A stretch of 64,000 bases of DNA from Arthrobacter sp. D5-1. Lineage in GTDB: Bacteria > Actinomycetota > Actinomycetes > Actinomycetales > Micrococcaceae. Shown piece after piece: positions 1-64,000 of this stretch (within the stretch, counting starts at the first letter, position 1; every line of letters starts with the position of its first letter). Both the position numbers and the translations under genes were made by a program. Below the pieces are notes generated by a model. That model searched no databases. It saw nothing but the letters and a program-made list of their open reading frames with translations, and was not told the DNA's origin. The stretch spans positions 1,364,001-1,428,000 of the forward strand of contig NZ_CP014571.1 in NCBI RefSeq assembly GCF_017357425.1. The letters run 5' to 3'.

Positions 1-690
1 GTGGCCGAGGAAGACCTGGCCATCAAACCGGCCACCGTCAGCATGGAGGAAGCGGGCTCACTTCCGCTGGTGGCTTTGACGGCGTGGCAGGCGCTGGTGG
101 AGCGCGGGAACGTTGGCCCCGGCCACAAGGTCTTCATTCATGCCGGTGCCGGAGGAGTGGGCTCCATCGCCATCCAGCTTGCTAAGTACTTGGGCGCAAC
201 GGTAGCTACCACGGTCAGCGCCGGGAACAAGGACTTTGCCCGCGAGCTCGGTGCTGATGTGGTGATTGACTACCGAACCGAGGACTTCGTGGAGATCCTT
301 CACGATTACGACCTCGTCCTGGACAGCCTTGGCGGCGAGAACCTGGAGCGGTCCTTGAAGGTCTTGAAGAAGGGTGGCAAGGCTATCGGCATCGCGGGCC
401 CGCCGGATGCCGGCTTCGCCCGCCAGCTGGGTGGTAACCCTGTACTGCTGGGTGTGACCACCCTGCTGAGCTCGGGTATTCGCCGCAAGGCCCGCCGCCT
501 TGGCGTCACCTACGAGTTCCTTTTCATGCGCGCTGATGGCGGCCAGCTGAAGGAAATTGCTGCGCTCATCGACGCCGGCCACATCAAGCCTGTACTGGGA
601 CGCGTGGTGCCGTTCGATCAGACAGCCGATGTCCTTGCTTCCCTGGAAAAGGGCGGCGTCCGCGGCAAGACCGTCGTCAGCCATCTCTAA
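1..690 (+). CDS. Zinc-type alcohol dehydrogenase/quinone oxidoreductase-like NADP-dependent reductase (5' truncated)
   Basis: The C-terminal 229 residues of a medium-chain dehydrogenase/reductase. The nucleotide-binding Rossmann motif GAGGVG is at residues 49-54, followed by AIQLAK and the typical VIDYRTEDF and LVLDSLGG segments. Family members are about 310-330 residues, so roughly 80-100 N-terminal residues (the GroES-like domain) lie upstream of the window. The GTG at base 1 is probably an internal valine codon. No zinc ligands are visible in this part, which fits the zinc-independent quinone-oxidoreductase branch, but the part that would decide this is missing. It is followed on the same strand by a hydrolase and a TetR regulator, so it probably belongs to one operon with them. 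The substrate is unknown. Confidence 0.88.
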   Translation: MAEEDLAIKPATVSMEEAGSLPLVALTAWQALVERGNVGPGHKVFIHAGAGGVGSIAIQLAKYLGATVATTVSAGNKDFARELGADVVIDYRTEDFVEILHDYDLVLDSLGGENLERSLKVLKKGGKAIGIAGPPDAGFARQLGGNPVLLGVTTLLSSGIRRKARRLGVTYEFLFMRADGGQLKEIAALIDAGHIKPVLGRVVPFDQTADVLASLEKGGVRGKTVVSHL

Positions 691-722
691 CCACAAACCA
701 ACACCCCGACAGGACAAACATC

Positions 723-1568
723 ATGAGCAGTGAACAACAGTCGTATATGCAGGTGCCGGCGAAGACGGTGACGGCCAACGGCGTTACCTACGCGTATCGG
801 GAGATGGGTCCCAAGGGCGGGGTTCCGGTGGTCTTCCTGATTCACCTCGCCGGGACCATGGACAACTGGGATCCACGCATCATCGATCCCATCGCCGCCG
901 AGCACCATGTGATCACCTTCAGCAACCGCGGAGTGGGCGCCTCCACGGGCAGCGTTCCGGACAGCATTGAAGGCATGGCCGACGACGCCGCTGCCTTCAT
1001 TCAGGCCCTCGGCTATCCTCAGGTGGATCTCTTCGGGTTCTCCCTTGGCGGCATGATCGCCCAGGCGCTGGTCCTCAAGCACCCGGGGCTTGTTCGCAAG
1101 ATGGTGCTCGCAGGCACGGGCCCTGCCGGTGGGGAAGGCATCCAGAACATCATCGGAATCACCTACTACGACGTTCTTCGGGGCACCCTTACCCGGCAGG
1201 ACCCCAAGGAGTTCCTGTTCTTCAACCGGAACGCCGCCGGTAAGCCGGCCGCCCGGGCCTTCATCAATCGTCTCAAGGAACGCACCACCAACCGCGAGGC
1301 ACCCTTCAAGCTCGCCGCATTCCAGACGCAACTGAAAGCCATCCGCCGATGGGGATTGTCGCCGTCGGCAGATCTGGGTGTCATCACCCAACCGACGCTG
1401 ATCGCCAACGGTGACAATGACCGCATGGTGCCATCTGTCCTCTCGAGTGACCTGCACCGCCGGATTCCGGGCAGCGAACTGGTCATCTACCCCGACTCCG
1501 GGCACGGTGGCATCTTCCAGTTCCACGACAAGTTTGTCCCTGTAGCCCTCGAATTCCTGGGCCGCTGA
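723..1568 (+). CDS. Alpha/beta-hydrolase fold protein
   Basis: A 281-residue protein with the nucleophile elbow GFSLGG (Ser107), an oxyanion-type motif after FLIHLAGT (residues 38-45), an acid in GDNDRMVP and a C-terminal catalytic histidine in DSGHGG. This is a complete Ser-Asp-His triad of the alpha/beta-hydrolase superfamily. The histidine is followed by the usual IFQFHDKF helix. An AGGA ribosome-binding site (711-714) lies eight bases before the ATG. It is 32 bp after the reductase and 12 bp before the TetR gene, consistent with one stress- or xenobiotic-responsive operon. The sequence does not show whether it acts as esterase, epoxide hydrolase, haloperoxidase or another type. Confidence 0.88.
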   Translation: MSSEQQSYMQVPAKTVTANGVTYAYREMGPKGGVPVVFLIHLAGTMDNWDPRIIDPIAAEHHVITFSNRGVGASTGSVPDSIEGMADDAAAFIQALGYPQVDLFGFSLGGMIAQALVLKHPGLVRKMVLAGTGPAGGEGIQNIIGITYYDVLRGTLTRQDPKEFLFFNRNAAGKPAARAFINRLKERTTNREAPFKLAAFQTQLKAIRRWGLSPSADLGVITQPTLIANGDNDRMVPSVLSSDLHRRIPGSELVIYPDSGHGGIFQFHDKFVPVALEFLGR

Positions 1569-1580
1569 TACGGTAGCTGA

Positions 1581-2183
1581 ATGCAGCCTGCGCCCCAGAC
1601 CCTTGGCCGACGTGAACGGAATAAGCAGGAGAAGCTTGACCGCATCACGGCGGCAGCCCGTGAGCTTTTCACCCAGTATGGAGTGGATGAGGTCACCACC
1701 CAGCAAGTAGCTGAAAAGGCCGACGTCGGTTCGGGAACCTTGTTCCTGTACGCCAAGACCAAGGCGGAGCTGCTGCTGCTGGTGCACAACGTCAAATACG
1801 CCCAAGCGCTGACCAATGGGGTGGACGCAGCGTCCGCTGAAACGGCGGTGCTCGACGCGGTGATGGCCATCATCCGCCCCATCATCGAGTGCAACCGCGT
1901 CCAGATCGAGAACGGCCGGACGTACCTGAAGGAGATTGTCTTCGGGGATCCGGCGGAGCCGCACCACGCAGAAGCGTTGTCGCTGACCATACGCACGGAA
2001 GAAGCTATTGCCGGCATCCTGGGCCGCGACGAGCAACTGCTGGCCCGCGACCCCGCCAAGCTGGCACGGATCATCACAGCGATCATGTTCATCAGCATGA
2101 CGTCCTCGGCCACCAAAGAACTAACAGACGCCCAGGTTGGCGACGAGATCCGGGATCAGATCAGCGTGCTCCTGGGCGCCTGA
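1581..2183 (+). CDS. TetR/AcrR family transcriptional regulator
   Basis: A 200-residue protein with an N-terminal TetR helix-turn-helix: AARELFTQYGVDEVTTQQVA followed by EKADVGSGTLFLYAKTKAEL (about residues 23-62). The rest is a poorly conserved helical ligand-binding domain. As the last gene of the reductase-hydrolase-TetR cluster (12 bp after the hydrolase) it probably represses its own operon. The operator would lie upstream of the window. The effector cannot be inferred. Confidence 0.9.
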   Translation: MQPAPQTLGRRERNKQEKLDRITAAARELFTQYGVDEVTTQQVAEKADVGSGTLFLYAKTKAELLLLVHNVKYAQALTNGVDAASAETAVLDAVMAIIRPIIECNRVQIENGRTYLKEIVFGDPAEPHHAEALSLTIRTEEAIAGILGRDEQLLARDPAKLARIITAIMFISMTSSATKELTDAQVGDEIRDQISVLLGA

Positions 2184-2197
2184 CTTCTTAGCTGGGC

Positions 2198-3385
2198 TTA
2201 GCGGTTGAGGAAAGCCTCGTGCTGGCGGTGGGCTTCCTTCACCTGCTCGCGGATCGCCTCCACGTCCTTGGCCTTGTTCCGATACTTGAGCGGCATCTGG
2301 ACGATCTGCGCTTCCTCGGCGGTCAGTGCGCGGTAGATGCGCTCGCGCTCGTTGGCGTCAGCGGTGTAGTCGAGGTCCAGGTAGTCCACGGCATGGCGGC
2401 GGGCGTTGTTGATGGCCGTCTGGGCCTTGCCCGCCGGGCTGATCAGTGAGAGCACCACGGTGACGATCAGGACGCCGATGATCACACTCAGCGAGAGGCC
2501 GGTGGTGATCTCGATGACGTTGACGTGCTCGCCGTCGTTGATGAACGGCAGGTTGTTCTCGTGCAGGGCGTGCAGGATCAGCTTGACGCCGATGAACGCG
2601 AGGATGGCTGCCAGGCCGTAGGAGAGGTAGATGAGGCGGTCCAGCAGGCCGTCGATCAGGAAGTACAGCTGGCGCAGGCCCATCAGGGAGAACGCCGTAG
2701 CGGTGAAGACGATGAAGACGTTCTGCGTGAGGCCGAAGATTGCCGGGATGGAGTCAAGCGCGAACAGGATGTCCGTGCCACCAATGGCCACCATGACCAG
2801 GAGCATGGGAGTCAGGGCACGCTTGCCGTTGACGGTAGTGAAGAGCTTGTCGCCGTCGTACTTATCCGTGGTGTGGAAGAGCTTCTTGGCGAGCCGGATG
2901 ATGAAGTTGTTGGCTTGGCCGTCACCGTGGTCGCCGGGCTTGAGCAGGTTGCCTGCCGTGAGCAGCAGGATGAGGCCGAAGATGTAGAAGACCCACGCGA
3001 ACGAGTTGATCAGCGCGGCGCCCAGGAAAATGAAGCCGGTGCGGGCGATCAGTGAGAACACGATGCCGAAGAGCAGGACCTTCTGCTGATCCTCACGCGG
3101 CACCCGGAAGCTCGCCATGATGATGAGGAACACGAACAAGTTGTCGACCGAGAGGGCCTTCTCCGTGATGTAGCCGGCGAAGTACTCGGACCCCATTTGG
3201 CCGCCGCCGAAGATCAGCACCAGGACGCCGAAGAGCACAGCCAGGCCCACGTAGATGGAGGACCAGATGGCCGCTTCCTTGAGCGAGGGGACGTGTGCCT
3301 TGCGGATGTGGAAGAAGTAGTCGAAGGCCAAGAGCGCCAAAATGACGACGATGGTGATGCCCCAGATGAGGGGAGAGACGGTCAT
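2198..3385 (-). CDS. TerC family integral membrane protein
   Basis: A 395-residue polytopic membrane protein. The hallmark TerC motifs are SVDNLFVF (Asp81-Asn82) in one membrane helix and GGTDILFALDSIPAIFG (Asp205, Asp211) in another, with about nine hydrophobic segments. TerC proteins are linked to tellurite resistance, manganese efflux and metalation of exported enzymes. I chose the ATG at 3385, preceded by AGGA (spacing about seven bases), over an in-frame start 53 codons upstream, because the upstream extension is polar, lacks family similarity and covers the divergent promoter region. The soluble C-terminal tail (residues 320-395) is charged, as in other actinobacterial members. I saw no clear yybP-ykoY-type manganese riboswitch in the leader. 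Confidence 0.92.
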   Translation of the reverse strand: MTVSPLIWGITIVVILALLAFDYFFHIRKAHVPSLKEAAIWSSIYVGLAVLFGVLVLIFGGGQMGSEYFAGYITEKALSVDNLFVFLIIMASFRVPREDQQKVLLFGIVFSLIARTGFIFLGAALINSFAWVFYIFGLILLLTAGNLLKPGDHGDGQANNFIIRLAKKLFHTTDKYDGDKLFTTVNGKRALTPMLLVMVAIGGTDILFALDSIPAIFGLTQNVFIVFTATAFSLMGLRQLYFLIDGLLDRLIYLSYGLAAILAFIGVKLILHALHENNLPFINDGEHVNVIEITTGLSLSVIIGVLIVTVVLSLISPAGKAQTAINNARRHAVDYLDLDYTADANERERIYRALTAEEAQIVQMPLKYRNKAKDVEAIREQVKEAHRQHEAFLNR

Positions 3386-3492
3386 ATGATCCTGCTTTCG
3401 TGAGGCGCGCGAGTGGTGTTGCTCACCGAGGGTCAAACTCTTGGAATCAAATTTACCGGGAGTGGTGGGGCGGGCGCTAACTAGGCTTTCAT

Positions 3493-3532
3493 GGGAAAGT
3501 ACTTGACAATGTGGAAAGTACTTTCCTAAGTT
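3493..3532 (+). promoter_or_regulatory. Promoter with palindromic operator for the 3566/4006 operon
   Basis: TTGACA (3503-3508) is a consensus -35 element. The perfect 14-bp palindrome GGAAAGTACTTTCC (3513-3526) fills the spacer up to a weak -10 near 3526-3532. A second half-copy, GGGAAAGTACTT (3493-3504), runs into the -35. A repressor on these sites would block RNA polymerase. The small winged-helix protein encoded second in this operon (4006-4311) is the obvious candidate. Confidence 0.6.
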
Positions 3533-3565
3533 TGGGGAATTCATCTGTACAACTTTGGGGGAACC

Positions 3566-4009
3566 ATGAACGAGACCACCGGAAATATGTCAGCAGCCGA
3601 AGCCCGCGAACTCCTTGCGAGAGCTGACTCAGTGGGTGCCGCCTCGATCAACGCAGCAGCTTGGCCCGTTGCCGTCCTGTTCACCAGCCTCGCCATCATG
3701 GGTTCACTGCTCATGATCGGGATGCACATCGTCGCCCATACCGGTTACGGCGCTGCGTTGCTGGCGTGTTCTGTCGGCGCCTGGGGTGCGATCTCCGCAT
3801 GCATTTGGCCCATGTTCCAACGGTCCACCAAGGCCGGATTCACCAAAAGGTTCCTCACATCGCTGGTCGGGTATTTCGCGCTGTACGTCGTAGCACTGGT
3901 GGTTGGTGCCTACTTCTTCCGCGACGGAAACCTGTGGTTCTACATCCCGGCCGCTGTCGCGCTGGCCGGCATTGGCCTCGCCGCCGCCTTCCGCGAGCTG
4001 CGCGCATGA
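3566..4009 (+). CDS. Small polytopic membrane protein, first gene of an operon with a winged-helix regulator
   Basis: A 147-residue protein with about four hydrophobic segments (roughly residues 30-52, 58-78, 96-118 and 121-140) joined by short polar loops. I do not recognise a named family. A GGGGGAA ribosome-binding sequence precedes the ATG. Its TGA stop overlaps the ATG of the downstream regulator, so the two are translationally coupled. Two-gene units of an integral membrane protein plus a small HTH repressor are common in actinobacteria and are often autoregulated. The promoter palindrome supports that here. Confidence 0.75.
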   Translation: MNETTGNMSAAEARELLARADSVGAASINAAAWPVAVLFTSLAIMGSLLMIGMHIVAHTGYGAALLACSVGAWGAISACIWPMFQRSTKAGFTKRFLTSLVGYFALYVVALVVGAYFFRDGNLWFYIPAAVALAGIGLAAAFRELRA

Positions 4010-4311
4010 GCACGCCGGCGGAACACCCGCGCCACCAGCTCAACGAGGTCGTCCACTCACCGGTCCGTTTCTCCATCATGGCTGCGCTCGCTAAGGCCGA
4101 GTCGCTGGACTTCAAGGACCTGCGCGATGCGATTCAGGTCAGCGACTCTGTCCTCAGCAAGCAACTGGCCATCCTGGAGAAGGCCGAGTTTGTGAAGATC
4201 AAGAAGAGCTTCGCCGGGAAGTTTCCGAGGACCTCTGCCAGCCTGACGAACGCTGGGCGGGGCGTGTGGGCAGCGCACCTGCAGACGCTACGGGACATTG
4301 CGGGCGGCTGA
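4006..4311 (+). CDS. Winged-helix transcriptional regulator (HTH_34/ArsR-MarR-like)
   Basis: A 101-residue single-domain DNA-binding protein. The segment VVHSPVRFSIMAALAKAESL leads into a helix-turn-helix (LRDAIQVSDSVLSKQLAIL) and a wing rich in lysine (VKIKKSFAGKFPRTSASLT). This matches the small winged-helix proteins annotated as HTH_34. No metal-binding cysteines typical of ArsR sensors are present. The start ATG overlaps the stop of the membrane protein gene. It probably represses its own operon through the GGAAAGTACTTTCC palindrome upstream; that link is inferred from position only. Confidence 0.85.
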   Translation: MSTPAEHPRHQLNEVVHSPVRFSIMAALAKAESLDFKDLRDAIQVSDSVLSKQLAILEKAEFVKIKKSFAGKFPRTSASLTNAGRGVWAAHLQTLRDIAGG

Positions 4312-4362
4312 GGGGTTTTTGTTGTTGGTGCACGACGGCGGCTGGTTGCGTGGGTGGGTCAG

Positions 4363-5427
4363 CTAACCTCCCGCGGCCAACTGCCACTCGTCCTGGTTAT
4401 GCGGCCTGTGCCAATGCTGACGGGGCTCCCCGGATTCGCGGACTACGTGGTTGAGCCAGAATGTGGTGCCGGGGTTCCATCCGGCGATGACACTTGCCGT
4501 TCCTTCCACAGGGTCCACGTCGAGCGCCCGCCCAGCAAGGTGCAGGTAGCCGATGATGGGGAGGTGCACAGCGTCCCATCGTGAGCTTGCCCGTTCCCAG
4601 TCGGGGATAACCCATCGGCCATCGCGACCTGTAGTCCGGAACCAGTCATGTCTACGAGATGCAGTCACCTCGAGTGGGAACATCCTGCACAGCTCGATCC
4701 AGACCTTTACGGACTCGATTTCCAGGATCCTGCCCGTTCCTGCGACAGGGATGGCGGTGGCGTTCTCCCACCCCAACGAGTCCTCCACCAGATTCAGCCC
4801 CTGGGGAATCTGACCGGTTGACTGCATGAGGTTGTGGGGTATCGACCACCACTCGCCGCCCACGTTGGCCCTGATGTCTGCAGGGCGTTCCCATGCAGCG
4901 CGGGCCTCTCCGGTTCGTTGATTGCGCGCCCACTCTGCCAGCTTCGGACGGGGATTTCCGTCGAGTGGCGCAGGGTCTCCCGCAGAGCGCCAATCGATGC
5001 TCCACTGCCTCACCTCAGCCTCAAGGGTCCACGATTCTGCCGCAGATGTCCCGAGGACGCCCTCCGCGACGTGGCATAGGGCATTCGTTATCTCGGGTGC
5101 GGCGGCGAGGATGTCTTCGCCGTCGGGCTCCTGCCAGTATCTGGCAGCGTCCACTGCGCGTTGTAGGGCGTGTTGAACCAGATCGTCCGTGATGTTCCGA
5201 AAATCCAAGGCCCTGATCAGTGCTGCGAGCTCATCCACCGTCGGCTCCGGCGGGGGAGACGGCGCCTCTCCGGAGGGATTCATGGTCAACAAGACTCGGG
5301 ACGTGCCGGCGCCGGGATCGAGGTTGTATCCCAGATGGAAGACGGCGATCCGGATGTCCTGGTCCAGCTCCATCGCGAGTTCGAGGCACAGGCGACGGCC
5401 TCGCGGGCCCTGCAGCAGTGAATCCAT
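4363..5427 (-). CDS. Hypothetical protein, 354 residues
   Basis: I do not recognise a family. The protein is soluble and tryptophan-rich, with an acidic middle (VDELAALIRALDFRNITDDL, residues 64-83) and no signal peptide or membrane segment. Codon use is like that of neighbouring genes, and the reading frame is long and uninterrupted. It starts 4 bp after the stop of the small membrane protein gene (5432-5671), so the two form an operon. The C-terminal half contains several aromatic-rich strands (WVIPDWERASSRWDAVHLPI), suggesting a beta-rich domain. The function is unknown. Confidence 0.7.
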   Translation of the reverse strand: MDSLLQGPRGRRLCLELAMELDQDIRIAVFHLGYNLDPGAGTSRVLLTMNPSGEAPSPPPEPTVDELAALIRALDFRNITDDLVQHALQRAVDAARYWQEPDGEDILAAAPEITNALCHVAEGVLGTSAAESWTLEAEVRQWSIDWRSAGDPAPLDGNPRPKLAEWARNQRTGEARAAWERPADIRANVGGEWWSIPHNLMQSTGQIPQGLNLVEDSLGWENATAIPVAGTGRILEIESVKVWIELCRMFPLEVTASRRHDWFRTTGRDGRWVIPDWERASSRWDAVHLPIIGYLHLAGRALDVDPVEGTASVIAGWNPGTTFWLNHVVRESGEPRQHWHRPHNQDEWQLAAGG

Positions 5428-5431
5428 GGCA

Positions 5432-5671
5432 CTAAAGGGTTCTGCGGAGGCGTAGGCCTCCGCTCATGTTAGTCAGCCGAGGCTTCGCGTAGAGCCACAC
5501 CACAACTCCGAACAGCGGCACCACGAAAAACAGCAACACCCACATGATCCGGGCAGTTTGATCGAGACGGTCCTGCTGTAGGACATCGAAAATAGCCCAA
5601 ATGTTCGCTCCCATGACGAACACCGCGGACAATCCCGCCAGCGACGCCAAGACCCATTCCCAAGCTTCCAT
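5432..5671 (-). CDS. Small membrane protein with PLDc_N-like (phospholipase D nuclease N-terminal) domain
   Basis: A 79-residue protein with two transmembrane helices (about residues 6-27 and 40-60) and the pattern WAIFDVLQQD, then QTARIMWVLLFFVVPLFGVV and WLYAKPR, typical of PLDc_N-type small proteins. The ATG at 5671 has GGGGGA a few bases upstream. A longer frame to 5728 lacks such a site and only adds polar residues. The family usually occurs alone as a short membrane protein or as the membrane anchor of cardiolipin synthases. Here it stands alone and is probably co-transcribed with the downstream hypothetical gene. Confidence 0.78.
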   Translation of the reverse strand: MEAWEWVLASLAGLSAVFVMGANIWAIFDVLQQDRLDQTARIMWVLLFFVVPLFGVVVWLYAKPRLTNMSGGLRLRRTL

Positions 5672-5778
5672 GCCATCCCCCTGAACCGGCAGCTTCCGTA
5701 CAAAGTAGCACTGGCGCTGCAGATGCACGACGGCGGAGCCGCCTTGGGTGCCTGCCGCTTAGTCGCGCTTCGGTTGGG

Positions 5779-6717
5779 TCAGATCAGCGCTGTCATGACG
5801 TTCCAGCCTTCCCCGATCTTCTTCCGTGGTTCGAGGTTTCGGCTGCCGACGCCGGGGTAGAGCCAGAGGTCCCCGTTGGCATCACGGGCGATGATCTGCG
5901 AGTAGCCCGGGTAGTGGCCGTCGAATCTTCCCGTGGAAATGATCGCTGTCATGGCATTCCAGCCTTCGCCTACCTGCATGCGGGGCAGCCACCCGCCCTT
6001 GCCGTCGCCGGGGTAGAGCCACAGCCGTCCGCTGGTGTCGCGTGCCATGACGTCCCGTTTGCCGTCCTCGTTGAAATCGCCGCGGCCGATCAGCGCTGTC
6101 ATCACGTTCCAGCCGACGCCGATTTGGGTGCGGGGTTTCCAGCCGCCAGTGTGATCGCCGGGATACAGCCAAAGCCGACCTTCGACGTCTCGGGCGATGA
6201 CGTCCGCACAGTAGTCGCCGTCGAAGTCGCCAGGGCCCATGATGGCGGTCATGGCGTTCCAACCGACACCCACCTTGGTCCGGGGTTTGAGGTATCCGTA
6301 GCCGCCGGGGTAGAGCCACATGTCGCCATTGATATCGCGGGCAAGGATGTCGTCGTTGAACTCGCTTTGGAACTTGCCCGCACCGATGATTGCAGTCATC
6401 ACGTTCCAGCCCTCGCCCATCTTGAAGCGGGGCTTCTTCCAGCCGCCCTGGCCGTCGCCGGGATATACCCAGAGATCCCCTGCAGTATCTCTGGCGAGGA
6501 CATCGTCGTTGTAGCCCGTGTTGATGTTGACGTAGTCCCAGTTGTTTGTTGGGACATTTGCTGCACGGGTGCCCGGCTGGCCTGCCTGTGCTGGAAGGGC
6601 AGCTGTGCCCAAGAGCAATGCCGCGGTCGCGGCCAGGGTTGTCCCTATGAAGAGTGGGCGCCTTCGATTTTCGGGTGTTTTATGGCATGAATTCTTGCTC
6701 GACTTTGATCTGAACAT
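5779..6717 (-). CDS. Exported FG-GAP/VCBS repeat protein (five WLYPG repeats)
   Basis: A 312-residue secreted protein. The signal peptide has a basic start (KTPENRRRP), a hydrophobic core (about residues 22-40) and an AQA cleavage site. Five tandem repeats of about 50 residues follow, each of the form DVxARDxxGxLWLYPGDGxGGW, PRxxVGxGWNxMTALI, GxGDFNxDG. These are FG-GAP/VCBS-type beta-propeller blades with calcium-binding DxDxDG-like loops. The ATG at 6717 follows a GGGGG ribosome-binding stretch. A frame extending upstream overlaps the divergent promoter and is not supported. The same repeat forms the C-terminal half of the exported protein at 38748-40628. The function is unknown; an extracellular adhesion or enzyme-accessory role is possible. 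Confidence 0.85.
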   Translation of the reverse strand: MFRSKSSKNSCHKTPENRRRPLFIGTTLAATAALLLGTAALPAQAGQPGTRAANVPTNNWDYVNINTGYNDDVLARDTAGDLWVYPGDGQGGWKKPRFKMGEGWNVMTAIIGAGKFQSEFNDDILARDINGDMWLYPGGYGYLKPRTKVGVGWNAMTAIMGPGDFDGDYCADVIARDVEGRLWLYPGDHTGGWKPRTQIGVGWNVMTALIGRGDFNEDGKRDVMARDTSGRLWLYPGDGKGGWLPRMQVGEGWNAMTAIISTGRFDGHYPGYSQIIARDANGDLWLYPGVGSRNLEPRKKIGEGWNVMTALI

Positions 6718-6928
6718 CACTGTTACCCCCAGTAGCAACATGTACATCAAACGATTCACCGGAGCATAGTCCTGTTGGGTGGCTTTTGTTAGTGGTGGGG
6801 AGGTTCGGCTGGCTAACGGTCGCCAGGTAACGCTGCAGTCCGCATGTTCATACCTGTGCATTTCGTTGCCCCAAACGCACAGCCCGCAAGAAACTCCTTG
6901 AGGAAACCCACTCAATGAGGAGCCACAC

Positions 6929-9838
6929 TTGCACCCACACCCCATGGCCAGACGTCTGGCAGCAGTAGCCGCATCAACCGCATTAACGGCAGCGGCGCTG
7001 GCAACCGGAATCGCAGCCAGCCCAAGCGCAACCGCAGCCGAACTACCCCCGCCACCCACCGGCGTCGTCTATGCCAGCGACGTTCCGTGGTCGAGCATGA
7101 CCAACGGTTGGGGACCGGCGGAACTGGACATGAGCAACGGTGGCCAAGCGGCGGGCGATGCGAATCGCCGGCCGCTGACCATCGGCGGCACTGTCTATCC
7201 AAAGGGCATTGGCACGCACGCAGCGTCGTCCATTACGTACAACCTTGGCGGGCAATGCCGGCAGTTCCTCGCCCAAGTTGGTGTGGATGACACTCAGGGT
7301 GACCGCGGTCGAGTGGACTTCAAGGTGCTGGTGGACGGAGTGGAACGGTTTACGGGGGAGCGGAAGGGGACGGACGGAGCCCTCCCCATCAACGTGAACC
7401 TGGAGGGCGGCAGCACGCTGCAGCTCAAGGTGGAAACCGGCCCGGAAGGGAACGGCAACGATCACGCCGACTGGGCCGATGCCAAAATCAACTGCTCGGA
7501 CGCGTTCATCGCAGCACCGCTGCGGGTCGAGGGCTCAGCCGGGACCAATCTCAACGGGCTGGTCCCCGGAACGCCAGCTACCGTCGTCGTGCGTGACCTC
7601 AAGCCTTTGAGCCCCGTCAGCCTGGGCCTCCGGGGCGAAAAGATGGCCGACGCCGTTGCTGACGCCACCGGCGCGGCAGCCTTCACCTTTGTGGTGCCGG
7701 CCGGAGCCGCAGGCGGGGCGACAGAACTGGTCGCCACGGGCACGGGTCCGTTCGATGTGGCCACCACGGGCAGGATCGGCGCGTTCATTGTGCAGATCAG
7801 CGATGCGAAGTTTTATGTGGACTGCTCGGTCCGGACCCCAGGTAATGGCAGCCAGGCAAGCCCGTTCAACTCGATCGCACAGGTCAACGGCCACGGCCCG
7901 TTCAACGCCGGCGAGTCGATCCTGTTCCGGGCCGGCACTGACTGCATCGGCGCACTCACGCCGGCGGGCACCGGCGTCGCCAACCATCCCATCACGCTCT
8001 CCAGCTACGGGGACGGTGCGAAGCCCACCATCAACGGCGGTGGTGCTGTAGCGGCCATCCAGATCACGAATGCCAGTCACTGGACCGTCAGCGGATTGCA
8101 TGTGGTGAACCCGTCGGACACTCCGGTGCGCAGGGTTGGGATTCTCTTCGAGAACAGCGGAACGGCGCAGACCGCAGGAATTGTGGTCACGGGAAACCAC
8201 GTGGAGGACGTGGCAGGGTGGCGGAACAAGGCGACGAACGGCGCTGGCTTCGCGCAGTCGGCCGGCATCATGGTGCGGACGTGGGGCAAGGGATCGGTGG
8301 ACGGCATCACCATCACCGATAACGAGGTCAACGACGCTGCCGGTGGTGGCGTGAAGATCTCAGCTCCCGATACCACCGAGCGCTACAACACCAAGGTTTA
8401 CGTTGCGCGGAACGAGATCCATGATGTGGGCGGCGACGCGATCGTGATCCATAACTCTGACGCGCCGCTCATCGAGCACAACAGGGGTCTGAATCTCGGC
8501 CAGGGCGCCCACCCGTACGAAGGCGGCAACTTCGCGGGCATGTGGCCGTACAACTCCAAGAACCCGGTGTTCCAGTTCAACGTGGTGGGCAACAGCACTA
8601 CCTCCACGTACGACTCCACCGCCTGGGACTGCGACATGAAGATCGTGGGAACCTGCCTCTTCCAGTACAACTACTCGTACGGGAACGCCGGCGGCTTCTA
8701 CCTCAACTGCGTCTCCAACTGCGGCGGCGGCGCTACTGCAGCGAACGTGGTTCTGCGATACAACGTGGCACAGGACGACTGCCGTCTGGGCGGCAGCAGC
8801 AGCGGTACCGGCAAGCACTACATCTACAACAACACCTTCTACTGCCCGTCGCGTGTGTTTTTGGACGACATGACCGGCCCACGCGAGGTGCGGAACAACC
8901 TGTTTGTGGCACCGGGTGGTGTTCTTAAGCCCGCTGCTGCTGTGTATGCGAACAACGCGTACTTTGGCGGGATCCTGCCGCCCTCGGGGGAGATTGGTTC
9001 GGTGCTGGGTGATCCCAAGTTGGTTGCCGGTGGCAGCGGCCAGACAACACTGGATGTTCCCGGGTACCGGCTTGCTTCCGGGTCACCGCTGATGGGTGCC
9101 GGTGTTCGGATTAACGACGACGGCGGCAGGGACTTCTTCGGTAACCCCACCTCGGGTGCCGGTTCCGTTGGGGTGCCGGGGGCGGCGCCGAATATCGGGG
9201 CCTATCAGGGGCCTGGTGTTGCTGTTGCTCCTTTGCCTTTTGCTTCATTGGTGAATCAAACCTCGGTTGCGAATTCGGCTAATCCCCGGAATGGGGCTGT
9301 TACGTCCGATCGTCGGACGTTCTCTGAGGAGGCGTTGGCCGCTGCCGGGCTTGGCTCGGGCGAGCCGTATTCGGCGTTTGGCGTCTCGTCCGTGTGGCAT
9401 CCGACGGCTGTGGGGACGCCGGATACGTTGAAAGCTGCTGGTCAGGAAGTGGCTCTGTCAGGACGCGGACGGACCTTGCTGGTGACGGGATTCTCCACAG
9501 GCAACGTGACCTCCGGAGTGGCGACCGTTCACTTCACAAACGGGCAGAGCAGGACCGTGACGATTTCGCTGCCGAACTGGCGCACCGGGGTTGCTACGGA
9601 TACTTCGGTGGTGGTGGCTGAGTCGGCGTACCACCAGCGGCACACGCAGGCTTACATCGGTGGGCCGTCGACGGTGGTGCGGGTTGATGAGCCGGCCCGC
9701 GTCTTCGCCACAAGGATCGACATTCCCCCTGCTTTTGAGGTGTCCAGCGTGACGCTGCCGCAGGGGAGCGCACTGGTGAACGAGGGGCTGAACATCATGG
9801 GTATTGCTGTGGGGAATGTTCCGCCTGGGTTGAGGTAG
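6929..9838 (+). CDS. Exported protein with NPCBM domain and right-handed parallel beta-helix
   Basis: A 969-residue secreted protein. The TTG at 6929 is preferred because GAGGAG lies six bases upstream; the next in-frame ATG (6944) is too far from it. A signal peptide (residues 1-37, ending SATAA) is followed by an NPCBM domain (about 45-165; GGTVYPKGIGTHA, DADWADAKINC-like end), which binds carbohydrate. An Ig-like linker comes next. A long parallel beta-helix (about 290-680) carries repeated short turns such as ITITDNEVNDAAGGGVKI and VARNEIHDVGGDAIVIHN, as in pectate lyase-like or glycoside-binding proteins. The C-terminal region (about 760-969) looks like a beta-sandwich. It probably degrades or binds a polysaccharide; catalytic residues cannot be assigned. 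It is divergent from the FG-GAP gene. Confidence 0.82.
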   Translation: MHPHPMARRLAAVAASTALTAAALATGIAASPSATAAELPPPPTGVVYASDVPWSSMTNGWGPAELDMSNGGQAAGDANRRPLTIGGTVYPKGIGTHAASSITYNLGGQCRQFLAQVGVDDTQGDRGRVDFKVLVDGVERFTGERKGTDGALPINVNLEGGSTLQLKVETGPEGNGNDHADWADAKINCSDAFIAAPLRVEGSAGTNLNGLVPGTPATVVVRDLKPLSPVSLGLRGEKMADAVADATGAAAFTFVVPAGAAGGATELVATGTGPFDVATTGRIGAFIVQISDAKFYVDCSVRTPGNGSQASPFNSIAQVNGHGPFNAGESILFRAGTDCIGALTPAGTGVANHPITLSSYGDGAKPTINGGGAVAAIQITNASHWTVSGLHVVNPSDTPVRRVGILFENSGTAQTAGIVVTGNHVEDVAGWRNKATNGAGFAQSAGIMVRTWGKGSVDGITITDNEVNDAAGGGVKISAPDTTERYNTKVYVARNEIHDVGGDAIVIHNSDAPLIEHNRGLNLGQGAHPYEGGNFAGMWPYNSKNPVFQFNVVGNSTTSTYDSTAWDCDMKIVGTCLFQYNYSYGNAGGFYLNCVSNCGGGATAANVVLRYNVAQDDCRLGGSSSGTGKHYIYNNTFYCPSRVFLDDMTGPREVRNNLFVAPGGVLKPAAAVYANNAYFGGILPPSGEIGSVLGDPKLVAGGSGQTTLDVPGYRLASGSPLMGAGVRINDDGGRDFFGNPTSGAGSVGVPGAAPNIGAYQGPGVAVAPLPFASLVNQTSVANSANPRNGAVTSDRRTFSEEALAAAGLGSGEPYSAFGVSSVWHPTAVGTPDTLKAAGQEVALSGRGRTLLVTGFSTGNVTSGVATVHFTNGQSRTVTISLPNWRTGVATDTSVVVAESAYHQRHTQAYIGGPSTVVRVDEPARVFATRIDIPPAFEVSSVTLPQGSALVNEGLNIMGIAVGNVPPGLR

Positions 9839-9861
9839 TTTCGTTGGTTGCTTGAGAGCCG

Positions 9862-9898
9862 AGTGTGGGATCCGCAGGGGCGGGTCCCACACTTGTTT
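9862..9898 (+). terminator. Rho-independent terminator after the beta-helix gene
   Basis: AGTGTGGGA (9862-9870) pairs with TCCCACACT (9885-9893), with additional GC pairs inside, followed by TGTTT. It begins 24 bp after the stop codon of the beta-helix gene. Confidence 0.75.
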
Positions 9899-9978
9899 CA
9901 TCGTGGGGTGCTAGTGAAGGTGGTGCCCGGAAGAGGCCATCCCGGCTCCCTCGCGAACCCCTAGACGCGGCTAGCGGC

Positions 9979-10050
9979 CACTCATTTTTGGGCGTTTCGG
10001 CACCTAGTTTCGCTCTGACAGCACCTAGCTAGGAGAATTTCGCCACCTAG
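9979..10050. repeat. CACCTAG array A, 21-22 bp spacing
   Basis: CACCTAG occurs at 10001, 10022 and 10044 (spacings 21 and 22), with a degenerate CACTCAT at 9979 in the same phase. Matching arrays lie at 26715-26849 and, on the opposite strand, at 32287-32378. The array sits in the 274-bp gap between the beta-helix gene and a small ORF. Confidence 0.65.
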
Positions 10051-10112
10051 CCGGCATGTGGCGGGCGCACAATGTGCGGGTCAACAAAGACCGTTCTTCA
10101 CTAGGAGGAAGC

Positions 10113-10205
10113 ATGATGTCGGAGCAGGCAAACAGACATTTCGTGGCCTTCCAGCGCAAGCATCTGGTGAAAATGGCCGATGTGTTGAAAATGGCCGATG
10201 CGTAG
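10113..10205 (+). CDS. Possible 30-residue leader ORF overlapping the next gene
   Basis: An ATGATG start follows a near-perfect AGGAGGA ribosome-binding site. The ORF encodes 30 residues ending KMADVLKMADA and stops at TAG (10203-10205), overlapping the ATG of the next ORF (10198) by eight bases. Its end contains a direct duplication of the 15-mer TGAAAATGGCCGATG, which also supplies the start codon of the downstream ORF. It is either a translationally coupled leader peptide or the frameshifted front of a longer gene. No family is recognised. Confidence 0.45.
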   Translation: MMSEQANRHFVAFQRKHLVKMADVLKMADA

Positions 10206-10560
10206 GGCTAAACGGTTCTCGCTATGTCTGTCCTTGATTTTCGGCGCGGGCATATCATCCGTGGGTCTGGTCCCTGCGCCGCTCGTGTACTTTGTTGGCC
10301 TCCTCCTTATGTGTCTCCTCATCGCTGCCACGACGTACTACCGGCGTTGGCGATGGGTTCCACTTGGGGTGGGGCCGGCACGTTCGGCCGCTTTGGGGGT
10401 GGGGTGCGTGGCGGCGATGAGTGCGGCATCAATGTTCAGGGGAGGCGAATGGAGTTTTGTTCTCATTCCCATGCTCAGCGTCGGGGGAACCGTTGGCATG
10501 TTCCACTGGCTGACCAGACGCGGGCGCTTCGTGAGCTCAAAGGGATCGGACCTCGCCTGA
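10198..10560 (+). CDS. Small membrane protein, 120 residues
   Basis: The start is basic (MRRAKRF), with two long hydrophobic stretches (about residues 7-42) and further ones at 58-75 and 80-100, suggesting three to four membrane helices. No family is recognised. The start codon lies inside a duplicated 15-bp sequence at the end of the 30-residue upstream ORF, so translation may depend on that ORF. A perfect 10-bp inverted repeat overlaps its stop codon. Confidence 0.6.
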   Translation: MRRAKRFSLCLSLIFGAGISSVGLVPAPLVYFVGLLLMCLLIAATTYYRRWRWVPLGVGPARSAALGVGCVAAMSAASMFRGGEWSFVLIPMLSVGGTVGMFHWLTRRGRFVSSKGSDLA

Positions 10561-10572
10561 GTGCGAGGTCCG
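10547..10572 (+). terminator. Inverted repeat overlapping a stop codon
   Basis: CGGACCTCGC (10547-10556) and GCGAGGTCCG (10563-10572) are perfect 10-bp arms with a six-base loop that includes the TGA of the membrane protein gene. There is no clear T-run, so it is only a candidate terminator or mRNA-end stabiliser. Confidence 0.45.
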
Positions 10573-10634
10573 GTTCAGACTGCCTTCGTCAATAATGTGC
10601 CTGCCGATCACGCGGCGCCCAATCGAAAGAGGGA

Positions 10635-10820
10635 ATGATGAGCAAGGTTCCGCATCCGCTGCAAGTTGTGATGTCATTCGTCATGGCCGTCATCTTCGCG
10701 ACTTGGCAGCCTTTCGCGTGGTGGCGTGTCGCTGCTGCTGTACTCATGCTGGGGTTCGGTTGCTACGGCGTTTATGTGTTGCGACGGAGCAGGCGCAAGG
10801 AGCATAGCGAGCTTGAGTGA
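10635..10820 (+). CDS. Small membrane protein, 61 residues
   Basis: Two hydrophobic helices (about residues 9-25 and 28-49) are followed by a basic tail (RRSRRKEHSE). GAGGGA sits just upstream of the ATGATG start; the second ATG (10638) is equally possible. No family is recognised. It lies 74 bp after the 120-residue membrane protein on the same strand. Confidence 0.6.
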   Translation: MMSKVPHPLQVVMSFVMAVIFATWQPFAWWRVAAAVLMLGFGCYGVYVLRRSRRKEHSELE

Positions 10821-10833
10821 ACGGAAAGTTGAT

Positions 10834-10869
10834 GATGGCCTGTGGACTAACGTCCGCGGGCCATCTCTT
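10834..10869. terminator. Terminator between convergent genes
   Basis: GATGGCC (10834-10840) pairs with GGCCATC (10859-10865), with further pairing inside (GGAC/GTCC), followed by TCTTT. It sits between the convergent genes ending at 10820 and 10872. Confidence 0.65.
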
Positions 10870-10871
10870 TG

Positions 10872-11459
10872 TTAATGGGTGTTTTCGTCGGGGCGAAGGC
10901 GATTCTGCAAATCTGGGTCACCGAAGCCGGACACGAATCCGAAGTCGTACTTTCCGTTCTCCGGTGGGATCTCACGCTCCAGTTTTAGTGCCGTCGTCGG
11001 CGTGAACAGCGTTTTCGCGATTCCGCTTTCTGTATCGAAAGTGAAGGACCCGAAAATTGTCCGATCTACCCTGTGCCTCAGCAGGAGCGTCGTGTCGGAA
11101 CCGTTCACTTCACAAGCAACAGGGTGATAGTCGTCCAGCTGCCGACCCCAAATGGGCAGGGAGAGTGGGAAAGAGAGCTGTACAGCTTCAGGAAACGAGA
11201 ACGGGATGCGGTCGATGGAAAGGCTGAAATCATCGACGCCATCTGTCTGCAGAGTGAGGGAGCGGGGATCGAACGTTCTCGTAGGTCCGTCCGGCAGCTC
11301 TTTCGCAGACCAGATGAAGGCCCTTGGGTGCACCGAAACTGCATGCCTCACCAAGTGGTTGCCGCTCTGGCAATACGAGGTGCCGGTGTAGGCGCTTGCC
11401 TGTCCGCCGCCCAGCGCTTTGCCGATTGCGATCGCCAGCTGCTCAGAGGAAGTGTCCAC
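10872..11459 (-). CDS. Hypothetical protein, 195 residues
   Basis: A soluble protein without signal peptide or membrane segment and without a recognised family. Its composition alternates short hydrophobic strands with charged loops (DDFSLSIDRIPFSFPEAVQL; GSFTFDTESGIAKTLFTPTT), so it is probably beta-rich. The frame is uninterrupted and its codon use is typical of the window. It is convergent with the small membrane protein genes. The function is unknown. Confidence 0.6.
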   Translation of the reverse strand: MDTSSEQLAIAIGKALGGGQASAYTGTSYCQSGNHLVRHAVSVHPRAFIWSAKELPDGPTRTFDPRSLTLQTDGVDDFSLSIDRIPFSFPEAVQLSFPLSLPIWGRQLDDYHPVACEVNGSDTTLLLRHRVDRTIFGSFTFDTESGIAKTLFTPTTALKLEREIPPENGKYDFGFVSGFGDPDLQNRLRPDENTH

Positions 11460-11489
11460 GCCTCATCCTCGCACGGGTGACGTGCCCGC

Positions 11490-11993
11490 TCAGGAGGGTT
11501 CGCCGTCGTTGTTTGTTAGCAGGAACTTGCGCAGAAGGTTCGCTAGCTGGGTCCGCTCAGTCTTGGTTAGGCCCTCGAGCATCTTTTGTTGGTTTTCGAC
11601 GTGGTGCTCCACGACGTCGTCCACCAGAGCGAGTCCCTCTGGCGTGAGGCTGATGAGTAGTTGTCGGCGGTTCTCGGGGTTGGTCTCACGATGAACCAGG
11701 CCGCGCGATACCAGCCGATCCACTCTGTTGGTCATGGCTGCGGAGCCGATCATGGTGAGGCTGGCGAGTCGCCCCGGCGTCAACGGCGCCTCGGCAGCCG
11801 ACCGGCGCAGTGTTGCCAGGACGTCGAACTCCCAGGGCTCCAGTCCGAACTGGTTCATGAATTTCTGCACGTCCAATGAGGCGAGGCGGCTCGCCCTGCT
11901 GAGCCGGCCCAGAACGCCCATGGAGCTGACGTCCACGTCGGGTCGCTCCTTGTTCCACTGCTCAAGAATCATGTCCACTGCGTCGCGGTCCAT
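11490..11993 (-). CDS. MarR family transcriptional regulator
   Basis: A 167-residue protein with the MarR winged helix: EFDVLATLRRSAAEAPLTPG, recognition helix LASLTMIGSAAMTNRVDRLV, and the wing with the DxR-type signature HRETNPENRRQLLISLTPEG (about residues 98-125). N- and C-terminal helices form the dimer interface. It is divergent from an EamA-type exporter gene (12081), the usual arrangement for a MarR repressor controlling an efflux gene. The 87-bp gap contains an inverted repeat. The ligand is unknown. Confidence 0.9.
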   Translation of the reverse strand: MDRDAVDMILEQWNKERPDVDVSSMGVLGRLSRASRLASLDVQKFMNQFGLEPWEFDVLATLRRSAAEAPLTPGRLASLTMIGSAAMTNRVDRLVSRGLVHRETNPENRRQLLISLTPEGLALVDDVVEHHVENQQKMLEGLTKTERTQLANLLRKFLLTNNDGEPS

Positions 11994-12051
11994 CGTCCTC
12001 CAATGCTTGACCTCAAACAGTACAGCACCTACATTGTCTTACATCAAATAG

Positions 12052-12063
12052 TTCGACATCGAA
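12052..12063. promoter_or_regulatory. Candidate MarR operator between marR and eamA genes
   Basis: The inverted repeat TTCGA-CA-TCGAA lies in the AT-rich part of the divergent promoter region, 17 bp before the EamA start codon. A related sequence (TTACATCAAATA) lies just upstream. Assignment to the MarR protein is inferred from position. Confidence 0.4.
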
Positions 12064-12080
12064 ATGTATGGAAGTGAAAG

Positions 12081-12998
12081 ATGAGTACATCTGCAGCGAT
12101 TGCCAGCAGGGCGGGAGTTGGGGCGTCGAAGGCATCGCCTCGCGACCTCTTCATCACCGCGCTCGCGCCGATGGTCTGGGGCTCCACCTATCTGGTGACC
12201 ACGGAATTCCTCCCCGCCGATCGGCCGCTCCTGGCCGCAACCGTGAGGGCACTGCCGGCGGGCATTGTGCTCATGTTGGTCACCCGAACGTGGCCGCGGG
12301 GGAGTTGGTGGTTCAAAGCTGCGGCGCTGGGCGCGCTCAACATCGGGCTGTTCTTCTTCCTCCTGTTCTTCACTGCGTACCAATTGCCGGGTGGGCTCGC
12401 GGCACTGGTCATGTCCATTCAGCCCTTGTTCGTGCTCTTCCTCGGCGTGCTTTTGCTGGGGGAGAGGATCCGCAAGGCGCACATCCTTGCCTGCGCAGTA
12501 GGAGCTGCGGGTGTCGGTTTGCTCGTCCTGCGATCCGACGCGACGCTGACTTTTGTGGGTGTGCTCGCCGGGATGGCGGCGGCGCTGAGCATGGCAGCCG
12601 GCATAGTTCTCACTAAACGCTGGGGAAAGCCCGACGGCGTGGGGCTGCTTGGGTTTACCGGCCTGCAGTTGGCGATGGGTGGGGTCATGCTTCTGCCGGT
12701 GACGTTGGTGGTTGAAGGTTTGCCGGAGTCTGTGTCTGTGCCCAACTTAGCGGGCTTCGCCTACCTCAGCGTCATCGGTGCACTGGCCGCGTATGCCGTG
12801 TGGTTCCGGGGGATCCAGCGGCTGCCGACGATGGTGGTGTCGTTCCTGGGATTCCTGAGCCCGCTCGTGGCGACGGTGCTGGGGTTTGTGTTTCTGGGGG
12901 AGGTGTTGTCGGGATGGCAGATTGTGGGGGCGGTGCTGGTGCTGGGGGCTGTGTTCTTGGTGCAGCGGGGTGTGGCTGCTGGTCCAAAACTCCCGTGA
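12081..12998 (+). CDS. EamA (DMT superfamily) transporter
   Basis: A 305-residue protein with ten predicted membrane helices in two EamA repeats (about residues 18-150 and 160-295). The typical end-of-helix motifs are GSTYLVTTEFLPADRPLLAA and GGLAALVMSIQPLFVLFLGV, with the LGE motif after each repeat (LLGERI, FLGEVL). DMT family exporters move amino acids, metabolites or drugs. The substrate cannot be deduced. It is probably controlled by the divergent MarR gene. GGAAGTGAAAG precedes the ATG. Confidence 0.9.
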   Translation: MSTSAAIASRAGVGASKASPRDLFITALAPMVWGSTYLVTTEFLPADRPLLAATVRALPAGIVLMLVTRTWPRGSWWFKAAALGALNIGLFFFLLFFTAYQLPGGLAALVMSIQPLFVLFLGVLLLGERIRKAHILACAVGAAGVGLLVLRSDATLTFVGVLAGMAAALSMAAGIVLTKRWGKPDGVGLLGFTGLQLAMGGVMLLPVTLVVEGLPESVSVPNLAGFAYLSVIGALAAYAVWFRGIQRLPTMVVSFLGFLSPLVATVLGFVFLGEVLSGWQIVGAVLVLGAVFLVQRGVAAGPKLP

Positions 12999-13180
12999 AG
13001 GACGGAGGTGCCCAGTTGATTGGCGCAGCAAACGCTCGCGGCGGCGCAGCACGAACGCCCTATACCTCGGCCGCGCGTGGGCTGCTGGTTACGCCGCTGT
13101 CGTAGTCGCCGGCGTCGAGATTCCGACAAAATGCTGTCAGCCCGTAAGTGGGCTGGCACCTGCTGACTGACCAGGGACTG

Positions 13181-13771
13181 CTACTTGGCGGGGTATTCCC
13201 ACTCCCAGCCGACGGGCATGAATCCTTGCTGGTGGATCAAAGTACCGGCCGGAGTTGGTACGTCGAGGACGATGACTCCAGTGGCCTTCTCGCCGGGGCC
13301 GAGTGCGGAGGGGAAACGCTCGGCGTCTTTCAGGCATGTGAATGACGAACCTGACCAAACGCTCCCGTTAAAGGTGGTGCCGTTTTCGGCTATGACTTTC
13401 CATGCATATCCCGCGAGGCCGAACTGGGGATTGACCGAATCGGCAAGGGCGGGGTCTGTCTCCATGGAGACGTTGAGGGCGAGGAAGTGCCCATTAGTCG
13501 GTTTCGAGGCGTACTCGGACGTGCATTGAGGATCAAGAGTTATCGAATTTACAACGAAACTGGCCACTGTTTTGCCTTTGTCGGTGACCGAAGCCCCCTC
13601 GCCGACCCTCTTGATCAAATTCCCCCTGGACGACTTCGATTCAGTCTCGGAGGGTGTGGGGCTAGGAGCGACGGATTCGACCGTTGGGGCTGTCGCTGGT
13701 GCCTGGGCCCCCGCGCAGCCAGCGAGAAGAAACGGTAGAAGGGCAGCAACGGCTGGATACTTGAATTTCAA
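13181..13771 (-). CDS. Lipoprotein with DUF4352-like domain
   Basis: A 196-residue protein. The TTG at 13771, four bases after GGGGGA, starts a short lipoprotein signal (KFKYPAVAALLPFLLAGC) with lipobox LAGC. Upstream in-frame ATG codons lack a ribosome-binding site and would bury the signal. A Ser/Thr/Pro-rich linker (residues 20-45) leads to an immunoglobulin-like beta domain (residues 55-196: FVVNSITLDPQC, FLALNVSMETDP, VIVLDVPTPAG) resembling DUF4352 proteins. It is probably anchored to the outer leaflet of the membrane. Its role is unknown. Confidence 0.75.
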   Translation of the reverse strand: MKFKYPAVAALLPFLLAGCAGAQAPATAPTVESVAPSPTPSETESKSSRGNLIKRVGEGASVTDKGKTVASFVVNSITLDPQCTSEYASKPTNGHFLALNVSMETDPALADSVNPQFGLAGYAWKVIAENGTTFNGSVWSGSSFTCLKDAERFPSALGPGEKATGVIVLDVPTPAGTLIHQQGFMPVGWEWEYPAK

Positions 13772-14119
13772 TTGGTCCCCCAAAGGATATAGGCGAATGA
13801 AGCTAGCCCAGCATATGTGAAGTGTGCGTTGGCCATGACGGCTGGCCGTCACAGGTCGGTAACAGTGAGTTGTCCGGGGGAGTAGTCCAGTGACGGGCTC
13901 TTTCCCGGAGCCTTCGGATTCAATTCGATGCAGGGGCGATAACGCTCACCATTGACTTCTTATGGCCGTCTGGGTAAGCACGTCAGAACTCGGTGCCAAT
14001 AGGAACTACATCGTCAACTCGAGCGTAATTTTGTAGGCAGCAACAAACGGTCAAGCCGCCTGATGCGTCTTCTGGTAGTAGTCTCTTTCCAGACATGATC
14101 AGAGGGTTGAGAGGCGCAA
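13772..14119. other. Intergenic region between the lipoprotein and the GmrSD-type gene
   Basis: No gene is seen in this 348-bp divergent region. It contains a small palindrome (TGACGG-ctgg-CCGTCA, 13836-13851) and a possible weak promoter (TTGACT at 13952, TAAGCA at 13975) for the defence-type gene at 14120. The last 100 bp are more AT-rich than the surroundings. Confidence 0.4.
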
Positions 14120-16651
14120 ATGGTTCACGCTGAGAATGGCACGCTGGCTGGCGTTTTGGAAGGCAAAAAGCAGTATCAGATTCCCCTCTACCAGCGGGTC
14201 TACTCGTGGGGGACGAAACAGCTTGAACAGCTTTGGGCGGACGTTTTTGAGCTGGAACGTTCTGTGGCAATAGATCCCAAAGCCTCGCATTTCATTGGCT
14301 CTCTAGTGCTTGCCAGCAGTCCAGACTCCGGTGCGATTGGAGTTAGTAGGTTCTTGGTAGTCGATGGCCAGCAGCGTTTGACTACCTTGACGCTGCTGCT
14401 TGCTGCCCTCCGGGATCACTTGGCTGAGACTGGTGATTCTGAACGGGCACATGCCATTGACGTGCAGTATCTGATTAATGTCTTCGACAAGGGCAAGCCT
14501 CTGAAGGTTTTGCCGACGCAGGCTGACCGAGCGGCATACCTCGCCGTTCTCAACCGTGCGCCGCGGGCTGGTGGCGAGGATGCCGTTGGCGTTGCATACC
14601 GGTTTTTCAGAGCCAAGATCGCTGCGGCAGATGATCCGGAGGATCCGCACGATTTGGAGTTGCTTGAAGCCGCTGTAGTTGGTGGGCTGGCGCTTGTCGT
14701 CGTCACTGCGGAGCCCTCAGATAACGCTCATCGTATTTTCGAATCCTTGAACAACACTGGCCTTCGACTCACGCAAAGTGACTTGCTAAAAAACTACCTG
14801 TTCATGCGTCTTGGCGACCGCGCAGAGACAGTCTATGAGAACGTCTGGCTTCCGCTGGAACGGATGCTGGATGCGGAAAACATAGAACTCTTGTTTTGGC
14901 TGGACCTGGCCCAGCGAGATGAGCGCGCTAAGCAGTCAGATACCTACGTTGGTCAGCAGCAGCGTCTGGAGAAGTTGAAGACCGTTGCTGCCCTTGAGGC
15001 TGAGGTTGTCCGTATCGCCGAGTTGGGTGAAGTGCTGGCGACAATTCTTGAGCCATCGAGAGAAGGCCACACCGAGATCCGCCGCCGTCTCACAAGGATC
15101 CGGGCCTGGGGTTCGACAACGGCGTTTCCAATAGTCATGCGGATTCTTGCCTTGCGGGCTTCGGGTGCCGCCAACGTTGATGAAGCCGTACGTGCGCTGA
15201 CGTACCTTGAGTCGTATTTTGTGCGCAGGGTAGTGATTGGAAGAGCTACGGCGAATCTAAATCGGACGTTGCTTCAGGCGGTTGGTTCTATAAGCGATGG
15301 AGACCGGATCGATGTGGCCTTGCGTGAGTTCCTTTCCCGAGGACGCAAGTACTTTGCCACGGACGAGCAGGTTCGCGATGCGGCACAGACGGTAGCGTTC
15401 TATTGGCAGGGTAGGGGACCACAGAAAAGACTCATCCTGCAGTGGCTAGAGGAGGCATACCGCCCAAAGGAGATTGTCGCACTCGATCCAAGGCACTTAA
15501 CCATTGAGCATGTTCTGCCTCAGACGATGTCTGATGTCGTGAGGGGGACGTTCGCCGAGGGGTTTGGTGACGGTGCTGATATCGACTTCGAGCACGAGCG
15601 CGTGGTGCACACGATTGGCAACCTCACGCTGAGCGGGTACAACAGCGAATTAAGCAACAGGCCTTTCATGGAAAAGCGCCAATTGCTGGCCAAGAGTGGT
15701 GTCTTTATGAACCAGCGGATCGCTGAGAACCTCACTTGGGGCGTCGATGAGATCACTGCACGGAACGCCGAGCTGGCCGAGAAGATAATCGACCTATGGC
15801 CAGGGCCAGACGAGAGCGTTGCGACTACGGAGAATGAACCTTCACTATTGCGTAGTCAGGTTGCCTCGATTCTGGCTGAGATTCCCGCCGGTCGTTGGAC
15901 GTCATACGGTGACGTCGCGATAGTGGCTGGTACGTGGGCTCAACCACTCGCCGGGATGATCACTAACGCTCCCATGTCGAATGCTTGGCGTGTTCTGCAG
16001 GGCGGGGGAAAGATTTCAACCGGGTTCAGGTGGAGCGAGCCCGGTCGTACTGATGACCCACGGGTGGTACTGGAAGGTGAGGGGATTCGCTTCGATCACG
16101 AGGGCCGCGCAGATCTAAGTCAATTCATTGGCGCTGAAGAGCTTGCAGAAGCGGCTGGGCTCGACGTGGACTCGGCGACGATTGCCGACCGTCGCACCGA
16201 AATGAGAAGCCATGCCCGCCCAGGAGGGAGCGGCTCACTAAAGGACTCCCAGGTTGCTTTCTTTGAGCGGGTGCGAGCATTTGGACTTGCGCACGCGAAG
16301 AACATCGCGTCCTGGCGCGCTCCTTCTCCTCATTACTGGTACGACGTAAGCATTGGTGACTCGCGCGCTAACCTCTCACTCCAAGTCCAATCCCAAAAAA
16401 AGATCGCTACCGTTCTCCTTTGGATAACCGACGACAAGGACCTTTACACCCGTTTAGCCTCGCAACGTGAGTCCATCGAAAGAGATCTTGGCCTCGAACT
16501 CGAGTGGGATGAGAAGCCCGACCGCAAAGCTTCCAAAATCGTCATCAGTCGCCGCGGCAACTTTCTCGATGACAGCCAAACGCAAGAGCTAGTGGAGTGG
16601 CTAGTTACCACTGGAGATGCTTTTGCGAGGGTCCTTCCGAAGTACATGTAG
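14120..16651 (+). CDS. GmrSD-type restriction-like fusion: DUF262-DUF1524-alkyltransferase-like-DUF4268
   Basis: An 843-residue multidomain protein. Residues about 8-230 form DUF262 (IPLYQR at 21-26; VVDGQQRLTTL with Asp82-Arg86; FESLNNTG at 207-214), a ParB/Srx-like NTP-using domain. Residues about 420-560 form DUF1524, an HNH-type nuclease (TIEHVLPQ with His464; HTIGNLTLSGYN at 497-508). Residues about 575-640 resemble the DNA-binding domain of O6-alkylguanine transferases (IPAGRWTSYGDVA) but lack the PCHRV acceptor cysteine, as in ATL proteins. Residues 706-840 resemble DUF4268, often found with restriction systems. DUF262-DUF1524 proteins are the GmrSD family of type IV enzymes that cleave modified phage DNA. 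The added ATL-like domain could read modified bases (inference). It is adjacent to an HNH endonuclease gene and an insertion sequence. Confidence 0.85.
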   Translation: MVHAENGTLAGVLEGKKQYQIPLYQRVYSWGTKQLEQLWADVFELERSVAIDPKASHFIGSLVLASSPDSGAIGVSRFLVVDGQQRLTTLTLLLAALRDHLAETGDSERAHAIDVQYLINVFDKGKPLKVLPTQADRAAYLAVLNRAPRAGGEDAVGVAYRFFRAKIAAADDPEDPHDLELLEAAVVGGLALVVVTAEPSDNAHRIFESLNNTGLRLTQSDLLKNYLFMRLGDRAETVYENVWLPLERMLDAENIELLFWLDLAQRDERAKQSDTYVGQQQRLEKLKTVAALEAEVVRIAELGEVLATILEPSREGHTEIRRRLTRIRAWGSTTAFPIVMRILALRASGAANVDEAVRALTYLESYFVRRVVIGRATANLNRTLLQAVGSISDGDRIDVALREFLSRGRKYFATDEQVRDAAQTVAFYWQGRGPQKRLILQWLEEAYRPKEIVALDPRHLTIEHVLPQTMSDVVRGTFAEGFGDGADIDFEHERVVHTIGNLTLSGYNSELSNRPFMEKRQLLAKSGVFMNQRIAENLTWGVDEITARNAELAEKIIDLWPGPDESVATTENEPSLLRSQVASILAEIPAGRWTSYGDVAIVAGTWAQPLAGMITNAPMSNAWRVLQGGGKISTGFRWSEPGRTDDPRVVLEGEGIRFDHEGRADLSQFIGAEELAEAAGLDVDSATIADRRTEMRSHARPGGSGSLKDSQVAFFERVRAFGLAHAKNIASWRAPSPHYWYDVSIGDSRANLSLQVQSQKKIATVLLWITDDKDLYTRLASQRESIERDLGLELEWDEKPDRKASKIVISRRGNFLDDSQTQELVEWLVTTGDAFARVLPKYM

Positions 16652-16993
16652 ACCTCGAATCCACACATACACGTCGTAGTTCTCCATCTACAGTTGGGCT
16701 CCGACGTCAACATAATCGGGTCCACTGGCTCATACCTTCGTGTTCCCGGGCTAGCTAGGTGGATAGATCCTCCGCCCTGGCGCAGGGTGCTCGGACATAT
16801 TGCAAGGGTTAAAGACCCTGAATGCGTAGCGGGTGACCGACCGCCAGAGTTCATTGCTATGAAGCGATAGCAGCACGAGTGCTAGAAGCTACGGGGAACA
16901 CGAAGCACAGGAGCAAGACTTTGACAGCACCAACCACACATCGGGGACACAACGTCGGGATCGATCCAAGGGGTTTGTCCAGGAATGTGACGG
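16652..16993. other. Intergenic region between two convergent defence-type genes
   Basis: I see no convincing gene in these 342 bp. Short frames exist but have neither ribosome-binding sites nor coding character. A single CTAGGTG (16755-16761) matches the 7-mer of the periodic arrays elsewhere, but without periodic neighbours. No clear terminator hairpin with a T-run was seen. Confidence 0.4.
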
Positions 16994-17923
16994 CTATGGT
17001 CTTCTGTTCCAGTCCGCCCAGATCCGAGTCAGCACCTCTCGATGAGGAGTGAAAGCGAGATGCTTCAGATTGTCGCGGGTGATTGCCAATTCGAGCAGTG
17101 ACGGCCCGTATGGCTCCGCGTGCAACTGGAGCTCAGGGTCTATGCACCAGTAGCCACGATCCAGAGCAAGATGATGGTTCGCGCAAAGAGGAAGGCCATT
17201 TCGCGCGTCATCAATGCCGTCCATGCTCTTGGACAATAAGTGTGCGGCCTGCAGGACGCCTTTGACTTTAAGCCCGCAGACGGCACATTCCTGGCCGTAG
17301 CGCTTGTAGACATCAAAAGTGAAGCGGGCCTGATTGGGCCTGTTTCTCCGCAGACTATAGCTCGTCGCTGCCTCTCCAGTCAGATTGAAGGGCGCATTCT
17401 GTTCCTCTGGAGTGGGTGGCGGCGGAAGCTGTGCTTGCGTGAACGTGATCAACAGAACGTTGTTCGTATCGTCTACGTCTTCAATGTAGCCACGGTAGAC
17501 GGTCCTAGTGTTGGTCTTGTCTCCAGGGCCAATGACAAAGACGGGAAGGCCACCTTGGTAGGCAGCCCTTGAGGCCTCGATCTCCGACTGGTCATGCCCT
17601 GATCGGCCGGTCTTCGGGTAGTGGTAGATAACTCCCGTGGAAGTAAGTTCGTCGTCGTAATGACGACCAGTATGAAGGAACGAAAGGGCGATGCCCTTGG
17701 GCGTCTCCGGCTTCCTCGTCTCACCACTTGGAACGAAGATGCCGGCTTGGTTGCCATAAATCTTAAGTTCGCGGAGGAGTCCACGCTGGACATTGGTTGG
17801 ACCGTCGGCTGCCAGTAGAGACGCCCAGAGCTGTTCCCTGCGCGCGGCTTCTTGCTGAGTTGCCGCAAGTCCCGCATCAGATGTATACCGCCCCTCTCTG
17901 GCAACGATATTTCGTTCAGGCAC
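16994..17923 (-). CDS. HNH endonuclease with N-terminal SRA/PUA-like domain (type IV restriction-like)
   Basis: A 309-residue protein. Residues about 60-165 resemble the SRA-like domain of modification-dependent restriction enzymes (GIALSFLHTGRHYDDELTST, HYPKTGRSGHDQSEIEA, GGLPVFVIG). Residues 205-260 form an HNH_2 nuclease: CAVCG (Cys213, Cys216), AAHLLSK with His228, NGLPLCANHH (Asn242, His250/251) and LDRGYW. SRA-HNH proteins such as ScoMcrA-like enzymes cleave DNA with modified cytosine or phosphorothioate. It is convergent with the GmrSD-type fusion, and the two probably form a small defence island. The insertion sequence starts 375 bp upstream of the start codon. Specificity cannot be read from sequence. 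Confidence 0.82.
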   Translation of the reverse strand: MPERNIVAREGRYTSDAGLAATQQEAARREQLWASLLAADGPTNVQRGLLRELKIYGNQAGIFVPSGETRKPETPKGIALSFLHTGRHYDDELTSTGVIYHYPKTGRSGHDQSEIEASRAAYQGGLPVFVIGPGDKTNTRTVYRGYIEDVDDTNNVLLITFTQAQLPPPPTPEEQNAPFNLTGEAATSYSLRRNRPNQARFTFDVYKRYGQECAVCGLKVKGVLQAAHLLSKSMDGIDDARNGLPLCANHHLALDRGYWCIDPELQLHAEPYGPSLLELAITRDNLKHLAFTPHREVLTRIWADWNRRP

Positions 17924-18292
17924 AGCCCTATTACCCCCTAGCCCCTCTTGATGTCCGTCAGAGGGATCTTCTGTCCCCAGTGCTTGGCGGGTCAGCCTCC
18001 TGTTGATCGAGAGGATTCCAAGTCGACGTCAGGGCTGAGTCAGCACATGTTTACACAAAAAAGATACAAGACTCGCGTCATTTTTTGCTGATTCCCGACA
18101 CATATATTGGGGACCTACGTCTCGATTGTCGCGAACTCAGGAGAAATCGGAGCACAAGTGCTATTCCTAGCAACCCGGCCCCGAAACTGGACGGACGAAC
18201 CCCCGTGCCTGACTTGGGACTACCAATGCTGAGTCCCGAGGTTGGTCAGGACCCGGAAACATCACCCCGCTACTTACTCGGCGTCTAAGCCC
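17924..18292. other. Non-coding region upstream of the HNH gene up to the insertion sequence
   Basis: No gene is supported in this 369-bp stretch. It contains AT-rich promoter-like sequence (ACACAAAAAAGATACAAGACTC around 18052-18074 and ACATATATTG near 18100), the likely promoter area of the minus-strand HNH gene or remnants of an older gene interrupted by the insertion at 18299. Confidence 0.4.
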
Positions 18293-18298
18293 CACGCC
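18293..18298. repeat. Target-site duplication CACGCC of the IS21-family element
   Basis: CACGCC directly precedes the left end (18293-18298) and is repeated directly after the right end (20964-20969). IS21-family elements duplicate 4-8 bp on insertion, so this marks an intact transposition event. Confidence 0.85.
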
Positions 18299-18394
18299 TG
18301 TCAATGGCCAGTTGTTTCTGCCCATGGACGGCCACTAAAAGTGCCCGCTGGTGGCCAGTAAAACTGCCCGGTGATGGCCAACAGATCTGCCCAC
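18299..18394. repeat. Left terminal multiple-repeat region of the IS21 element
   Basis: Four spaced copies of a GGCCA(N)TGCCC unit, with spacers such as GTAAAAC. IS21 ends typically contain several repeats that serve as transposase-binding sites. It aligns over its length with the reverse complement of 20869-20963. Confidence 0.85.
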
Positions 18395-18430
18395 TGATTG
18401 GTTCGGCGGGATTGGCCATCGTGGGGTTGA

Positions 18431-19219
18431 TCAGTTCAGTCGGGTTACTCCTTTCCCGGCGAGGGCCTGGGTGAGGCGGACGGAATCGCCGCTGGTCTGA
18501 CAGACGTGGGCGTGGTGCAGCAGCCGGTCAACGGTGGCGGTTGCGAGGGTTTTGGGCATGAGCTCGTCGAATCCGGCGGGGTGGAGGTTGGAGCTGATCG
18601 CGATGGACCGTTTTTCGTAGGCTGCGTCCACGACCCGGTAGAGACCTTCGGCGGCGTCCGTGGCCACCGGCAACAGGCCAATATCGTCAATGACCACGAG
18701 CTCCGCGCGGAGAATCCTGGCCACGGCCCGGGTGACGCTGTCGTCGGTTCGGTGGGCGCGGATCAGGACGCCGAGGTCTTCGAGCCTGAACCAGGCGACC
18801 CGCATTCCGGCTTCAACGGCCTGCTGGCCGAGGGCTTCGAGGAAGAACGTCTTCCCGGTCCCGGAGGGCCCGCAGACGACGAGGTTTTCCCTGCGGGTGA
18901 TCCATTCCAGGGTCCGGAGGGCCTGCTGGGTCGGGGCAGGGATGGAGGACGCTGCAGGGTCCCACGCCTCGAAGGTCTTCCCGGTCGGGAAGCCTGCTGC
19001 TTTGCGGCGGGAAGCGAGCATGGACCGGGCCCGACCGGCGGCTTCCTCGGTGAAGAGTGCTTTGATGACCTCGGTTGGTTCCCACCGCTGGGCGCGGGCG
19101 GTCGCGATCAGGTCCGGTGCCAGTGCACGGGCGTGGGGCATTTTCAGGGACCGCATAAGGGCTTCCAGGTCCGCCGGCAACGGCGGAGCGGCGGTGTTGG
19201 CTGTGGTGACGGGGCTCAT
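18431..19219 (-). CDS. istB: IS21 helper ATPase IstB
   Basis: A 262-residue AAA+ protein. Walker A is GPSGTGKTF (about residues 116-124) and Walker B LVVIDDIGLLP; a sensor-type segment IAISSNLHPAGFDELMP follows. IstB assembles on DNA and recruits and stimulates the IstA transposase. The ATG at 19219 overlaps the TGA of istA (19216-19218), the usual coupled arrangement. An in-frame extension 25 codons upstream lies within istA and lacks support. The length is typical of the family. Confidence 0.93.
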   Translation of the reverse strand: MSPVTTANTAAPPLPADLEALMRSLKMPHARALAPDLIATARAQRWEPTEVIKALFTEEAAGRARSMLASRRKAAGFPTGKTFEAWDPAASSIPAPTQQALRTLEWITRRENLVVCGPSGTGKTFFLEALGQQAVEAGMRVAWFRLEDLGVLIRAHRTDDSVTRAVARILRAELVVIDDIGLLPVATDAAEGLYRVVDAAYEKRSIAISSNLHPAGFDELMPKTLATATVDRLLHHAHVCQTSGDSVRLTQALAGKGVTRLN

Positions 19220-20769
19220 CGGGCCTCCTCCGGCGTGATTTTGGTCGTGGTGTTGGTTGTGGTGTTCAGGGTCGGGTTGCCGATCGCGGCCCACGCGCCG
19301 GTTCCCTGAGTCAGGGAGGTGGCTTCGTTGGCCGCGTGGGTGGTCGTGCGGCGGATGTTGGCGTTCAGGATCGAGGCGAGGTCCTGGTGCGCGAACCGGC
19401 CATGTAGTGCGGCGTCGCCCAGGGCCCGGTCGACCTGGTCGGTGCCGGCGATTTTGGCCAGCGTGACGGCTTCTGCCATTTTCACGTTGATCCGTGCGGT
19501 CCCGGCCGCGGCGGCCTCCATCAGCCAGGTCCTGGCGCCTTCGCCGATGGCCAGGAACGCTGCCTCGTCCGCGCTGCGGGCCCTGACCTCGTAATCGCCG
19601 GGGACCCTGGTCCGGGTTCCCGGGAAGTGTTCGTCGTTGATGGCGGGACTGCCGGGCCGGGCCCGATCATGGCGGGCGACTTCGACGGGCCCTGCAGTGC
19701 CGTGGTGGACGATGATGACCTGCTCGCCGGGCCCGGTCCCGTGGGTGCGGACGAACACCCGGGCTCCGAGCAGGTGGGCCGGGACGGAGTACTGGGCGTT
19801 TTCGAAGGTGACCATTGGGGTGTTCTCCGGAACCATGCGGGCGAGTCCGAAGGCGACCGTGTGGGCGGTGTCCGGGATACGGTGCAGCCGCGGGGCTTCC
19901 TCGGCGAGCATGGCTGCGGGTTTGCGCCGCGTCGTCCGGTGCTCACGGTGATTGACCTCGTCCATGAACGCCGTGCAGGCGGCCTCGAGCTCGGCGAAGG
20001 TGGCGTATTCGTCGCGGAGGTTGGTGTCTTTGGGCACGAGGTCGGCCTTGGCGAGCTTCACGGACGCTTCCACCCCGCCTTTGGTGGCCGGGTCCGCGGG
20101 CTGGCAGGTCAGCACGGTCACCCCGTAGTGCCGGGCGAAGTCCAGGGTCTGCTGGTTCCGCACCGGGACCCCGGCAACGTGGGAGGTGGTCACGGTCTTC
20201 TCGTTGTCCGTGAGGACATAGGTCGGTGCTCCGCCGAGGATCCGGAAGCACCGGTCCAGGGCCGCGAACACGCTCGGCGCCGTCCTGTCCTTGAGCGGGA
20301 TCACGATGCGGAAGCGTGAGAACGCCAGCCACGCCACGAACAGGATCGTCTTCACCCCGCCGATCCGTGGCCCGTCGCCGAAGTCGTACTGCAACCACAT
20401 CCCAGGTTCAGTGATCCACGGCCGATGGACGCGGGTGTGGCCCAGCCGCCACGCGTCCTTGACCTGCGCAATCGCCCGGCGGGTGGAGCGCTCCGAACCC
20501 GCATAGCCCAGAGCGAGGAGCTTCTCGTGGGCCTTGTCAGCGCGGATCCGGCCCTTGGAGGCTTCCACCCATTCTTCGATCTTGGGCAGGAACGGGTCGG
20601 TGACCCGGCCCCGTGCCGTCGGTTCCCCGATCGGCCGGCCTGCGTCCCGGGCGGTCACGTGTTTGGCAACAGTGTGGTGCGAGCAGCCCGTGAGCTCCGC
20701 AGTGGCGCGCAACGATCCGGTCAGGTCGTAGGCAGCAAGAATTTCCATGATTTCTCCGTCAGACTTCAT
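19216..20769 (-). CDS. istA: IS21 transposase IstA
   Basis: A 517-residue DDE transposase. The N-terminal HTH (MEILAAYDLTGSLRATAELT then GCSHHTVAKHV) binds the ends. The catalytic core has an Asp in QYDFGD, a second in VLTDNEKT and a Glu in KGGVEASVK. The C-terminal beta domain contains NAQYSVPAHLLGARV, as usual in IS21. The ATG at 20769 is preferred because of AGGAAGAGG upstream; alternatives are at 20814 and 20838. No frameshift or stop is present, so the protein is probably functional. Confidence 0.92.
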   Translation of the reverse strand: MKSDGEIMEILAAYDLTGSLRATAELTGCSHHTVAKHVTARDAGRPIGEPTARGRVTDPFLPKIEEWVEASKGRIRADKAHEKLLALGYAGSERSTRRAIAQVKDAWRLGHTRVHRPWITEPGMWLQYDFGDGPRIGGVKTILFVAWLAFSRFRIVIPLKDRTAPSVFAALDRCFRILGGAPTYVLTDNEKTVTTSHVAGVPVRNQQTLDFARHYGVTVLTCQPADPATKGGVEASVKLAKADLVPKDTNLRDEYATFAELEAACTAFMDEVNHREHRTTRRKPAAMLAEEAPRLHRIPDTAHTVAFGLARMVPENTPMVTFENAQYSVPAHLLGARVFVRTHGTGPGEQVIIVHHGTAGPVEVARHDRARPGSPAINDEHFPGTRTRVPGDYEVRARSADEAAFLAIGEGARTWLMEAAAAGTARINVKMAEAVTLAKIAGTDQVDRALGDAALHGRFAHQDLASILNANIRRTTTHAANEATSLTQGTGAWAAIGNPTLNTTTNTTTKITPEEAR

Positions 20770-20868
20770 ACAGGGCCTCTTCCTGGTTCGCTTGGTGCGC
20801 TTAGACACCGTCATCAAACCCCAGGGAGAGGCTCCCACCGCTTAAGACGCGGTCGGTTCAGTAAGGAA

Positions 20869-20963
20869 GTGGGCAGATCTCATGGCCACCATCGGGCAGT
20901 TTTACTGGCCGTCAGTGGGCACTTTCGTGGCCGCCTATGGGCAGTTTTTCATGGCCGCTAACA
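20869..20963. repeat. Right terminal multiple-repeat region of the IS21 element
   Basis: An inverted counterpart of 18299-18394, containing four GGGCA(N)TGGCC units read on the plus strand. The TAACA end is followed by the direct repeat CACGCC. Confidence 0.85.
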
Positions 20964-21067
20964 CACGCCGGTGACTATGGCTTTTTAGTGCCAGCTGAGC
21001 CACGAAATTCCGACGACATATATGCCAGGCATATCAGTTATTCTGAGCTGGTGTTTGGGTCGCCCCT

Positions 21068-21262
21068 TTCGTCGACCCGTCGATGGCTTTCCGCATGCGA
21101 TTGTTGAATCCCGACTCGACTGTTGCGAGGCGTTCGGGGAGGTTGTCGCTGAAAGGTGATGTCGCCGTCGTCGATGTTCTCCAGCCGGGTGTGCAGGCGC
21201 ATGCCACAGTGGCTCAGTTCGCGGAGATTTGTGGCCGTCGTCGGTGCTGGAGAGGAATGGGT
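21068..21262 (-). pseudogene. Flavin-dependent monooxygenase fragment (copy 2, internal part)
   Basis: Read on the minus strand, two frames give GMRLHTRLENIDDGDITF and then SDNLPERLATVESGFNNRM, which align with the copy at 21441-21950 (LHGHLEAINDGGVNFSDGLP, then ERLAAVESAFGQR). A one-base shift separates the two parts and no start or stop makes a complete gene. It is a decayed internal fragment of a CzcO-like FAD monooxygenase. Confidence 0.6.
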
Positions 21263-21440
21263 TGTAAGCACAGCGGGTGGCGGGGAACGCAGCGCCCCGC
21301 GGATGAGGGCGCAGATGCTGTATTCCGGGCCGAATTGCCGGTCTAGAGGAGTCCGGGGAGGATGTCGCGGCCGTGTTAGGGCGCCGAGAAGATGAGGGAC
21401 GGGGCGTAGCTCGTTGCCGTCGTCGTAGCTAGTCAGGCTG

Positions 21441-21950
21441 TCACGCCGCGGCAACCCGCCCTGCCACGTACTCCGCATCCAGTCCCACCCCGCCGACAAT
21501 GGACGAGCAGTGCCTGGTCAGCCATGGCAGCCCCACCACGAACAATCCGGGAATCTCCGCGACTCCGAGGGAGTGGTTACCGTACACCGCTCGTCCACCA
21601 AGGGCAGATCCACGAACTGAAAATTGATCTTGTAACCGGTCGCCTTCAACACCGAGGTGACGTCTTAGTGGGGCAGGCTCGCCTGAGCAGGCTCAGTTGG
21701 GGACAAGCGATCTGCCTCTAAGGGCACCTCCTCCGCAGCGTCGCTCCCCGCTGCGGCAGCGTACGCAGCGATCGACTTGCATGAGCGCTGTCCAAACGCG
21801 GACTCAACTGCGGCCAGGCGTTCGGGGAGGCCGTCGCTGAAGTTGACGCCGCCGTCGTTTATCGCTTCAAGGTGGCCGTGCAGGTGCATGCCGTGGCGAC
21901 CGATTCTCTGAGGGGGATGGCGTGTCCGCCGTCGGTGCCGGAGAGCAGGG
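21441..21950 (-). pseudogene. Flavin-dependent monooxygenase C-terminal remnant (copy 1)
   Basis: The minus strand encodes, with frameshifts, LLSGTDGGHAI, then MHLHGHLEAINDGGVNFSDG, then VTSVLKATGYKINFQFVDLP and, in another frame, VYGNHSLGVAEIPGLFVVGL and SIVGGVGLDAEYVAGRVAAA before a stop. These are C-terminal motifs of CzcO-type FAD/NADPH monooxygenases (ATGY, GLPWLTRH, GGVGxDAEYVA). An in-frame TAA lies just before DVTSV, and at least two frameshifts are present. It is clearly non-functional. Confidence 0.75.
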
Positions 21951-22248
21951 GGCTGAGGCGAAGCGGGCGGCGCCTGGAGGGCGAGCCGATGGCGACGTAC
22001 TCGGATCTCGTGTGCTGCTGTCTGAAGAACCGCCCGTCACATATTGACTGTGACCCGCCTCACCGTCACAATAAATGAACGCTATTCATTTCCTCTCAAA
22101 TTTCACATGACCAGAGGCGTCCACCACCCGCCCTGAGCCACCCCAGCACTTCAGGATCCCGGCGACCCCGTCGATCCCGTTGCCGCTACGAAGTTCTGCA
22201 GCGTCGCAGCTTCCCAGCACACACCAGCATGACCACCAAGGATTCCAA

Positions 22249-23640
22249 ATGACCCCCGCGTTTGAAACTGATACACCGGCAGGCGAGAAGCCTGTGGGGC
22301 CGGCCTCTGCCCACGCGCCTTCCCAAGGTTGGCGCCGAGTCCTCGGCGTTCCATCCCTGGTCCTGTTGGGCTTGGTCTACATGGTGCCGCTGACGATCTT
22401 CAGCACCTACGGCATCGTCGTGGAACTGACCGGCGGGCGGCTCTCGGCTGCCTATGCCGTGACTTTGGTGGTCATGCTGTTCACGGCTCGGTCGTATGGC
22501 CGGATGTCGCAGGCGTTCCCGTTCGGTGGATCCGCGTACACCTATGCAACCCGTTCCTTTGGGCCGGGCCTTGGCTTTATGGCCGGGTGGTCGCTCCTGC
22601 TGGACTATCTGCTGCTGCCGATGATCAACTACCTGCTGATTGGCATCTACATGGAAGCCGCCTTCCCGGCTATCCCGGCCTGGGCGTTCATGATCGTGTC
22701 GATTGTGGCTGTGACCGTGCTGAACATCCTCGGCATCACTGCGATTGCCAAGGCCAACTTTGTGGTGGTGGGACTCCAAGCGCTCTTCATCGTGTTGTTC
22801 GTCGCCCTGGGGCTTTCCTCAATCACCGGAACCGGCAACGTTGACCTGCTGGCGCCCTTTACCGGGGCCGAAGGTGCCGAAGGCCTTTCGCCCGTCTTTG
22901 CCGGCTCAGCCATCCTTTGCCTCTCCTACTTGGGGTTCGACGCCGTCTCAACCTTCGCGGAGGAAACCAAGGACCCGAAGCGGAATCTGCCCCGCGCCAT
23001 CATGATCACCACAATCCTTGCCGGCATGATTTTCCTGGGACTCGCGTACATTAGTCACCTGGTTCTCCCCGTCAGCACCTTCAACGACGTGGACTCGGCG
23101 GCCATCGAGGTCATTGGCGCAGCGGGCGGCGAGTTGCTCGTGGCCTTCTTCACGGCCGCCTACATTGCCGGCAGCCTGGGATCAGCCTTGACCTCCCAGG
23201 CCTCGGTCTCGCGGATCATTCATTCAATGGGACGCAGCGGAGTGTTCCCAGCTGCTTTGGGGCGGCTGCACTCCCGCTTCAGCACCCCCGTGCTGCCCAT
23301 TCTGCTGACCTCCGCCGTGTCACTACTGGCGTTCGTGTTGGACCTGCTGACGATTTCCTCCCTGATCAGCTTCGGTGCCTTGGTGGCGTTCTCCGTGGTC
23401 AACTTGGCCGTCATCAAGCACTACTACTTCGACCAGAATGCCCGCGGTGCCCGTGGTGTGATCCACAATCTTGTGTTTCCGGGCATTGGCTTCGTGCTCA
23501 CGATCTGGCTGTGGACCAGCCTGAGTGGTTTGTCGTTCACCTTCGGGTTGATTTGGGCCGGAGCGGGATTGGCCTACCTGGCATTCCTGACGCGAGGGTT
23601 CCGGAAACCTGCGCCACAGCTGGATCTGAAGGAGGCGTAG
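22249..23640 (+). CDS. APC family amino acid/polyamine permease
   Basis: A 463-residue membrane protein with about 12 hydrophobic helices. Helix 1 has GLVYMVPLTIFSTYG in the discontinuous-helix substrate site, and helix 6 has LSYLGFDAVSTFAEETKDPK, both APC hallmarks. The extended N-terminus is polar. I chose the ATG at 22249 because AAGGA lies seven bases upstream. A longer frame from 22180 lacks this. It resembles PuuP-like amino acid or amine importers; the substrate is not determined. It is flanked by decayed monooxygenase fragments, suggesting a rearranged catabolic locus. Confidence 0.88.
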   Translation: MTPAFETDTPAGEKPVGPASAHAPSQGWRRVLGVPSLVLLGLVYMVPLTIFSTYGIVVELTGGRLSAAYAVTLVVMLFTARSYGRMSQAFPFGGSAYTYATRSFGPGLGFMAGWSLLLDYLLLPMINYLLIGIYMEAAFPAIPAWAFMIVSIVAVTVLNILGITAIAKANFVVVGLQALFIVLFVALGLSSITGTGNVDLLAPFTGAEGAEGLSPVFAGSAILCLSYLGFDAVSTFAEETKDPKRNLPRAIMITTILAGMIFLGLAYISHLVLPVSTFNDVDSAAIEVIGAAGGELLVAFFTAAYIAGSLGSALTSQASVSRIIHSMGRSGVFPAALGRLHSRFSTPVLPILLTSAVSLLAFVLDLLTISSLISFGALVAFSVVNLAVIKHYYFDQNARGARGVIHNLVFPGIGFVLTIWLWTSLSGLSFTFGLIWAGAGLAYLAFLTRGFRKPAPQLDLKEA

Positions 23641-23758
23641 GTTTCCTGAGCGGAAGCTCGAGGGATCTTCGCCAGGCGGGTGCACTCCTCCCACAGCCAC
23701 TCTGGGACCGGAGACGTTAGGCTTCTTGGACGACATCGTAGGGGGAACGATTCTGAAA

Positions 23759-24043
23759 ATGACTACTGCACGTAAGCTCCGCATCTTGAACATTGCATCC
23801 ACAGTCCTGTTGATGACCGTCGTGATTTTGCAATCCACTCAAGTGATCAGCATGTTCTGGGGCATGGCGCTCCTGGTACTCATCGGGGTCCCGACGACGG
23901 TCGTTTGGGTGATTCTTGAGCGGCGCCAGGGCGCCGAGAAGATGAGGGGCGTAGCTCGTCTTCTTCTCCCGGTGTCCGGTGTCCGGATTTTGCCGGCAGC
24001 GCCCGCGCAAGGTGCTGTCGCCGTCGTCGTAAATCTCCGGTGA
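23759..24043 (+). CDS. Small membrane protein, about 94 residues
   Basis: Two hydrophobic helices (about residues 10-28 and 30-50) are followed by a short tail. No family is recognised. The start is uncertain: the ATG at 23759 has GGGGGA about 12 bases upstream and an in-frame ATG exists at 23726. The C-terminal third overlaps a sequence (23928-23948) that is also present at 21379-21398 in the pseudogene region, so the end of the protein may derive from a repeat. Confidence 0.45.
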   Translation: MTTARKLRILNIASTVLLMTVVILQSTQVISMFWGMALLVLIGVPTTVVWVILERRQGAEKMRGVARLLLPVSGVRILPAAPAQGAVAVVVNLR

Positions 24044-24127
24044 CCATTGCCTGGCAGCCTCACCTGTGGAACCCTCAACATGATCCTGTCGCCGGGGTGA
24101 CGACGGGCAGCAGGGAAGGATCCCGAC

Positions 24128-24742
24128 ATGGGACTCATTCACATTGACCTGTTCACGACGCTCGACGGCGTCGCGCAGGCGCCCGGCGGGCCCGAAGAGG
24201 ACCCTGCTGATGACTTCGCGTTCGGCGGCTGGCAGGCGCCGCTTATCGACGAGGTTGTTGGCGAGCAGATCGATTCCGGAATGGTGGGAATGGACGCACT
24301 GCTACTGGGGCGGCGGACTTATGACATCTTCGCCTCGTACTGGCCTCACCAAGATGGCAAAATCGCGGAGCTGTTCAACCGACTTCCGAAGTATGTGGCT
24401 TCGCGCCAGTCGCTGGAGCTTGAGTGGGAGGGATCAGCTTTGCTCGGCACTGACACGGTGGCGTCCCTGCGGGCGCTACGCGAGAAGCACCAGAACATCC
24501 ACGTCATCGGCAGCCTCGACTTCGTCCAGACTCTTTTCTCTGAGCGCCTGTTCGACCAACTCAACCTGTGGGTCTATCCGATCCTCCTCGGCCGCGGGAA
24601 AAAGGTGTTCGCAGACGGAGTGGTGCCGACGAACCTCAGGCTTATCGAGCCCGTGGTTGCTTCACCGAACGGTGCGGTGATGCAACGCTACGCCTTGGTT
24701 GAGGGGACTCCTGCGGTGGGAAACATGGCGGAGATCGATTAG
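24128..24742 (+). CDS. Dihydrofolate reductase-like (RibD C-terminal domain) protein
   Basis: A 204-residue protein with the DHFR/RibD fold: IDLFTTLDGVAQAPGG at the N-terminus, LLLGRRTYDIFASYWP (residues about 58-73), NIHVIGSLDFVQTLF and NLWVYPILLGRGKKVFADG. This group is common in actinobacteria as stand-alone reductases with unknown substrate. It is not FolA (too diverged) and lacks the deaminase domain of RibD. The ATG follows AAGGATCCCGAC. It stands alone on its strand. Confidence 0.88.
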   Translation: MGLIHIDLFTTLDGVAQAPGGPEEDPADDFAFGGWQAPLIDEVVGEQIDSGMVGMDALLLGRRTYDIFASYWPHQDGKIAELFNRLPKYVASRQSLELEWEGSALLGTDTVASLRALREKHQNIHVIGSLDFVQTLFSERLFDQLNLWVYPILLGRGKKVFADGVVPTNLRLIEPVVASPNGAVMQRYALVEGTPAVGNMAEID

Positions 24743-24792
24743 GCAGAGCAAACACGAAAGTAGCGGCAAGGTGCGATTCGTGAGTTGCATCC

Positions 24793-25380
24793 TCACCGGC
24801 CGCGCCTTTCGCCCACCAGAGCCGCCTCAACCGCCCCGACATACGAAGCACGTCGTCGCTCCAGGCGCCTCAATAGCCCAGGACTCGGGATGCGGGCGCC
24901 CTTCCGCCGATTGCATTGACTACAGGCGGCAACGAAGTTTCGGAGCGAAGTCGCTCCACCTTTAGACCATGGATAGAAATGATCTCCATGTTCGGCAGCT
25001 TGGGTGCAACGCTTCCCGTAACGTGACTCCAGCTCACATCGCCCCTTTGCTCGAGTCATCCCCTCGCGTCGCTGGTACCGCGTAAACCGGCGCTGCGGAT
25101 CACGCCTGCGTAGGTCGCCCCTCCGCAAGACGAAAGCTGCAACTAGCAACATCACAATAAATGCTGCTGGCGCTCCGATCGCAACCCAGAGGCCTCCAAA
25201 TACTTCTCGGATGAATGCCCCGATTGTGCCCGCGCCGATCTCGCCAATGCGCGGGGAAGTAAAGAACAGGTAAACAGCCCCAAACAACCATGCCGCGGAG
25301 AGCGCGAAGAGCATGCGAAGGGATTGGCGCGTCCAATAGATACGCCGCAATTCAAATCGAAATGACTGGCCCACTGTCAT
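24793..25380 (-). CDS. Membrane-anchored HNH endonuclease-like protein
   Basis: A 195-residue protein with two N-terminal membrane helices (about residues 22-42 and 62-88), a basic linker (VLRRGDLRRRDPQRRFTRYQ) and an HNH domain (about 110-170): CELESRYGKRC, HGDHFYPWSKGGA, and ACSQCNRRKGAR. The cysteine pairs look like a zinc knuckle, and the His-Asp-His core is intact. HNH domains fused to membrane helices are less common than soluble ones and may act at the membrane. The start codon (25380) abuts the monooxygenase remnant. Function is unknown; it may be a phage-defence effector (inference). Confidence 0.75.
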   Translation of the reverse strand: MTVGQSFRFELRRIYWTRQSLRMLFALSAAWLFGAVYLFFTSPRIGEIGAGTIGAFIREVFGGLWVAIGAPAAFIVMLLVAAFVLRRGDLRRRDPQRRFTRYQRREGMTRAKGRCELESRYGKRCTQAAEHGDHFYPWSKGGATSLRNFVAACSQCNRRKGARIPSPGLLRRLERRRASYVGAVEAALVGERRGR

Positions 25381-25419
25381 GACGTGACGTTAGCAGGAAC
25401 GTAGTTCACCATCAGCGGC

Positions 25420-25722
25420 ACGGGGTACAGCCGTGCCGCGTCCACGCCCGTATGGATCGGTACAGCGATCAGCTCTGCATAGTGTCTGAGGGGGTCACCA
25501 TTGCGCCGCCGGAGATGAACGCGTCCCGATCCTCGCCGTCGCACGGCATGCCGGGGAGGTCCAGTGCAAGGTTCGGGGTGTTCATGTAGAAGCTGTCCCA
25601 GCGGTCCTGGAAGACGCCGCCGAGGTGGTCGCGTTGTCCCAGGAGCTGATGCTCGACACCGAATTGCGTGAGCCAGTAGCTCGTCGTGAGGCTGGCTTGG
25701 CCTGCGCCGATGATGACCGCAT
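25420..25722 (-). pseudogene. Flavin-dependent monooxygenase N-terminal remnant
   Basis: The minus strand reads VIIGAGQASLTTSYWLTQFG, then QRDHLGGVFQDRWDSFYMNT and LPGMPCDGEDRDAFI: the FAD-binding GxGxxG and GG-x-W-like motifs of CzcO-type monooxygenases. The frame runs into a TGA after TMQS; the continuation (LRHYAELIAVPIHTGVD) is in another frame. The matching C-terminal halves lie 3.5-4.6 kb away at 21068-21950, in the correct relative order. Confidence 0.7.
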
Positions 25723-26136
25723 CCGGAGTCGGTCCGTGGGGGTGGAGTTTGCGCTTGGGGGCTGTTGTGCCTGTTTCTGCTCGTCAGCGGTCTATTGGAC
25801 AACTTCTGGGCGACGGCGTGCCTTATAGCGACCGCTGCACCGTCAATTGCCAGTTGGGTGCTCAAAGGCAGGCTCAATGGCGCCACCAACGGTGACGAGC
25901 CGCGGCCGCGGTAGCGAGCTGCCTGCCCGGGCTCATCGGCAGCAGCCGAGCGGGACTCCACTGCCCTGTAAACGGTGGATATTGAAGGCCCGGTTTCGGG
26001 CCTGCAGGAAACATCCAATGGATAAATATTTCCCAGCACTAGCTATCTGCTCAGAACTCTGTAGACTTGATGGTGTTGTTGTGTTTGGCATTTGGTAGTT
26101 CAGGCAGTCCCCACGGTCCCTCTGGATCGTGACCTT
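25723..26136. other. Non-coding region upstream of the cold-shock gene
   Basis: No supported gene is seen. An open minus-strand frame crosses this region but lacks coding character and overlaps the monooxygenase remnant. The segment 26010-26100 is AT-rich and probably contains the cold-shock promoter, with TTGATG near 26068 as one possible -35. Confidence 0.35.
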
Positions 26137-26207
26137 CTGAAGTAACGGTGGAGAACACCCCACACCGGAGACCCGAAAGTCGGGAGCATCTCCACCTTCA
26201 GTAAGGA
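26137..26207 (+). promoter_or_regulatory. Structured 5' leader of the cold-shock gene
   Basis: A long stem-loop ends directly at the ribosome-binding site. CTGAA (26137-26141) pairs with TTCAG (26197-26201), GGTGGAGA (26147-26154) with TCTCCACC (26189-26196), and an inner hairpin CCCGA-aag-TCGGG occupies 26172-26184. AAGGA at 26203-26207 follows immediately. Cold-shock mRNAs often carry temperature-responsive leaders; this structure fits that role. Confidence 0.55.
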
Positions 26208-26215
26208 CTGAAAAA

Positions 26216-26419
26216 ATGGCTACAGGTACCGTAAAATGGTTCAACTCCGAAAAGGGCTTCGGCTTCATCTCTCCTGAAGATGGCAGCCAGGACGTTTTCG
26301 CTCACTACTCTGCGATCAACTCCTCGGGCTACCGCTCCCTCGAAGAGAACCAGAAGGTTTCCTTCGACGTCGAGCAGGGCCCCAAGGGTCCCCAGGCAGT
26401 AAACATCCAGGCTATCTAG
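26216..26419 (+). CDS. cspA: Cold-shock protein CspA family
   Basis: A 67-residue OB-fold protein with the RNP1 motif KGFGFISP (about residues 13-20) and RNP2-like DVFAHYSAI, both typical of CspA/CspB. It binds single-stranded RNA and acts as an RNA chaperone. The length equals that of actinobacterial homologues. AAGGA lies eight bases before the ATG. A strong terminator follows 17 bp after the stop, so it is monocistronic, with a long structured leader. Confidence 0.97.
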
Positions 26420-26436
26420 TCTTCGGATAACAAAGA

Positions 26437-26468
26437 AGCAGGGCCGGTCATTGACCGGCCCTGCTTTT
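26437..26468 (+). terminator. Rho-independent terminator of the cold-shock gene
   Basis: AGCAGGGCCGGTCA (26437-26450) pairs with TGACCGGCCCTGCT (26452-26465), followed by TTTTGTTT. Confidence 0.93.
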
Positions 26469-26714
26469 GTTTGCCCACGTGCAGGTGATCCCGGCCTTGC
26501 AGCAGCGCCGGGTGCGTCCCACTGGGGGTGTAGCAAGCCCATGCTAAAACAGGCTGAGACTCGCTTGCGCGTCCGAATCGAACATACTTACTAATCCAAT
26601 AAACCTCGATCGAACACACATCCACATAGCGAATTACACCCATGTAACTCTCGCTCAGCCCTCCGTAGCGTTGGAGATAATCCACCCACAGAGCTGAGGG
26701 AGCATCCCATGGAT

Positions 26715-26849
26715 CACCTGATTTCCGAACAGCCCCACCACCTAGACGAGTCCCGCCACCACCTATATTTGCCCAAATCACCACCTAGATGGACCCAAAT
26801 TGGCCTGTGCAAGGCCGTTTTGCCACCTAGTCCCGATTTCTCGATCTAG
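26715..26849. repeat. CACCTAG array B, 21-22 bp spacing
   Basis: CACCTAG or one-mismatch forms occur at 26739, 26760 (CACCTAT), 26782 and 26824, with degenerate copies at 26715 and 26843; spacings are 21, 22 and 42 (two times 21). The 26469-26857 gap otherwise holds no supported gene. The array ends just before the start of the LuxR-type regulator gene. Confidence 0.7.
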
Positions 26850-26866
26850 CCTGCGAAGTGAGCCGC

Positions 26867-29470
26867 ATGTCGGGCATCCACAGAAACAGAAGGTTGGGTC
26901 GAGTGTTCGATTCTGAGGTTCAGCGAATCCTCGACTTTGTCGCACGCGGAATCGGCGTGCGGGTCGTCGGTGCGCCGGGCAGCGGCAAAACGTCCGTGGT
27001 CCGCAGTGTGATGAGCAATCTGGAAAAGACCGGAGTAGCCGTTCACTTCATCACCGGACTGCGCACGCACCGCACCCTCCCCTTCGCGGCCATCAAAGGA
27101 CTGGGGCTGGACTTGCGGCCCGGCCGCAGCGGCGTCTTCGACATCGCGGACGTGCTGACCAGCCAACTGGCCACCAACGGAAAGCACCTGCTTGTCGTCG
27201 ACGACCTTCACCTCGTTGACAGCGAATCACTGGCGGTTCTGGAGGCGGTTCGGCGCCGATCCACTTGTCCTATGGTTGCCACGGCGCCCGAGACCTGGGC
27301 ATTCTCCAAAGGGCAACTGGCCATCCTCAACAACGGCCGCGAGGCACACCTGCAGCTGGACCCGCTCCACTACGAGCAGGTTCACATGCTGATCGCACAA
27401 GTCCTCGGTGCCCCAGCGGACGCAGACACCACAGCCCGGATCCTCACCAAGTCTGCCGGCAACCCGCGCCTCATCGTGCGGATTGCCGAGACCGCTTCCC
27501 TGAGCAACCTCTTGGTCATGAAGGACAAGCAGTGGGGCATGACCACCAACACCCTCTGGAACGAGCACCTGCGGGGGACACTTGAGTCGCTCCTGGCAGA
27601 GCTCAGCGCCGACGAGTTCACAGCCCTGCACACCATGGCAATCCTCGGCACCGCGCGTGTGGACGTCCTGCAGAAGGTCATCGAGCCCGATGCCCTGGAA
27701 GGTCTCGAACGCAGGGGGTTCCTCTCCGTCATGGACGACCACCACAACGGCTCCATCGCCGCCATCAGCCCACCCGTCATCGCTGATTACTTCCGCGGCA
27801 ACAAGAACCTCAGGGACCGGAAACTGCTGCGACGAAAGATCGCCGGCGTTCTGGAGGCCGCGCCGCGCGCGGAACAGGAAAACCAAACAACGGCAGACTG
27901 CCTCGTCCGGGTTTTGGCTACGCTGCGTCTGGAAAAGGGCGACGGCGACGCCGTCACCGCCCGCCACTTCCACGACCACAGTTCCGATCGTGAACGTATC
28001 CGTTTCGAGCGATGGGAAGCCAACAAGTCCGCCGCCAACGCTGCGGCCCTGCTTCGGATCTATTGGGGTGCTCCCGTGGATGTCCAACGGGCAGCCCGCG
28101 TCTGCAGTGAAACAACAACGTCCGACGCCGACCCCAAGGACGTCCTGTTTGTCACCATTACCCGCGCAATGCTCGCGGTCCACACCGGGCAAGGCCCAGG
28201 TGCCGCCGTCGACATCCTCCAAAAGTTCGCTGACGATAATCCGCACCATGCCGCGGAATCCGCCCACGCGATCACCTTCCTGAGTGCCTCCCACGGAAGG
28301 GTCCCTGTGGACACACCCACAAGCGCGCCCGAAACCAAGCCGTCAGGGATGGGCAGCCTGGTCCACGGGCTGCTGGAGCTCTACCGCTTCAGGCCAGCTG
28401 CAGCCTACGAAGCTGTCGACGGTCAGACCGATGACGACACCTTCTCCCATCTGCGGCCCTTCATTCGAGGTTTCGCGCTGTTCGCTGCCGGACGAATCGA
28501 GGAATCTCTCGTCTTTGCGCTGGACTGGCGGGCCGAAGCACGCAAGAACCTGGACCAGTTCGGGGTGGTCACCAGCAGCTACGTCGCTGCCCACGGACTG
28601 CTGTATCGCGGGCACTTTGAGGAAGCGGAGTACCTCATGAGCAGTGTCTTCGCCATGGGCCGGCCAGGCTTTGTGGTGGACGCCCTCTACGACGCGATGC
28701 TGCGCCTGGCGGGGCTTCGCCACGCGACCACCGCCACACCACCGGCCCTCTCGATTGCCGCGCAGGCGCGGACAGAAGTACCCGACGTCGGCCCCTTGCC
28801 TGGCATTGGAAAGGGAGCCTACGAACTGATTGCCCACGACAGCGCGCAACCTTCGACGTTCGACCGCAAAGCCGCGAAACTCGTCAGGCGTCAGCTGAAG
28901 AGCGGCTACGTGCTGGAAGCCATGATGACGGCGCTCCTCTGCACGTGTCTGAACCCTGGACGTCCAGTTCTGGACCTGCTGCAGAAGATCCTGCGGGACA
29001 GTGGCGTCACGGTTCACGATCAACTCATCGGCATTGCCACCGCCGTTGTTGAAGGGGACCACCAGCTCCTTGGTCTGCTGCTGAAGCACTACGAACCGGA
29101 CATCGACACCTACCAGGTGGGGATGCTTCTCCGGGGTGCACTCAAGAGGCACGTCATCGAGGGGAATACTGCCGCAGCCGACGCCATGGCCCAGGCCTCA
29201 TCCATGTTCGCGGTCCGGTTCCCGTCAGCCAATGAGCAACTTTCCTTCAACTCGTTCAGGACCACGCCACTGACTGAGCGGGAGATCGAGGTTGCCGTGC
29301 TGGCGGGCCATCGCACCAACGTGGAGATTGCCGAACACCTGGGCATCAGTGCCAGGACAGTGGAAAACCACATCTCCAACGCGCTGCGCAAGACAGGCGC
29401 AACGTCCCGCAACGGACTCTTCATGCTCGTCGGGAATTCACTTCCACCGCGAGGAGCCGGGATAAGCTAA
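26867..29470 (+). CDS. Large LuxR-family regulator with N-terminal ATPase (STAND/LAL-like)
   Basis: About 867 residues from the ATG at 26867; a GTG at 26858 is an alternative, but GTGAG sits well for the ATG. Near the N-terminus is a P-loop GAPGSGKTSVV and a Walker B KHLLVVDDLHLVD. The middle (about 230-780) is helical and TPR-like. The last 67 residues carry a LuxR HTH (PLTEREIEVAVLAGHRTNVE followed by IAEHLGISARTVENHISNAL). This architecture matches LAL/MalT-like signal-transducing ATPases that sense a ligand and activate transcription. The target is unknown; the downstream APC permease (29534) is a possible target. Confidence 0.9.
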   Translation: MSGIHRNRRLGRVFDSEVQRILDFVARGIGVRVVGAPGSGKTSVVRSVMSNLEKTGVAVHFITGLRTHRTLPFAAIKGLGLDLRPGRSGVFDIADVLTSQLATNGKHLLVVDDLHLVDSESLAVLEAVRRRSTCPMVATAPETWAFSKGQLAILNNGREAHLQLDPLHYEQVHMLIAQVLGAPADADTTARILTKSAGNPRLIVRIAETASLSNLLVMKDKQWGMTTNTLWNEHLRGTLESLLAELSADEFTALHTMAILGTARVDVLQKVIEPDALEGLERRGFLSVMDDHHNGSIAAISPPVIADYFRGNKNLRDRKLLRRKIAGVLEAAPRAEQENQTTADCLVRVLATLRLEKGDGDAVTARHFHDHSSDRERIRFERWEANKSAANAAALLRIYWGAPVDVQRAARVCSETTTSDADPKDVLFVTITRAMLAVHTGQGPGAAVDILQKFADDNPHHAAESAHAITFLSASHGRVPVDTPTSAPETKPSGMGSLVHGLLELYRFRPAAAYEAVDGQTDDDTFSHLRPFIRGFALFAAGRIEESLVFALDWRAEARKNLDQFGVVTSSYVAAHGLLYRGHFEEAEYLMSSVFAMGRPGFVVDALYDAMLRLAGLRHATTATPPALSIAAQARTEVPDVGPLPGIGKGAYELIAHDSAQPSTFDRKAAKLVRRQLKSGYVLEAMMTALLCTCLNPGRPVLDLLQKILRDSGVTVHDQLIGIATAVVEGDHQLLGLLLKHYEPDIDTYQVGMLLRGALKRHVIEGNTAAADAMAQASSMFAVRFPSANEQLSFNSFRTTPLTEREIEVAVLAGHRTNVEIAEHLGISARTVENHISNALRKTGATSRNGLFMLVGNSLPPRGAGIS

Positions 29471-29533
29471 AACCAATTCTCCCAACGCCGGTCTCCGACG
29501 CCACGCCCTGAGCCCGGCCCCTCAGCGTGAAGG

Positions 29534-30793
29534 GTGTCAGTGAATAACTCCCCGGCTTTGGCCCGCCGACTCGGCACGTTCGATGCTTCGCTTATCGGCT
29601 TGGGTTCCATGATCGGCGCCGGGGTGTTCGCAGCTTTCACCCCGGCCGCTGCCGCGGCGGGATCCGGACTGCTGATCGGCTTGGTAGTGGCTGCATTCGT
29701 AGCCTTCTGCAATGCCACGTCGTCAGCTCAGCTCGCTGCCAGATACCCAACCTCCGGTGGTACCTATGTCTACGGACGGGAACGGTTGGGACCGTGGGCC
29801 GGGTTCCTTGCCGGCTGGGGTTTCATCATTGGCAAGACCGCCAGTGCTGCTGCCATGGCCATGACGTTCGCCGCCTATGCCGCACCGCAAGGGTGGGAAC
29901 GCCCGGTGGCGATTGCCGCCGTCGTACTTCTGACAGCGGTGAACTATCACGGGGTGACCCGGACAGCTGGGCTGACCCGTGTCTTGGTGATCGTGGTGCT
30001 GGCGGCCCTGGCCATTGCTGTCACCGCAGTGTGGGGTGGGTCAGGGCCCGACTTTGGCGACTTTGCGGGGGAGGGGCTGCTGGCGGAGGGCTGGTACGGG
30101 ATCCTGCAATCCGCAGGGCTGCTGTTCTTCGCATTCGCCGGGTATGCGAGGATCGCGACCATGGGCGAGGAAGTCCGTGAGCCCAAGCGCACTATTCCCC
30201 GGGCGATCGGCATCGCCTTAGGCATCACGATTCTCATCTACGCCGTTATTGCGGTGACACTGCTCGCGGCACTCGGCCCGGAAGGTGTGGCTGCCACGCC
30301 GACACCGCTGGCTGATGCAGTGGACGCAGGAACCTTGGCGTGGGCCTCGCCTGTTGTTCGTATTGGGGCCGCCGTTGCCTCGCTGGGTGCCCTGTTGGCA
30401 CTGGTTGCCGGACTCGGCCGCACGAGCCTGGCGATGGCCCGCGAACACGACCTGCCGAACTGGCTCTCTGCCGTGCACCCGAAATACAAGGTGCCCCATA
30501 GGGCCGAGGTAACTCTTGCCGTGGTGATCTGCCTGATCATTGCCGTGGCCGATCTTCGCGGGGCCATCGGCTTCTCATCATTCGGCGTGTTGCTCTATTA
30601 CCTGGTGGCGAACGTCGCAGCCTACACCCAGCCAGACGAGGATCGTCGCTACCCGAAGTTCCTGCAGGTGGCCGGTGCGGTTGCGTGCGTTGTACTTGTC
30701 GCGACGCTGCCGCCGTTGTCCGCCGGGCTGGGTGTGCTGATGTTCGTGGTGGGTATCGCTTACAGGGTGATCCGTCTGCGGGTCAGCCGCTAG
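29534..30793 (+). CDS. APC family amino acid permease
   Basis: A 419-residue membrane protein with about 12 helices. Helix 1 carries GLGSMIGAGVFAAFTPAAAA, and helix 6 has FFAFAGYARIATMGEEVREP, both APC signatures; the YPTSGGTYVYGRERLG loop follows helix 2. The start is a GTG at 29534 or 29540; GAAGGG fits the second. It lies 63 bp after the LuxR-type gene on the same strand. Its TAG stop overlaps the stop of the convergent MFS gene in a shared CTAG. The substrate is probably an amino acid. Confidence 0.9.
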   Translation: MSVNNSPALARRLGTFDASLIGLGSMIGAGVFAAFTPAAAAAGSGLLIGLVVAAFVAFCNATSSAQLAARYPTSGGTYVYGRERLGPWAGFLAGWGFIIGKTASAAAMAMTFAAYAAPQGWERPVAIAAVVLLTAVNYHGVTRTAGLTRVLVIVVLAALAIAVTAVWGGSGPDFGDFAGEGLLAEGWYGILQSAGLLFFAFAGYARIATMGEEVREPKRTIPRAIGIALGITILIYAVIAVTLLAALGPEGVAATPTPLADAVDAGTLAWASPVVRIGAAVASLGALLALVAGLGRTSLAMAREHDLPNWLSAVHPKYKVPHRAEVTLAVVICLIIAVADLRGAIGFSSFGVLLYYLVANVAAYTQPDEDRRYPKFLQVAGAVACVVLVATLPPLSAGLGVLMFVVGIAYRVIRLRVSR

Positions 30794-32061
30794 GCGGCTG
30801 AGCGGGCGGGAACCGGCAAGAATCGGCGGATTGCAACAGCCGAGACCACAGCGATAACGCCAGTGAACAGCCACGGCGAGGCGGCCGCCGTCGACGTCTG
30901 GTCAGCAAACTCGTATAACGGTGCCATGGCCGTGTTGCCGATCAGCACCATGGCGCCGCCGCAACTGGCGAGGAGTCCGTAGTAGGCGCCGGTGGGTCGG
31001 CCGCCGGCGAAGTCCAGCACGAGCCGCATTGCCGTGGGAGTCGCGCACATGTTCCCCAGGCACAGGCCTGTGACGAGTGCCAGTGCCGGCAGAACCGGCA
31101 GCGAGGCGATGGGTGGCTGAGTAGCAAGGATTGCGACGGCGGTGAATCCTGCGGCTTTCAGACTGAGGCCTAAAGTCAGGGCGTTGCGCTCGCCGAATCG
31201 GCGCATGAGCTTGGCGACGGGCCACTGCAGTGTGACTGTCAACAACGAGGCGTACGCGAAAACCAAGCCGAGTGTGCCGGCGTCGAGACCGCTGCGTCGC
31301 AGCTCCACCGGGAGGCCGAAGTACAACTGATTGTGCGCCAGCAGGCTGACACTGAAGAAGCAGGCGAACGCCACAAAGCGCTTGTCGCGCAGGCAGGCCA
31401 GGAGCTGGTGTTTGGGGACTGCTGCGTCAGTTGGCTGTCCGCTGTGGTCGGCGCTTGGCAGGAAGCGCCAGAAGACGAAAGCCATGACCGCGAAGATGGC
31501 CGAGGCGACGTAGAGGGAGACTTCGAAGCCGAAACCCAGGAGCAGGCTGCCGAGCAGTGGGCCAGCCACGGCGCCGAATTCGCCGACGATGACCAGCGAG
31601 GCGAAGAGGGTTGGCCGGTGTTTCCCGGACGGTTCGCGTCGTTCCTCGGCTGCGGCGACCAGGCTTTCGAGTGCGGGCGAGAACAACGCGCCACCGACGC
31701 CGGTGACGATCGCACCCGCGAGGAAGAGACTGAAATTGTCGGCCGCCGCCAACAGCAAATAGCCACTGACCCGGACGATGCACCCGGCGACCATGGTGTA
31801 GCGGGCGCCCCAGCGATCGGAGATGGCACCGCCCACCAGGAACATCCCTTGCTGGGCGAAGGTCCGTGCTCCCAGGACGACGCCGATGGCCACCGCACTC
31901 ATGGCGAAGTCATTGGCCATGGTGAGGGCAATGAACGGCACCACAGAGTAGAACCCGATGTTGAAAATCAGCTGGCTGGAGAGCAGGAGCTTCGGGTTGG
32001 GCCTGGCTGGCCGTCCCTCTGTCTGGAGGGGTGTCTGGGTGGAGCTGGTGGCGGGTTTCAT
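30790..32061 (-). CDS. MFS transporter (12-helix exporter-like)
   Basis: A 423-residue protein with 12 membrane segments. Motif A-like GGAISDRWGARYTMVAG (after helix 2) and GVGGALFSPALESLVA are typical of MFS drug/siderophore exporters. The ATG at 32061 has AAGGAAA seven bases upstream. A palindromic AT-rich box (32092-32113) in its promoter resembles Fur/Zur operators. If that is right, it is metal-regulated and may export or import a metallophore (inference). Its stop overlaps that of the convergent permease gene. Confidence 0.87.
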   Translation of the reverse strand: MKPATSSTQTPLQTEGRPARPNPKLLLSSQLIFNIGFYSVVPFIALTMANDFAMSAVAIGVVLGARTFAQQGMFLVGGAISDRWGARYTMVAGCIVRVSGYLLLAAADNFSLFLAGAIVTGVGGALFSPALESLVAAAEERREPSGKHRPTLFASLVIVGEFGAVAGPLLGSLLLGFGFEVSLYVASAIFAVMAFVFWRFLPSADHSGQPTDAAVPKHQLLACLRDKRFVAFACFFSVSLLAHNQLYFGLPVELRRSGLDAGTLGLVFAYASLLTVTLQWPVAKLMRRFGERNALTLGLSLKAAGFTAVAILATQPPIASLPVLPALALVTGLCLGNMCATPTAMRLVLDFAGGRPTGAYYGLLASCGGAMVLIGNTAMAPLYEFADQTSTAAASPWLFTGVIAVVSAVAIRRFLPVPARSAA

Positions 32062-32091
32062 GAACGGCTTTCCTTGGCGGCAGGCACGTTC

Positions 32092-32113
32092 GAGATTATC
32101 AATAATCGTTCTC
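32092..32113 (-). promoter_or_regulatory. Fur/Zur-like operator upstream of the MFS gene
   Basis: An imperfect palindrome, GAGA-TTATC-AA-TAATCG-TTCTC, 31 bp before the MFS start. It resembles the dyad AT-rich boxes of Fur-superfamily metal regulators (GATAAT-n-ATTATC type). The regulator itself is not in the window. Confidence 0.45.
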
Positions 32114-32150
32114 GTTTACTCCTGTGACGACTCGCGGCGTCTCTGGCTTG

Positions 32151-32257
32151 GGCACGACTCCACCGGGGGGTAGACGGGTGGAGCCGTGCCGTAGTGCCTC
32201 CTACGCCAAAGCGGGTGGGGCTCCCGCCGGACACCGGGACTCCCGCTTCGGAGGCAC
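32151..32257. terminator. Two strong hairpins between the M48 and MFS genes
   Basis: GGCACGACTCCACC (32151-32164) pairs with GGTGGAGCCGTGCC (32177-32190) with one mismatch. GTGCCTCC (32194-32201) pairs with GGAGGCAC (32250-32257), with an inner AGCGGG/CCCGCT. Together they probably terminate or stabilise the M48 transcript. No long T-run follows. Confidence 0.5.
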
Positions 32258-32286
32258 AAGAGGAGACTATGGCCCGTTTCCCGGCA

Positions 32287-32378
32287 CTAGGTGCCAAATC
32301 CGGGCAACTAGGTGCCGTCAGTGGAGAAATTAGGTGTTGGTGCGGAAGAAATAGGTGGTGACGCGGAGCGCCTAGGTG
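32287..32378. repeat. CTAGGTG array C (inverted orientation), 21-22 bp spacing
   Basis: CTAGGTG or one-mismatch forms start at 32287, 32308, 32330 (TTAGGTG), 32351 (ATAGGTG) and 32372: spacings 21, 22, 21, 21. This is the reverse complement of the CACCTAG unit of arrays A and B. The last unit supplies the TAG stop codon of the M48 gene (32372-32374). Confidence 0.75.
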
Positions 32379-34570
32379 GTGGCCGCCCGGCCGCGTGGCT
32401 CAGCTGCCCGCGTCGTCCGGTTCGCCCGGCTCACACGGTTCGCGAAGCCGATCACCGCCTGCACCGCGAGGCGAAGAGTGACGGTGACGCTGACGACAAT
32501 GAGGGAGATGGCGAACCCCCGCGCCATGGCCGGTGCCCAGATGCTCAGCAGCACGTCCCACGGCACTGAATCCGTGCTGGCCAACCAAAAGACAGCAACA
32601 CCCATGGCACAGAGCGCCAGCATCAGAGGTCCCGCGATGAAAGTAGTGGCAGGACCAGTAGCGGGATTTACCAGGCAGAGCACGGCTGACACGGAAGCCC
32701 AGCACAGCACCGTGGTGCTTACCCAGAGGAAATCGGCTTGGGAAGCCGCTTCCGCGGTCCTGATGGGACTGATCCGCAAGAGCTGCGACACAAGGAATAT
32801 GCTCCCTGCGATGCCTGCCACCAAGCCAAGGATCAAAGGCAACCAGAACGAACTGCCGGGAGCCTTAAGGTGAGGGCGACGCTGGGAGTCAAGGCCGCCG
32901 TCGTCGTCCTTGTTGTCTTTAAAGTACATCCAGTCACGGGCTTCACGTCCACGGAAGAACTGCCCATAACAAGCCGCGATGATGGCTGTGATGCCCAGCA
33001 CCAGGGCAACGCCGATTCCCGGCCACTCGTCGTAGCCGTACTGGATCCACAATGCGCCGCCCAACCACCCGAAGTTTGTGAGGGCAAGATCCAAGCTGTC
33101 GGCCATCCAGGTGGTGACCACAAAAGTTGCGGTGCTGAGCAATGCCACAGGCAGCCAGAAATGCCGGGGACGCCTGGCCAGGACTGCCAGGGGGAGACCT
33201 ATGCTGGCGAAACCCGCGCAGATGAACACTGTTCCGAGCCCGGCGATAATGGGAGCGATCAACGTCACAGGATCCACCGGTGCTGAAACGTCCTGCCCTA
33301 TCCCCGCGAACGACAGGACTTGTCCCAGCGCCAGGCCCACGGCAACACCGACGGCAACCCTGAAGACACCCGGCAACCCGTGCCCCGACAGTGGAACCCC
33401 CGCACCCCGGGCCGAATGAGGGGATTCCGCCGGATAAGCGCCCGCTAACGCAGCAGCGAACCGTGATCGCCAAAGATCAAGGCCGACGGTAAAACCCAGG
33501 AGCGATCCCGTCACCACCGCTGAAGCCCAGATGCCACCCAGTACGACGCCGGATCCCGTCAGCAGGGCGGTGGCGGTCCCCACCACCAAGGGACCAAGAA
33601 TCCCGGCGAGGGCACCGGCGCTCAGCGAGCGGAGGAAGTCGCTGGTGGCGGCTTTACTGGGAGCGTTGAGGACAGTGACTCGAGCTGCGCGTGTCGGGTG
33701 GCGCATGCGCAGGCGCCGTATCCACGTGGCAGGAGTGCCGGGTCCGAGGAGTCCCAAGCTGGCACTGACCTTCTCGTATGACCTCTGCCCGGCCCGCAGG
33801 TCGGCATCATGCTCGCGTGAGCGGAGCAAGGCAGCTGTCACAATCTCCACCACCACAGCCAGCAGGGCCGCACGCCAGAGGTAGTAGGGAAGCAGCGAAG
33901 GCCCTTCCCATATGGCGCCTGCGACGGGAACGAGAAGCACCACCAGAGTCACGTACCACGAGCTCCGAGCCAGCCACGCCAATTCAACGTCGCGGTGACG
34001 GATATGCGCGAACTCATGGAGAACGACGCCGTCGGCCGGTCCGGGCCGTACAAGCAGACCGACAATTTTTGGCGGCAGGGCAACCGCCGCTGAGCCGGGC
34101 CTGCCGAAGGAGAAAGCATCTCCCATCCGTGCCGGACCGAGGTAGAGCTTGGGTACACGACGCAGGCCGGCCTCGGACGCCAGCTGGCCGAAACGGTCCA
34201 CCACCGCGCTGTGCTTTGGCGCGGGCACCTGCAGGGCACGCCGCCGTCGAATCATCAGTGGCACAACGAACATGACGGCCACGGCAAACACTGCCATGAC
34301 CCCCGCTCCGGCCAGAGACCACAGACCCCGCCTGATCTCCAGCGGCGCCGTGCATTGCTGTTGCTGGGCGAAATCCAGGGCCAAACACTTACCCAACTCC
34401 TGGACCCATTCCCTGCCAAGGACCACGTTGTGCATCCATGAGCCCACAAACAAGCCGACCGCGAGAAGCGCAGCAATGAAGAGAACATACAGGCCAGTGG
34501 TGGGTGCGGGGAGGGCGAGTACGTTAACCCGGCGACGATCAACTGCTGGCGCCAACGGCTTCTGGTCCAT
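32372..34570 (-). CDS. M48 family membrane metalloprotease with extra membrane domain
   Basis: A 732-residue protein. Residues 27-115 contain two membrane helices, followed by the M48 protease domain (about 115-300) with zinc motif HEFAH (185-189) and third-ligand region REHDADLRAGQ. The C-terminal 430 residues contain about ten further membrane segments, far more than the usual 300-residue HtpX/Ste24-like proteins. It is likely a polytopic membrane protease of quality control or exported-peptide processing. It follows a small acidic/amphipathic protein gene (34598-35098) in a probable operon. Its stop codon lies within the CTAGGTG array. Confidence 0.87.
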   Translation of the reverse strand: MDQKPLAPAVDRRRVNVLALPAPTTGLYVLFIAALLAVGLFVGSWMHNVVLGREWVQELGKCLALDFAQQQQCTAPLEIRRGLWSLAGAGVMAVFAVAVMFVVPLMIRRRRALQVPAPKHSAVVDRFGQLASEAGLRRVPKLYLGPARMGDAFSFGRPGSAAVALPPKIVGLLVRPGPADGVVLHEFAHIRHRDVELAWLARSSWYVTLVVLLVPVAGAIWEGPSLLPYYLWRAALLAVVVEIVTAALLRSREHDADLRAGQRSYEKVSASLGLLGPGTPATWIRRLRMRHPTRAARVTVLNAPSKAATSDFLRSLSAGALAGILGPLVVGTATALLTGSGVVLGGIWASAVVTGSLLGFTVGLDLWRSRFAAALAGAYPAESPHSARGAGVPLSGHGLPGVFRVAVGVAVGLALGQVLSFAGIGQDVSAPVDPVTLIAPIIAGLGTVFICAGFASIGLPLAVLARRPRHFWLPVALLSTATFVVTTWMADSLDLALTNFGWLGGALWIQYGYDEWPGIGVALVLGITAIIAACYGQFFRGREARDWMYFKDNKDDDGGLDSQRRPHLKAPGSSFWLPLILGLVAGIAGSIFLVSQLLRISPIRTAEAASQADFLWVSTTVLCWASVSAVLCLVNPATGPATTFIAGPLMLALCAMGVAVFWLASTDSVPWDVLLSIWAPAMARGFAISLIVVSVTVTLRLAVQAVIGFANRVSRANRTTRAAEPRGRAATT

Positions 34571-34597
34571 GCTGACCGCCTTCTAAGGGTTGAAGAG

Positions 34598-35098
34598 CTA
34601 CCTGCTGAGGACCCCGAGGATTGCGTTTCCCAGCAGATCTGCCTTGGTTTCGTCGAGGCCAAGCCGTTTGGACTGCTCTTTTGCGGCGGCGAAGACGCGG
34701 TCGCGCTGTTCCGCGGTGAGTTCGATCGCTGCGCTGGTGGAATCCTGTGGGGAGCCCAGCCGCAACACCCTGCGGACGGCTTCCGTCACTGCGGGTCTGG
34801 CGGCGTCCTTCACCGCGTCCTTGGCCACATCGCGGAGCAAGTCACCGAGGAAACCGATGATGAACTGGGCCACGGCGAGGGCAAAAGGTGCCAGCAAGGC
34901 CAGCTCCAGGCCGAAACCAACGGCCTCATCATTCTGGGCCGGGTTCAGAGTGGATTCGGGATCCGCGTAATACTCGTCGGCGACTTCGTCGAAGGTGAGC
35001 AGTTCATCCGGGGCGGCCCGCTCGATCATCAGCCGGGCCAGTTCAGTGCTCACATCACGTGTCTCGCCCATTGGGATGTTCGTGCCAAGCTCTCCCAT
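34598..35098 (-). CDS. Hypothetical protein encoded upstream of the M48 protease
   Basis: A 166-residue protein. The acidic N-terminal half (LMIERAAPDELLTFDEVADE) is followed by one hydrophobic helix (about residues 67-90), a basic amphipathic stretch (LRDVAKDAVKDAARPAVTEA) and a C-terminal helical part. No family is recognised. The ATG at 35098 has AAGGGGG upstream; a longer frame to 35176 lacks one. It is 27 bp upstream of the M48 gene, so it is probably an operon partner, possibly a substrate or regulator of the protease. Confidence 0.6.
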   Translation of the reverse strand: MGELGTNIPMGETRDVSTELARLMIERAAPDELLTFDEVADEYYADPESTLNPAQNDEAVGFGLELALLAPFALAVAQFIIGFLGDLLRDVAKDAVKDAARPAVTEAVRRVLRLGSPQDSTSAAIELTAEQRDRVFAAAKEQSKRLGLDETKADLLGNAILGVLSR

Positions 35099-35212
35099 GG
35101 TGCCCCCTTGGTGAGAATCGAACAGACTCGGAGGTCTGCCGTGGGACACATTGTCCGCCTGACGGTGGGGGACCACAAGACCATTGGCCGCCGCCGTTGA
35201 GCTTCGCCTTTC

Positions 35213-35237
35213 GATCAGCGGAACGGAGCCGCTGATC
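35213..35237. terminator. Hairpin downstream of the tyrosine phosphatase gene
   Basis: GATCAGCGG (35213-35221) and CCGCTGATC (35229-35237) are perfect 9-bp arms with a seven-base loop, 21 bp after the phosphatase stop. There is no T-run, so it is a weak candidate. Confidence 0.4.
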
Positions 35238-35258
35238 TGGCGTCAGCTGGCTCGGCGA

Positions 35259-36008
35259 CTAGCAACCGAGCGGAAGGATGGTGCCGCGCCAAGTGGCTAG
35301 GGCGGCGCGGTCGCGCTCGGGGAGGTCGGCGGCCTCGATGAATTCGTGAAGGTCCAACCCGGCCAAAGCCGTCCTGAAGGCTCCTTCGGTGGTGGTTCCG
35401 TGGCGCTCGCAGAGTTCGTTGAGTAGGGATTCGGCATTGTTTCTGTTGCTGCTGGCAGCGCGGACGTCGCCCAGCCTGACAGTTTCGAGGTAGTCATCAA
35501 CGATTTCCTCGGTGCCGGCGTTCACAGCCGACAGCAGAATCATGGCAATAATTCCGGTCCTGTCCCTGCCACCCATGCAGTGAAAAAGGACGCCGCCCGG
35601 CGCCGCGTTGAGTATGGCTGAGATAGCCGCCCCGGCTCGTTCGGGCATCTCATTGAGGTGGGGCAGGAAATACAGTGCCGTTCCCACCAAACCGTTGTCC
35701 CAGTAGCCAGCCCAGAACTCGGTGTTCTCAAGGCCGTCGAGATCCACGTTGATCGTGGTGAGCCAGGGTGGGCGTTTCCGGGTGTCCTTTTCACGTTCCC
35801 CAGGTTGCCGAAGATCGACGACGGTTCGGATGCCCGACTCGTGGACTTGCTGCCAGCCATCGGGGCTTATCCGGTCCACGTTGTCGCTCCGGAAAAACAC
35901 CCCGTGCGGCGTCAGGGTTCCGTCTGCACGTTCCAAACCGCCAAGATCACGGGCGTTGACCAGACCTTCGACCCGGAGCGCGCGGTCCTTCCTGCCAGAC
36001 TCTTCCAT
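35259..36008 (-). CDS. Tyrosine-protein phosphatase (Y_phosphatase3 family)
   Basis: A 249-residue protein with the catalytic P-loop HCMGGRDRTG (His143, Cys144, Arg150), preceded by a substrate-side segment NARDLGGLERADGTLTPHGV and FRSDNVDRIS, as in PTP-like enzymes of the MptpB/LipA group. The ATG at 36008 starts the conserved domain; a longer frame adds low-complexity cysteine-rich sequence and is not supported. It is 23 bp downstream of the UDP-sugar dehydrogenase gene, in the same operon. Related enzymes act on phosphotyrosine, phosphoinositides or sugar phosphates; the substrate is unknown. Confidence 0.85.
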   Translation of the reverse strand: MEESGRKDRALRVEGLVNARDLGGLERADGTLTPHGVFFRSDNVDRISPDGWQQVHESGIRTVVDLRQPGEREKDTRKRPPWLTTINVDLDGLENTEFWAGYWDNGLVGTALYFLPHLNEMPERAGAAISAILNAAPGGVLFHCMGGRDRTGIIAMILLSAVNAGTEEIVDDYLETVRLGDVRAASSNRNNAESLLNELCERHGTTTEGAFRTALAGLDLHEFIEAADLPERDRAALATWRGTILPLGC

Positions 36009-36031
36009 GCCCCAAGTAAAGCAAAGGGGCC

Positions 36032-37426
36032 CTACGCCCGCGCGTGCTTCTTCCCGCCGACACGCGTCGCAGCGGCACCCTCGCCCCGCTCCCCGGCAGT
36101 AACCGACGCCCCCGTCCCCAACCCGCGGACCGTCCACCCGGCACTCCGCCAGGCCTCAGCGTCCAGGACGTTTCGAGCGTCCAGCACCATCCGGCGTCGT
36201 ACTAGGCCTCCCACAACGGAAGGTGACAGCGAGACGTATTCGTCCCATTCGGTGAGCAGTAGCACCAGTTCGGCGCCTTCGAGGGCGCGTTTTGTGTCGG
36301 CCTCGAAGCGGATTTGCGGGTAGCGGATCCAGGCGTTGTTGATTGCTTTGGGGTCGGTGACGGTGACGTGGGCGCCCGCGGCAGCGAGTTGTTGGGCGAC
36401 GTCCAGGGCGGGGGAGTCGCGGATGTCGTCAGTGTCAGGCTTGAACGCTGCGCCCAGGATGGTCACCGTGCGGCCGGAGAGGAAGCCGCGGCACATCTCG
36501 CGGGCCACTTCCACGGCGCGGGAACGCTGGTCCAGGTTCACCGAATCAACCAGGGCCATCCACTCATCCACGGACGGCACCGACAGCTCGCGGGCCTGCG
36601 CACGGAACGACCGGATGTCCTTCGGCAGGCAGCCGCCACCGAACCCGAGCCCGGCGTGCAGGTATCGGTTGCCGATGCGCGGGTCCAGGCCCATCGCCTC
36701 GCTGAGCTCGCTCACGTCAGCGCCCGACGCGTCGCAGAGCTCGGCCATCGCGTTGATGAAGCTGACCTTGGTGGCCAGGAACGCATTCGACGCCGACTTG
36801 ATCAGTTCCGCCGTCGCGAAATTGCAGACGAGCCGCGGAATACCGGCGCTGATCAGCGGTTCGTACACGGCATCCAGCACGGCGGTGACCGGAGCGCCGG
36901 CAGCGGCACCCTTGCCGCCCGGGACGCCGTAAACCAGACGATCGGGAACCAGCGAATCCTTGACCGCAGTGCCCTGGCGCAGGAACTCGGGGTTCCAGCC
37001 GAGCAGCACATCGGAGCGTCGGGCCAGTATCGTACGGAGCGTATCCACCGTGCCTACCGGCACCGTCGATTTACCCACGACGGCGGCGCCCTTTGCCAGA
37101 TGCGGCAGGAGGCTCTTCGTGGCGCCCATCAAGTAGGAGAGATCGGCTGTGTCAGAGGTCTTGGACTGCGGGGTACCCACACAGAGGAAGTGCACCTGGG
37201 CCTCTGCGGCGGTGGAGAAATCGGTGGTGAACACGAGGCGGCCAGTGGTGCGCCCGTCCTGAAGGAGCTCGTCCAAACCCGGTTCATGGAATGGCGCCAC
37301 AGCTTTGTTGAGCTGTTCAACCTTGGAGGAATCGACGTCGATGCCCACCACACTGTGGCCCATCGAAGCGAGCGTTGCTGCGTGGACTGCGCCGAGGTAG
37401 CCGCAGCCGATCACGGAAATCTTCAT
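36032..37426 (-). CDS. UDP-glucose/GDP-mannose 6-dehydrogenase family protein
   Basis: A 464-residue NAD-dependent enzyme. The Rossmann motif is GCGYLGAVHAATLA (7-20), the conserved lysine is in AELIKSASNAF (Lys210), and the catalytic cysteine is in GFGGGCLPKD (Cys266). The C-terminal domain contains FKPDTDDIRDSPAL. It oxidises a nucleotide sugar to the uronic acid for cell-surface polysaccharide. The ATG at 37426 overlaps the stop of the glycosyltransferase (37423), so the two are coupled. The last 25 residues are low complexity (ERGEGAAATRVGGKKHARA). Confidence 0.93.
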   Translation of the reverse strand: MKISVIGCGYLGAVHAATLASMGHSVVGIDVDSSKVEQLNKAVAPFHEPGLDELLQDGRTTGRLVFTTDFSTAAEAQVHFLCVGTPQSKTSDTADLSYLMGATKSLLPHLAKGAAVVGKSTVPVGTVDTLRTILARRSDVLLGWNPEFLRQGTAVKDSLVPDRLVYGVPGGKGAAAGAPVTAVLDAVYEPLISAGIPRLVCNFATAELIKSASNAFLATKVSFINAMAELCDASGADVSELSEAMGLDPRIGNRYLHAGLGFGGGCLPKDIRSFRAQARELSVPSVDEWMALVDSVNLDQRSRAVEVAREMCRGFLSGRTVTILGAAFKPDTDDIRDSPALDVAQQLAAAGAHVTVTDPKAINNAWIRYPQIRFEADTKRALEGAELVLLLTEWDEYVSLSPSVVGGLVRRRMVLDARNVLDAEAWRSAGWTVRGLGTGASVTAGERGEGAAATRVGGKKHARA

Positions 37427-38598
37427 GAGGAGGGTCCTTTGCTTGAGGTGAGTTCTGTGGGCCCGTTTTCGCGGGAGAAGGAGGCGATGACTTCGGTGTA
37501 GTGCCGGACCAGGTCGGCGCTGAGCACAGGCCACGTCCGCCCCTGGACCGAGGCGGTTGCTGCCGTCGCGAACGCGCGGCGTTTGGCGTCGTCGCCCATC
37601 AGGTCCTGGACGTATGCCCTGAGTTGGGTGAGGTTTCCGGGCTCGTACAGCCAGCCGGTGCGGGAGTTTTCGACCAAGTCCAAGGGCCCGCCGCGTCCGG
37701 TAGCGACCACTGGAACGCCCGATGCCATGGCCTCCTGGATGGTCTGGCAGAAGGTCTCGAACTCGCCGGGATGAACAAAGAGGTCAAAACCCGCGACCGC
37801 CTCAGCCAGTGCATCCCCGCCGAGGAAACCCGTGAATACAGCGTCTGGCAGTTGAGCTTCCAGCGCCGCACGCTGCGGGCCATCACCCACAATCACCAGC
37901 TTCGTATTGGGCAGATCAGCCAGCACGGCAAGATCCTCAACCTGTTTCTCCACGGCGAGCCGGCCGACGTAGCCGATGATCCGGTGACCGTCGGGCGCTA
38001 CTGAGCTGCGCCACGCCGTCGAACGTTTGGCGGGGTTGAAGCGCGCGGTATCCACGCCGCGACGCCACATGTCCACGCGCAGGATGCCTCGCCCGCGCAA
38101 CTGGTTCAGCGCGAACGTGGAGGGCACAAGGGTTCGGGTGGCCAGGAGATGGATGTTGTCCACGCGGTTCCAGGCCCAGTTCTCCAGGAACGGCACGCCA
38201 TAGCGGGCGGCGTAGCTGGGAACCTCGGTTTGGTAGATCGCCACGGTCGGGATGCCGAGTTGGTGGGCGGCCTGCACGGCGCGCCAGCCGAGGACGAACG
38301 GGGAGGCGAGATGAACAACATCGGGGGAGAAATCGGCAAGGATTCGCTTGACCCGATTCACACCACCCAACGCAACCCGCACATTCGTGTAGCCGGCCAG
38401 CGGCACCGAGGGAAGACGGTGCACATACGCACCCTTCTCGACGCTCGAAACATCAGTGTCCGACGTCGACGGCGCGATCACCATCACCTCATCCCCGCGC
38501 TCTTGCAGATGCTCCAGCACCCGCAGGATGGAGTGGGTTACCCCGTTCATCAATGGCAGGAATGATTCGGCGACGATTGCGATCCTCACGCCTTCCAC
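37423..38598 (-). CDS. Glycosyltransferase family 4 (MgtA-like mannosyltransferase)
   Basis: A 391-residue GT-B enzyme. The N-terminal domain is RIAIVAESFLPLMNGVTHSI; the C-terminal donor domain has GYVGRLAVEKQVEDL and the E-x7-E motif in GEFETFCQTIQEAMASGVPV. It resembles GDP-mannose-dependent MgtA/PimB-type transferases that build mannosylated glycolipids in actinobacteria. The start is a GTG at 38598 without a clear ribosome-binding site; a GTG at 38589 is possible. Its stop overlaps the start of the UDP-sugar dehydrogenase gene. The product is probably a cell-surface glycan. Confidence 0.88.
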   Translation of the reverse strand: MEGVRIAIVAESFLPLMNGVTHSILRVLEHLQERGDEVMVIAPSTSDTDVSSVEKGAYVHRLPSVPLAGYTNVRVALGGVNRVKRILADFSPDVVHLASPFVLGWRAVQAAHQLGIPTVAIYQTEVPSYAARYGVPFLENWAWNRVDNIHLLATRTLVPSTFALNQLRGRGILRVDMWRRGVDTARFNPAKRSTAWRSSVAPDGHRIIGYVGRLAVEKQVEDLAVLADLPNTKLVIVGDGPQRAALEAQLPDAVFTGFLGGDALAEAVAGFDLFVHPGEFETFCQTIQEAMASGVPVVATGRGGPLDLVENSRTGWLYEPGNLTQLRAYVQDLMGDDAKRRAFATAATASVQGRTWPVLSADLVRHYTEVIASFSRENGPTELTSSKGPSS

Positions 38599-38747
38599 GG
38601 TGGTCGCGGCGGTTGGCGTGGCGGGTTCGAACGGGTGGCCTGTGGAGGAAGAGTTGGTTAACAGGTGGGGCTCCAGTTTGTCTCAGGGCGCGCGTAGACT
38701 CTGCTTCACCGACGCGCTGGGGCGTCATGACTTCTGGGGGTCTTGCC

Positions 38748-40628
38748 ATGTTTGCTGCTGGGGATAATTCGCGCGCGCTTGGAGTACGACGGCGGCGCTG
38801 GGCGGCGGTGCGGTCAGTCGCTGTCGGTTTGGGCTTGGCGCTGTTGTTGGGAGCTTTCGGTTCGCCCGGATCGCCGGCTGTGGCTGATGCGGTGACGGAC
38901 ATCGTTCCTGTGGGCGACAAACCTGGTGCCATCGCCGTAAACCCTGTGACGAACAAGGCGTACGTTGCCTCATTCGAAGGCGTTTCGGTCATCAACGGAA
39001 CGTCCGACGGAGGCCTCCTGTACTCGGGAGACATGCCCGTGGACGTTGCCGTGAACTCGGCGACGAACAAGATCTACGTCAGCGAGATCGGCGGCTCGGT
39101 TGCCGTTGTAAATGGGGTTTCCGGTGCCGTGACGTGGGTTCCCGTGGGGGCTGAGCCGGGCGTTGTGGCGGTGAACGAGACGACCAACAAGATCTACGTG
39201 GCCGTGAAGACCGGCCTCACCATCATTGATGGGGCTACGAACACGACCACCTCTGTGCCATTCGACGGAGGTGCGCAGGACATCCTGGTGAATTCCGTGA
39301 CGGACAAGGTCTATGTTCAGTCCAGTGGCACCATCAAGGTCATCAACGCCAGCGGCAATCTCTCGTCAACGATCGTCATCGGCGCAGGCATCTTGGGCGC
39401 AGCGATGAACGAGACAACGAACAAGCTTTACATCACGACGATCAGCAGGTTCGGGCCACGGCTCTCCGTAATCAACGGCGCAACCGACACCAGTGGAGCG
39501 AGCCTCACGTTCTCGCAGACCGTCGGCACCCTCGCGGTTAATCCTGGGACGAACAAGATATATGTAGCCGCAGACAGTGCTTCAACGGACGGCTTTGTGA
39601 AAATCATTGATGGGGCGACCTTCACGGAAGTGACCACCATCAGCACCGCCACGCGTGTCAGCGAGATCGTCGTGAACCCCGCGAGCAACAAGGTCTATGC
39701 GCCGACCAACGGCGGGGGCACCGTCATCATCAATGGCCAGAGCAACAGCAGCTACGCCGTTTACACAGGCAGCGAGCCGGTCTCCGCTGCCGTCAACACC
39801 TCCACCAACAAGGCGTACGTCGTCAGCTACGGCACTGCTTCTGTGCGGATCATCGACGGGACCGTGGAGCAGCCTGTCAAGAATGATTTCAACGGGGACG
39901 GGTTCACGGACGTTTTGGCTCGGGAAGCTTCCGGCGTCCTGTGGCTCTACCCGGGGGATGGCTCGGGCGGGTGGCTGAATCGCGTTCAAGTAGGGCAGGG
40001 CTGGAACATCATGACGGCTCTGGTTACTCCCGGCGACTTCAACGGTGACGGGAATGCCGACGTCCTTGCCCGTGATGGCGGAGGGCTGCTCTGGCTCTAC
40101 CCCGGCAATGGCTCGAGTGGTTGGCTGCCTCGTGTGCAGGTGGGCATGGGCTGGGCTGGCATGACCGCGATCGAGTCCGTCGGGGACTTCAACGGCGACA
40201 CCTTCGTGGATATCGCTGCCCGTACCGCCTCAGGCGTTCTGTGGGTGTACCGGGGTAACGGCTCTGGCGGTTGGCTGTCTGCCATCCAGGTGGGTACCGG
40301 TTGGAACGGAATGTCCGAGATGACCGGCGTCGGCGACTTCAACAGCGACGGCACGCCCGATGTTGCCGCCCGGGACTCCTCCGGTGTGCTCTGGCTTTAC
40401 CCAGGCAATGGCTCCGGTGGATGGCTGCCGCAGCGGGCTATTGGGCAGGGCTGGAACGTCATGAACTCGCTGCTTGGTCCAGGTGACTTCGACGGTGATG
40501 GACGTGCAGACATCCTCGCGCGGAACGCCGCGGGTGAGCTGTGGTTGTACGCGGGCAGTGGGGGAGCTGCATGGCCCACGGCTTCCCGCGTGGGTACGGG
40601 GTGGGGCGGGATGACGGCGATTCTGTAA
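38748..40628 (+). CDS. Exported YVTN beta-propeller plus FG-GAP repeat protein
   Basis: A 626-residue secreted protein. The ATG at 38748 has GGGGG seven bases upstream. A signal peptide (RRRRW start, hydrophobic core, AVADA end) is followed by eight YVTN-type blades (AVNPVTNKAYV, AVNSATNKIYV and so on, about residues 55-375) forming a beta-propeller. The C-terminal half has five FG-GAP/VCBS repeats with LWLYPGDGSGGW and DFNGDG calcium-type loops, the same family as the protein at 5779-6717. It is probably extracellular; the two-propeller architecture suggests binding rather than catalysis. The function is unknown. Confidence 0.87.
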   Translation: MFAAGDNSRALGVRRRRWAAVRSVAVGLGLALLLGAFGSPGSPAVADAVTDIVPVGDKPGAIAVNPVTNKAYVASFEGVSVINGTSDGGLLYSGDMPVDVAVNSATNKIYVSEIGGSVAVVNGVSGAVTWVPVGAEPGVVAVNETTNKIYVAVKTGLTIIDGATNTTTSVPFDGGAQDILVNSVTDKVYVQSSGTIKVINASGNLSSTIVIGAGILGAAMNETTNKLYITTISRFGPRLSVINGATDTSGASLTFSQTVGTLAVNPGTNKIYVAADSASTDGFVKIIDGATFTEVTTISTATRVSEIVVNPASNKVYAPTNGGGTVIINGQSNSSYAVYTGSEPVSAAVNTSTNKAYVVSYGTASVRIIDGTVEQPVKNDFNGDGFTDVLAREASGVLWLYPGDGSGGWLNRVQVGQGWNIMTALVTPGDFNGDGNADVLARDGGGLLWLYPGNGSSGWLPRVQVGMGWAGMTAIESVGDFNGDTFVDIAARTASGVLWVYRGNGSGGWLSAIQVGTGWNGMSEMTGVGDFNSDGTPDVAARDSSGVLWLYPGNGSGGWLPQRAIGQGWNVMNSLLGPGDFDGDGRADILARNAAGELWLYAGSGGAAWPTASRVGTGWGGMTAIL

Positions 40629-40778
40629 AACAGGCGGCCAAAACGGGACGTGTCGACGTCATGGTTTGATGCCACCTTCGATTCACCACATCCAGTTGCC
40701 CTGTACTCCTTGACTTCTTCTCTTCGGTGGAGAGTGCTCAGGTCCGGGTCCCGGTCAGTGCACTGTTCACTCGCGGAC

Positions 40779-41207
40779 TCAAGCGTCCCCTCCCCGCGCC
40801 CGCTTCAGATCCTTCCGCAGCCCACGGTTATCGGCGCGCAACTCCCGGTTGTCGTCAACCAGCCCACGGTTGTCCTCCGTCAGCCCTCGGTTCTCCGCCT
40901 CCAACTCGAGCACCAGCTTCACTCCGGCCAGGTTCAGCCCCTCATCCAGGAGTGCGCCGATCCGCCGCAGGGTCGCAAGGTCGTCCTCGCTGTAACGCCG
41001 GGTGCCGCCGTCGGTCCTTTCCGGGGTGACCAGCCCTTTGCGCTCGTACTGCCTGATGTTCTGCTGCCCCGTGCCAACCAGTTCCGCCGCCACTGAGATC
41101 GCGTAGACGCCGCGAGCGTCCCGGCCACCGGCAGAGGTGCCGTCCGCCCCGGAAGCAGCCGGGCCGCCGTCGTGCGTCTCCGCAGCAGCGCCGTCCGAAC
41201 CCGCCAT
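40779..41207 (-). CDS. HspR-like MerR family heat-shock regulator
   Basis: A 142-residue protein with a MerR helix-turn-helix (YAISVAAELVGTGQQNIRQY and ERKGLVTPERTDGGTRRYSE, about residues 34-75) and a long C-terminal coiled coil. The coil contains four nearly exact heptads of (E/D)NRxL type, encoded by four 21-bp tandem repeats. The N-terminal 30 residues are low complexity. GGAGG lies six bases before the ATG at 41207. It is divergent from hsp20. HspR proteins repress chaperone genes via HAIR inverted repeats; this fits the context, although classical HspR is paired with dnaK. Confidence 0.85.
   Translation of the reverse strand: MAGSDGAAAETHDGGPAASGADGTSAGGRDARGVYAISVAAELVGTGQQNIRQYERKGLVTPERTDGGTRRYSEDDLATLRRIGALLDEGLNLAGVKLVLELEAENRGLTEDNRGLVDDNRELRADNRGLRKDLKRARGGDA
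40819..40902. repeat. Four 21-bp tandem repeats within the HspR-like gene
   Basis: Units begin at 40819, 40840, 40861 and 40882, each containing CGGTTxTC. They encode the repeated heptad DNRGL/DNREL coiled coil. Confidence 0.85.
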
Positions 41208-41239
41208 CAAGAACCTCCGAAAATCTTCCGAAAACCTAC

Positions 41240-41268
41240 TTGCACTACTTTCTCACCAGTGCTATAAA
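41240..41268 (+). promoter_or_regulatory. Promoter and HAIR-like inverted repeat of hsp20
   Basis: TTGCAC (41240-41245) and TATAAA (41263-41268) are separated by 17 bp. The same region contains TTGCACT (41240-41246) and AGTGCTA (41258-41264), an inverted repeat like the HspR-bound HAIR element (CTTGAGT-N7-ACTCAAG), though with an 11-bp spacer. It would put hsp20 under control of the divergent HspR-like protein. Confidence 0.6.
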
Positions 41269-41348
41269 AAATCTATACCAGCCACCACAGATCAGGGAAG
41301 GCTGGGAGAACAACAAATCAGCATCACGACCAGAGGAGTGAGAACAAA

Positions 41349-41771
41349 ATGCTGATGCGCACTGACCCGTTCCGCGAATTCGACAGGCTCGCCCAACAGG
41401 TTTTTGGCACAACAGCACGACCTGCCGGAATGCCCATGGATGCCTGGCAGGAGGGCGAGGAGTTTGTCGTTGCCTTTGATTTGCCCGGTGTGAGCCCCGA
41501 CTCCGTCGACCTCGACGTCGAGCGCAACGTCCTCACGGTCAAGGCAGAACGGAAGTCGCCGGCCGGCGAGAACTCAGAGATGATCGCCGCCGAACGTCCG
41601 CAAGGCGTCTTCAGCCGGCAACTGATCCTGGGCGACACCTTGGACACCGAAGGCGTCAAGGCCAGCTACGACGCGGGCGTGCTGACACTCCGCATCCCCG
41701 TCGCCGAGAAGGCCAAGCCGCGGCGCATCGAAATCACGTCCAACGAACAACGTCAAGAGATCAACGCCTAA
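41349..41771 (+). CDS. Hsp20/alpha-crystallin family small heat-shock protein
   Basis: A 140-residue protein with an alpha-crystallin domain (about residues 28-125): [35 protein letters not shown], and [20 protein letters not shown] with the conserved GVLTLRIP strand. The C-terminus contains RRIEITS, the I-x-I-like tail. It acts as an ATP-independent holdase. GAGGAG lies 11 bases before the ATG at 41349; the in-frame ATG at 41355 is also possible. The inverted-repeat promoter fits heat control. Confidence 0.95.
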
Positions 41772-41777
41772 TCCTCT

Positions 41778-41820
41778 GCCCTGCCGGAAGGCTTCCCCGG
41801 GGGTGGCCAACCGGCAGGGC
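41778..41820 (+). terminator. Inverted repeat after hsp20
   Basis: GCCCTGCCGG (41778-41787) pairs with CCGGCAGGGC (41811-41820) perfectly, with additional internal pairing. No T-run follows; it is likely a terminator or 3' stabiliser. Confidence 0.5.
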
Positions 41821-41936
41821 GCCGATCGGGAACAACGGAGGCGGCCGCATCGGAATAGTTGGGCGCAGGCTTCGTGCCACGTCACAGCGTTTTTTAGCGC
41901 ACATGAAAGCGGTCCCCGCCCGTCGTCTCCCGATTG

Positions 41937-41964
41937 ATGGCCCCCGGTTCACCCCGGGGGCCAT
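41937..41964. repeat. Perfect GC-rich hairpin upstream of the J-domain gene
   Basis: ATGGCCCCCGG (41937-41947) and CCGGGGGCCAT (41954-41964) are perfect 11-bp arms with a six-base loop, 33 bp before the GTG start of the J-domain gene. It could regulate translation or terminate upstream transcription. Confidence 0.5.
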
Positions 41965-41997
41965 CCCCAAGTCTGCTGCAGGAAACCGGAACCAACC

Positions 41998-42402
41998 GTG
42001 AGCGATCAACCTGACCACTACGCCACTTTGCACGTGTCGCCGGACGCGACGACCCGTGAGATCGCCCGCGCCTACCGCACGCTGCTCCGGACCCATCACC
42101 CGGATACACGCCAAAAGGTCGACGACGGCGACACCACCTCCGCGGCCGACCTCCAGGAACTGCACGCCATCATGCAGGCGTACGTCGTTTTGTCGGACCC
42201 AGGAAAGCGGGCGGCTTACGATCAGGCGCGGCGGAGCGGTGTGCCCGCAGGAAGGCCCGGAACGCCGGTCAACGTGCGAGTCCATCGACACGAACCAGCG
42301 GCCAGCAAGGAACCAGGGCGTCCCCAGCCGCCCTTGTCTTTCGGGCCAACCCGTTGGGAGCCTTCATCCAGAACCCTCAGAACACCAAGGAGCCATTCAT
42401 GA
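41998..42402 (+). CDS. J-domain (DnaJ-like) protein
   Basis: A 134-residue protein with an N-terminal J domain (about residues 6-76): YATLHVSPDATTREIARAYR, the HPD motif in LRTHHPDTR (His34-Asp36) and YVVLSDPGKRAAYDQARR. It would stimulate a DnaK ATPase. The C-terminal 50 residues are basic and Pro-rich, without the zinc and substrate domains of DnaJ. The start is a GTG at 41998. Its TGA overlaps the next gene's ATG. The cluster with Hsp20 and the HspR-like gene suggests heat-shock control. Confidence 0.88.
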   Translation: MSDQPDHYATLHVSPDATTREIARAYRTLLRTHHPDTRQKVDDGDTTSAADLQELHAIMQAYVVLSDPGKRAAYDQARRSGVPAGRPGTPVNVRVHRHEPAASKEPGRPQPPLSFGPTRWEPSSRTLRTPRSHS

Positions 42403-42776
42403 GTGCCTGGCGTCCCTACGACGGCCACATCATTCCCGCGTTCTACGAACGGTTCGAGAAACGCTGGGGGAGGGGAACGGCTCCATTCCTGGACCCCGAG
42501 GTCCACGAACAGCCGATGCCCCGTGCCCAGTGGATCAACCCGGACACGGGCGCTGCAGTTGCTGTGGTGCCTATCTGGACCGACGACCCCGAGCATCGCT
42601 CATTTGGCGTGTTCTACCTCCCGCCGGCTGGGGACATCTGGATGCTCCGACCGGGCCCTACCACGTTCCTGGAACCCAGTGCAGGGGCCAGCGGGGAGCA
42701 GGTGACACTCCGCAACGACGCTTTCAAGAAGGCCGTCAACCACGCCAAGGAGTTCATCTACGGGCCCCAGCTCTAG
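42399..42776 (+). CDS. Hypothetical protein, 125 residues, coupled to the J-domain gene
   Basis: A soluble protein without a recognised family. It is aromatic-rich (SAWRPYDGHIIPAFYERFEK; RSFGVFYLPPAGDIWMLRPG), suggesting a small alpha/beta domain. AAGGAG lies seven bases before the ATG at 42399, and this ATG overlaps the TGA of the J-domain gene, indicating translational coupling and perhaps a client or partner of the J protein. It ends just before the first copy of a palindromic repeat. Confidence 0.65.
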   Translation: MSAWRPYDGHIIPAFYERFEKRWGRGTAPFLDPEVHEQPMPRAQWINPDTGAAVAVVPIWTDDPEHRSFGVFYLPPAGDIWMLRPGPTTFLEPSAGASGEQVTLRNDAFKKAVNHAKEFIYGPQL

Positions 42777-42785
42777 CGGGCTCAC

Positions 42786-42847
42786 CCGAGGGGTTGGCTC
42801 TCGGCCCTAAGCGAGCCCTCAAAGTGCTGAGATGTAACCCCTCGGCG
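42786..42847. repeat. Palindromic repeat family G, copy 1
   Basis: CCGAGGGGTTGGCTCTCGGC begins the element and CCCCTCGG ends it; inside, GCGAGCCC and AAAGTGCTGAGA are shared with the copy at 44006-44066. About 80% identity is apparent by eye. It lies between the gene ending at 42776 and the VOC gene at 42929. Confidence 0.75.
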
Positions 42848-42928
42848 CTAGGAGCAAAAGCGGACGCATCCTGACCTCAAGTAGTCGTAGCCTGAAAGTA
42901 CTGAACTCCCGACGAAGAGGACACAGTC

Positions 42929-43966
42929 ATGACCGCGGCAAACCCGAGTATCAGCACAGTTCCCAGCGGCTACTCCAGCGTCAGTCCGTGGCTCATCACG
43001 CGTGACACCAACGCCCTCTTCGAGTTCATCACCGCAGCGTTTGGGGCAGAGGAGATCGACCGCGTCGTCGGGGAAGATGGCACCATCGGGCACGCGGAGG
43101 CGCGGATTGGCGACTCAGTAGTCCTCGCGTTCGACAGCCGAGCGCACTGGCCCGAAACGCCGTCGTACCTTCGCCTGTACACGCACGACGCCGACGCCGC
43201 CTTCCACGCCGCCCTCGCTGCGGGTGCCACCGCGGTTTCGGTCCTCGACAACAGCGCCTGGGGTGATCGCGGCGCCCGCGTCCAGGACCCGTTGGGCAAC
43301 GTCTGGTGGATCATGTCGCACATGGGGGACGTCTCCGACGACGAAGCGGCCAGCCGCTGGGACGCCCCGGAATACGCCGCCGGAATGGAGTACGCGGTCG
43401 AATCCCTCCGACGGCATATGACCGGTCAGCCGGATGCGCCGGTCCCGGATGAGGTCAAGGCGATGGCTCCGGTGACACGTACCGAAGGAGTCCCTGCCGT
43501 CCCGGCCGGATATCGATCCGTCGAGCCCTGGATAATCTCGCGCAGCACTCCGGAACTCCTCGATTTCATCACGGCTGCGTTCGGCGCCAAGGAAGCGTTT
43601 CGCGTCCCGATGGAGGATGGGGCGATCGGGCACGCTGAAGCCAAGATCGGCGACTCGAACATCCTCGCCTTTGATTCCCAGCCCGACTGGCCTCCTACTC
43701 CTGCTTTCCTGCGGGTCTACGTCGGCGACGGCGATGCCGCCTTCGCTGCTGCCCTCGCCGCTGGTGCCACGGCAGTCACGAATATGACGGAGATGTTCTG
43801 GGGAGACGTAGTGGGCCGGGTCCGGGATCCGTTGGGAAATCTTTGGTGGATCCACTCCCGCGTTGCTGAGCCCACCGAAGAAGAGGCCTACGAGCGGATG
43901 ATGGATCCGAAGTTCGTGAAAGCCATGGAGTACGTGTCGGGAGTGGACTTCTTCGCGAAGGGTTAG
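42929..43966 (+). CDS. Two-domain VOC (glyoxalase/PhnB-like) protein
   Basis: A 345-residue protein made of two homologous halves: residues about 12-150 (SVSPWLITRDTNALFEFITA, GHAEARIGDSVVLAFDS, WGDRGARVQDPLGNVWWIMS) and about 195-335 (SVEPWIISRSTPELLDFITA, GHAEAKIGDSNILAFDS, WGDVVGRVRDPLGNLWWIHS). Both have the PhnB-type VOC fold. Such proteins bind metal and may bind or modify small ligands; the reaction is unknown. The halves diverged in loop regions, consistent with an internal duplication. The gene is bracketed by palindromic repeats of family G, and its stop lies in a partial copy. Confidence 0.87.
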   Translation: MTAANPSISTVPSGYSSVSPWLITRDTNALFEFITAAFGAEEIDRVVGEDGTIGHAEARIGDSVVLAFDSRAHWPETPSYLRLYTHDADAAFHAALAAGATAVSVLDNSAWGDRGARVQDPLGNVWWIMSHMGDVSDDEAASRWDAPEYAAGMEYAVESLRRHMTGQPDAPVPDEVKAMAPVTRTEGVPAVPAGYRSVEPWIISRSTPELLDFITAAFGAKEAFRVPMEDGAIGHAEAKIGDSNILAFDSQPDWPPTPAFLRVYVGDGDAAFAAALAAGATAVTNMTEMFWGDVVGRVRDPLGNLWWIHSRVAEPTEEEAYERMMDPKFVKAMEYVSGVDFFAKG

Positions 43967-43984
43967 CTCTCGGCCGTAAAGCAA
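43958..43984. repeat. Partial copy of palindromic repeat family G
   Basis: AAGGGTTAGCTCTCGGCCGT and the bases up to 43984 match the left part of the 42786 and 44006 elements; the right half is missing. The TAG stop of the VOC gene (43964-43966) lies in it. Confidence 0.55.
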
Positions 43985-44005
43985 CCACCCGCCGTCGTAC
44001 TTCTC

Positions 44006-44066
44006 GCCGAGGGGTCAGCTCTCGGCACTAAGCGAGCCCCAAAGTGCCGAGACGTCGCCCCTCGGC
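44006..44066. repeat. Palindromic repeat family G, copy 2
   Basis: GCCGAGGGG (44006-44014) pairs with CCCCTCGGCGC (44058 onward). Inside, CTCGGCACT (44021-44029) pairs with AGTGCCGAG (44043-44051), giving a two-level hairpin. It corresponds to copy 1 at 42786-42847. Confidence 0.8.
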
Positions 44067-44097
44067 GCAAGGTGGGGGAGAAGCGACCCAAAAGAAG

Positions 44098-44141
44098 GCT
44101 GGTGCAGCCTAAGGAGAGAATCCCGAGGCGGCTGCACCAGC
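44098..44141. terminator. Long hairpin after the VOC gene
   Basis: GCTGGTGCAGCC (44098-44109) and GGCTGCACCAGC (44130-44141) are perfect 12-bp arms. The remaining 250 bp up to the DUF6350 gene show no supported gene. Confidence 0.5.
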
Positions 44142-44391
44142 TGCTAGTACGACTTTCTGTTATGAGTTGTGACACCTATCCATTGGCCGCTCCTAGTTCC
44201 CGGCTTCGATTGTTTCCGGGCCTTGCAAAGTCTGTGCAGGTGGGGCGGAGCTGAGATGGTCGGTGAGGGCTCCGTGCCCCGGGAGAACACCTCCCATTTT
44301 ACGGCGGCTTCGTGGAAAAAGCGCTGGAATTCGCGGTATTTCAGGGGCGCCTGCGGGGTGGGAGCGGCCTGCCGTGGCACGATAGATCACG

Positions 44392-45723
44392 ATGAAACTG
44401 CGCGCTGATCAGACCGGAAACCGTGGCCTCCCGATGCCCCTTTGGCTGCAGGGTGGTTTGGAAGCGGCGCAGGCAGCGTTCATTTCGGCCATCGTTGTGG
44501 TGTTGCCGCTGGTGGGAGTGTGGGCAACCGATGGTTTCCAGGACCGGAACGTCGACTCCCTGGCCCGTTTGGGCGGCCAGGCGTGGCTGCTGATCCATGG
44601 TGTTCCGCTGGAGCTGGCGCAGGTCAATATCGGGACTGCGGCCCAGCCGGGGTCGGGTCTGCTGTCCCTCATTCCGCTGGGGTTGACGCTCATCCCGTTC
44701 CTGCTTGCGTGGCGTGCGGGTCGTCGGCTCGCCCGGGCCTCCTACACCGACCAACTGTGGCAGGCATTTCTCGGCGCTTTCGTTGTGTACGCGGCGTTCG
44801 GGGCCGCCACCGGCTTCGTGTGCCGCACCCCTGAAGTAGTCATCAACCTCTGGTTCGCCATGACCATCCCCCTGGTGTCCTTCGGCCTTGGCATGATCGT
44901 GGGCGCTCGGCGAGAGGCCGGTTCGTGGAGCCGACTGATCGGCGTCGACGCCGTTGCGTGGCTCGCGAAGACCAGCCAGCATTCGCGCTGGGCGGGCTCC
45001 TACGTGGGCTCGGCGTTGAAGGCCGGATTCGTCGCGGCTATGGCTTCGGTCTGTTTGGCCGCGGTCCTGCTGGCCGTCACCATCGTGTGGCACTGGACGG
45101 ACATCATCGCCGTCTACGAAGGAATCCAGGCCGGCGCCCTCGGGGGAGCCGTGCTCACCATCGCGCAGCTGGGCTTCCTGCCGAACCTCGTCATTTTCGC
45201 TCTTTCATGGTCCACCGGTGCGGGCTTCTCGCTCGGCGTCGGCTCCACGGCGGGTCCGCTGGGTACGGCGGTCGGGCCGCTCCCGGCCGTTCCGGTCCTC
45301 GGTGCCCTCCCCGCAGGACAGCTCGACGCCGGCGCCATGGCACTCGCGCTGCCCGTCGTCGCCGGTATCCTCGCGGGCTGGTGGTTCCTCCGCGAAGGCG
45401 AGAACCACTTTGACGAGTGGCTCTCCATCAAGATCAAAGCCCGATGGTTCACAGCCGCCGCCTCAACCCTGTTCCTGGGTGTGTTCATTGGCGCCGTTGC
45501 GGGTCTCCTTGGTGGTGCCTTGGCGTGGATCTCCCGCGGTTCGGCCGGGATTGGGCGGCTCACGGAAATCGGACCCCACCCGCTGTGGACGGCAGTCTGG
45601 CTGGCCGCGGAAGTGGGTATCGGCGTCGTGATTGGCTACGCAGTGGGGCCGTGGCTGGAACGCAGCCAGAAGCAGCGCGAAGCGAACCTCGACGAAGCAG
45701 CGTACGACGACGAACACGCCTGA
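44392..45723 (+). CDS. DUF6350 (PerM-like) polytopic membrane protein
   Basis: A 443-residue protein with about ten membrane helices: GGLEAAQAAFISAIVVVLPL near the N-terminus, LGLTLIPFLLAWRAGRRLA (helix 3), then VVYAAFGAATGFVCRTPEVV. This matches DUF6350, the family that includes mycobacterial PerM, a cell-division and stress-survival membrane protein. It often lies next to purine genes (purN/purH) in actinobacteria, as here. The C-terminus is soluble (QREANLDEAAYDDEHA). I saw no clear ribosome-binding site. Confidence 0.85.
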   Translation: MKLRADQTGNRGLPMPLWLQGGLEAAQAAFISAIVVVLPLVGVWATDGFQDRNVDSLARLGGQAWLLIHGVPLELAQVNIGTAAQPGSGLLSLIPLGLTLIPFLLAWRAGRRLARASYTDQLWQAFLGAFVVYAAFGAATGFVCRTPEVVINLWFAMTIPLVSFGLGMIVGARREAGSWSRLIGVDAVAWLAKTSQHSRWAGSYVGSALKAGFVAAMASVCLAAVLLAVTIVWHWTDIIAVYEGIQAGALGGAVLTIAQLGFLPNLVIFALSWSTGAGFSLGVGSTAGPLGTAVGPLPAVPVLGALPAGQLDAGAMALALPVVAGILAGWWFLREGENHFDEWLSIKIKARWFTAAASTLFLGVFIGAVAGLLGGALAWISRGSAGIGRLTEIGPHPLWTAVWLAAEVGIGVVIGYAVGPWLERSQKQREANLDEAAYDDEHA

Positions 45724-45767
45724 GCTGGTCCTCTTCCGTCAGCGCTGGCTACTGCCGCGAACGGGGG

Positions 45768-46190
45768 TTAGCGAAGCGGTCCCGGCATGGAGTTCTCGAG
45801 CTGCGTCAGGCACTGCGTCTTGGCGGATTCCGTCAGCGCCCCGCGGGAGCAGTCCTGGTACTGGCTGACCTGGTTGAAGAAGAGCACCGACGTCAGGATG
45901 AGCAGGCACATCACGGCCGTGACCACCAGGCCTGAGATCGTCCCGAAGAGAATCAGCCGGGGGTGCTTGTACTTCAGCGTGCGGACCAGGACGACGATCC
46001 CCAGCACCATACCCGCGACCGTCAGAATGGCGCTCAACCACACATAGTTCACGTTCAGGGAGAACACGAAGAACGCGCCCAACGCCGTCAAAAGGAATGC
46101 ACGGAACAGGATCTGGGTCTTGCCGAGGGCGGACTTTTCGGCCTCGGAGCGGGGTTGCTGGCTCGGCTTGGGACCGACGTCGGGATTCAT
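45768..46190 (-). CDS. Small membrane protein, 140 residues
   Basis: The N-terminus is polar (MNPDVGPKPSQQPRSEAEKS), followed by three hydrophobic segments (about residues 32-50, 55-72 and 83-105) and a polar C-terminus with two cysteines (YQDCSRG, TQCLTQ). No family is recognised. The ATG at 46190 is chosen over an upstream in-frame ATG that would overlap the divergent purN promoter. It is convergent with the DUF6350 gene and divergent from purN. Confidence 0.7.
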   Translation of the reverse strand: MNPDVGPKPSQQPRSEAEKSALGKTQILFRAFLLTALGAFFVFSLNVNYVWLSAILTVAGMVLGIVVLVRTLKYKHPRLILFGTISGLVVTAVMCLLILTSVLFFNQVSQYQDCSRGALTESAKTQCLTQLENSMPGPLR

Positions 46191-46228
46191 GTTTTCCAGC
46201 CTACGCGAGCCGCCCATAAGCTAGTGCA

Positions 46229-46798
46229 ATGCGCATTGTTGTCCTCGTCTCCGGTACCGGTTCCAATCTTCAGGCAGTCATCGACGCCGTGAAGTCGGGT
46301 GAACTGGATGTCGAGATCGCCGCCGTGGGCGCCGACCGCCCCGACACGTACGGCGTGGAGCGCTCCGATGAGGCCGGCATTGAGACCTTCGTGGTCAACT
46401 TCAACTCGTTTGAAACCCGTGCTGAATGGGACGCCGCCCTCCGCGACAAGGTGCTGTCCTACTCGCCGGACGTCGTGGTGTCCTCCGGGTTCATGAGGAT
46501 CGTCAGCGAAGACTTCATCAACGCTTTCGACGGCAAGTACGTCAACACACACCCCGCGCTGCTTCCGTCCTTCCCGGGCGCCCACGGAGTACGCGATGCC
46601 ATTGCGTACGGCGTGAAGGTCACGGGCTGCACCGTTCACTGGGCCGACGCCGGCGTGGACACAGGGCCCATCATCGCCCAGGAAGCCGTTGCCGTGCTTC
46701 CGGAGGACTCCGAGGAAACCCTGCACGAGCGCATCAAGGTAGTGGAGCGCCGCCTGCTGGTCCAGACCCTGCGGGACCTCGCAGCCGCCCCCGCGTAG
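46229..46798 (+). CDS. purN: Phosphoribosylglycinamide formyltransferase PurN
   Basis: A 189-residue enzyme of purine synthesis, converting GAR to FGAR with 10-formyl-THF. The motif VNTHPALLPSFPGAHG has Asn106 and His108; GVDTGPI has Asp144, the same positions as in E. coli PurN. The N-terminal phosphate-binding segment is VSGTGSNLQA. Length is typical. A palindromic 66-bp repeat starts 7 bp after its stop. purH lies 6 kb downstream, separated by other genes. Confidence 0.96.
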   Translation: MRIVVLVSGTGSNLQAVIDAVKSGELDVEIAAVGADRPDTYGVERSDEAGIETFVVNFNSFETRAEWDAALRDKVLSYSPDVVVSSGFMRIVSEDFINAFDGKYVNTHPALLPSFPGAHGVRDAIAYGVKVTGCTVHWADAGVDTGPIIAQEAVAVLPEDSEETLHERIKVVERRLLVQTLRDLAAAPA

Positions 46799-46805
46799 GT
46801 CCCCA

Positions 46806-46871
46806 CCCAACTGAGTAACAGCAAGTGTTCCACTCAGCCCTGAGTAGAGCGTTTGCTGTTACCTAGTTGGG
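46806..46871. repeat. 66-bp palindrome family P, copy H1 (left of DUF559 gene)
   Basis: It starts CCCAACTGAGTAACAGCAA and ends TTGCTGTTACCTAGTTGGG. It has the same length and design as H2 (47862-47927) and H3 (60257-60322). Arms are about 23 bp with a few mismatches, loop about 20 bp. It lies between purN and a DUF559 gene. Confidence 0.9.
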
Positions 46872-46934
46872 TGGCAGGAACGAAAGGCTGTGGTTAACGC
46901 CCCACGCTCCCGGCACATTTGCCAGCATGGGCTG

Positions 46935-47870
46935 ATGAAGATCCCGCGGCCGCTCCCGGCAGACCTCACTTCGAAGCCCTTTACAAGGCAGGAAGCGCTC
47001 GACGCCGGAGTGTCAGTTGGGCGACTGCGTTATCGGGATCTGGACTCACCAAGCCGTCAGATATATGTACCCGGCTCCGTTGACGAGTTGCAGTTGACCG
47101 ATCGCGCCAGACCCTTGACGTTGGTCACGCCGTTCTCCGCGGCTTCGCATGCGACGGCGTTCCTTCTTTGGGGGTTTCCCGGATTCCTCCCACGCAGCCA
47201 TGAGCCGGGTATTCACATTTCGCGACCTGACACCGTCGGAATCCCGCGCCGCCGGGGCGTGATCGGGCATAGGGGACAGTTCTTCGAAGACGAGATCACC
47301 GCTTTGGATGGAATGTACATCACCAGCCGGGCCCGGACATGGCTGGACTGTGCCCGGAGAATGGATATTGATGAGATCACTGTCGTGGCTGACCATCTGT
47401 TGCGTGTGCCCAAGCCGGAATTTGAAGGACGCAGTTCCCCGTATTGCACCATGGATGAGCTCGAAGAGATGCTTGACCGGCACTGGGGGACACCGGGTAT
47501 CCGAAAGGCCCGCCCCGCCTTGGAACAAGCTTGCGTGGGTGCCGACTCCGCACCCGAAACGCGACTTAGGCTGGCGCTGAACAGGGCTGGGCTGCCCACA
47601 GCGGAAGTCAACGTGCCCACGGAACTGAGTCCCGGCGTCGTACGTCAACCGGACCTGGCGTATCGCGAACAGCGTGTTGCCGTGGAATACGAAGGTGAGG
47701 GTCATTCAGATCCGGAGCAGATTGTCCGGGACATAGCCCGTGAGGAAGACTTCAGCCGCGCAGGATGGACCTTGGTGAGGATCTCAAAGCGGCACATGGG
47801 CAACGACGCGAGGTCCGCCGTGGCCAAAGTGCGCAGGGCGCTCGAACAACGCGGCTGGGCTCCCAACTAG
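46935..47870 (+). CDS. DUF559-type endonuclease-like protein (copy 1)
   Basis: A 311-residue protein. The N-terminal part has a winged-helix-like segment (FTRQEALDAGVSVGRLRYRD, then RQIYVPGS) as in AbiEi-like antitoxin N-domains. The C-terminal domain resembles the Vsr-like PD-(D/E)XK fold of DUF559: RQPDLAYREQRVAVEYEGEG with Asp and Glu-x-Glu, then EDFSRAGWTLVRISK. The ATG at 46935 is chosen; frames extending upstream lack a ribosome-binding site. Its TAG is the TAG within CCCAACTAG at the left edge of repeat H2. H1 ends 63 bp before the start codon and H2 begins at the end of the coding region. Function is unknown. Confidence 0.8.
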   Translation: MKIPRPLPADLTSKPFTRQEALDAGVSVGRLRYRDLDSPSRQIYVPGSVDELQLTDRARPLTLVTPFSAASHATAFLLWGFPGFLPRSHEPGIHISRPDTVGIPRRRGVIGHRGQFFEDEITALDGMYITSRARTWLDCARRMDIDEITVVADHLLRVPKPEFEGRSSPYCTMDELEEMLDRHWGTPGIRKARPALEQACVGADSAPETRLRLALNRAGLPTAEVNVPTELSPGVVRQPDLAYREQRVAVEYEGEGHSDPEQIVRDIAREEDFSRAGWTLVRISKRHMGNDARSAVAKVRRALEQRGWAPN

Positions 47871-47927
47871 GTAACAGTAAACGTTCCACTGAGCGCTCAA
47901 TGGGACGTTTACTGTTACCTAGTTGGG
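47862..47927. repeat. 66-bp palindrome family P, copy H2 (between convergent genes)
   Basis: A perfect 23-bp inverted repeat (CCCAACTAGGTAACAG... with its complement ending ...CTAGTTGGG), loop 20 bp. The stop codon of the DUF559 gene is inside it and the TAA of the MFS gene (47928-47930) abuts it. It probably works as a bidirectional terminator. Confidence 0.93.
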
Positions 47928-49280
47928 TTAGGAGAGGACGCGCTGCTTCGTCTCCGGGGCGAAGAACGCCATCCACAGCACGGACAGCAGCACCAGGCCA
48001 CCGGCCATCGCGAACGACTGCGCCAACCCGAACTCGGGCCAGAAGAAGGAGGCAAACACCAGCGGGCCGAAGCCGGCGCCGATGCGGGAGAACGTCGAAG
48101 CCCAGCCGAAGCCCGAGCCGCGAAGTTCGGTGGGGTACAGCTCGGACACGTAGGCATAGAGGACCGGAATGGCCACCTGGACCACGAAGCCGAACACCAG
48201 CAGCCAGAACACAGCAGCCGATGGCACATCCACGACGAACGCCACGATCACCAGCGTCAGCGCGGACAACGGACCGGTAATGGCAAGGATCCACTTGCGT
48301 CCCACCCGCTCCACCAGCAGCGCTGCCACCACCACGCCCAGAAGTCCGACGGCGGCCATGCTCGCCGTCGTGACGAACGCCTTGTACTCCTCGAATCCGG
48401 CGCCGATAAGAATGCGCGGCATCCACGTGAGGGACAAGTAATAGACCAACAGGATGCTGAAGAACAGGGCCCAGGCCGCGGTCGTAATCTTCCAATTGAA
48501 CTGCCAGATCCCGCGCAACTGTGCCCACGCGCTGCCGGGGGAGAGGCGCGGTGCGGCCTGAGGCTCGGGCAAACTGTACGCGCGGGGCTCGGCACCGGTG
48601 GCTTCCACCAGACCGTCGATCACCGCCGCCGCCTCTTGCCGTCTACCCGCTCGAATCAAGAACAGCGGAGATTCCGGCACCGAACGCCGAACCCAGAAAA
48701 CGAGCAATGCGGGCAACACCATGATGAGCATCGTGAGCCGCCAATCGCCGAAGGCAGCAACCAGGCCGGCGGAGACGAAACCACAGAGCGCAGCACCGAT
48801 CGGCCACCACCCGTCCATGGCCGTCAGCACCTTGCCGCGTTGTTTGCGGGGAGTGAACTCACCCACCAGCGCATAATCCACGGGGATGCAGCCGCCCAGG
48901 CCGAAGCCGGCCATGAAGCGGAAGATGCAGAACCACACGATGTCCGGCGCAAAAGCACCCAGAACCGTGAAGATGCTGAAAATCAGGAGGGTCGCTGTGA
49001 AGGCTTTCTTGCGGCCAATGGTGTCGGCAATGGTGCCCCACGCGAACGCACCCACGGCCATGCCGATCAGGTTGGCCGTGCCGATCCACGCAGCGTCAGT
49101 CGGTTGCAGCGACCAGTGCTTGGACAGCAGTGGTATCAGGATGCCGTTGAGCGTGACATCCCAAGCGTCGAACATGAACCCGAGCCCGCCGATCAGGAAA
49201 ATCCGTCCCTGGACCTTCCACCGCCATGGCAGTTCCTGCACAACTTGCTCGCCGCTGGGCACGGCTGTGTATGTATTCAT
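47928..49280 (-). CDS. MFS transporter, metabolite:H+ symporter type
   Basis: A 450-residue protein with 12 helices. The sugar-porter-like motif is GTIADTIGRKKAFTATLLIF after helix 2, GLGGCIPVDYALVGEFTPRK after helix 4, and SVPESPLFL before the central loop. AGGAGG lies four bases before the ATG at 49280. It is the last gene of an operon with the MurNAc-type kinase and murQ, so it may take up a cell-wall amino sugar (inference). The stop codon abuts repeat H2. Confidence 0.9.
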   Translation of the reverse strand: MNTYTAVPSGEQVVQELPWRWKVQGRIFLIGGLGFMFDAWDVTLNGILIPLLSKHWSLQPTDAAWIGTANLIGMAVGAFAWGTIADTIGRKKAFTATLLIFSIFTVLGAFAPDIVWFCIFRFMAGFGLGGCIPVDYALVGEFTPRKQRGKVLTAMDGWWPIGAALCGFVSAGLVAAFGDWRLTMLIMVLPALLVFWVRRSVPESPLFLIRAGRRQEAAAVIDGLVEATGAEPRAYSLPEPQAAPRLSPGSAWAQLRGIWQFNWKITTAAWALFFSILLVYYLSLTWMPRILIGAGFEEYKAFVTTASMAAVGLLGVVVAALLVERVGRKWILAITGPLSALTLVIVAFVVDVPSAAVFWLLVFGFVVQVAIPVLYAYVSELYPTELRGSGFGWASTFSRIGAGFGPLVFASFFWPEFGLAQSFAMAGGLVLLSVLWMAFFAPETKQRVLS

Positions 49281-49331
49281 TGGGCCTCCTGCATGCAACT
49301 TTATGCGCTGTGCACCGAGCGGAAGTCCGCG

Positions 49332-50282
49332 TTACTTCTGGTTCTCGATGGCCCTCCGGAGGAAACCACCGGCTTCCTCCAACGCACCCTTGGCCTGACC
49401 AGCCTCGATACCTGTCAGGAGCACCAAAATTGCCGCCTTCACGGAACCGCCCACGGCGTCCAAAGCAGTGGAGGCTTCTTGGGCCGACACTCCGGTGGCG
49501 TGCTGGACCGTCCGTTGCGAACGAGCCAAAAGCTTCTCGTTCGTGGCACGCAAGTCCACCATGAGGTTCCCGTAGGTCTTGCCGAGTTTCACCATCACCA
49601 AAGTGCTGATCATGTTGAGGACAAGTTTCTGGGCGGTACCCGAGTTCAGCCTGGTCGAGCCCGCAATAAACTCCGGACCTACGACAACCTCAATCGCCGC
49701 GTCCGCCAGATGACTCACGGCCGAGCCCTTGTTGCACGCCAGCGACGCCGTAAACGCACCCCGTTTCCGCGCTTCTTCCAGCGCACCGATCACGTACGGC
49801 GTCCTGCCGGAGGCGGTAATACCCACGACGGCGTCTGCTTCCGTCACGTTGATGTCGTGCAGGTCGCGCGCGCCAGCCGTTGCGTTGTCCTCTGCGTACT
49901 CCACCGGATGTTGGATGGCTTTGGTGCCGCCCGCAATAAGTCCGACGACGAGACCCGGCGGGGTGCCGAATGTCGGCGGGCACTCGCTCGCGTCGAGCAC
50001 ACCCAACCGTCCGGCCGTTCCCGCTCCCACATACAAAAGGCGCCCGCCGCGCTGGAGTCGCTCCGCAACGGCGTCGACCGTTTGAACGATCGCCGGGCTC
50101 GCAGCCTCAACGGCAGCATGTACTCCTGCACTGTGGGCAAGCATCGCCGAAACGAGTTCTTCAGTGCCCAGGATGTCCAGATTGTCCAAACCCTCGGCAG
50201 TGGCCTCGGTCGCCAACCCGGCGAGTTCCGTGCGCAGGCCCGCAAGTTTGTCGGCGTCAGTCGGGCCAGTTTGTTCCGTCAC
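49332..50282 (-). CDS. murQ: N-acetylmuramic acid 6-phosphate etherase MurQ
   Basis: A 316-residue SIS-domain enzyme that cleaves the lactyl ether of MurNAc 6-phosphate to GlcNAc 6-phosphate. The motif GAGTAGRLGVLDASECPPTF is the etherase signature, and SGRTPYVIGALEEARKRGAF, ATNEKLLARSQRTV further fix the family. The GTG at 50282 is preferred (AGGAAAGG upstream). It overlaps the kinase gene by 26 bp, indicating translational coupling. Peptidoglycan recycling or scavenging pathway. Confidence 0.95.
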   Translation of the reverse strand: MTEQTGPTDADKLAGLRTELAGLATEATAEGLDNLDILGTEELVSAMLAHSAGVHAAVEAASPAIVQTVDAVAERLQRGGRLLYVGAGTAGRLGVLDASECPPTFGTPPGLVVGLIAGGTKAIQHPVEYAEDNATAGARDLHDINVTEADAVVGITASGRTPYVIGALEEARKRGAFTASLACNKGSAVSHLADAAIEVVVGPEFIAGSTRLNSGTAQKLVLNMISTLVMVKLGKTYGNLMVDLRATNEKLLARSQRTVQHATGVSAQEASTALDAVGGSVKAAILVLLTGIEAGQAKGALEEAGGFLRRAIENQK

Positions 50283-51204
50283 GGTGGATGTACCTTTCCT
50301 GGATGAGCCCGCGGCGCGTCGCAGCGAGGGCAGCACCGTCCAAGCCATCGCCGAGCGGCGCCACCACCTCAATCCCAGCCGAAGCGAGGGACTTCCGCAA
50401 GAGCGCCGCGAAGAACTCCGATCCCACCACTCCACCCAGGAGCGCCACGCGCGGCGTGCTGCCGCGCTCACCACTGGACGCGAGCTTCACCGTGTGGGTC
50501 AGAATGCGGCATGCCTCGCCGATGATGTCATGCGCGACGGCGTCACCCGCCTCCGCTGCGTGCAGAACCAGCGGCGTGAACCGGGCCATCGCACGGTACG
50601 GGTTTTCGCTGTCAGCGAGCCAGCCCGGGAGCATCTCCGGCGACTCGACCAGGGCACCGGCCGCGGCCGACAACGAGGTGGCGGGGCCGCCGTCGTGCGC
50701 TTCAAGAACTGCCTGCAGACCTTGCTGGCCAATCCATCGTCCGCTGCCGCGGTCGCCAAGGTAGGGGCCCCAGCCGTCGGCCCGGTGCAGGACTCCGGCT
50801 TCATCGAAACGGAAGGCCACGGCGCCGGTCCCCACGATGAGCGTGGTGCCCGGAGCGCCTTGGAGAGCCCCGAGTTGGGCGGCTGTCGCGTCGGAAAGGA
50901 CGGCTGCGGGGACACTGAATCTCTGGGCCAGCATGGTGGCGAGTTCCTGGGATTTTTCGGCGGATGCTTCGACGCCGGCCACTGCGGCGCCGATTCCTGT
51001 CAACGTGCTGACGGGGAGACCGGGCGGCAACAAGCTGACCGTCTCGAGGAGCAGCTCGAACGCCAGCGTGGGCCCGTTGTCCACGTGCACGCCGGGGAAG
51101 CCGTGCTGGTCGGCCGCGCCCAGCAACTCGCCACCGCTGCGCAACTCCACGCGGCAACGGCTCTTCCCTACATCGGCAACAAGAACGACCTCGGTGGCTT
51201 CCAT
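50257..51204 (-). CDS. BadF/BadG-type N-acetyl sugar kinase (MurNAc/GlcNAc kinase-like)
   Basis: A 315-residue ASKHA kinase. N-terminal phosphate motif VLVADVGKSRCRVEL, then GIGAAVAGVEA, VLSDATAAQLGAL, and TTLIVGTGAVAFRF, followed by GWGPYLGDRGSGRWIGQQGL, typical of GlcNAc kinase-like BadF/BadG proteins. Together with murQ it would phosphorylate MurNAc and then cleave the ether. The stop overlaps murQ. It is divergent from the second DUF559 gene, with a palindrome (51219-51277) in the gap. Confidence 0.9.
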   Translation of the reverse strand: MEATEVVLVADVGKSRCRVELRSGGELLGAADQHGFPGVHVDNGPTLAFELLLETVSLLPPGLPVSTLTGIGAAVAGVEASAEKSQELATMLAQRFSVPAAVLSDATAAQLGALQGAPGTTLIVGTGAVAFRFDEAGVLHRADGWGPYLGDRGSGRWIGQQGLQAVLEAHDGGPATSLSAAAGALVESPEMLPGWLADSENPYRAMARFTPLVLHAAEAGDAVAHDIIGEACRILTHTVKLASSGERGSTPRVALLGGVVGSEFFAALLRKSLASAGIEVVAPLGDGLDGAALAATRRGLIQERYIHRDGTNWPD

Positions 51205-51218
51205 GGATCAACCCTATG

Positions 51219-51277
51219 TTGTGAGGCCCGTTCTGCAGGGTATGGGTCTCGCTTTGCCTGCAGAGTGGGCCTCGCAA
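51219..51277. repeat. Palindrome carrying the core of the tandem-array unit
   Basis: The left arm (51219-51239) has TTGTGAGGCCC then CTGCAGG; the right arm (51257-51277) has CCTGCAG then GGGCCTCGCAA. The arms are 21 bp each, nearly perfect, around a 17-bp loop. AGTGGGCCTCGCAACGC is the core of the array downstream of the DUF559 gene (52348 onward). Confidence 0.8.
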
Positions 51278-51391
51278 CGCGTTGGCTGGCAACGCGGGCG
51301 CAACTTCTGTGGAGGAACAGTCGCAGCGCCCCCAGGGGCCAAATCTGTGGATAACGCAACACCGCCGACCGTTTCCGGCAAGCATGGTCCA

Positions 51392-52321
51392 ATGCTGAAA
51401 CCCACGCCCCTGCCGTCGGAGATCGACCCGGATGGCTTCCTTGTCCGAGATGCGTACGCGGCTGGCGTTCCCCGCGGGAGGTTGCAATCGGCGGGCCTCG
51501 TCACACCCAGCCGGGGAATCCGGCTCAACCGAAGCGATAGCCCCAACGTGGCGCTACTTGCACGACTGCATACGGCCATCACTCCCAGATGTGCGGTGAG
51601 CCATGTAACCGCGGCGCTCCTCTGGTCGATCCCACTTCCGATCTATCTGGAGGAGGAGGGCAACAACGGCGTTATCCATGTGACGCGTCGACACGAGATT
51701 GGGCGGGTTAAGCGTCGCGGTGTGGTGGGGCATCGGGCGCCGCTCTTGGCCAGGGATGTTCGTGTTGTGAACGGGGTCCAACTGACGTCGCCCGAGTGGA
51801 CCTGGATGGATTTGGCCCGGCAGATAGGGCGGTCTTCGCTTGTGGCCGCCGGAGACTTTCTGTTGGCCCGGGAGAATCCGTTGTCCTCCATTGAGGCGAT
51901 CCAGGAAGTCATTAACCGGCGACCGAAGGTAAAGGGAATCAGGATGGCCCGGGAGATACTGCCGTTGCTGCGCGTTGGAGTCGATTCTCCGCAGGAATCC
52001 CGGCTGCGGTTGAAAATCGTCGACGCCGGCCTGCCGGAGCCAGCGGTCACGCAGCCGATCTTTGATGAGCATGGCAGGTACATATCCACGCCGGACCTCC
52101 AGTACAAGGAATACAAAATTGCCATGGAGTATGAGGGGGACCATCACCGCTCCGATCCCGTGCAATGGGGTAAGGACATCGAACGTGACGATCGGCTTCG
52201 GGCTATGGGATGGATCGTGCTCAGGTTCTCCGATGTCCAGATGAAAGGTGGATGGGCCAACGCGGAACGTAAGGTTCGCGATGCGTTGGTGTCGCGCGGG
52301 TGGCGAGGCCCGGCGTCGTAA
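51392..52321 (+). CDS. DUF559-type endonuclease-like protein (copy 2)
   Basis: A 309-residue paralogue of the protein at 46935-47870. The N-terminal winged-helix-like segment is VRDAYAAGVPRGRLQSAGLV then SRGIRLNRS. The C-terminal domain has STPDLQYKEYKIAMEYEGDH (Asp and Glu-x-Glu of the PD-(D/E)XK core) and RLRAMGWIVLRFSDVQM. The start is a plain ATG without an obvious ribosome-binding site. The gene is bracketed by a palindrome upstream and a tandem array starting 26 bp after its stop. Function is unknown. Confidence 0.8.
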   Translation: MLKPTPLPSEIDPDGFLVRDAYAAGVPRGRLQSAGLVTPSRGIRLNRSDSPNVALLARLHTAITPRCAVSHVTAALLWSIPLPIYLEEEGNNGVIHVTRRHEIGRVKRRGVVGHRAPLLARDVRVVNGVQLTSPEWTWMDLARQIGRSSLVAAGDFLLARENPLSSIEAIQEVINRRPKVKGIRMAREILPLLRVGVDSPQESRLRLKIVDAGLPEPAVTQPIFDEHGRYISTPDLQYKEYKIAMEYEGDHHRSDPVQWGKDIERDDRLRAMGWIVLRFSDVQMKGGWANAERKVRDALVSRGWRGPAS

Positions 52322-52339
52322 TTCTTGCGCACGGGGTGT

Positions 52340-52812
52340 TGGGTGTGGAGTGGGCCTCGCATTGTGGGGGCGGGATTTGTGGGGCCTGGTGTGCAGGGGT
52401 TGGGCGGGGTGTTGGGTGTGGAGTGGGCCTCGCAACGCAAGGGGTGTGTTTGTGGGGCCTGGTGTGCAGGGGTTGGGGAGGGTTGATGGGTGTGGAGTGG
52501 GCCTCGCATTGCAGGGGGTGTGTTTGTGGGGCCTGGTGTGCAGAGGTTGGGCGGGTTGATGGGTGTGGAGTGGGCCTCGCAGTGTGGGGGGCGGGATTTG
52601 TGGGGCCTGGTGTGCAGGGGTTGGGCGGGTTGATGGGTAAGGAGTGGGCCTCGCAACGCAGGGGGCGGGATTTGTGGGGCCTGGTGTGCAGGGGTTGGGC
52701 GGGTTGATGGGTGCGGAGTGGGCCTCGCATTGCAGGGGGTGGGATTTGTGGGGCCTGGTGTGCAGGGGTTGGGGAGGGTTGATGGGTGCAGAGCGGGCCT
52801 CGCAACGCAAGA
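52340..52812. repeat. Seven-copy 73-75 bp tandem array upstream of purH
   Basis: GAG(T/C)GGGCCTCGCA starts at 52348, 52421, 52495, 52568, 52642, 52716 and 52791: periods 73, 74, 73, 74, 74, 75. Each unit also contains GTGGGGCCTGGTGTGCAG and a G-rich tail such as GGGGTTGGGCGGGTTGATGG. Five of the six full units fit a four-run G3+ quadruplex pattern with short loops. The whole stretch is open on the minus strand in several frames because it is C-rich there; I do not regard these as genes. Confidence 0.93.
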
Positions 52813-52920
52813 GCCCCCAAAGACGCAAAACGAGCCATCGAGCGAAACGCGATAAACTCTCCGTATCCCACACCCGCGACACCACCCGCGACTTCTACGC
52901 GAACTAAGACGGAGACTTTT

Positions 52921-54591
52921 GTGAGCTTGACGCAGCTTGACCGTGTTCCCATCCGCCGTGCACTGATCTCGGTTTACGACAAGACGGGACTGGAGGAGCT
53001 CGCGAGGGGCCTGCACGCAGCCGGCGTCGCCATCGTTTCCACCGGCTCCACCGCCAAGAAGATCGCCGCCGCAGGCATCCCGGTCAAGGAAGTCGAAGAA
53101 GTCACCGGCTCCCCGGAAATGCTGGACGGCCGCGTCAAGACCCTGCATCCGCGCGTGCACGGCGGCATCCTGGCCGACCGCCGCGTCCCGTCCCACATGG
53201 ACACCCTTGCGGGCATGGAGATCGAAACCTTCGACCTCGTGGTGGTGAACCTGTACCCGTTCGTCGAGACCGTGAAGTCCGGCGCAGCGCAGGACGACGT
53301 TGTTGAGCAGATCGACATCGGAGGCCCCGCGATGGTGCGTTCGGCCGCTAAGAACCACGCCGCCGTCGCCATTGTCACGGACCCCAACTTCTACGGCGAA
53401 GTGGTTGCCGCAGCACAGGAAGGCGGCTTCGACCTGAACACCCGCCGCCGCCTGGCTGCCAAGGCCTTTGCGCACACGGCCAGCTACGACAATGCTGTTG
53501 CTTCCTGGACCGCAAGCCAGTTCCTGGACGAAGACGGCGACGGCATCATCGACTGGCCCGCCTACGCCGGCCTGTCGCTGGAACGCTCCGAGGTCCTCCG
53601 CTACGGCGAAAACCCGCACCAGCAGGCGGCTCTCTACGTGGACAAGGCTGCTCCGGCCGGCATCGCCCAGGCCGACCAGCTGCACGGCAAGGCCATGAGC
53701 TACAACAACTTCGTCGACGCCGATGCCGCCCTGCGCGCTGCCTTCGACTTCGCCGAGCCGGCTGTCGCGATCATCAAGCACGCCAACCCTTGCGGTGTAG
53801 CTGTCGGTTCGGCCGACGCTGCAGACCCGATCGCCGACGCACACGCCAAGGCCCACGCCTGCGACCCCGTTTCCGCCTTCGGTGGCGTCATCGCTGCAAA
53901 CCGCACCGTCACCGCCGGCATGGCCCGCACGGTTGCCGACATCTTCACCGAGGTTGTCATCGCCCCGGACTTCGAGCCCGAAGCCGTGGAGATCCTTTCA
54001 AAGAAGAAGAACATCCGCCTCCTCGCCCTGCCCGAGGGCTACGGCCGCTACCCCTCCGAGATGCGCCAGGTTTCCGGCGGCGTCCTGGTCCAGATGAGCG
54101 ACAAGGTGGGTGCCGACGGCGACAACCCCGCCAACTGGACCCTCGCTGCCGGCGAAGCCGCCGACGAAGCAACGCTCGCAGACCTCGCCTTCGCCTGGAC
54201 CGCTTGCCGCGCTGCCAAGTCCAACGCCATCCTGATCGCCAACCACGGTGCAGCCGTGGGCATCGGCATGGGCCAGGTCAACCGCCTGGACTCCTGCCGC
54301 CTGGCCGTCGAGCGCGCCAACACGCTGGGCGTGCAGGTAGAGTCCGACGTCGAAGGTGCGGGCGGCGCGTCCAACACCAGCGGTTCTGACGCACCTGAGC
54401 GCGCCCGCGGCGCCGTTGCATCCTCGGACGCGTTCTTCCCGTTCGCTGACGGCCTGCAGATCCTGATCGATGCCGGTGTCCGCGCCGTCGTCCAGCCGGG
54501 CGGTTCCGTCCGCGACGAGGAAGTCATCGCCGCAGCCAACGCTGCAGGCATCACGATGTACTTCACCGGCGCACGCCACTTCTTCCACTAG
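52921..54591 (+). CDS. purH: Bifunctional AICAR formyltransferase/IMP cyclohydrolase PurH
   Basis: A 556-residue enzyme for the last two steps of IMP synthesis. The N-terminal IMP cyclohydrolase domain has [40 protein letters not shown], and [17 protein letters not shown]. The C-terminal AICAR formyltransferase domain has [13 protein letters not shown] and [16 protein letters not shown]. The GTG at 52921 has GGAG seven bases upstream; a longer open frame enters the tandem array. Length is typical. A GC-rich terminator follows. Confidence 0.97.
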
Positions 54592-54618
54592 AGGAAGAGC
54601 CCGCCAGGGCCCAGGCAG

Positions 54619-54676
54619 AAAGCACCACAACGCAACGGCGGCCGCCCCCGGGAGGGGACGGCCGCCGTCGTGCTTT
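54619..54676. terminator. Terminator after purH (bidirectional)
   Basis: ACGGCGGCCG (54635-54644) pairs with CGGCCGCCGT (54659-54668), with CCCC/GGGG inside and AAAGCAC (54619-54625)/GTGCTTT (54670-54676) outside. It sits between convergent purH and the serine protease gene. Confidence 0.85.
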
Positions 54677-54720
54677 ATCCGCACATACTTAACAGGGACG
54701 TGCCAGCAAAAGAGGGTCCG

Positions 54721-55725
54721 CTACGAAGCCGCTGCTGCGGTGTTGTACGTGGACTGGATCACGGTGCCCCAGTAGGGGCCGTACATGGTGGTGGAGTTGC
54801 TGCCGTATCCGTAGCTGTTCACGGAGTTCTGGTAGCCGGAGGAGCTGGTGCCGATGAACCACGGACCGCCCGAGGAACCACCGGTCATGTTGCAGGGGAT
54901 TCCCTGGCTGTTGAACTGCGGGTTGTAGGGATCATTGGTTGCCTTGCCGGAGCAGCTCTTGAGCGATTCACCGTTGAAGGGCGAGCCTGCCGGGTAGCCG
55001 AAGGCCTTGTAGCTCAGGCCGCGGGCGGCGTTGAACTGGACGCCGGAGGCCCCGACGACGTCGGCGAGCTTCTGGCCGTTGAGGGTGTTGACCACGGCGA
55101 AAGCGGTGTCGTACTGCATGTTGCCGTTGGATGCCCACTGGGTGGGGGCGTACAGCGCCTTTGCCGTCCACTTCCCGTAGGGTGCGGCACCGTTGAGGTA
55201 AGCCGGGACAAACACGAAGTTGGTGGCGTATGCGCCCGGGCCTTCGTTGAGGCAGTGGCCTGCAGTGGAGACCGTGCTCTTGTTGGTTGAGGTGACGGAG
55301 TTGCCGGAGCAGACGTAGTTGGAGCCGCCCAGGGTGAAGAAGACCTTGCCGATGTGCTTGACGGGGGTTTCGCTCTGGTTGACCTTGCGGTCGATGGTCT
55401 TGGAGTCGGTGGTGGCCTGCTGGCCTGCGATGCTGCTGAGGGCGCCCGGGGCTTCGGTGACCGGGGCTTTGCCGAGGTTGAGGAGCTTGCCGCGGTCAAG
55501 CGCTTTGGCCGCGAGGATTTCGCCGGACTTGGCATTCTTCATGCGCTCCGGCGTCCAGTAGTCTGCAGCGCCGGTGTCCGACACTACATGGCTGCTGACC
55601 GCAGCGCCGCTGGAGTCTGCGTTCTGGGCCGGTGCCGCGTTGGCGCTGGTGGTTCCAACCAGCGCCAGGATTGCGGCAGCGGACAGACTCAGCAGGCTTG
55701 TGGCCAGGGTCTTGGTTTTCGTCAC
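54721..55725 (-). CDS. Secreted trypsin-like/V8-like serine protease
   Basis: A 334-residue exported protein. The GTG at 55725 has AGGA six bases upstream; a longer in-frame ATG would spoil the signal. The signal peptide ends in SANAA. After a propeptide of about 100 residues, the protease has His in STAGHC, Asp in NMQYDTAFAVV, and Ser in MTGGSSGGPW: the chymotrypsin-fold triad. Cysteines in YVCSGNS, GHC, SCSGKA and PCNMTG suggest two disulfides. It is probably an extracellular protease in the group of Glu-specific endopeptidases. Confidence 0.93.
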   Translation of the reverse strand: MTKTKTLATSLLSLSAAAILALVGTTSANAAPAQNADSSGAAVSSHVVSDTGAADYWTPERMKNAKSGEILAAKALDRGKLLNLGKAPVTEAPGALSSIAGQQATTDSKTIDRKVNQSETPVKHIGKVFFTLGGSNYVCSGNSVTSTNKSTVSTAGHCLNEGPGAYATNFVFVPAYLNGAAPYGKWTAKALYAPTQWASNGNMQYDTAFAVVNTLNGQKLADVVGASGVQFNAARGLSYKAFGYPAGSPFNGESLKSCSGKATNDPYNPQFNSQGIPCNMTGGSSGGPWFIGTSSSGYQNSVNSYGYGSNSTTMYGPYWGTVIQSTYNTAAAAS

Positions 55726-55914
55726 GTTGTTCCTACCTATCGAGGGAGTGAGGCGGCCAGTGATGGCGACCGCCGACTGACGGAATTGAAGGTATCGAAC
55801 GTATGACAAGTTTGTAAAGAGATGTTTCATAGTTTGTGATAATTTGGTGTCACTTCCTCGTCAAGTAGCGCGGTCCCTTTGGTGATCCCAGTGACAGCCC
55901 TTGGCAGGAAGCCG

Positions 55915-56514
55915 TCAGTGGTCTTTGACCGTGACTCTGTCAGGGAGGGGCTTGGGTGTGACGCCAGGCCATGAACCTTCCTGTGAGAGCAGGGAGAGAT
56001 TGCGCGCTCCCTCGGGATCGTCGGCGCTGAGCGGGATGATGATGGTGTTGTGCTGCGAAGGAGCCGAGGGCTGTCCGCCCATCCAGGCTGATCCCACGCC
56101 TGCAGTGGAGAGGTCGAAGAACGGCTCCCCGTCAGCGGTTCGGGCGCTGATCTGAATCTGGGTGTTGGGCATGTAACCCTCGCCTACAGACCAAACATTC
56201 CGGACGATGTAATCGACCAGCAAATCGCCGTAAAGAACGGTGTAACCAGGGTCGATGGCTATCTGTACGGAGTATCCGGTGTTGCCCTTCACGTTGGGGG
56301 GACCTCCTCCGGCGAAGCCAGTCACCGAGATCCCGGGGACGGCGTCGATTGCCTCGCGGGCTTCGGCCATCGTCTGACCGGTGTCGGCATCGTGCGGGAT
56401 GGTCTCCCGGGGTGTCGGCGCCGGGACAGCGCAAGCGGTCAGCGCGAGGAGAATCCCGGCCGCCAAAGCGGTCAGCCAGGCAGCAAAGGAGGTGGGTCGA
56501 ATGGTGCGGGTCAT
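55915..56514 (-). CDS. Hypothetical lipoprotein, 199 residues
   Basis: The signal contains AAWLTALAAGILLALTAC with lipobox LTAC (Cys about residue 28). After it, the domain (TMAEAREAIDAVPGISVTGF, SVQIAIDPGYTVLYGDLLVD) resembles an alpha/beta ferredoxin-like segment, common in actinobacterial lipoproteins of unknown function. The ATG at 56514 is chosen to keep the signal at the N-terminus. It is divergent from icd. Confidence 0.75.
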   Translation of the reverse strand: MTRTIRPTSFAAWLTALAAGILLALTACAVPAPTPRETIPHDADTGQTMAEAREAIDAVPGISVTGFAGGGPPNVKGNTGYSVQIAIDPGYTVLYGDLLVDYIVRNVWSVGEGYMPNTQIQISARTADGEPFFDLSTAGVGSAWMGGQPSAPSQHNTIIIPLSADDPEGARNLSLLSQEGSWPGVTPKPLPDRVTVKDH

Positions 56515-56782
56515 GACTTCACTATGTTCGGTTTCGCGGTGAATGAGATGCTGGCGCGCCCGGGGACCAGACATTTGCCGGCAACCAGCCTGCAGGCAAC
56601 CAGCTCTCCGCAACCAGGGTCCGACGGCGGCGGGCAGCAGCGGCGGTCAGGCCGCCGTCGGACGTTATCGCCGGAGAGTGGTAACGAACACGTGATCCCG
56701 GACACGAAGGGCCGCCTTATCCGTCTACTCGGGTAAGTTAGGAGATGTTGAAATCTGCAGACTTTCAGGGAGAACCCCGCCA

Positions 56783-59005
<2,223 letters not shown>

Positions 59006-59018
59006 TCTCCGCAAAGCG

Positions 59019-59053
59019 AAACTGGCCCGCAGGCGTTGCCTGCGGGCCAGTTT
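59019..59053. terminator. Strong terminator after icd (bidirectional)
   Basis: AAACTGGCCCGCAGGC (59019-59034) and GCCTGCGGGCCAGTTT (59038-59053) are perfect 16-bp arms with a three-base loop; GCTTTTAAG follows. It sits between convergent genes. Confidence 0.93.
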
Positions 59054-59069
59054 GCTTTTAAGACCCTGT

Positions 59070-60179
59070 TCAGCGCTCGGCCAGGAACCGCTCCGGTGCC
59101 ACGCCGCCGTCGACGATGTCCTTCAGCACCCGGCCAATAGCCGGCGTGAACTTGAACCCATGTCCGGAGAAGCCGGCACCCACCACCAGCGGACCGAAAC
59201 GGTCCAGCACAAAGTCCTCGTTGGGCGTGGTGGTGTAGGTGCAGCTGATGGGTACCGCGGTGGAAGGGTCGACGCCGGGAAGCCACTCTTCTGCGTACCG
59301 CACCAACGCCTCGAGCTGCTGGGGGATGGGCTCGAAGGTGCGCTCGTCGGGGTCCATGACGGGACCGACTCCGTGCCAGCCTGCTTTCACGCCTTCGCCG
59401 GGAGTGAGCATGCCGTAGACGGGGCTGAACCAGTATTCGTAGAGTTCGTTGTTCGGATCGGGGTCCGGGTTGTGGTTGAAGCTGGGCCACACCAGGGTGT
59501 TGTCCGTCGGGGTGAAGTGAGCGGGTTGCTCCTGGGTCACCACCAACGCGGGGAGCTTGACGAGTCCGTTCAGCACCTTCGTCGTCCAGGCGCCCGCTGT
59601 CACCACCACGCGGGTTGCCGTGTATTCGGTCTCCTCCGTCACAACCACTACCGTTTCGGCCCCATCGATGCGGATGTCGCGGACCGGCGTCGAGTACTTG
59701 AAGACGGCGCCATGGGCTTCAGCGGATTCCCGCAGCGCCACCAGGGCATCTGCCGAACGGATCCGACCGGAACCCGGCACGAACAGGACATCGGTGGCGA
59801 AGTTCATTCCCCGCCAGCGGTTGGCGGCCTCGTCGGCCGAGATGAAGTAGCTCTCGATGCCGCGCTCCTGGTGGGCCGCGTGGATCAGTTCCAGCTTGGG
59901 CACGTTGCCGTGGTTCGCCAATCCCACCATGTCCAGCAGGGGAGCGCCGTGCTGGGCTGCGAGTTCGTCCCAGAGCGTTTTGGATTCGGCCAGGAGATCC
60001 AGGTAATCAGCCTCGGCGTACGCGGTATTGAAGTTGCGGGTGGCGCCGTGGGAAGCACCAATGTGGTGTCCGGCTTCGAACTGCTCCAGCAGGACCACGG
60101 AACGGCCCGCCCGGGCGAGTTGCCATGCGGCCGCCGATCCCATGGCTCCTCCGCCAACAACTACAACGTCAACCTGCAT
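59070..60179 (-). CDS. Sarcosine oxidase / N-methyl amino acid oxidase family (SolA-like)
   Basis: A 369-residue flavoenzyme. The FAD-binding motif is VVVGGGAMGSAAAWQLA (near residue 6). The covalent-FAD cysteine is in PISCTYTTTPNEDFVLD (Cys313), as in monomeric sarcosine oxidase and N-methyltryptophan oxidase. C-terminal GAGFSGHGFKFTPAIG is typical. The ATG at 60179 is supported by GGAGCAGGC upstream. It oxidises N-methyl groups to formaldehyde and H2O2. The nearby phosphonate uptake operon (phnDCE) suggests use on sarcosine or an N-methylated aminophosphonate product (inference). Confidence 0.9.
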   Translation of the reverse strand: MQVDVVVVGGGAMGSAAAWQLARAGRSVVLLEQFEAGHHIGASHGATRNFNTAYAEADYLDLLAESKTLWDELAAQHGAPLLDMVGLANHGNVPKLELIHAAHQERGIESYFISADEAANRWRGMNFATDVLFVPGSGRIRSADALVALRESAEAHGAVFKYSTPVRDIRIDGAETVVVVTEETEYTATRVVVTAGAWTTKVLNGLVKLPALVVTQEQPAHFTPTDNTLVWPSFNHNPDPDPNNELYEYWFSPVYGMLTPGEGVKAGWHGVGPVMDPDERTFEPIPQQLEALVRYAEEWLPGVDPSTAVPISCTYTTTPNEDFVLDRFGPLVVGAGFSGHGFKFTPAIGRVLKDIVDGGVAPERFLAER

Positions 60180-60256
60180 GCCTGCTCCATCCACCGTTGG
60201 CCCTCTTGAGAATCGCACCCCCCGAAGAGGGCCACCTCCCATTCTGCCCCCACTCA

Positions 60257-60322
60257 CCCAACTGAGTCGCAGCAAACGTCGTAATGGGGGCGCATTGGAG
60301 CGTTTGCTGTGACTCAGTTGGG
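60257..60322. repeat. 66-bp palindrome family P, copy H3
   Basis: It starts CCCAACTGAGTCGCAGCAAA and ends TTGCTGTGACTCAGTTGGG. The same 66-bp length as H1 and H2, nearly perfect arms and a different loop. It lies between phnE and the sarcosine-oxidase-like gene. Confidence 0.9.
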
Positions 60323-60336
60323 CCAGGGCGGGGGTG

Positions 60337-61191
60337 TTACGCGGCCAGGCGCCTGCGGATCCACGCGGAGAACTGGTCCACCACGATGATCAGCACCAAC
60401 ACGATCAGGATGTGGGTGAGCATGGAGTCGAACTGGAACGACTTGATGGACTGGTTGATCAGCAGCCCGATGCCGCCGGCTCCCACCAGCCCGAGGACCA
60501 GCGAGGACCGCACGTTGACGTCGAAGCGGTACAGCAGCAGGCCCACGAACTGGGGGACCACCATGGGCAGCGTGGCATTGGCGACCTGCTGGATCCTGTT
60601 GGCACCGGCTGTGCGGAGTGCTTCCTGCGGCCCGGCATCGATTTCCTCCATGGACTCGGCCCACAGCTTCCCCATGACACCCGTGTTGTGGCAGATCAAG
60701 GCGAGCACGCCGGCAAAGGGACCGAGCCCCACTGCTGTGACGAAGATCAGCGCAAACACGATGTCCGGTACAGCCCGGAAGAACGACAAGACAGCCCGCG
60801 CTGCCTGGTACACGAGCCGATGCGGACTGGTGTTCCCAGCAGCCAGGGCCGCGAGCAGCAGGGCGAATGGCACGGACAACGTGGTTCCCAGCAGGCCAAT
60901 CCACAGCGTCACCAGCGTCGCTTCGAGGCCGGGCTTGAGTGTCTTCTCCCAGCTCAGGTCCGGCGGGAAGGCGTCGCCAATGAAGGCTGCCATGCCTTTC
61001 CAGCCGTCAACCAGGAGTTCCGGTTTGAAGTCCGTCCCCTCGATGGCCACGGCGTGAAGTCCGACGACGGCGGCTGCCACTGCCGCCGTCGTGATCCACC
61101 GCAGCGGCTTCTTGGGGCGGACCAGTGCCACGCGGGGTGTGCCGGTGGAGTCACGGCGGGCGACGGCCGGGGTCAAAGTGTGGGGAGTCAT
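60337..61191 (-). CDS. phnE: Phosphonate ABC transporter permease PhnE
   Basis: A 284-residue permease with five to six membrane helices. The C-terminal half has the EAA-type loop (SMEEIDAGPQEALRTAGANR, then IQQVANATLPMVVPQFVGLL), typical of PhnE. The ATG at 61191 overlaps the phnC stop (61188) by 4 bp. It is the last gene of the phnDCE operon. It imports phosphonate or phosphite together with PhnC and PhnD. Confidence 0.93.
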   Translation of the reverse strand: MTPHTLTPAVARRDSTGTPRVALVRPKKPLRWITTAAVAAAVVGLHAVAIEGTDFKPELLVDGWKGMAAFIGDAFPPDLSWEKTLKPGLEATLVTLWIGLLGTTLSVPFALLLAALAAGNTSPHRLVYQAARAVLSFFRAVPDIVFALIFVTAVGLGPFAGVLALICHNTGVMGKLWAESMEEIDAGPQEALRTAGANRIQQVANATLPMVVPQFVGLLLYRFDVNVRSSLVLGLVGAGGIGLLINQSIKSFQFDSMLTHILIVLVLIIVVDQFSAWIRRRLAA

Positions 61192-61982
61192 GCGGCCTGG
61201 GTCCTGTCTGAAACGACACTGTCTGAAACGTCCCGGTCCGGGGCATACAACGTGTCGAGATGATCGGCTGTGACCTCTGTGGAGGGGAGGTCGAAGGTCA
61301 TGGAGCCCTGGAGCAGCCCGATGGACCGGTCTGCGTATCGCAGCGCGAGATCGGGCTGATGGAGAACCGCGGCCACTGCCAACCCTTCGGAGTGGGCGAG
61401 TTCACGCAGCAGAGCCATCACTTGCTCTGCGGCGTGCGGGTCCAGTGCGGAGACAGGTTCGTCGGCGAGTACGACGTCGGCCCGCTGGCAGAGTGCCCGG
61501 GCTACGGCGACGCGCTGCTGCTGTCCGCCGGAAAGGCGGCCCACCCGGTCGAAGGCGCGATCGGCCAAGCCCACGCGGTCCAGACAGTCGAGGGCTTCCT
61601 GCTGGACGTCGGCCGGAAACAGCAGAGGACTGAGGGAGCGAACCGTGGGGATGCGGGCCAAGGCGCCGGCGCAGACGTTGTCCAACGCCGTGCGCCGGGG
61701 GACCAGATGGATCTTCTGGAAAATCATGGCCATGCGTTGGCGGGCTTGCTGCAGGTCACGCCCTTGGAGGGTTTCCAGCGCAGTTCCGTCGATGCTGATG
61801 CTGCCGGAATCCGGAGCGGTGATACCCATGACGCAGCGCAGTGTGGTGGACTTTCCGGAGCCATTGGCGCCCAGGAACGCTACGAGCTCGCCGGCTGCAA
61901 CGGAGAAGTCCACGCCTTGAAGGACATTCCTGCCGCTGAAGGACTTCCGCAAGCCTCGGACGGCGAGAAGGGGGTCGGACAT
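61188..61982 (-). CDS. phnC: Phosphonate ABC transporter ATP-binding protein PhnC
   Basis: A 264-residue ABC ATPase: Walker A GANGSGKST, Q-loop IFQKIHLV, signature LSGGQQQRVAVARAL, Walker B VVLADEPVSALD and switch His in AAVLHQPD. The ATG at 61982 overlaps the phnD stop (TAATG). Frames extending further upstream are in phnD and are not real. Confidence 0.95.
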   Translation of the reverse strand: MSDPLLAVRGLRKSFSGRNVLQGVDFSVAAGELVAFLGANGSGKSTTLRCVMGITAPDSGSISIDGTALETLQGRDLQQARQRMAMIFQKIHLVPRRTALDNVCAGALARIPTVRSLSPLLFPADVQQEALDCLDRVGLADRAFDRVGRLSGGQQQRVAVARALCQRADVVLADEPVSALDPHAAEQVMALLRELAHSEGLAVAAVLHQPDLALRYADRSIGLLQGSMTFDLPSTEVTADHLDTLYAPDRDVSDSVVSDRTQAA

Positions 61983-62896
61983 TACAGATCCTTCTCGGTG
62001 AGGCCCATGGTCTCGGCGAGTTCGAACAGCGGCGTGTAGTTGTCCTTGGTGACTTCCAGCAGCGGGCCCGGAGGGGTGACGTCCAGGAACTCGCCCACCT
62101 TGGCCACGTCGGCGGGTTCCAGGCTGAGGAAAGCGTCCTTGACGGCTGCCTTGAACGCGGGGTCCGCGTCGCCGCGCACGGTGATGGGGTCGTTGGGGAT
62201 GGGGTTGGACGTCCACACCTGGCGGAAGTCGTCCTTCTTGAAGGTGCCTGCGGCAATGGCGGTGGCCAACGTCTGGGAGTTGATCTCGGCTGCATCAACC
62301 TTGCCGTTGGTCAGCGCGAGCAGGGCTTCAGGATGACCGCCCGTGTAGTCCATCGTGATGTCGGCGTCGGCGATTCCGGCTTCACGGAGGCCGAAGCGGG
62401 GCAGGACGTCGCCCGAGGTGGATCCGACGCTGCCCAGGGCGAGGGACTTACCCTTCAAATCCCCGATGGCCTGGATCGGGCTGTCCTTGGCAACCCAAAT
62501 CCCGGCCGTGTACGTGCTGAGTTCCTTCTCGGCAGTGCCAAAGGAAACCAGCGGCTCGGCGCCGGCCTTGGCATCAGCGAACACGTAGCCCAGCGGGCCG
62601 AACTGTCCCAGGTCCAGTTTGCCGTTGCGCATGGCCAGGACCTCGGCAGCGTAGTCCTCAACCACCTGGACGCTGACGGGGCATTCGAGCTTCTTGGACA
62701 GCGCGGCCGCAAGGACGTCGTACGCGGGCTTGAGCTTGGCCGGGTCTTCGTACGGCTCGATGCCGAACTTGATCTCCCCGTTGGGGCAGGTGGCGGACGT
62801 CGCCTCAGGTGAGGACTGGGCTGAACCGCCACAGGCGGTAAGTGCCAGAACGGTAGCGAGGGCAAGCGCGGAACCGGTGAAGAGCGGGGTTTTCAT
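61982..62896 (-). CDS. phnD: Phosphonate ABC transporter substrate-binding lipoprotein PhnD
   Basis: A 304-residue lipoprotein with signal GSALALATVLALTAC (lipobox LTAC). The binding domain has IKFGIEPYEDPAKLKPAYDV, VVEDYAAEVLAMRNGKLDLG, and LGSVGSTSGDVLPRFGL, all PhnD-like. It binds phosphonates or phosphite outside the cell and hands them to PhnE/PhnC. The phnC start overlaps its stop. Confidence 0.93.
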   Translation of the reverse strand: MKTPLFTGSALALATVLALTACGGSAQSSPEATSATCPNGEIKFGIEPYEDPAKLKPAYDVLAAALSKKLECPVSVQVVEDYAAEVLAMRNGKLDLGQFGPLGYVFADAKAGAEPLVSFGTAEKELSTYTAGIWVAKDSPIQAIGDLKGKSLALGSVGSTSGDVLPRFGLREAGIADADITMDYTGGHPEALLALTNGKVDAAEINSQTLATAIAAGTFKKDDFRQVWTSNPIPNDPITVRGDADPAFKAAVKDAFLSLEPADVAKVGEFLDVTPPGPLLEVTKDNYTPLFELAETMGLTEKDL

Positions 62897-62951
62897 GGGA
62901 ATCCTTATGCGAAGGGGATGGGGAGAACGGGAAAATTCAGGACAAGATGAG

Positions 62952-64000
62952 TCAGTACAGGCGCGATACGTTGCGGTGTGCCAAACCGAAGGACAGGGTC
63001 ATGCCCACCCCGGAGGTCACAGACACCACCGTGACGCCGGGCTGAACCTCGCGGACCAGGATGGGTGCTACGTCGGAGGAAGCGTAGATGCCTTGCCACC
63101 GCTGGATGATCTCCAGTGGTTCGCCGATCCGGCCGGTGATTTCGGCGTTAAGCGTGGAGGTGACACCCTCATCCATGAAGGGATCGGCGGTGTGGTGGTA
63201 GTGGTGGGAATCGCCCAGAATGAGCGTCCCGTCCGGGCGTTGGGTGAACATGACGTTGGCGCCGATCTCCAGCAATTCGGGCTGGTTCTCCAACACCTCG
63301 GAGCGGAGGGCTGCAGCGGCGGGCATGTCCGTGAACGCCGGGTACCGGAGCATGGACGTTGCGGTGAGGACTGCGGGAGCGAATTCGACGCCGGAAGGCT
63401 TGGCCGCCAGCGACATCTGCAGAGCACACCGCTGGATCCGGTGTTCTTCGGCGAGGTCCGGGAAGAGGTAGTCGACGTCGTGGCCAACACATACAAAGAC
63501 CTGCTTCGCTCGAAGCCCGCCGCGCGACGTCTGGACGGTGACGCCCTCCGAGGATCCGCTGAAGCCCAGTGCGGCGGTGTTCCAGTGAAGGTCGACGCCG
63601 GGCTGCCGGCTCAGCCATTCGGCCAACGTTGCGACCGTGGTGCGGGGGTCGACGCGGAGGTCGTCCCGGAGGAAGGCGCCGCCAACGAGGCCCGGCCACT
63701 GAGCGCCCGAAGTGCCGCCGTCGTCGTGTGCTTCTCCCACAGCGAAAGCCGAGGTGCCCAGCCGTTCCCGGGTCCCGGCGGGGGAGAGCAGCTCGACTTG
63801 TCCAGGCTCGCGCACCTCGGAGAGTTCGCGGAGGACGTCCATCTCCGCCTCGGTGCGGGCCAGGACGACGGCACCGGATTCGGCGGCCCAGAATCCGGCG
63901 TGCTCGGCGAACTCCAGCCAGTACTTCCGCGAGGTCTGTGCGAGTTCGTAGAGCTCACCGGACTGCGCGGTGATGCAGCAATGGCCGAAGTTGCGGACGG
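62952..64000 (-). CDS. FAD-dependent oxidoreductase (aminophosphonate-associated, TIGR03364-like), N-terminus truncated
   Basis: The frame stays open to the window edge; the protein reads ...VRNFGHCCITAQSGELYELA and then FAEHAGFWAAESGAVV, ending GVGMTLSFGLAHRNVSRLY. It is a DAO-fold FAD enzyme of the kind found beside phosphonate genes (TIGR03364). The N-terminal FAD-binding glycine motif is outside the window; about 350 residues are visible. It is followed 55 bp downstream by phnD, so it is probably the first known gene of the operon. It likely oxidises an N-substituted aminophosphonate (inference). Confidence 0.82.
   Translation of the reverse strand, partial: VRNFGHCCITAQSGELYELAQTSRKYWLEFAEHAGFWAAESGAVVLARTEAEMDVLRELSEVREPGQVELLSPAGTRERLGTSAFAVGEAHDDGGTSGAQWPGLVGGAFLRDDLRVDPRTTVATLAEWLSRQPGVDLHWNTAALGFSGSSEGVTVQTSRGGLRAKQVFVCVGHDVDYLFPDLAEEHRIQRCALQMSLAAKPSGVEFAPAVLTATSMLRYPAFTDMPAAAALRSEVLENQPELLEIGANVMFTQRPDGTLILGDSHHYHHTADPFMDEGVTSTLNAEITGRIGEPLEIIQRWQGIYASSDVAPILVREVQPGVTVVSVTSGVGMTLSFGLAHRNVSRLY

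Follow-up and report, generated by a model that had tools for sequence, protein, structure and literature searches.

A nuclease-like DUF559-type gene and the dispersed palindromes that accompany it in an actinobacterial genome

Dispersed palindromes are common in bacteria, and to our knowledge the only known partner enzymes of such repeats are the RAYTs. The stretch of DNA analysed here (the window, 64,000 nucleotides) comes from a genome that the named relatives of the protein described below place in the Arthrobacter/Paenarthrobacter group. It holds a DUF559-type gene lying between two similar palindromes, and this arrangement raises the question of whether gene and palindromes belong together and, if so, what the protein might do with them.

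The gene (46935..47870, + strand) encodes an AbiEi-like / Vsr-like protein of 311 aa (DUF559, MTES_1575) and is bracketed, as originally predicted, by two imperfect palindromes of 66 bp, H1 at 46806..46871 and H2 at 47862..47927 (palindromes and repeats are given without strand). On its 5' side lies a formyl transferase gene (46229..46798, + strand; Pfam Formyl_trans_N), which we take to be purN; H1 begins 7 bp past its end. On the other side a convergent MFS transporter gene occupies 47928..49298 on the - strand. The open frame of the nuclease-like gene begins with GTG at 46890; we place the start at the ATG at 46935, which is conserved, the MKIPRPLP found there being similar in orthologues. 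With this start, H1 ends 63 bp before the gene, the distance first proposed. H2 covers the final two sense codons and the TAG stop, its CCCAACTAG providing the stop codon at 47868-47870, and this part of the prediction also held.

The arms pair at 26 of 33 positions in H1 and 31 of 33 in H2, and folding as single-stranded DNA, compared with shuffles, gives z of -6.9 and -12.7, respectively. H1 and H2 are 81% identical, and the palindromes end in CCCAACT...AGTTGGG. A third copy stands within the window at 60257..60322, and a strict consensus found 15 copies in this 5.12-Mb genome and 0 with the reversed control pattern, so the family is not a product of chance. Over all genomes, too, chance palindromes were rejected: the strict reversed control gave 0 matches in every genome, and the broad consensus, run over 101 genomes, had a control match in one genome only (one hit). 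A known RNA family was ruled out by Rfam, which returned only two microRNA models, far below gathering scores.

The predicted structure of the protein combines an AbiEi-like, putatively DNA-binding module with a nuclease domain like those of Vsr and I-Bth0305I, the Vsr-like catalytic fold being present in the model. Pfam family MTES_1575 was matched by 45 of 45 members, DUF559 by 32 and AbiEi_4 by one, with no other family at E 0.01, and NCBIfam gave at most DUF559 matches below cutoff. Residues E208 and D240 are conserved in all 45 members, and H257 and D266 in 44 of them; judged without superposition, these four are presumably the EDxHD positions. Solved structures matched by sequence were 3hrl (E 0.002) and 3r3p (E 0.21); the two best E-values, to IcmE/DotG chains, involved a 17-residue stretch, with no stretch passing alone, and were rejected as a repeat artefact. 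Fold neighbours of the model include mitoribosomal proteins. A tyrosine (Y1, HUH) transposase of the IS200/IS605 kind found no Pfam match in the 45 members, and the model, in both its parts, resembles folds other than that of such a transposase. An AbiEii (nucleotidyltransferase) toxin gene is not adjacent to the window gene, whose neighbours are the formyl transferase and MFS genes, as in most orthologues.

A search with Pfam PF04480 yielded five further genes of this type in the genome. The six genes are those examined; six matches to the window protein were counted in the genome, one of them among the matches listed, and more genes are possible. All six bear matching repeats on both sides, each gene with its own family as judged by eye. 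In the flank test, the 400 bp upstream of a gene are aligned, in both orientations, with its last 60 bp plus 400 bp downstream, and the threshold is the 99th percentile of neighbouring control genes; all six genes exceeded it, one (L005) marginally (16.6 against 16.4). One of them, a second gene within the window (51392..52321, + strand; 309 aa, 38% identical to the first), has a palindrome of a second family upstream, at 51218..51278, and repeat sequence of the same family at 52302..52809, which covers the gene's last codons with the first of about seven tandem units of 73-75 bp. Four additional copies of this family stand at three places away from the second gene. A third family (CCGAGGGGT...ACCCCTCGGC), at 42783-42847 and 44006-44071, brackets a glyoxalase-like gene, apparently for no other reason than that this palindrome terminates two genes in a row. 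Since this gene is also framed, framing alone is weak, and the case is carried by statistics across genomes.

In a sample of the genus, 90 of 95 DUF559-type genes were framed against 2 of 111 neighbouring controls (median scores 39.6 and 12.0), where the 95 comprise 90 genes among the matches listed, partial matches left out, and five from the PF04480 search, and related genes are non-independent. The enrichment of palindromes beside such genes, which the original prediction had put at stake beforehand, was thus found, and the rarity of framed neighbours rules out a generally repeat-rich neighbourhood. In subfamily A the upstream palindrome mostly stops about 60-63 bp short of the start codon, and the downstream one mostly overlaps about the last 9 bp of the gene, stop codon included. 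In subfamilies B and C both the palindrome sequences and their typical distances from the gene are different; a core resembling GTCGTTTTGAG...CTCAAAACGAC occupies the centre of A and B palindromes alike.

Among genes from beyond the genus, tested with wider flanks, 22 of 40 were framed against 1 of 39 controls (threshold 20.2; Mann-Whitney 7e-6), the 40 being hand-picked across the phylum and mostly frames of about 300-440 aa; an alignment of distant members had been too diverse as a query for a locus search. The other 18 scored below the threshold, and at a looser cut of 18 the counts were 23 of 40 and 5 of 39. The 22 framed genes span nine taxonomic families. Clear palindromes are found in, for example, L147, L172 and L175; in several others (among them L153 and L158) the framing repeats are long, direct or inverted, and not clearly palindromic. 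Eight loci with short DUF559 proteins scored from 12.8 to 25.4, one of them above 20.2. The association of gene and palindrome is general.

Palindrome copies were counted in genomes grouped by E-value, intact group A genes lying below about 1e-120 (53 genomes) and group B genes at about 1e-73 to 1e-87 (40 genomes); the counts were made by consensus and miss variant palindromes, such as those of G041. The median was 14 copies with an intact subfamily A gene and 0 without. At least three copies beyond the flanking two were present in 48 of 53 gene-bearing and 6 of 43 gene-less genomes (Fisher 1e-14), which leaves five exceptions of the first kind and six of the second. This two-way count leaves out G017, G027, G033, G064 and G097, five genomes (median 11 copies) whose group A gene is broken or partial. 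On a tree of neighbouring genes with 73 genomes (43 of the 53 gene-bearing, 26 of the 43 gene-less and 4 with broken genes), the state of the gene changed at least 22 times, and among 21 independent pairs dispersed copies were more numerous in the gene-bearing genome 18 times, less numerous once and equal in number twice. Subfamily A palindromes do not track the B gene (p 0.84), nor do subfamily B palindromes track the A gene (p 0.43). B palindromes track the B gene in raw count (1e-10); when two copies are subtracted the relation is weak (Fisher 0.15, Mann-Whitney 0.008), few copies lying beyond the flanking two. The independent pairs and the cross-subfamily nulls argue against shared ancestry alone. 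Copy number therefore goes with the cognate gene, and on the evidence of genome comparison the dispersed copies depend on that gene.

Divergence gives a similar picture. At the 34 of 54 loci where both palindromes were found and the MFS neighbour was present, palindrome distance was related to nuclease distance with the MFS gene controlled (0.40 and 0.58; 0 of 500 permutations), whereas its relation to the MFS gene with the nuclease controlled was 0.01 and 0.09. Nuclease and palindrome co-diverge more than the neighbour gene accounts for, and these distances show palindrome divergence following the nuclease and not the neighbour. Within a locus the flanking copies differ by a median of 0.12; between loci the figure is 0.36. 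Of 17 flanking copies from 10 genomes, for each of which 6 to 20 dispersed copies were entered, 12 were most similar to dispersed copies within the same genome and five to copies from another; by this measure, flanking and dispersed copies within one genome resemble each other. Six of the seven dispersed copies viewed in G083 are of a different type from the copies beside the gene.

Dispersed copies lie at gene 3' ends in 32 of 35 cases, compared with 103 of 558 random windows, most of them intergenic, and a palindrome arm gives the stop codon in 15 of the 35, both counts coming from a simple ORF caller that missed H2's own gene. The arms co-vary, both sides having changed in 17 of 30 pairs; invariance in this set is fixed by choice, because the copies were selected by a pattern fixing 22 columns, and the variable columns are unaffected. 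A same-site comparison covered 6 of 13 sites, those common to close relatives. Their flanks are 84-98% identical, while the central 44 bases are at some sites well conserved (0.84-0.98) and at others identical in only about half of their positions, the latter at four of six sites between G083 and the genome analysed here (G000) and one of five between G023 and G000. The alignments thus show that copies can differ wholesale between relatives at one site. Elsewhere, relatives are without the copy or retain a deletion remnant, and one such site is occupied by a palindrome from a different family; sites without a copy often resemble deletion remnants, and absence is seemingly clean at L262, L267, L268 and L275. 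No target-site duplications were recognised by eye (19 alignments; 11 of 20 G023 sites).

We think it probable, from the comparisons and the predicted fold, that gene and palindromes are a two-part intragenomic system in which the nuclease recognises, maintains and occasionally spreads its own 66-bp family. The AbiEi-like N-terminal module would hold both palindrome arms, and the Vsr/I-Bth0305I-like domain would cut inside the palindrome or next to it. The cut palindrome would then be repaired from, and overwritten by, another copy, so that the family is homogenised; more rarely such repair would seed a new copy or move the whole palindrome-gene-palindrome unit. The few palindromes in some gene-less close relatives may be read as decaying. 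Such cutting and conversion appears preferable to transposition because of the nuclease fold, the replacement at the same site, the AbiEi antitoxins, whose own promoters contain inverted repeats that they bind (PMC7319586), and the long target of I-Bth0305I (PMC3943268), the last two points according to the accessible parts of those papers. Several of the observations above weigh against the proposed system: the frequent deletion remnants and the lack of recognised target-site duplications, the few group B copies beyond the flanking two, the differing copy types in G083, the five and six exceptions in copy number, the 18 genes outside the genus that scored as unframed together with the framed ones that have long repeats, and the five flanking copies nearer to those of another genome.

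The main rival, which we consider unlikely, is a regulatory or RNA-level role: by binding the palindromes, either as operators in DNA or as hairpins at the 3' ends of mRNAs, the protein would control expression or message ends, the repeats would spread otherwise, and the nuclease domain would be structural or act on RNA. The position of the palindromes at gene 3' ends speaks for it, as may the mitoribosomal proteins among the fold neighbours of the model; a Vsr-like protein reportedly acts on mRNA, going by the title of one paper (PMC11879112). Inverted-repeat binding by AbiEi antitoxins at their own promoters, as given in the accessible part of PMC7319586, would suit it equally, and co-divergence is compatible with binding alone. 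However, regulation alone leaves the genome-specific likeness of the copies and their same-site replacement unexplained, and 3 of the 15 copies (L006, L009 and L020) lie, as judged by eye, just 3' of terminator-like sequence; a terminator role is unneeded there because such sequence already precedes the copy.

It seems quite improbable that palindrome, gene and palindrome form an ordinary transposable unit, with the palindromes as its ends and solo palindromes as remains of excised or deleted units. Of 54 orthologous loci, 43 have the formyl transferase gene next to the nuclease-like gene, 40 of them with the MFS gene in the examined stretch as well, and the other 11 lie elsewhere, seven at a second locus and four at two further places. 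Orthologues at no fewer than four different loci would be expected of such a unit, and the five genomes with only broken or partial gene pieces also favour it. So do three gene-less genomes, among 25 whose formyl transferase-MFS gap was viewed by eye, that retain one subfamily A palindrome in the gap, its sequence being identical in two of them; this is also compatible with homing or simple loss. The remaining gaps hold palindromes of other families or none. Yet with 43 of 54 loci at one place, a unit so sedentary would hardly leave remains reaching 79 per genome, and target-site duplications were, as noted, not recognised. The seven second-locus genomes (L033, L035, L038, L041, L044, L048 and L061) have 28-79 copies and include the six highest counts, which run from 43 to 79 per genome, with 28 in the remaining one; G032 has two group A gene copies. 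At the usual locus in L049 (G004) and L050 (G016) the gene is reversed relative to both neighbours, as if flipped between palindromes, and in gene-less G018 and G010 (L220 and L233) the gap holds about 1.3 kb of other sequence.

Least credible, and very improbable indeed, is a mere sharing of gene 3' ends by short hairpins and small accessory genes, with framing as a by-product and no functional link: the glyoxalase-like gene, framed because two successive genes end in one palindrome, speaks for it, but the framing palindrome is subfamily-specific, copy number tracks the cognate gene and not that of the other subfamily, palindrome-nuclease co-divergence exceeds that of the linked MFS gene, and neighbouring controls are seldom framed (2 of 111).

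The two-part system of nuclease and palindromes has likenesses among known systems. According to the accessible parts of two papers, REP/REPIN-RAYT systems comprise a single-copy, vertically inherited gene near dispersed intergenic palindromes, with several distinct families per genome and more copies where the gene is present (PMC3116915, PMC8049555). Within that compass, the two arrangements share a gene flanked by a dispersed palindrome family, higher copy numbers in gene-bearing genomes and several families per genome. The REPIN-RAYT enzyme is a tyrosine (HUH) transposase, whereas here it is an AbiEi-like plus Vsr-like protein, which would therefore work like a RAYT without being one; of the analogy drawn at the outset, the organisation stood and the homology did not. 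Furthermore, a REPIN consists of two REPs with a spacer and the unit here is one 66-bp palindrome; REP ends carry a GTAG (or CGTC) tag, and the ends here, CCCAACT...AGTTGGG, do not, GTAG occurring inside the arms in some genomes (e.g. AGGTAGCAG) and being absent at that place from the copies of this genome. Unlike REPINs, the copies here favour gene 3' ends and are replaceable at the same site. CGTC-tagged REPs, dispersed palindromes said in the accessible part of one paper to have no dedicated transposase (PMC3733652), are a precedent for palindromes without a RAYT; they have other sequences and other hosts, and that part names no partner gene. In contrast to EDxHD homing endonucleases (I-Bth0305I) and Vsr, no intron or intein was seen here, the gene is bordered by two palindromes and does not interrupt one, many dispersed copies occur without a gene, and the DNA-binding module is different. 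The AbiEi antitoxin of type IV toxin-antitoxin systems differs in that the immediate neighbours of the window gene are formyl transferase and MFS genes, with no AbiEii toxin, and a nuclease domain is fused. No literature linking DUF559-type genes to palindromes was recognised among the matches listed, preprints and most subscription journals lying outside the search.

A wider reading is conceivable, and we put it forward tentatively: actinobacteria may carry a large, so far undescribed group of palindrome-homing systems in which AbiEi-Vsr nucleases cut palindromes at gene 3' ends and repair from another copy overwrites these, sometimes across families, so that in this genome at least six coexisting systems would compete for gene ends and REPIN-like populations would arise via double-strand-break conversion and not HUH transposition. 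A second class of enzymes, unrelated to the RAYTs and with palindrome families of its own, would, if true, mean that the arrangement arose more than once. A function could then be suggested for a protein family that still bears the label 'unknown function', and the copying, homogenisation and upkeep of resident repeats could be studied in a genome whose six or more distinct families serve as controls for one another.

Elsewhere in the phylum, one actinobacterial DUF559-type gene (L158) has long inverted flanks (score 159 over about 240 bp) that resemble transposon ends more than palindromes, and L172 and L175 (G137 and G173, one genus of another family) have a common repeat family (GAGTGGCCAGTTA...GTGGCCACTCG) around their DUF559-type genes. 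Within the window, 18338-20925 is a probable insertion sequence with 58-bp inverted ends, IS21-like by eye.
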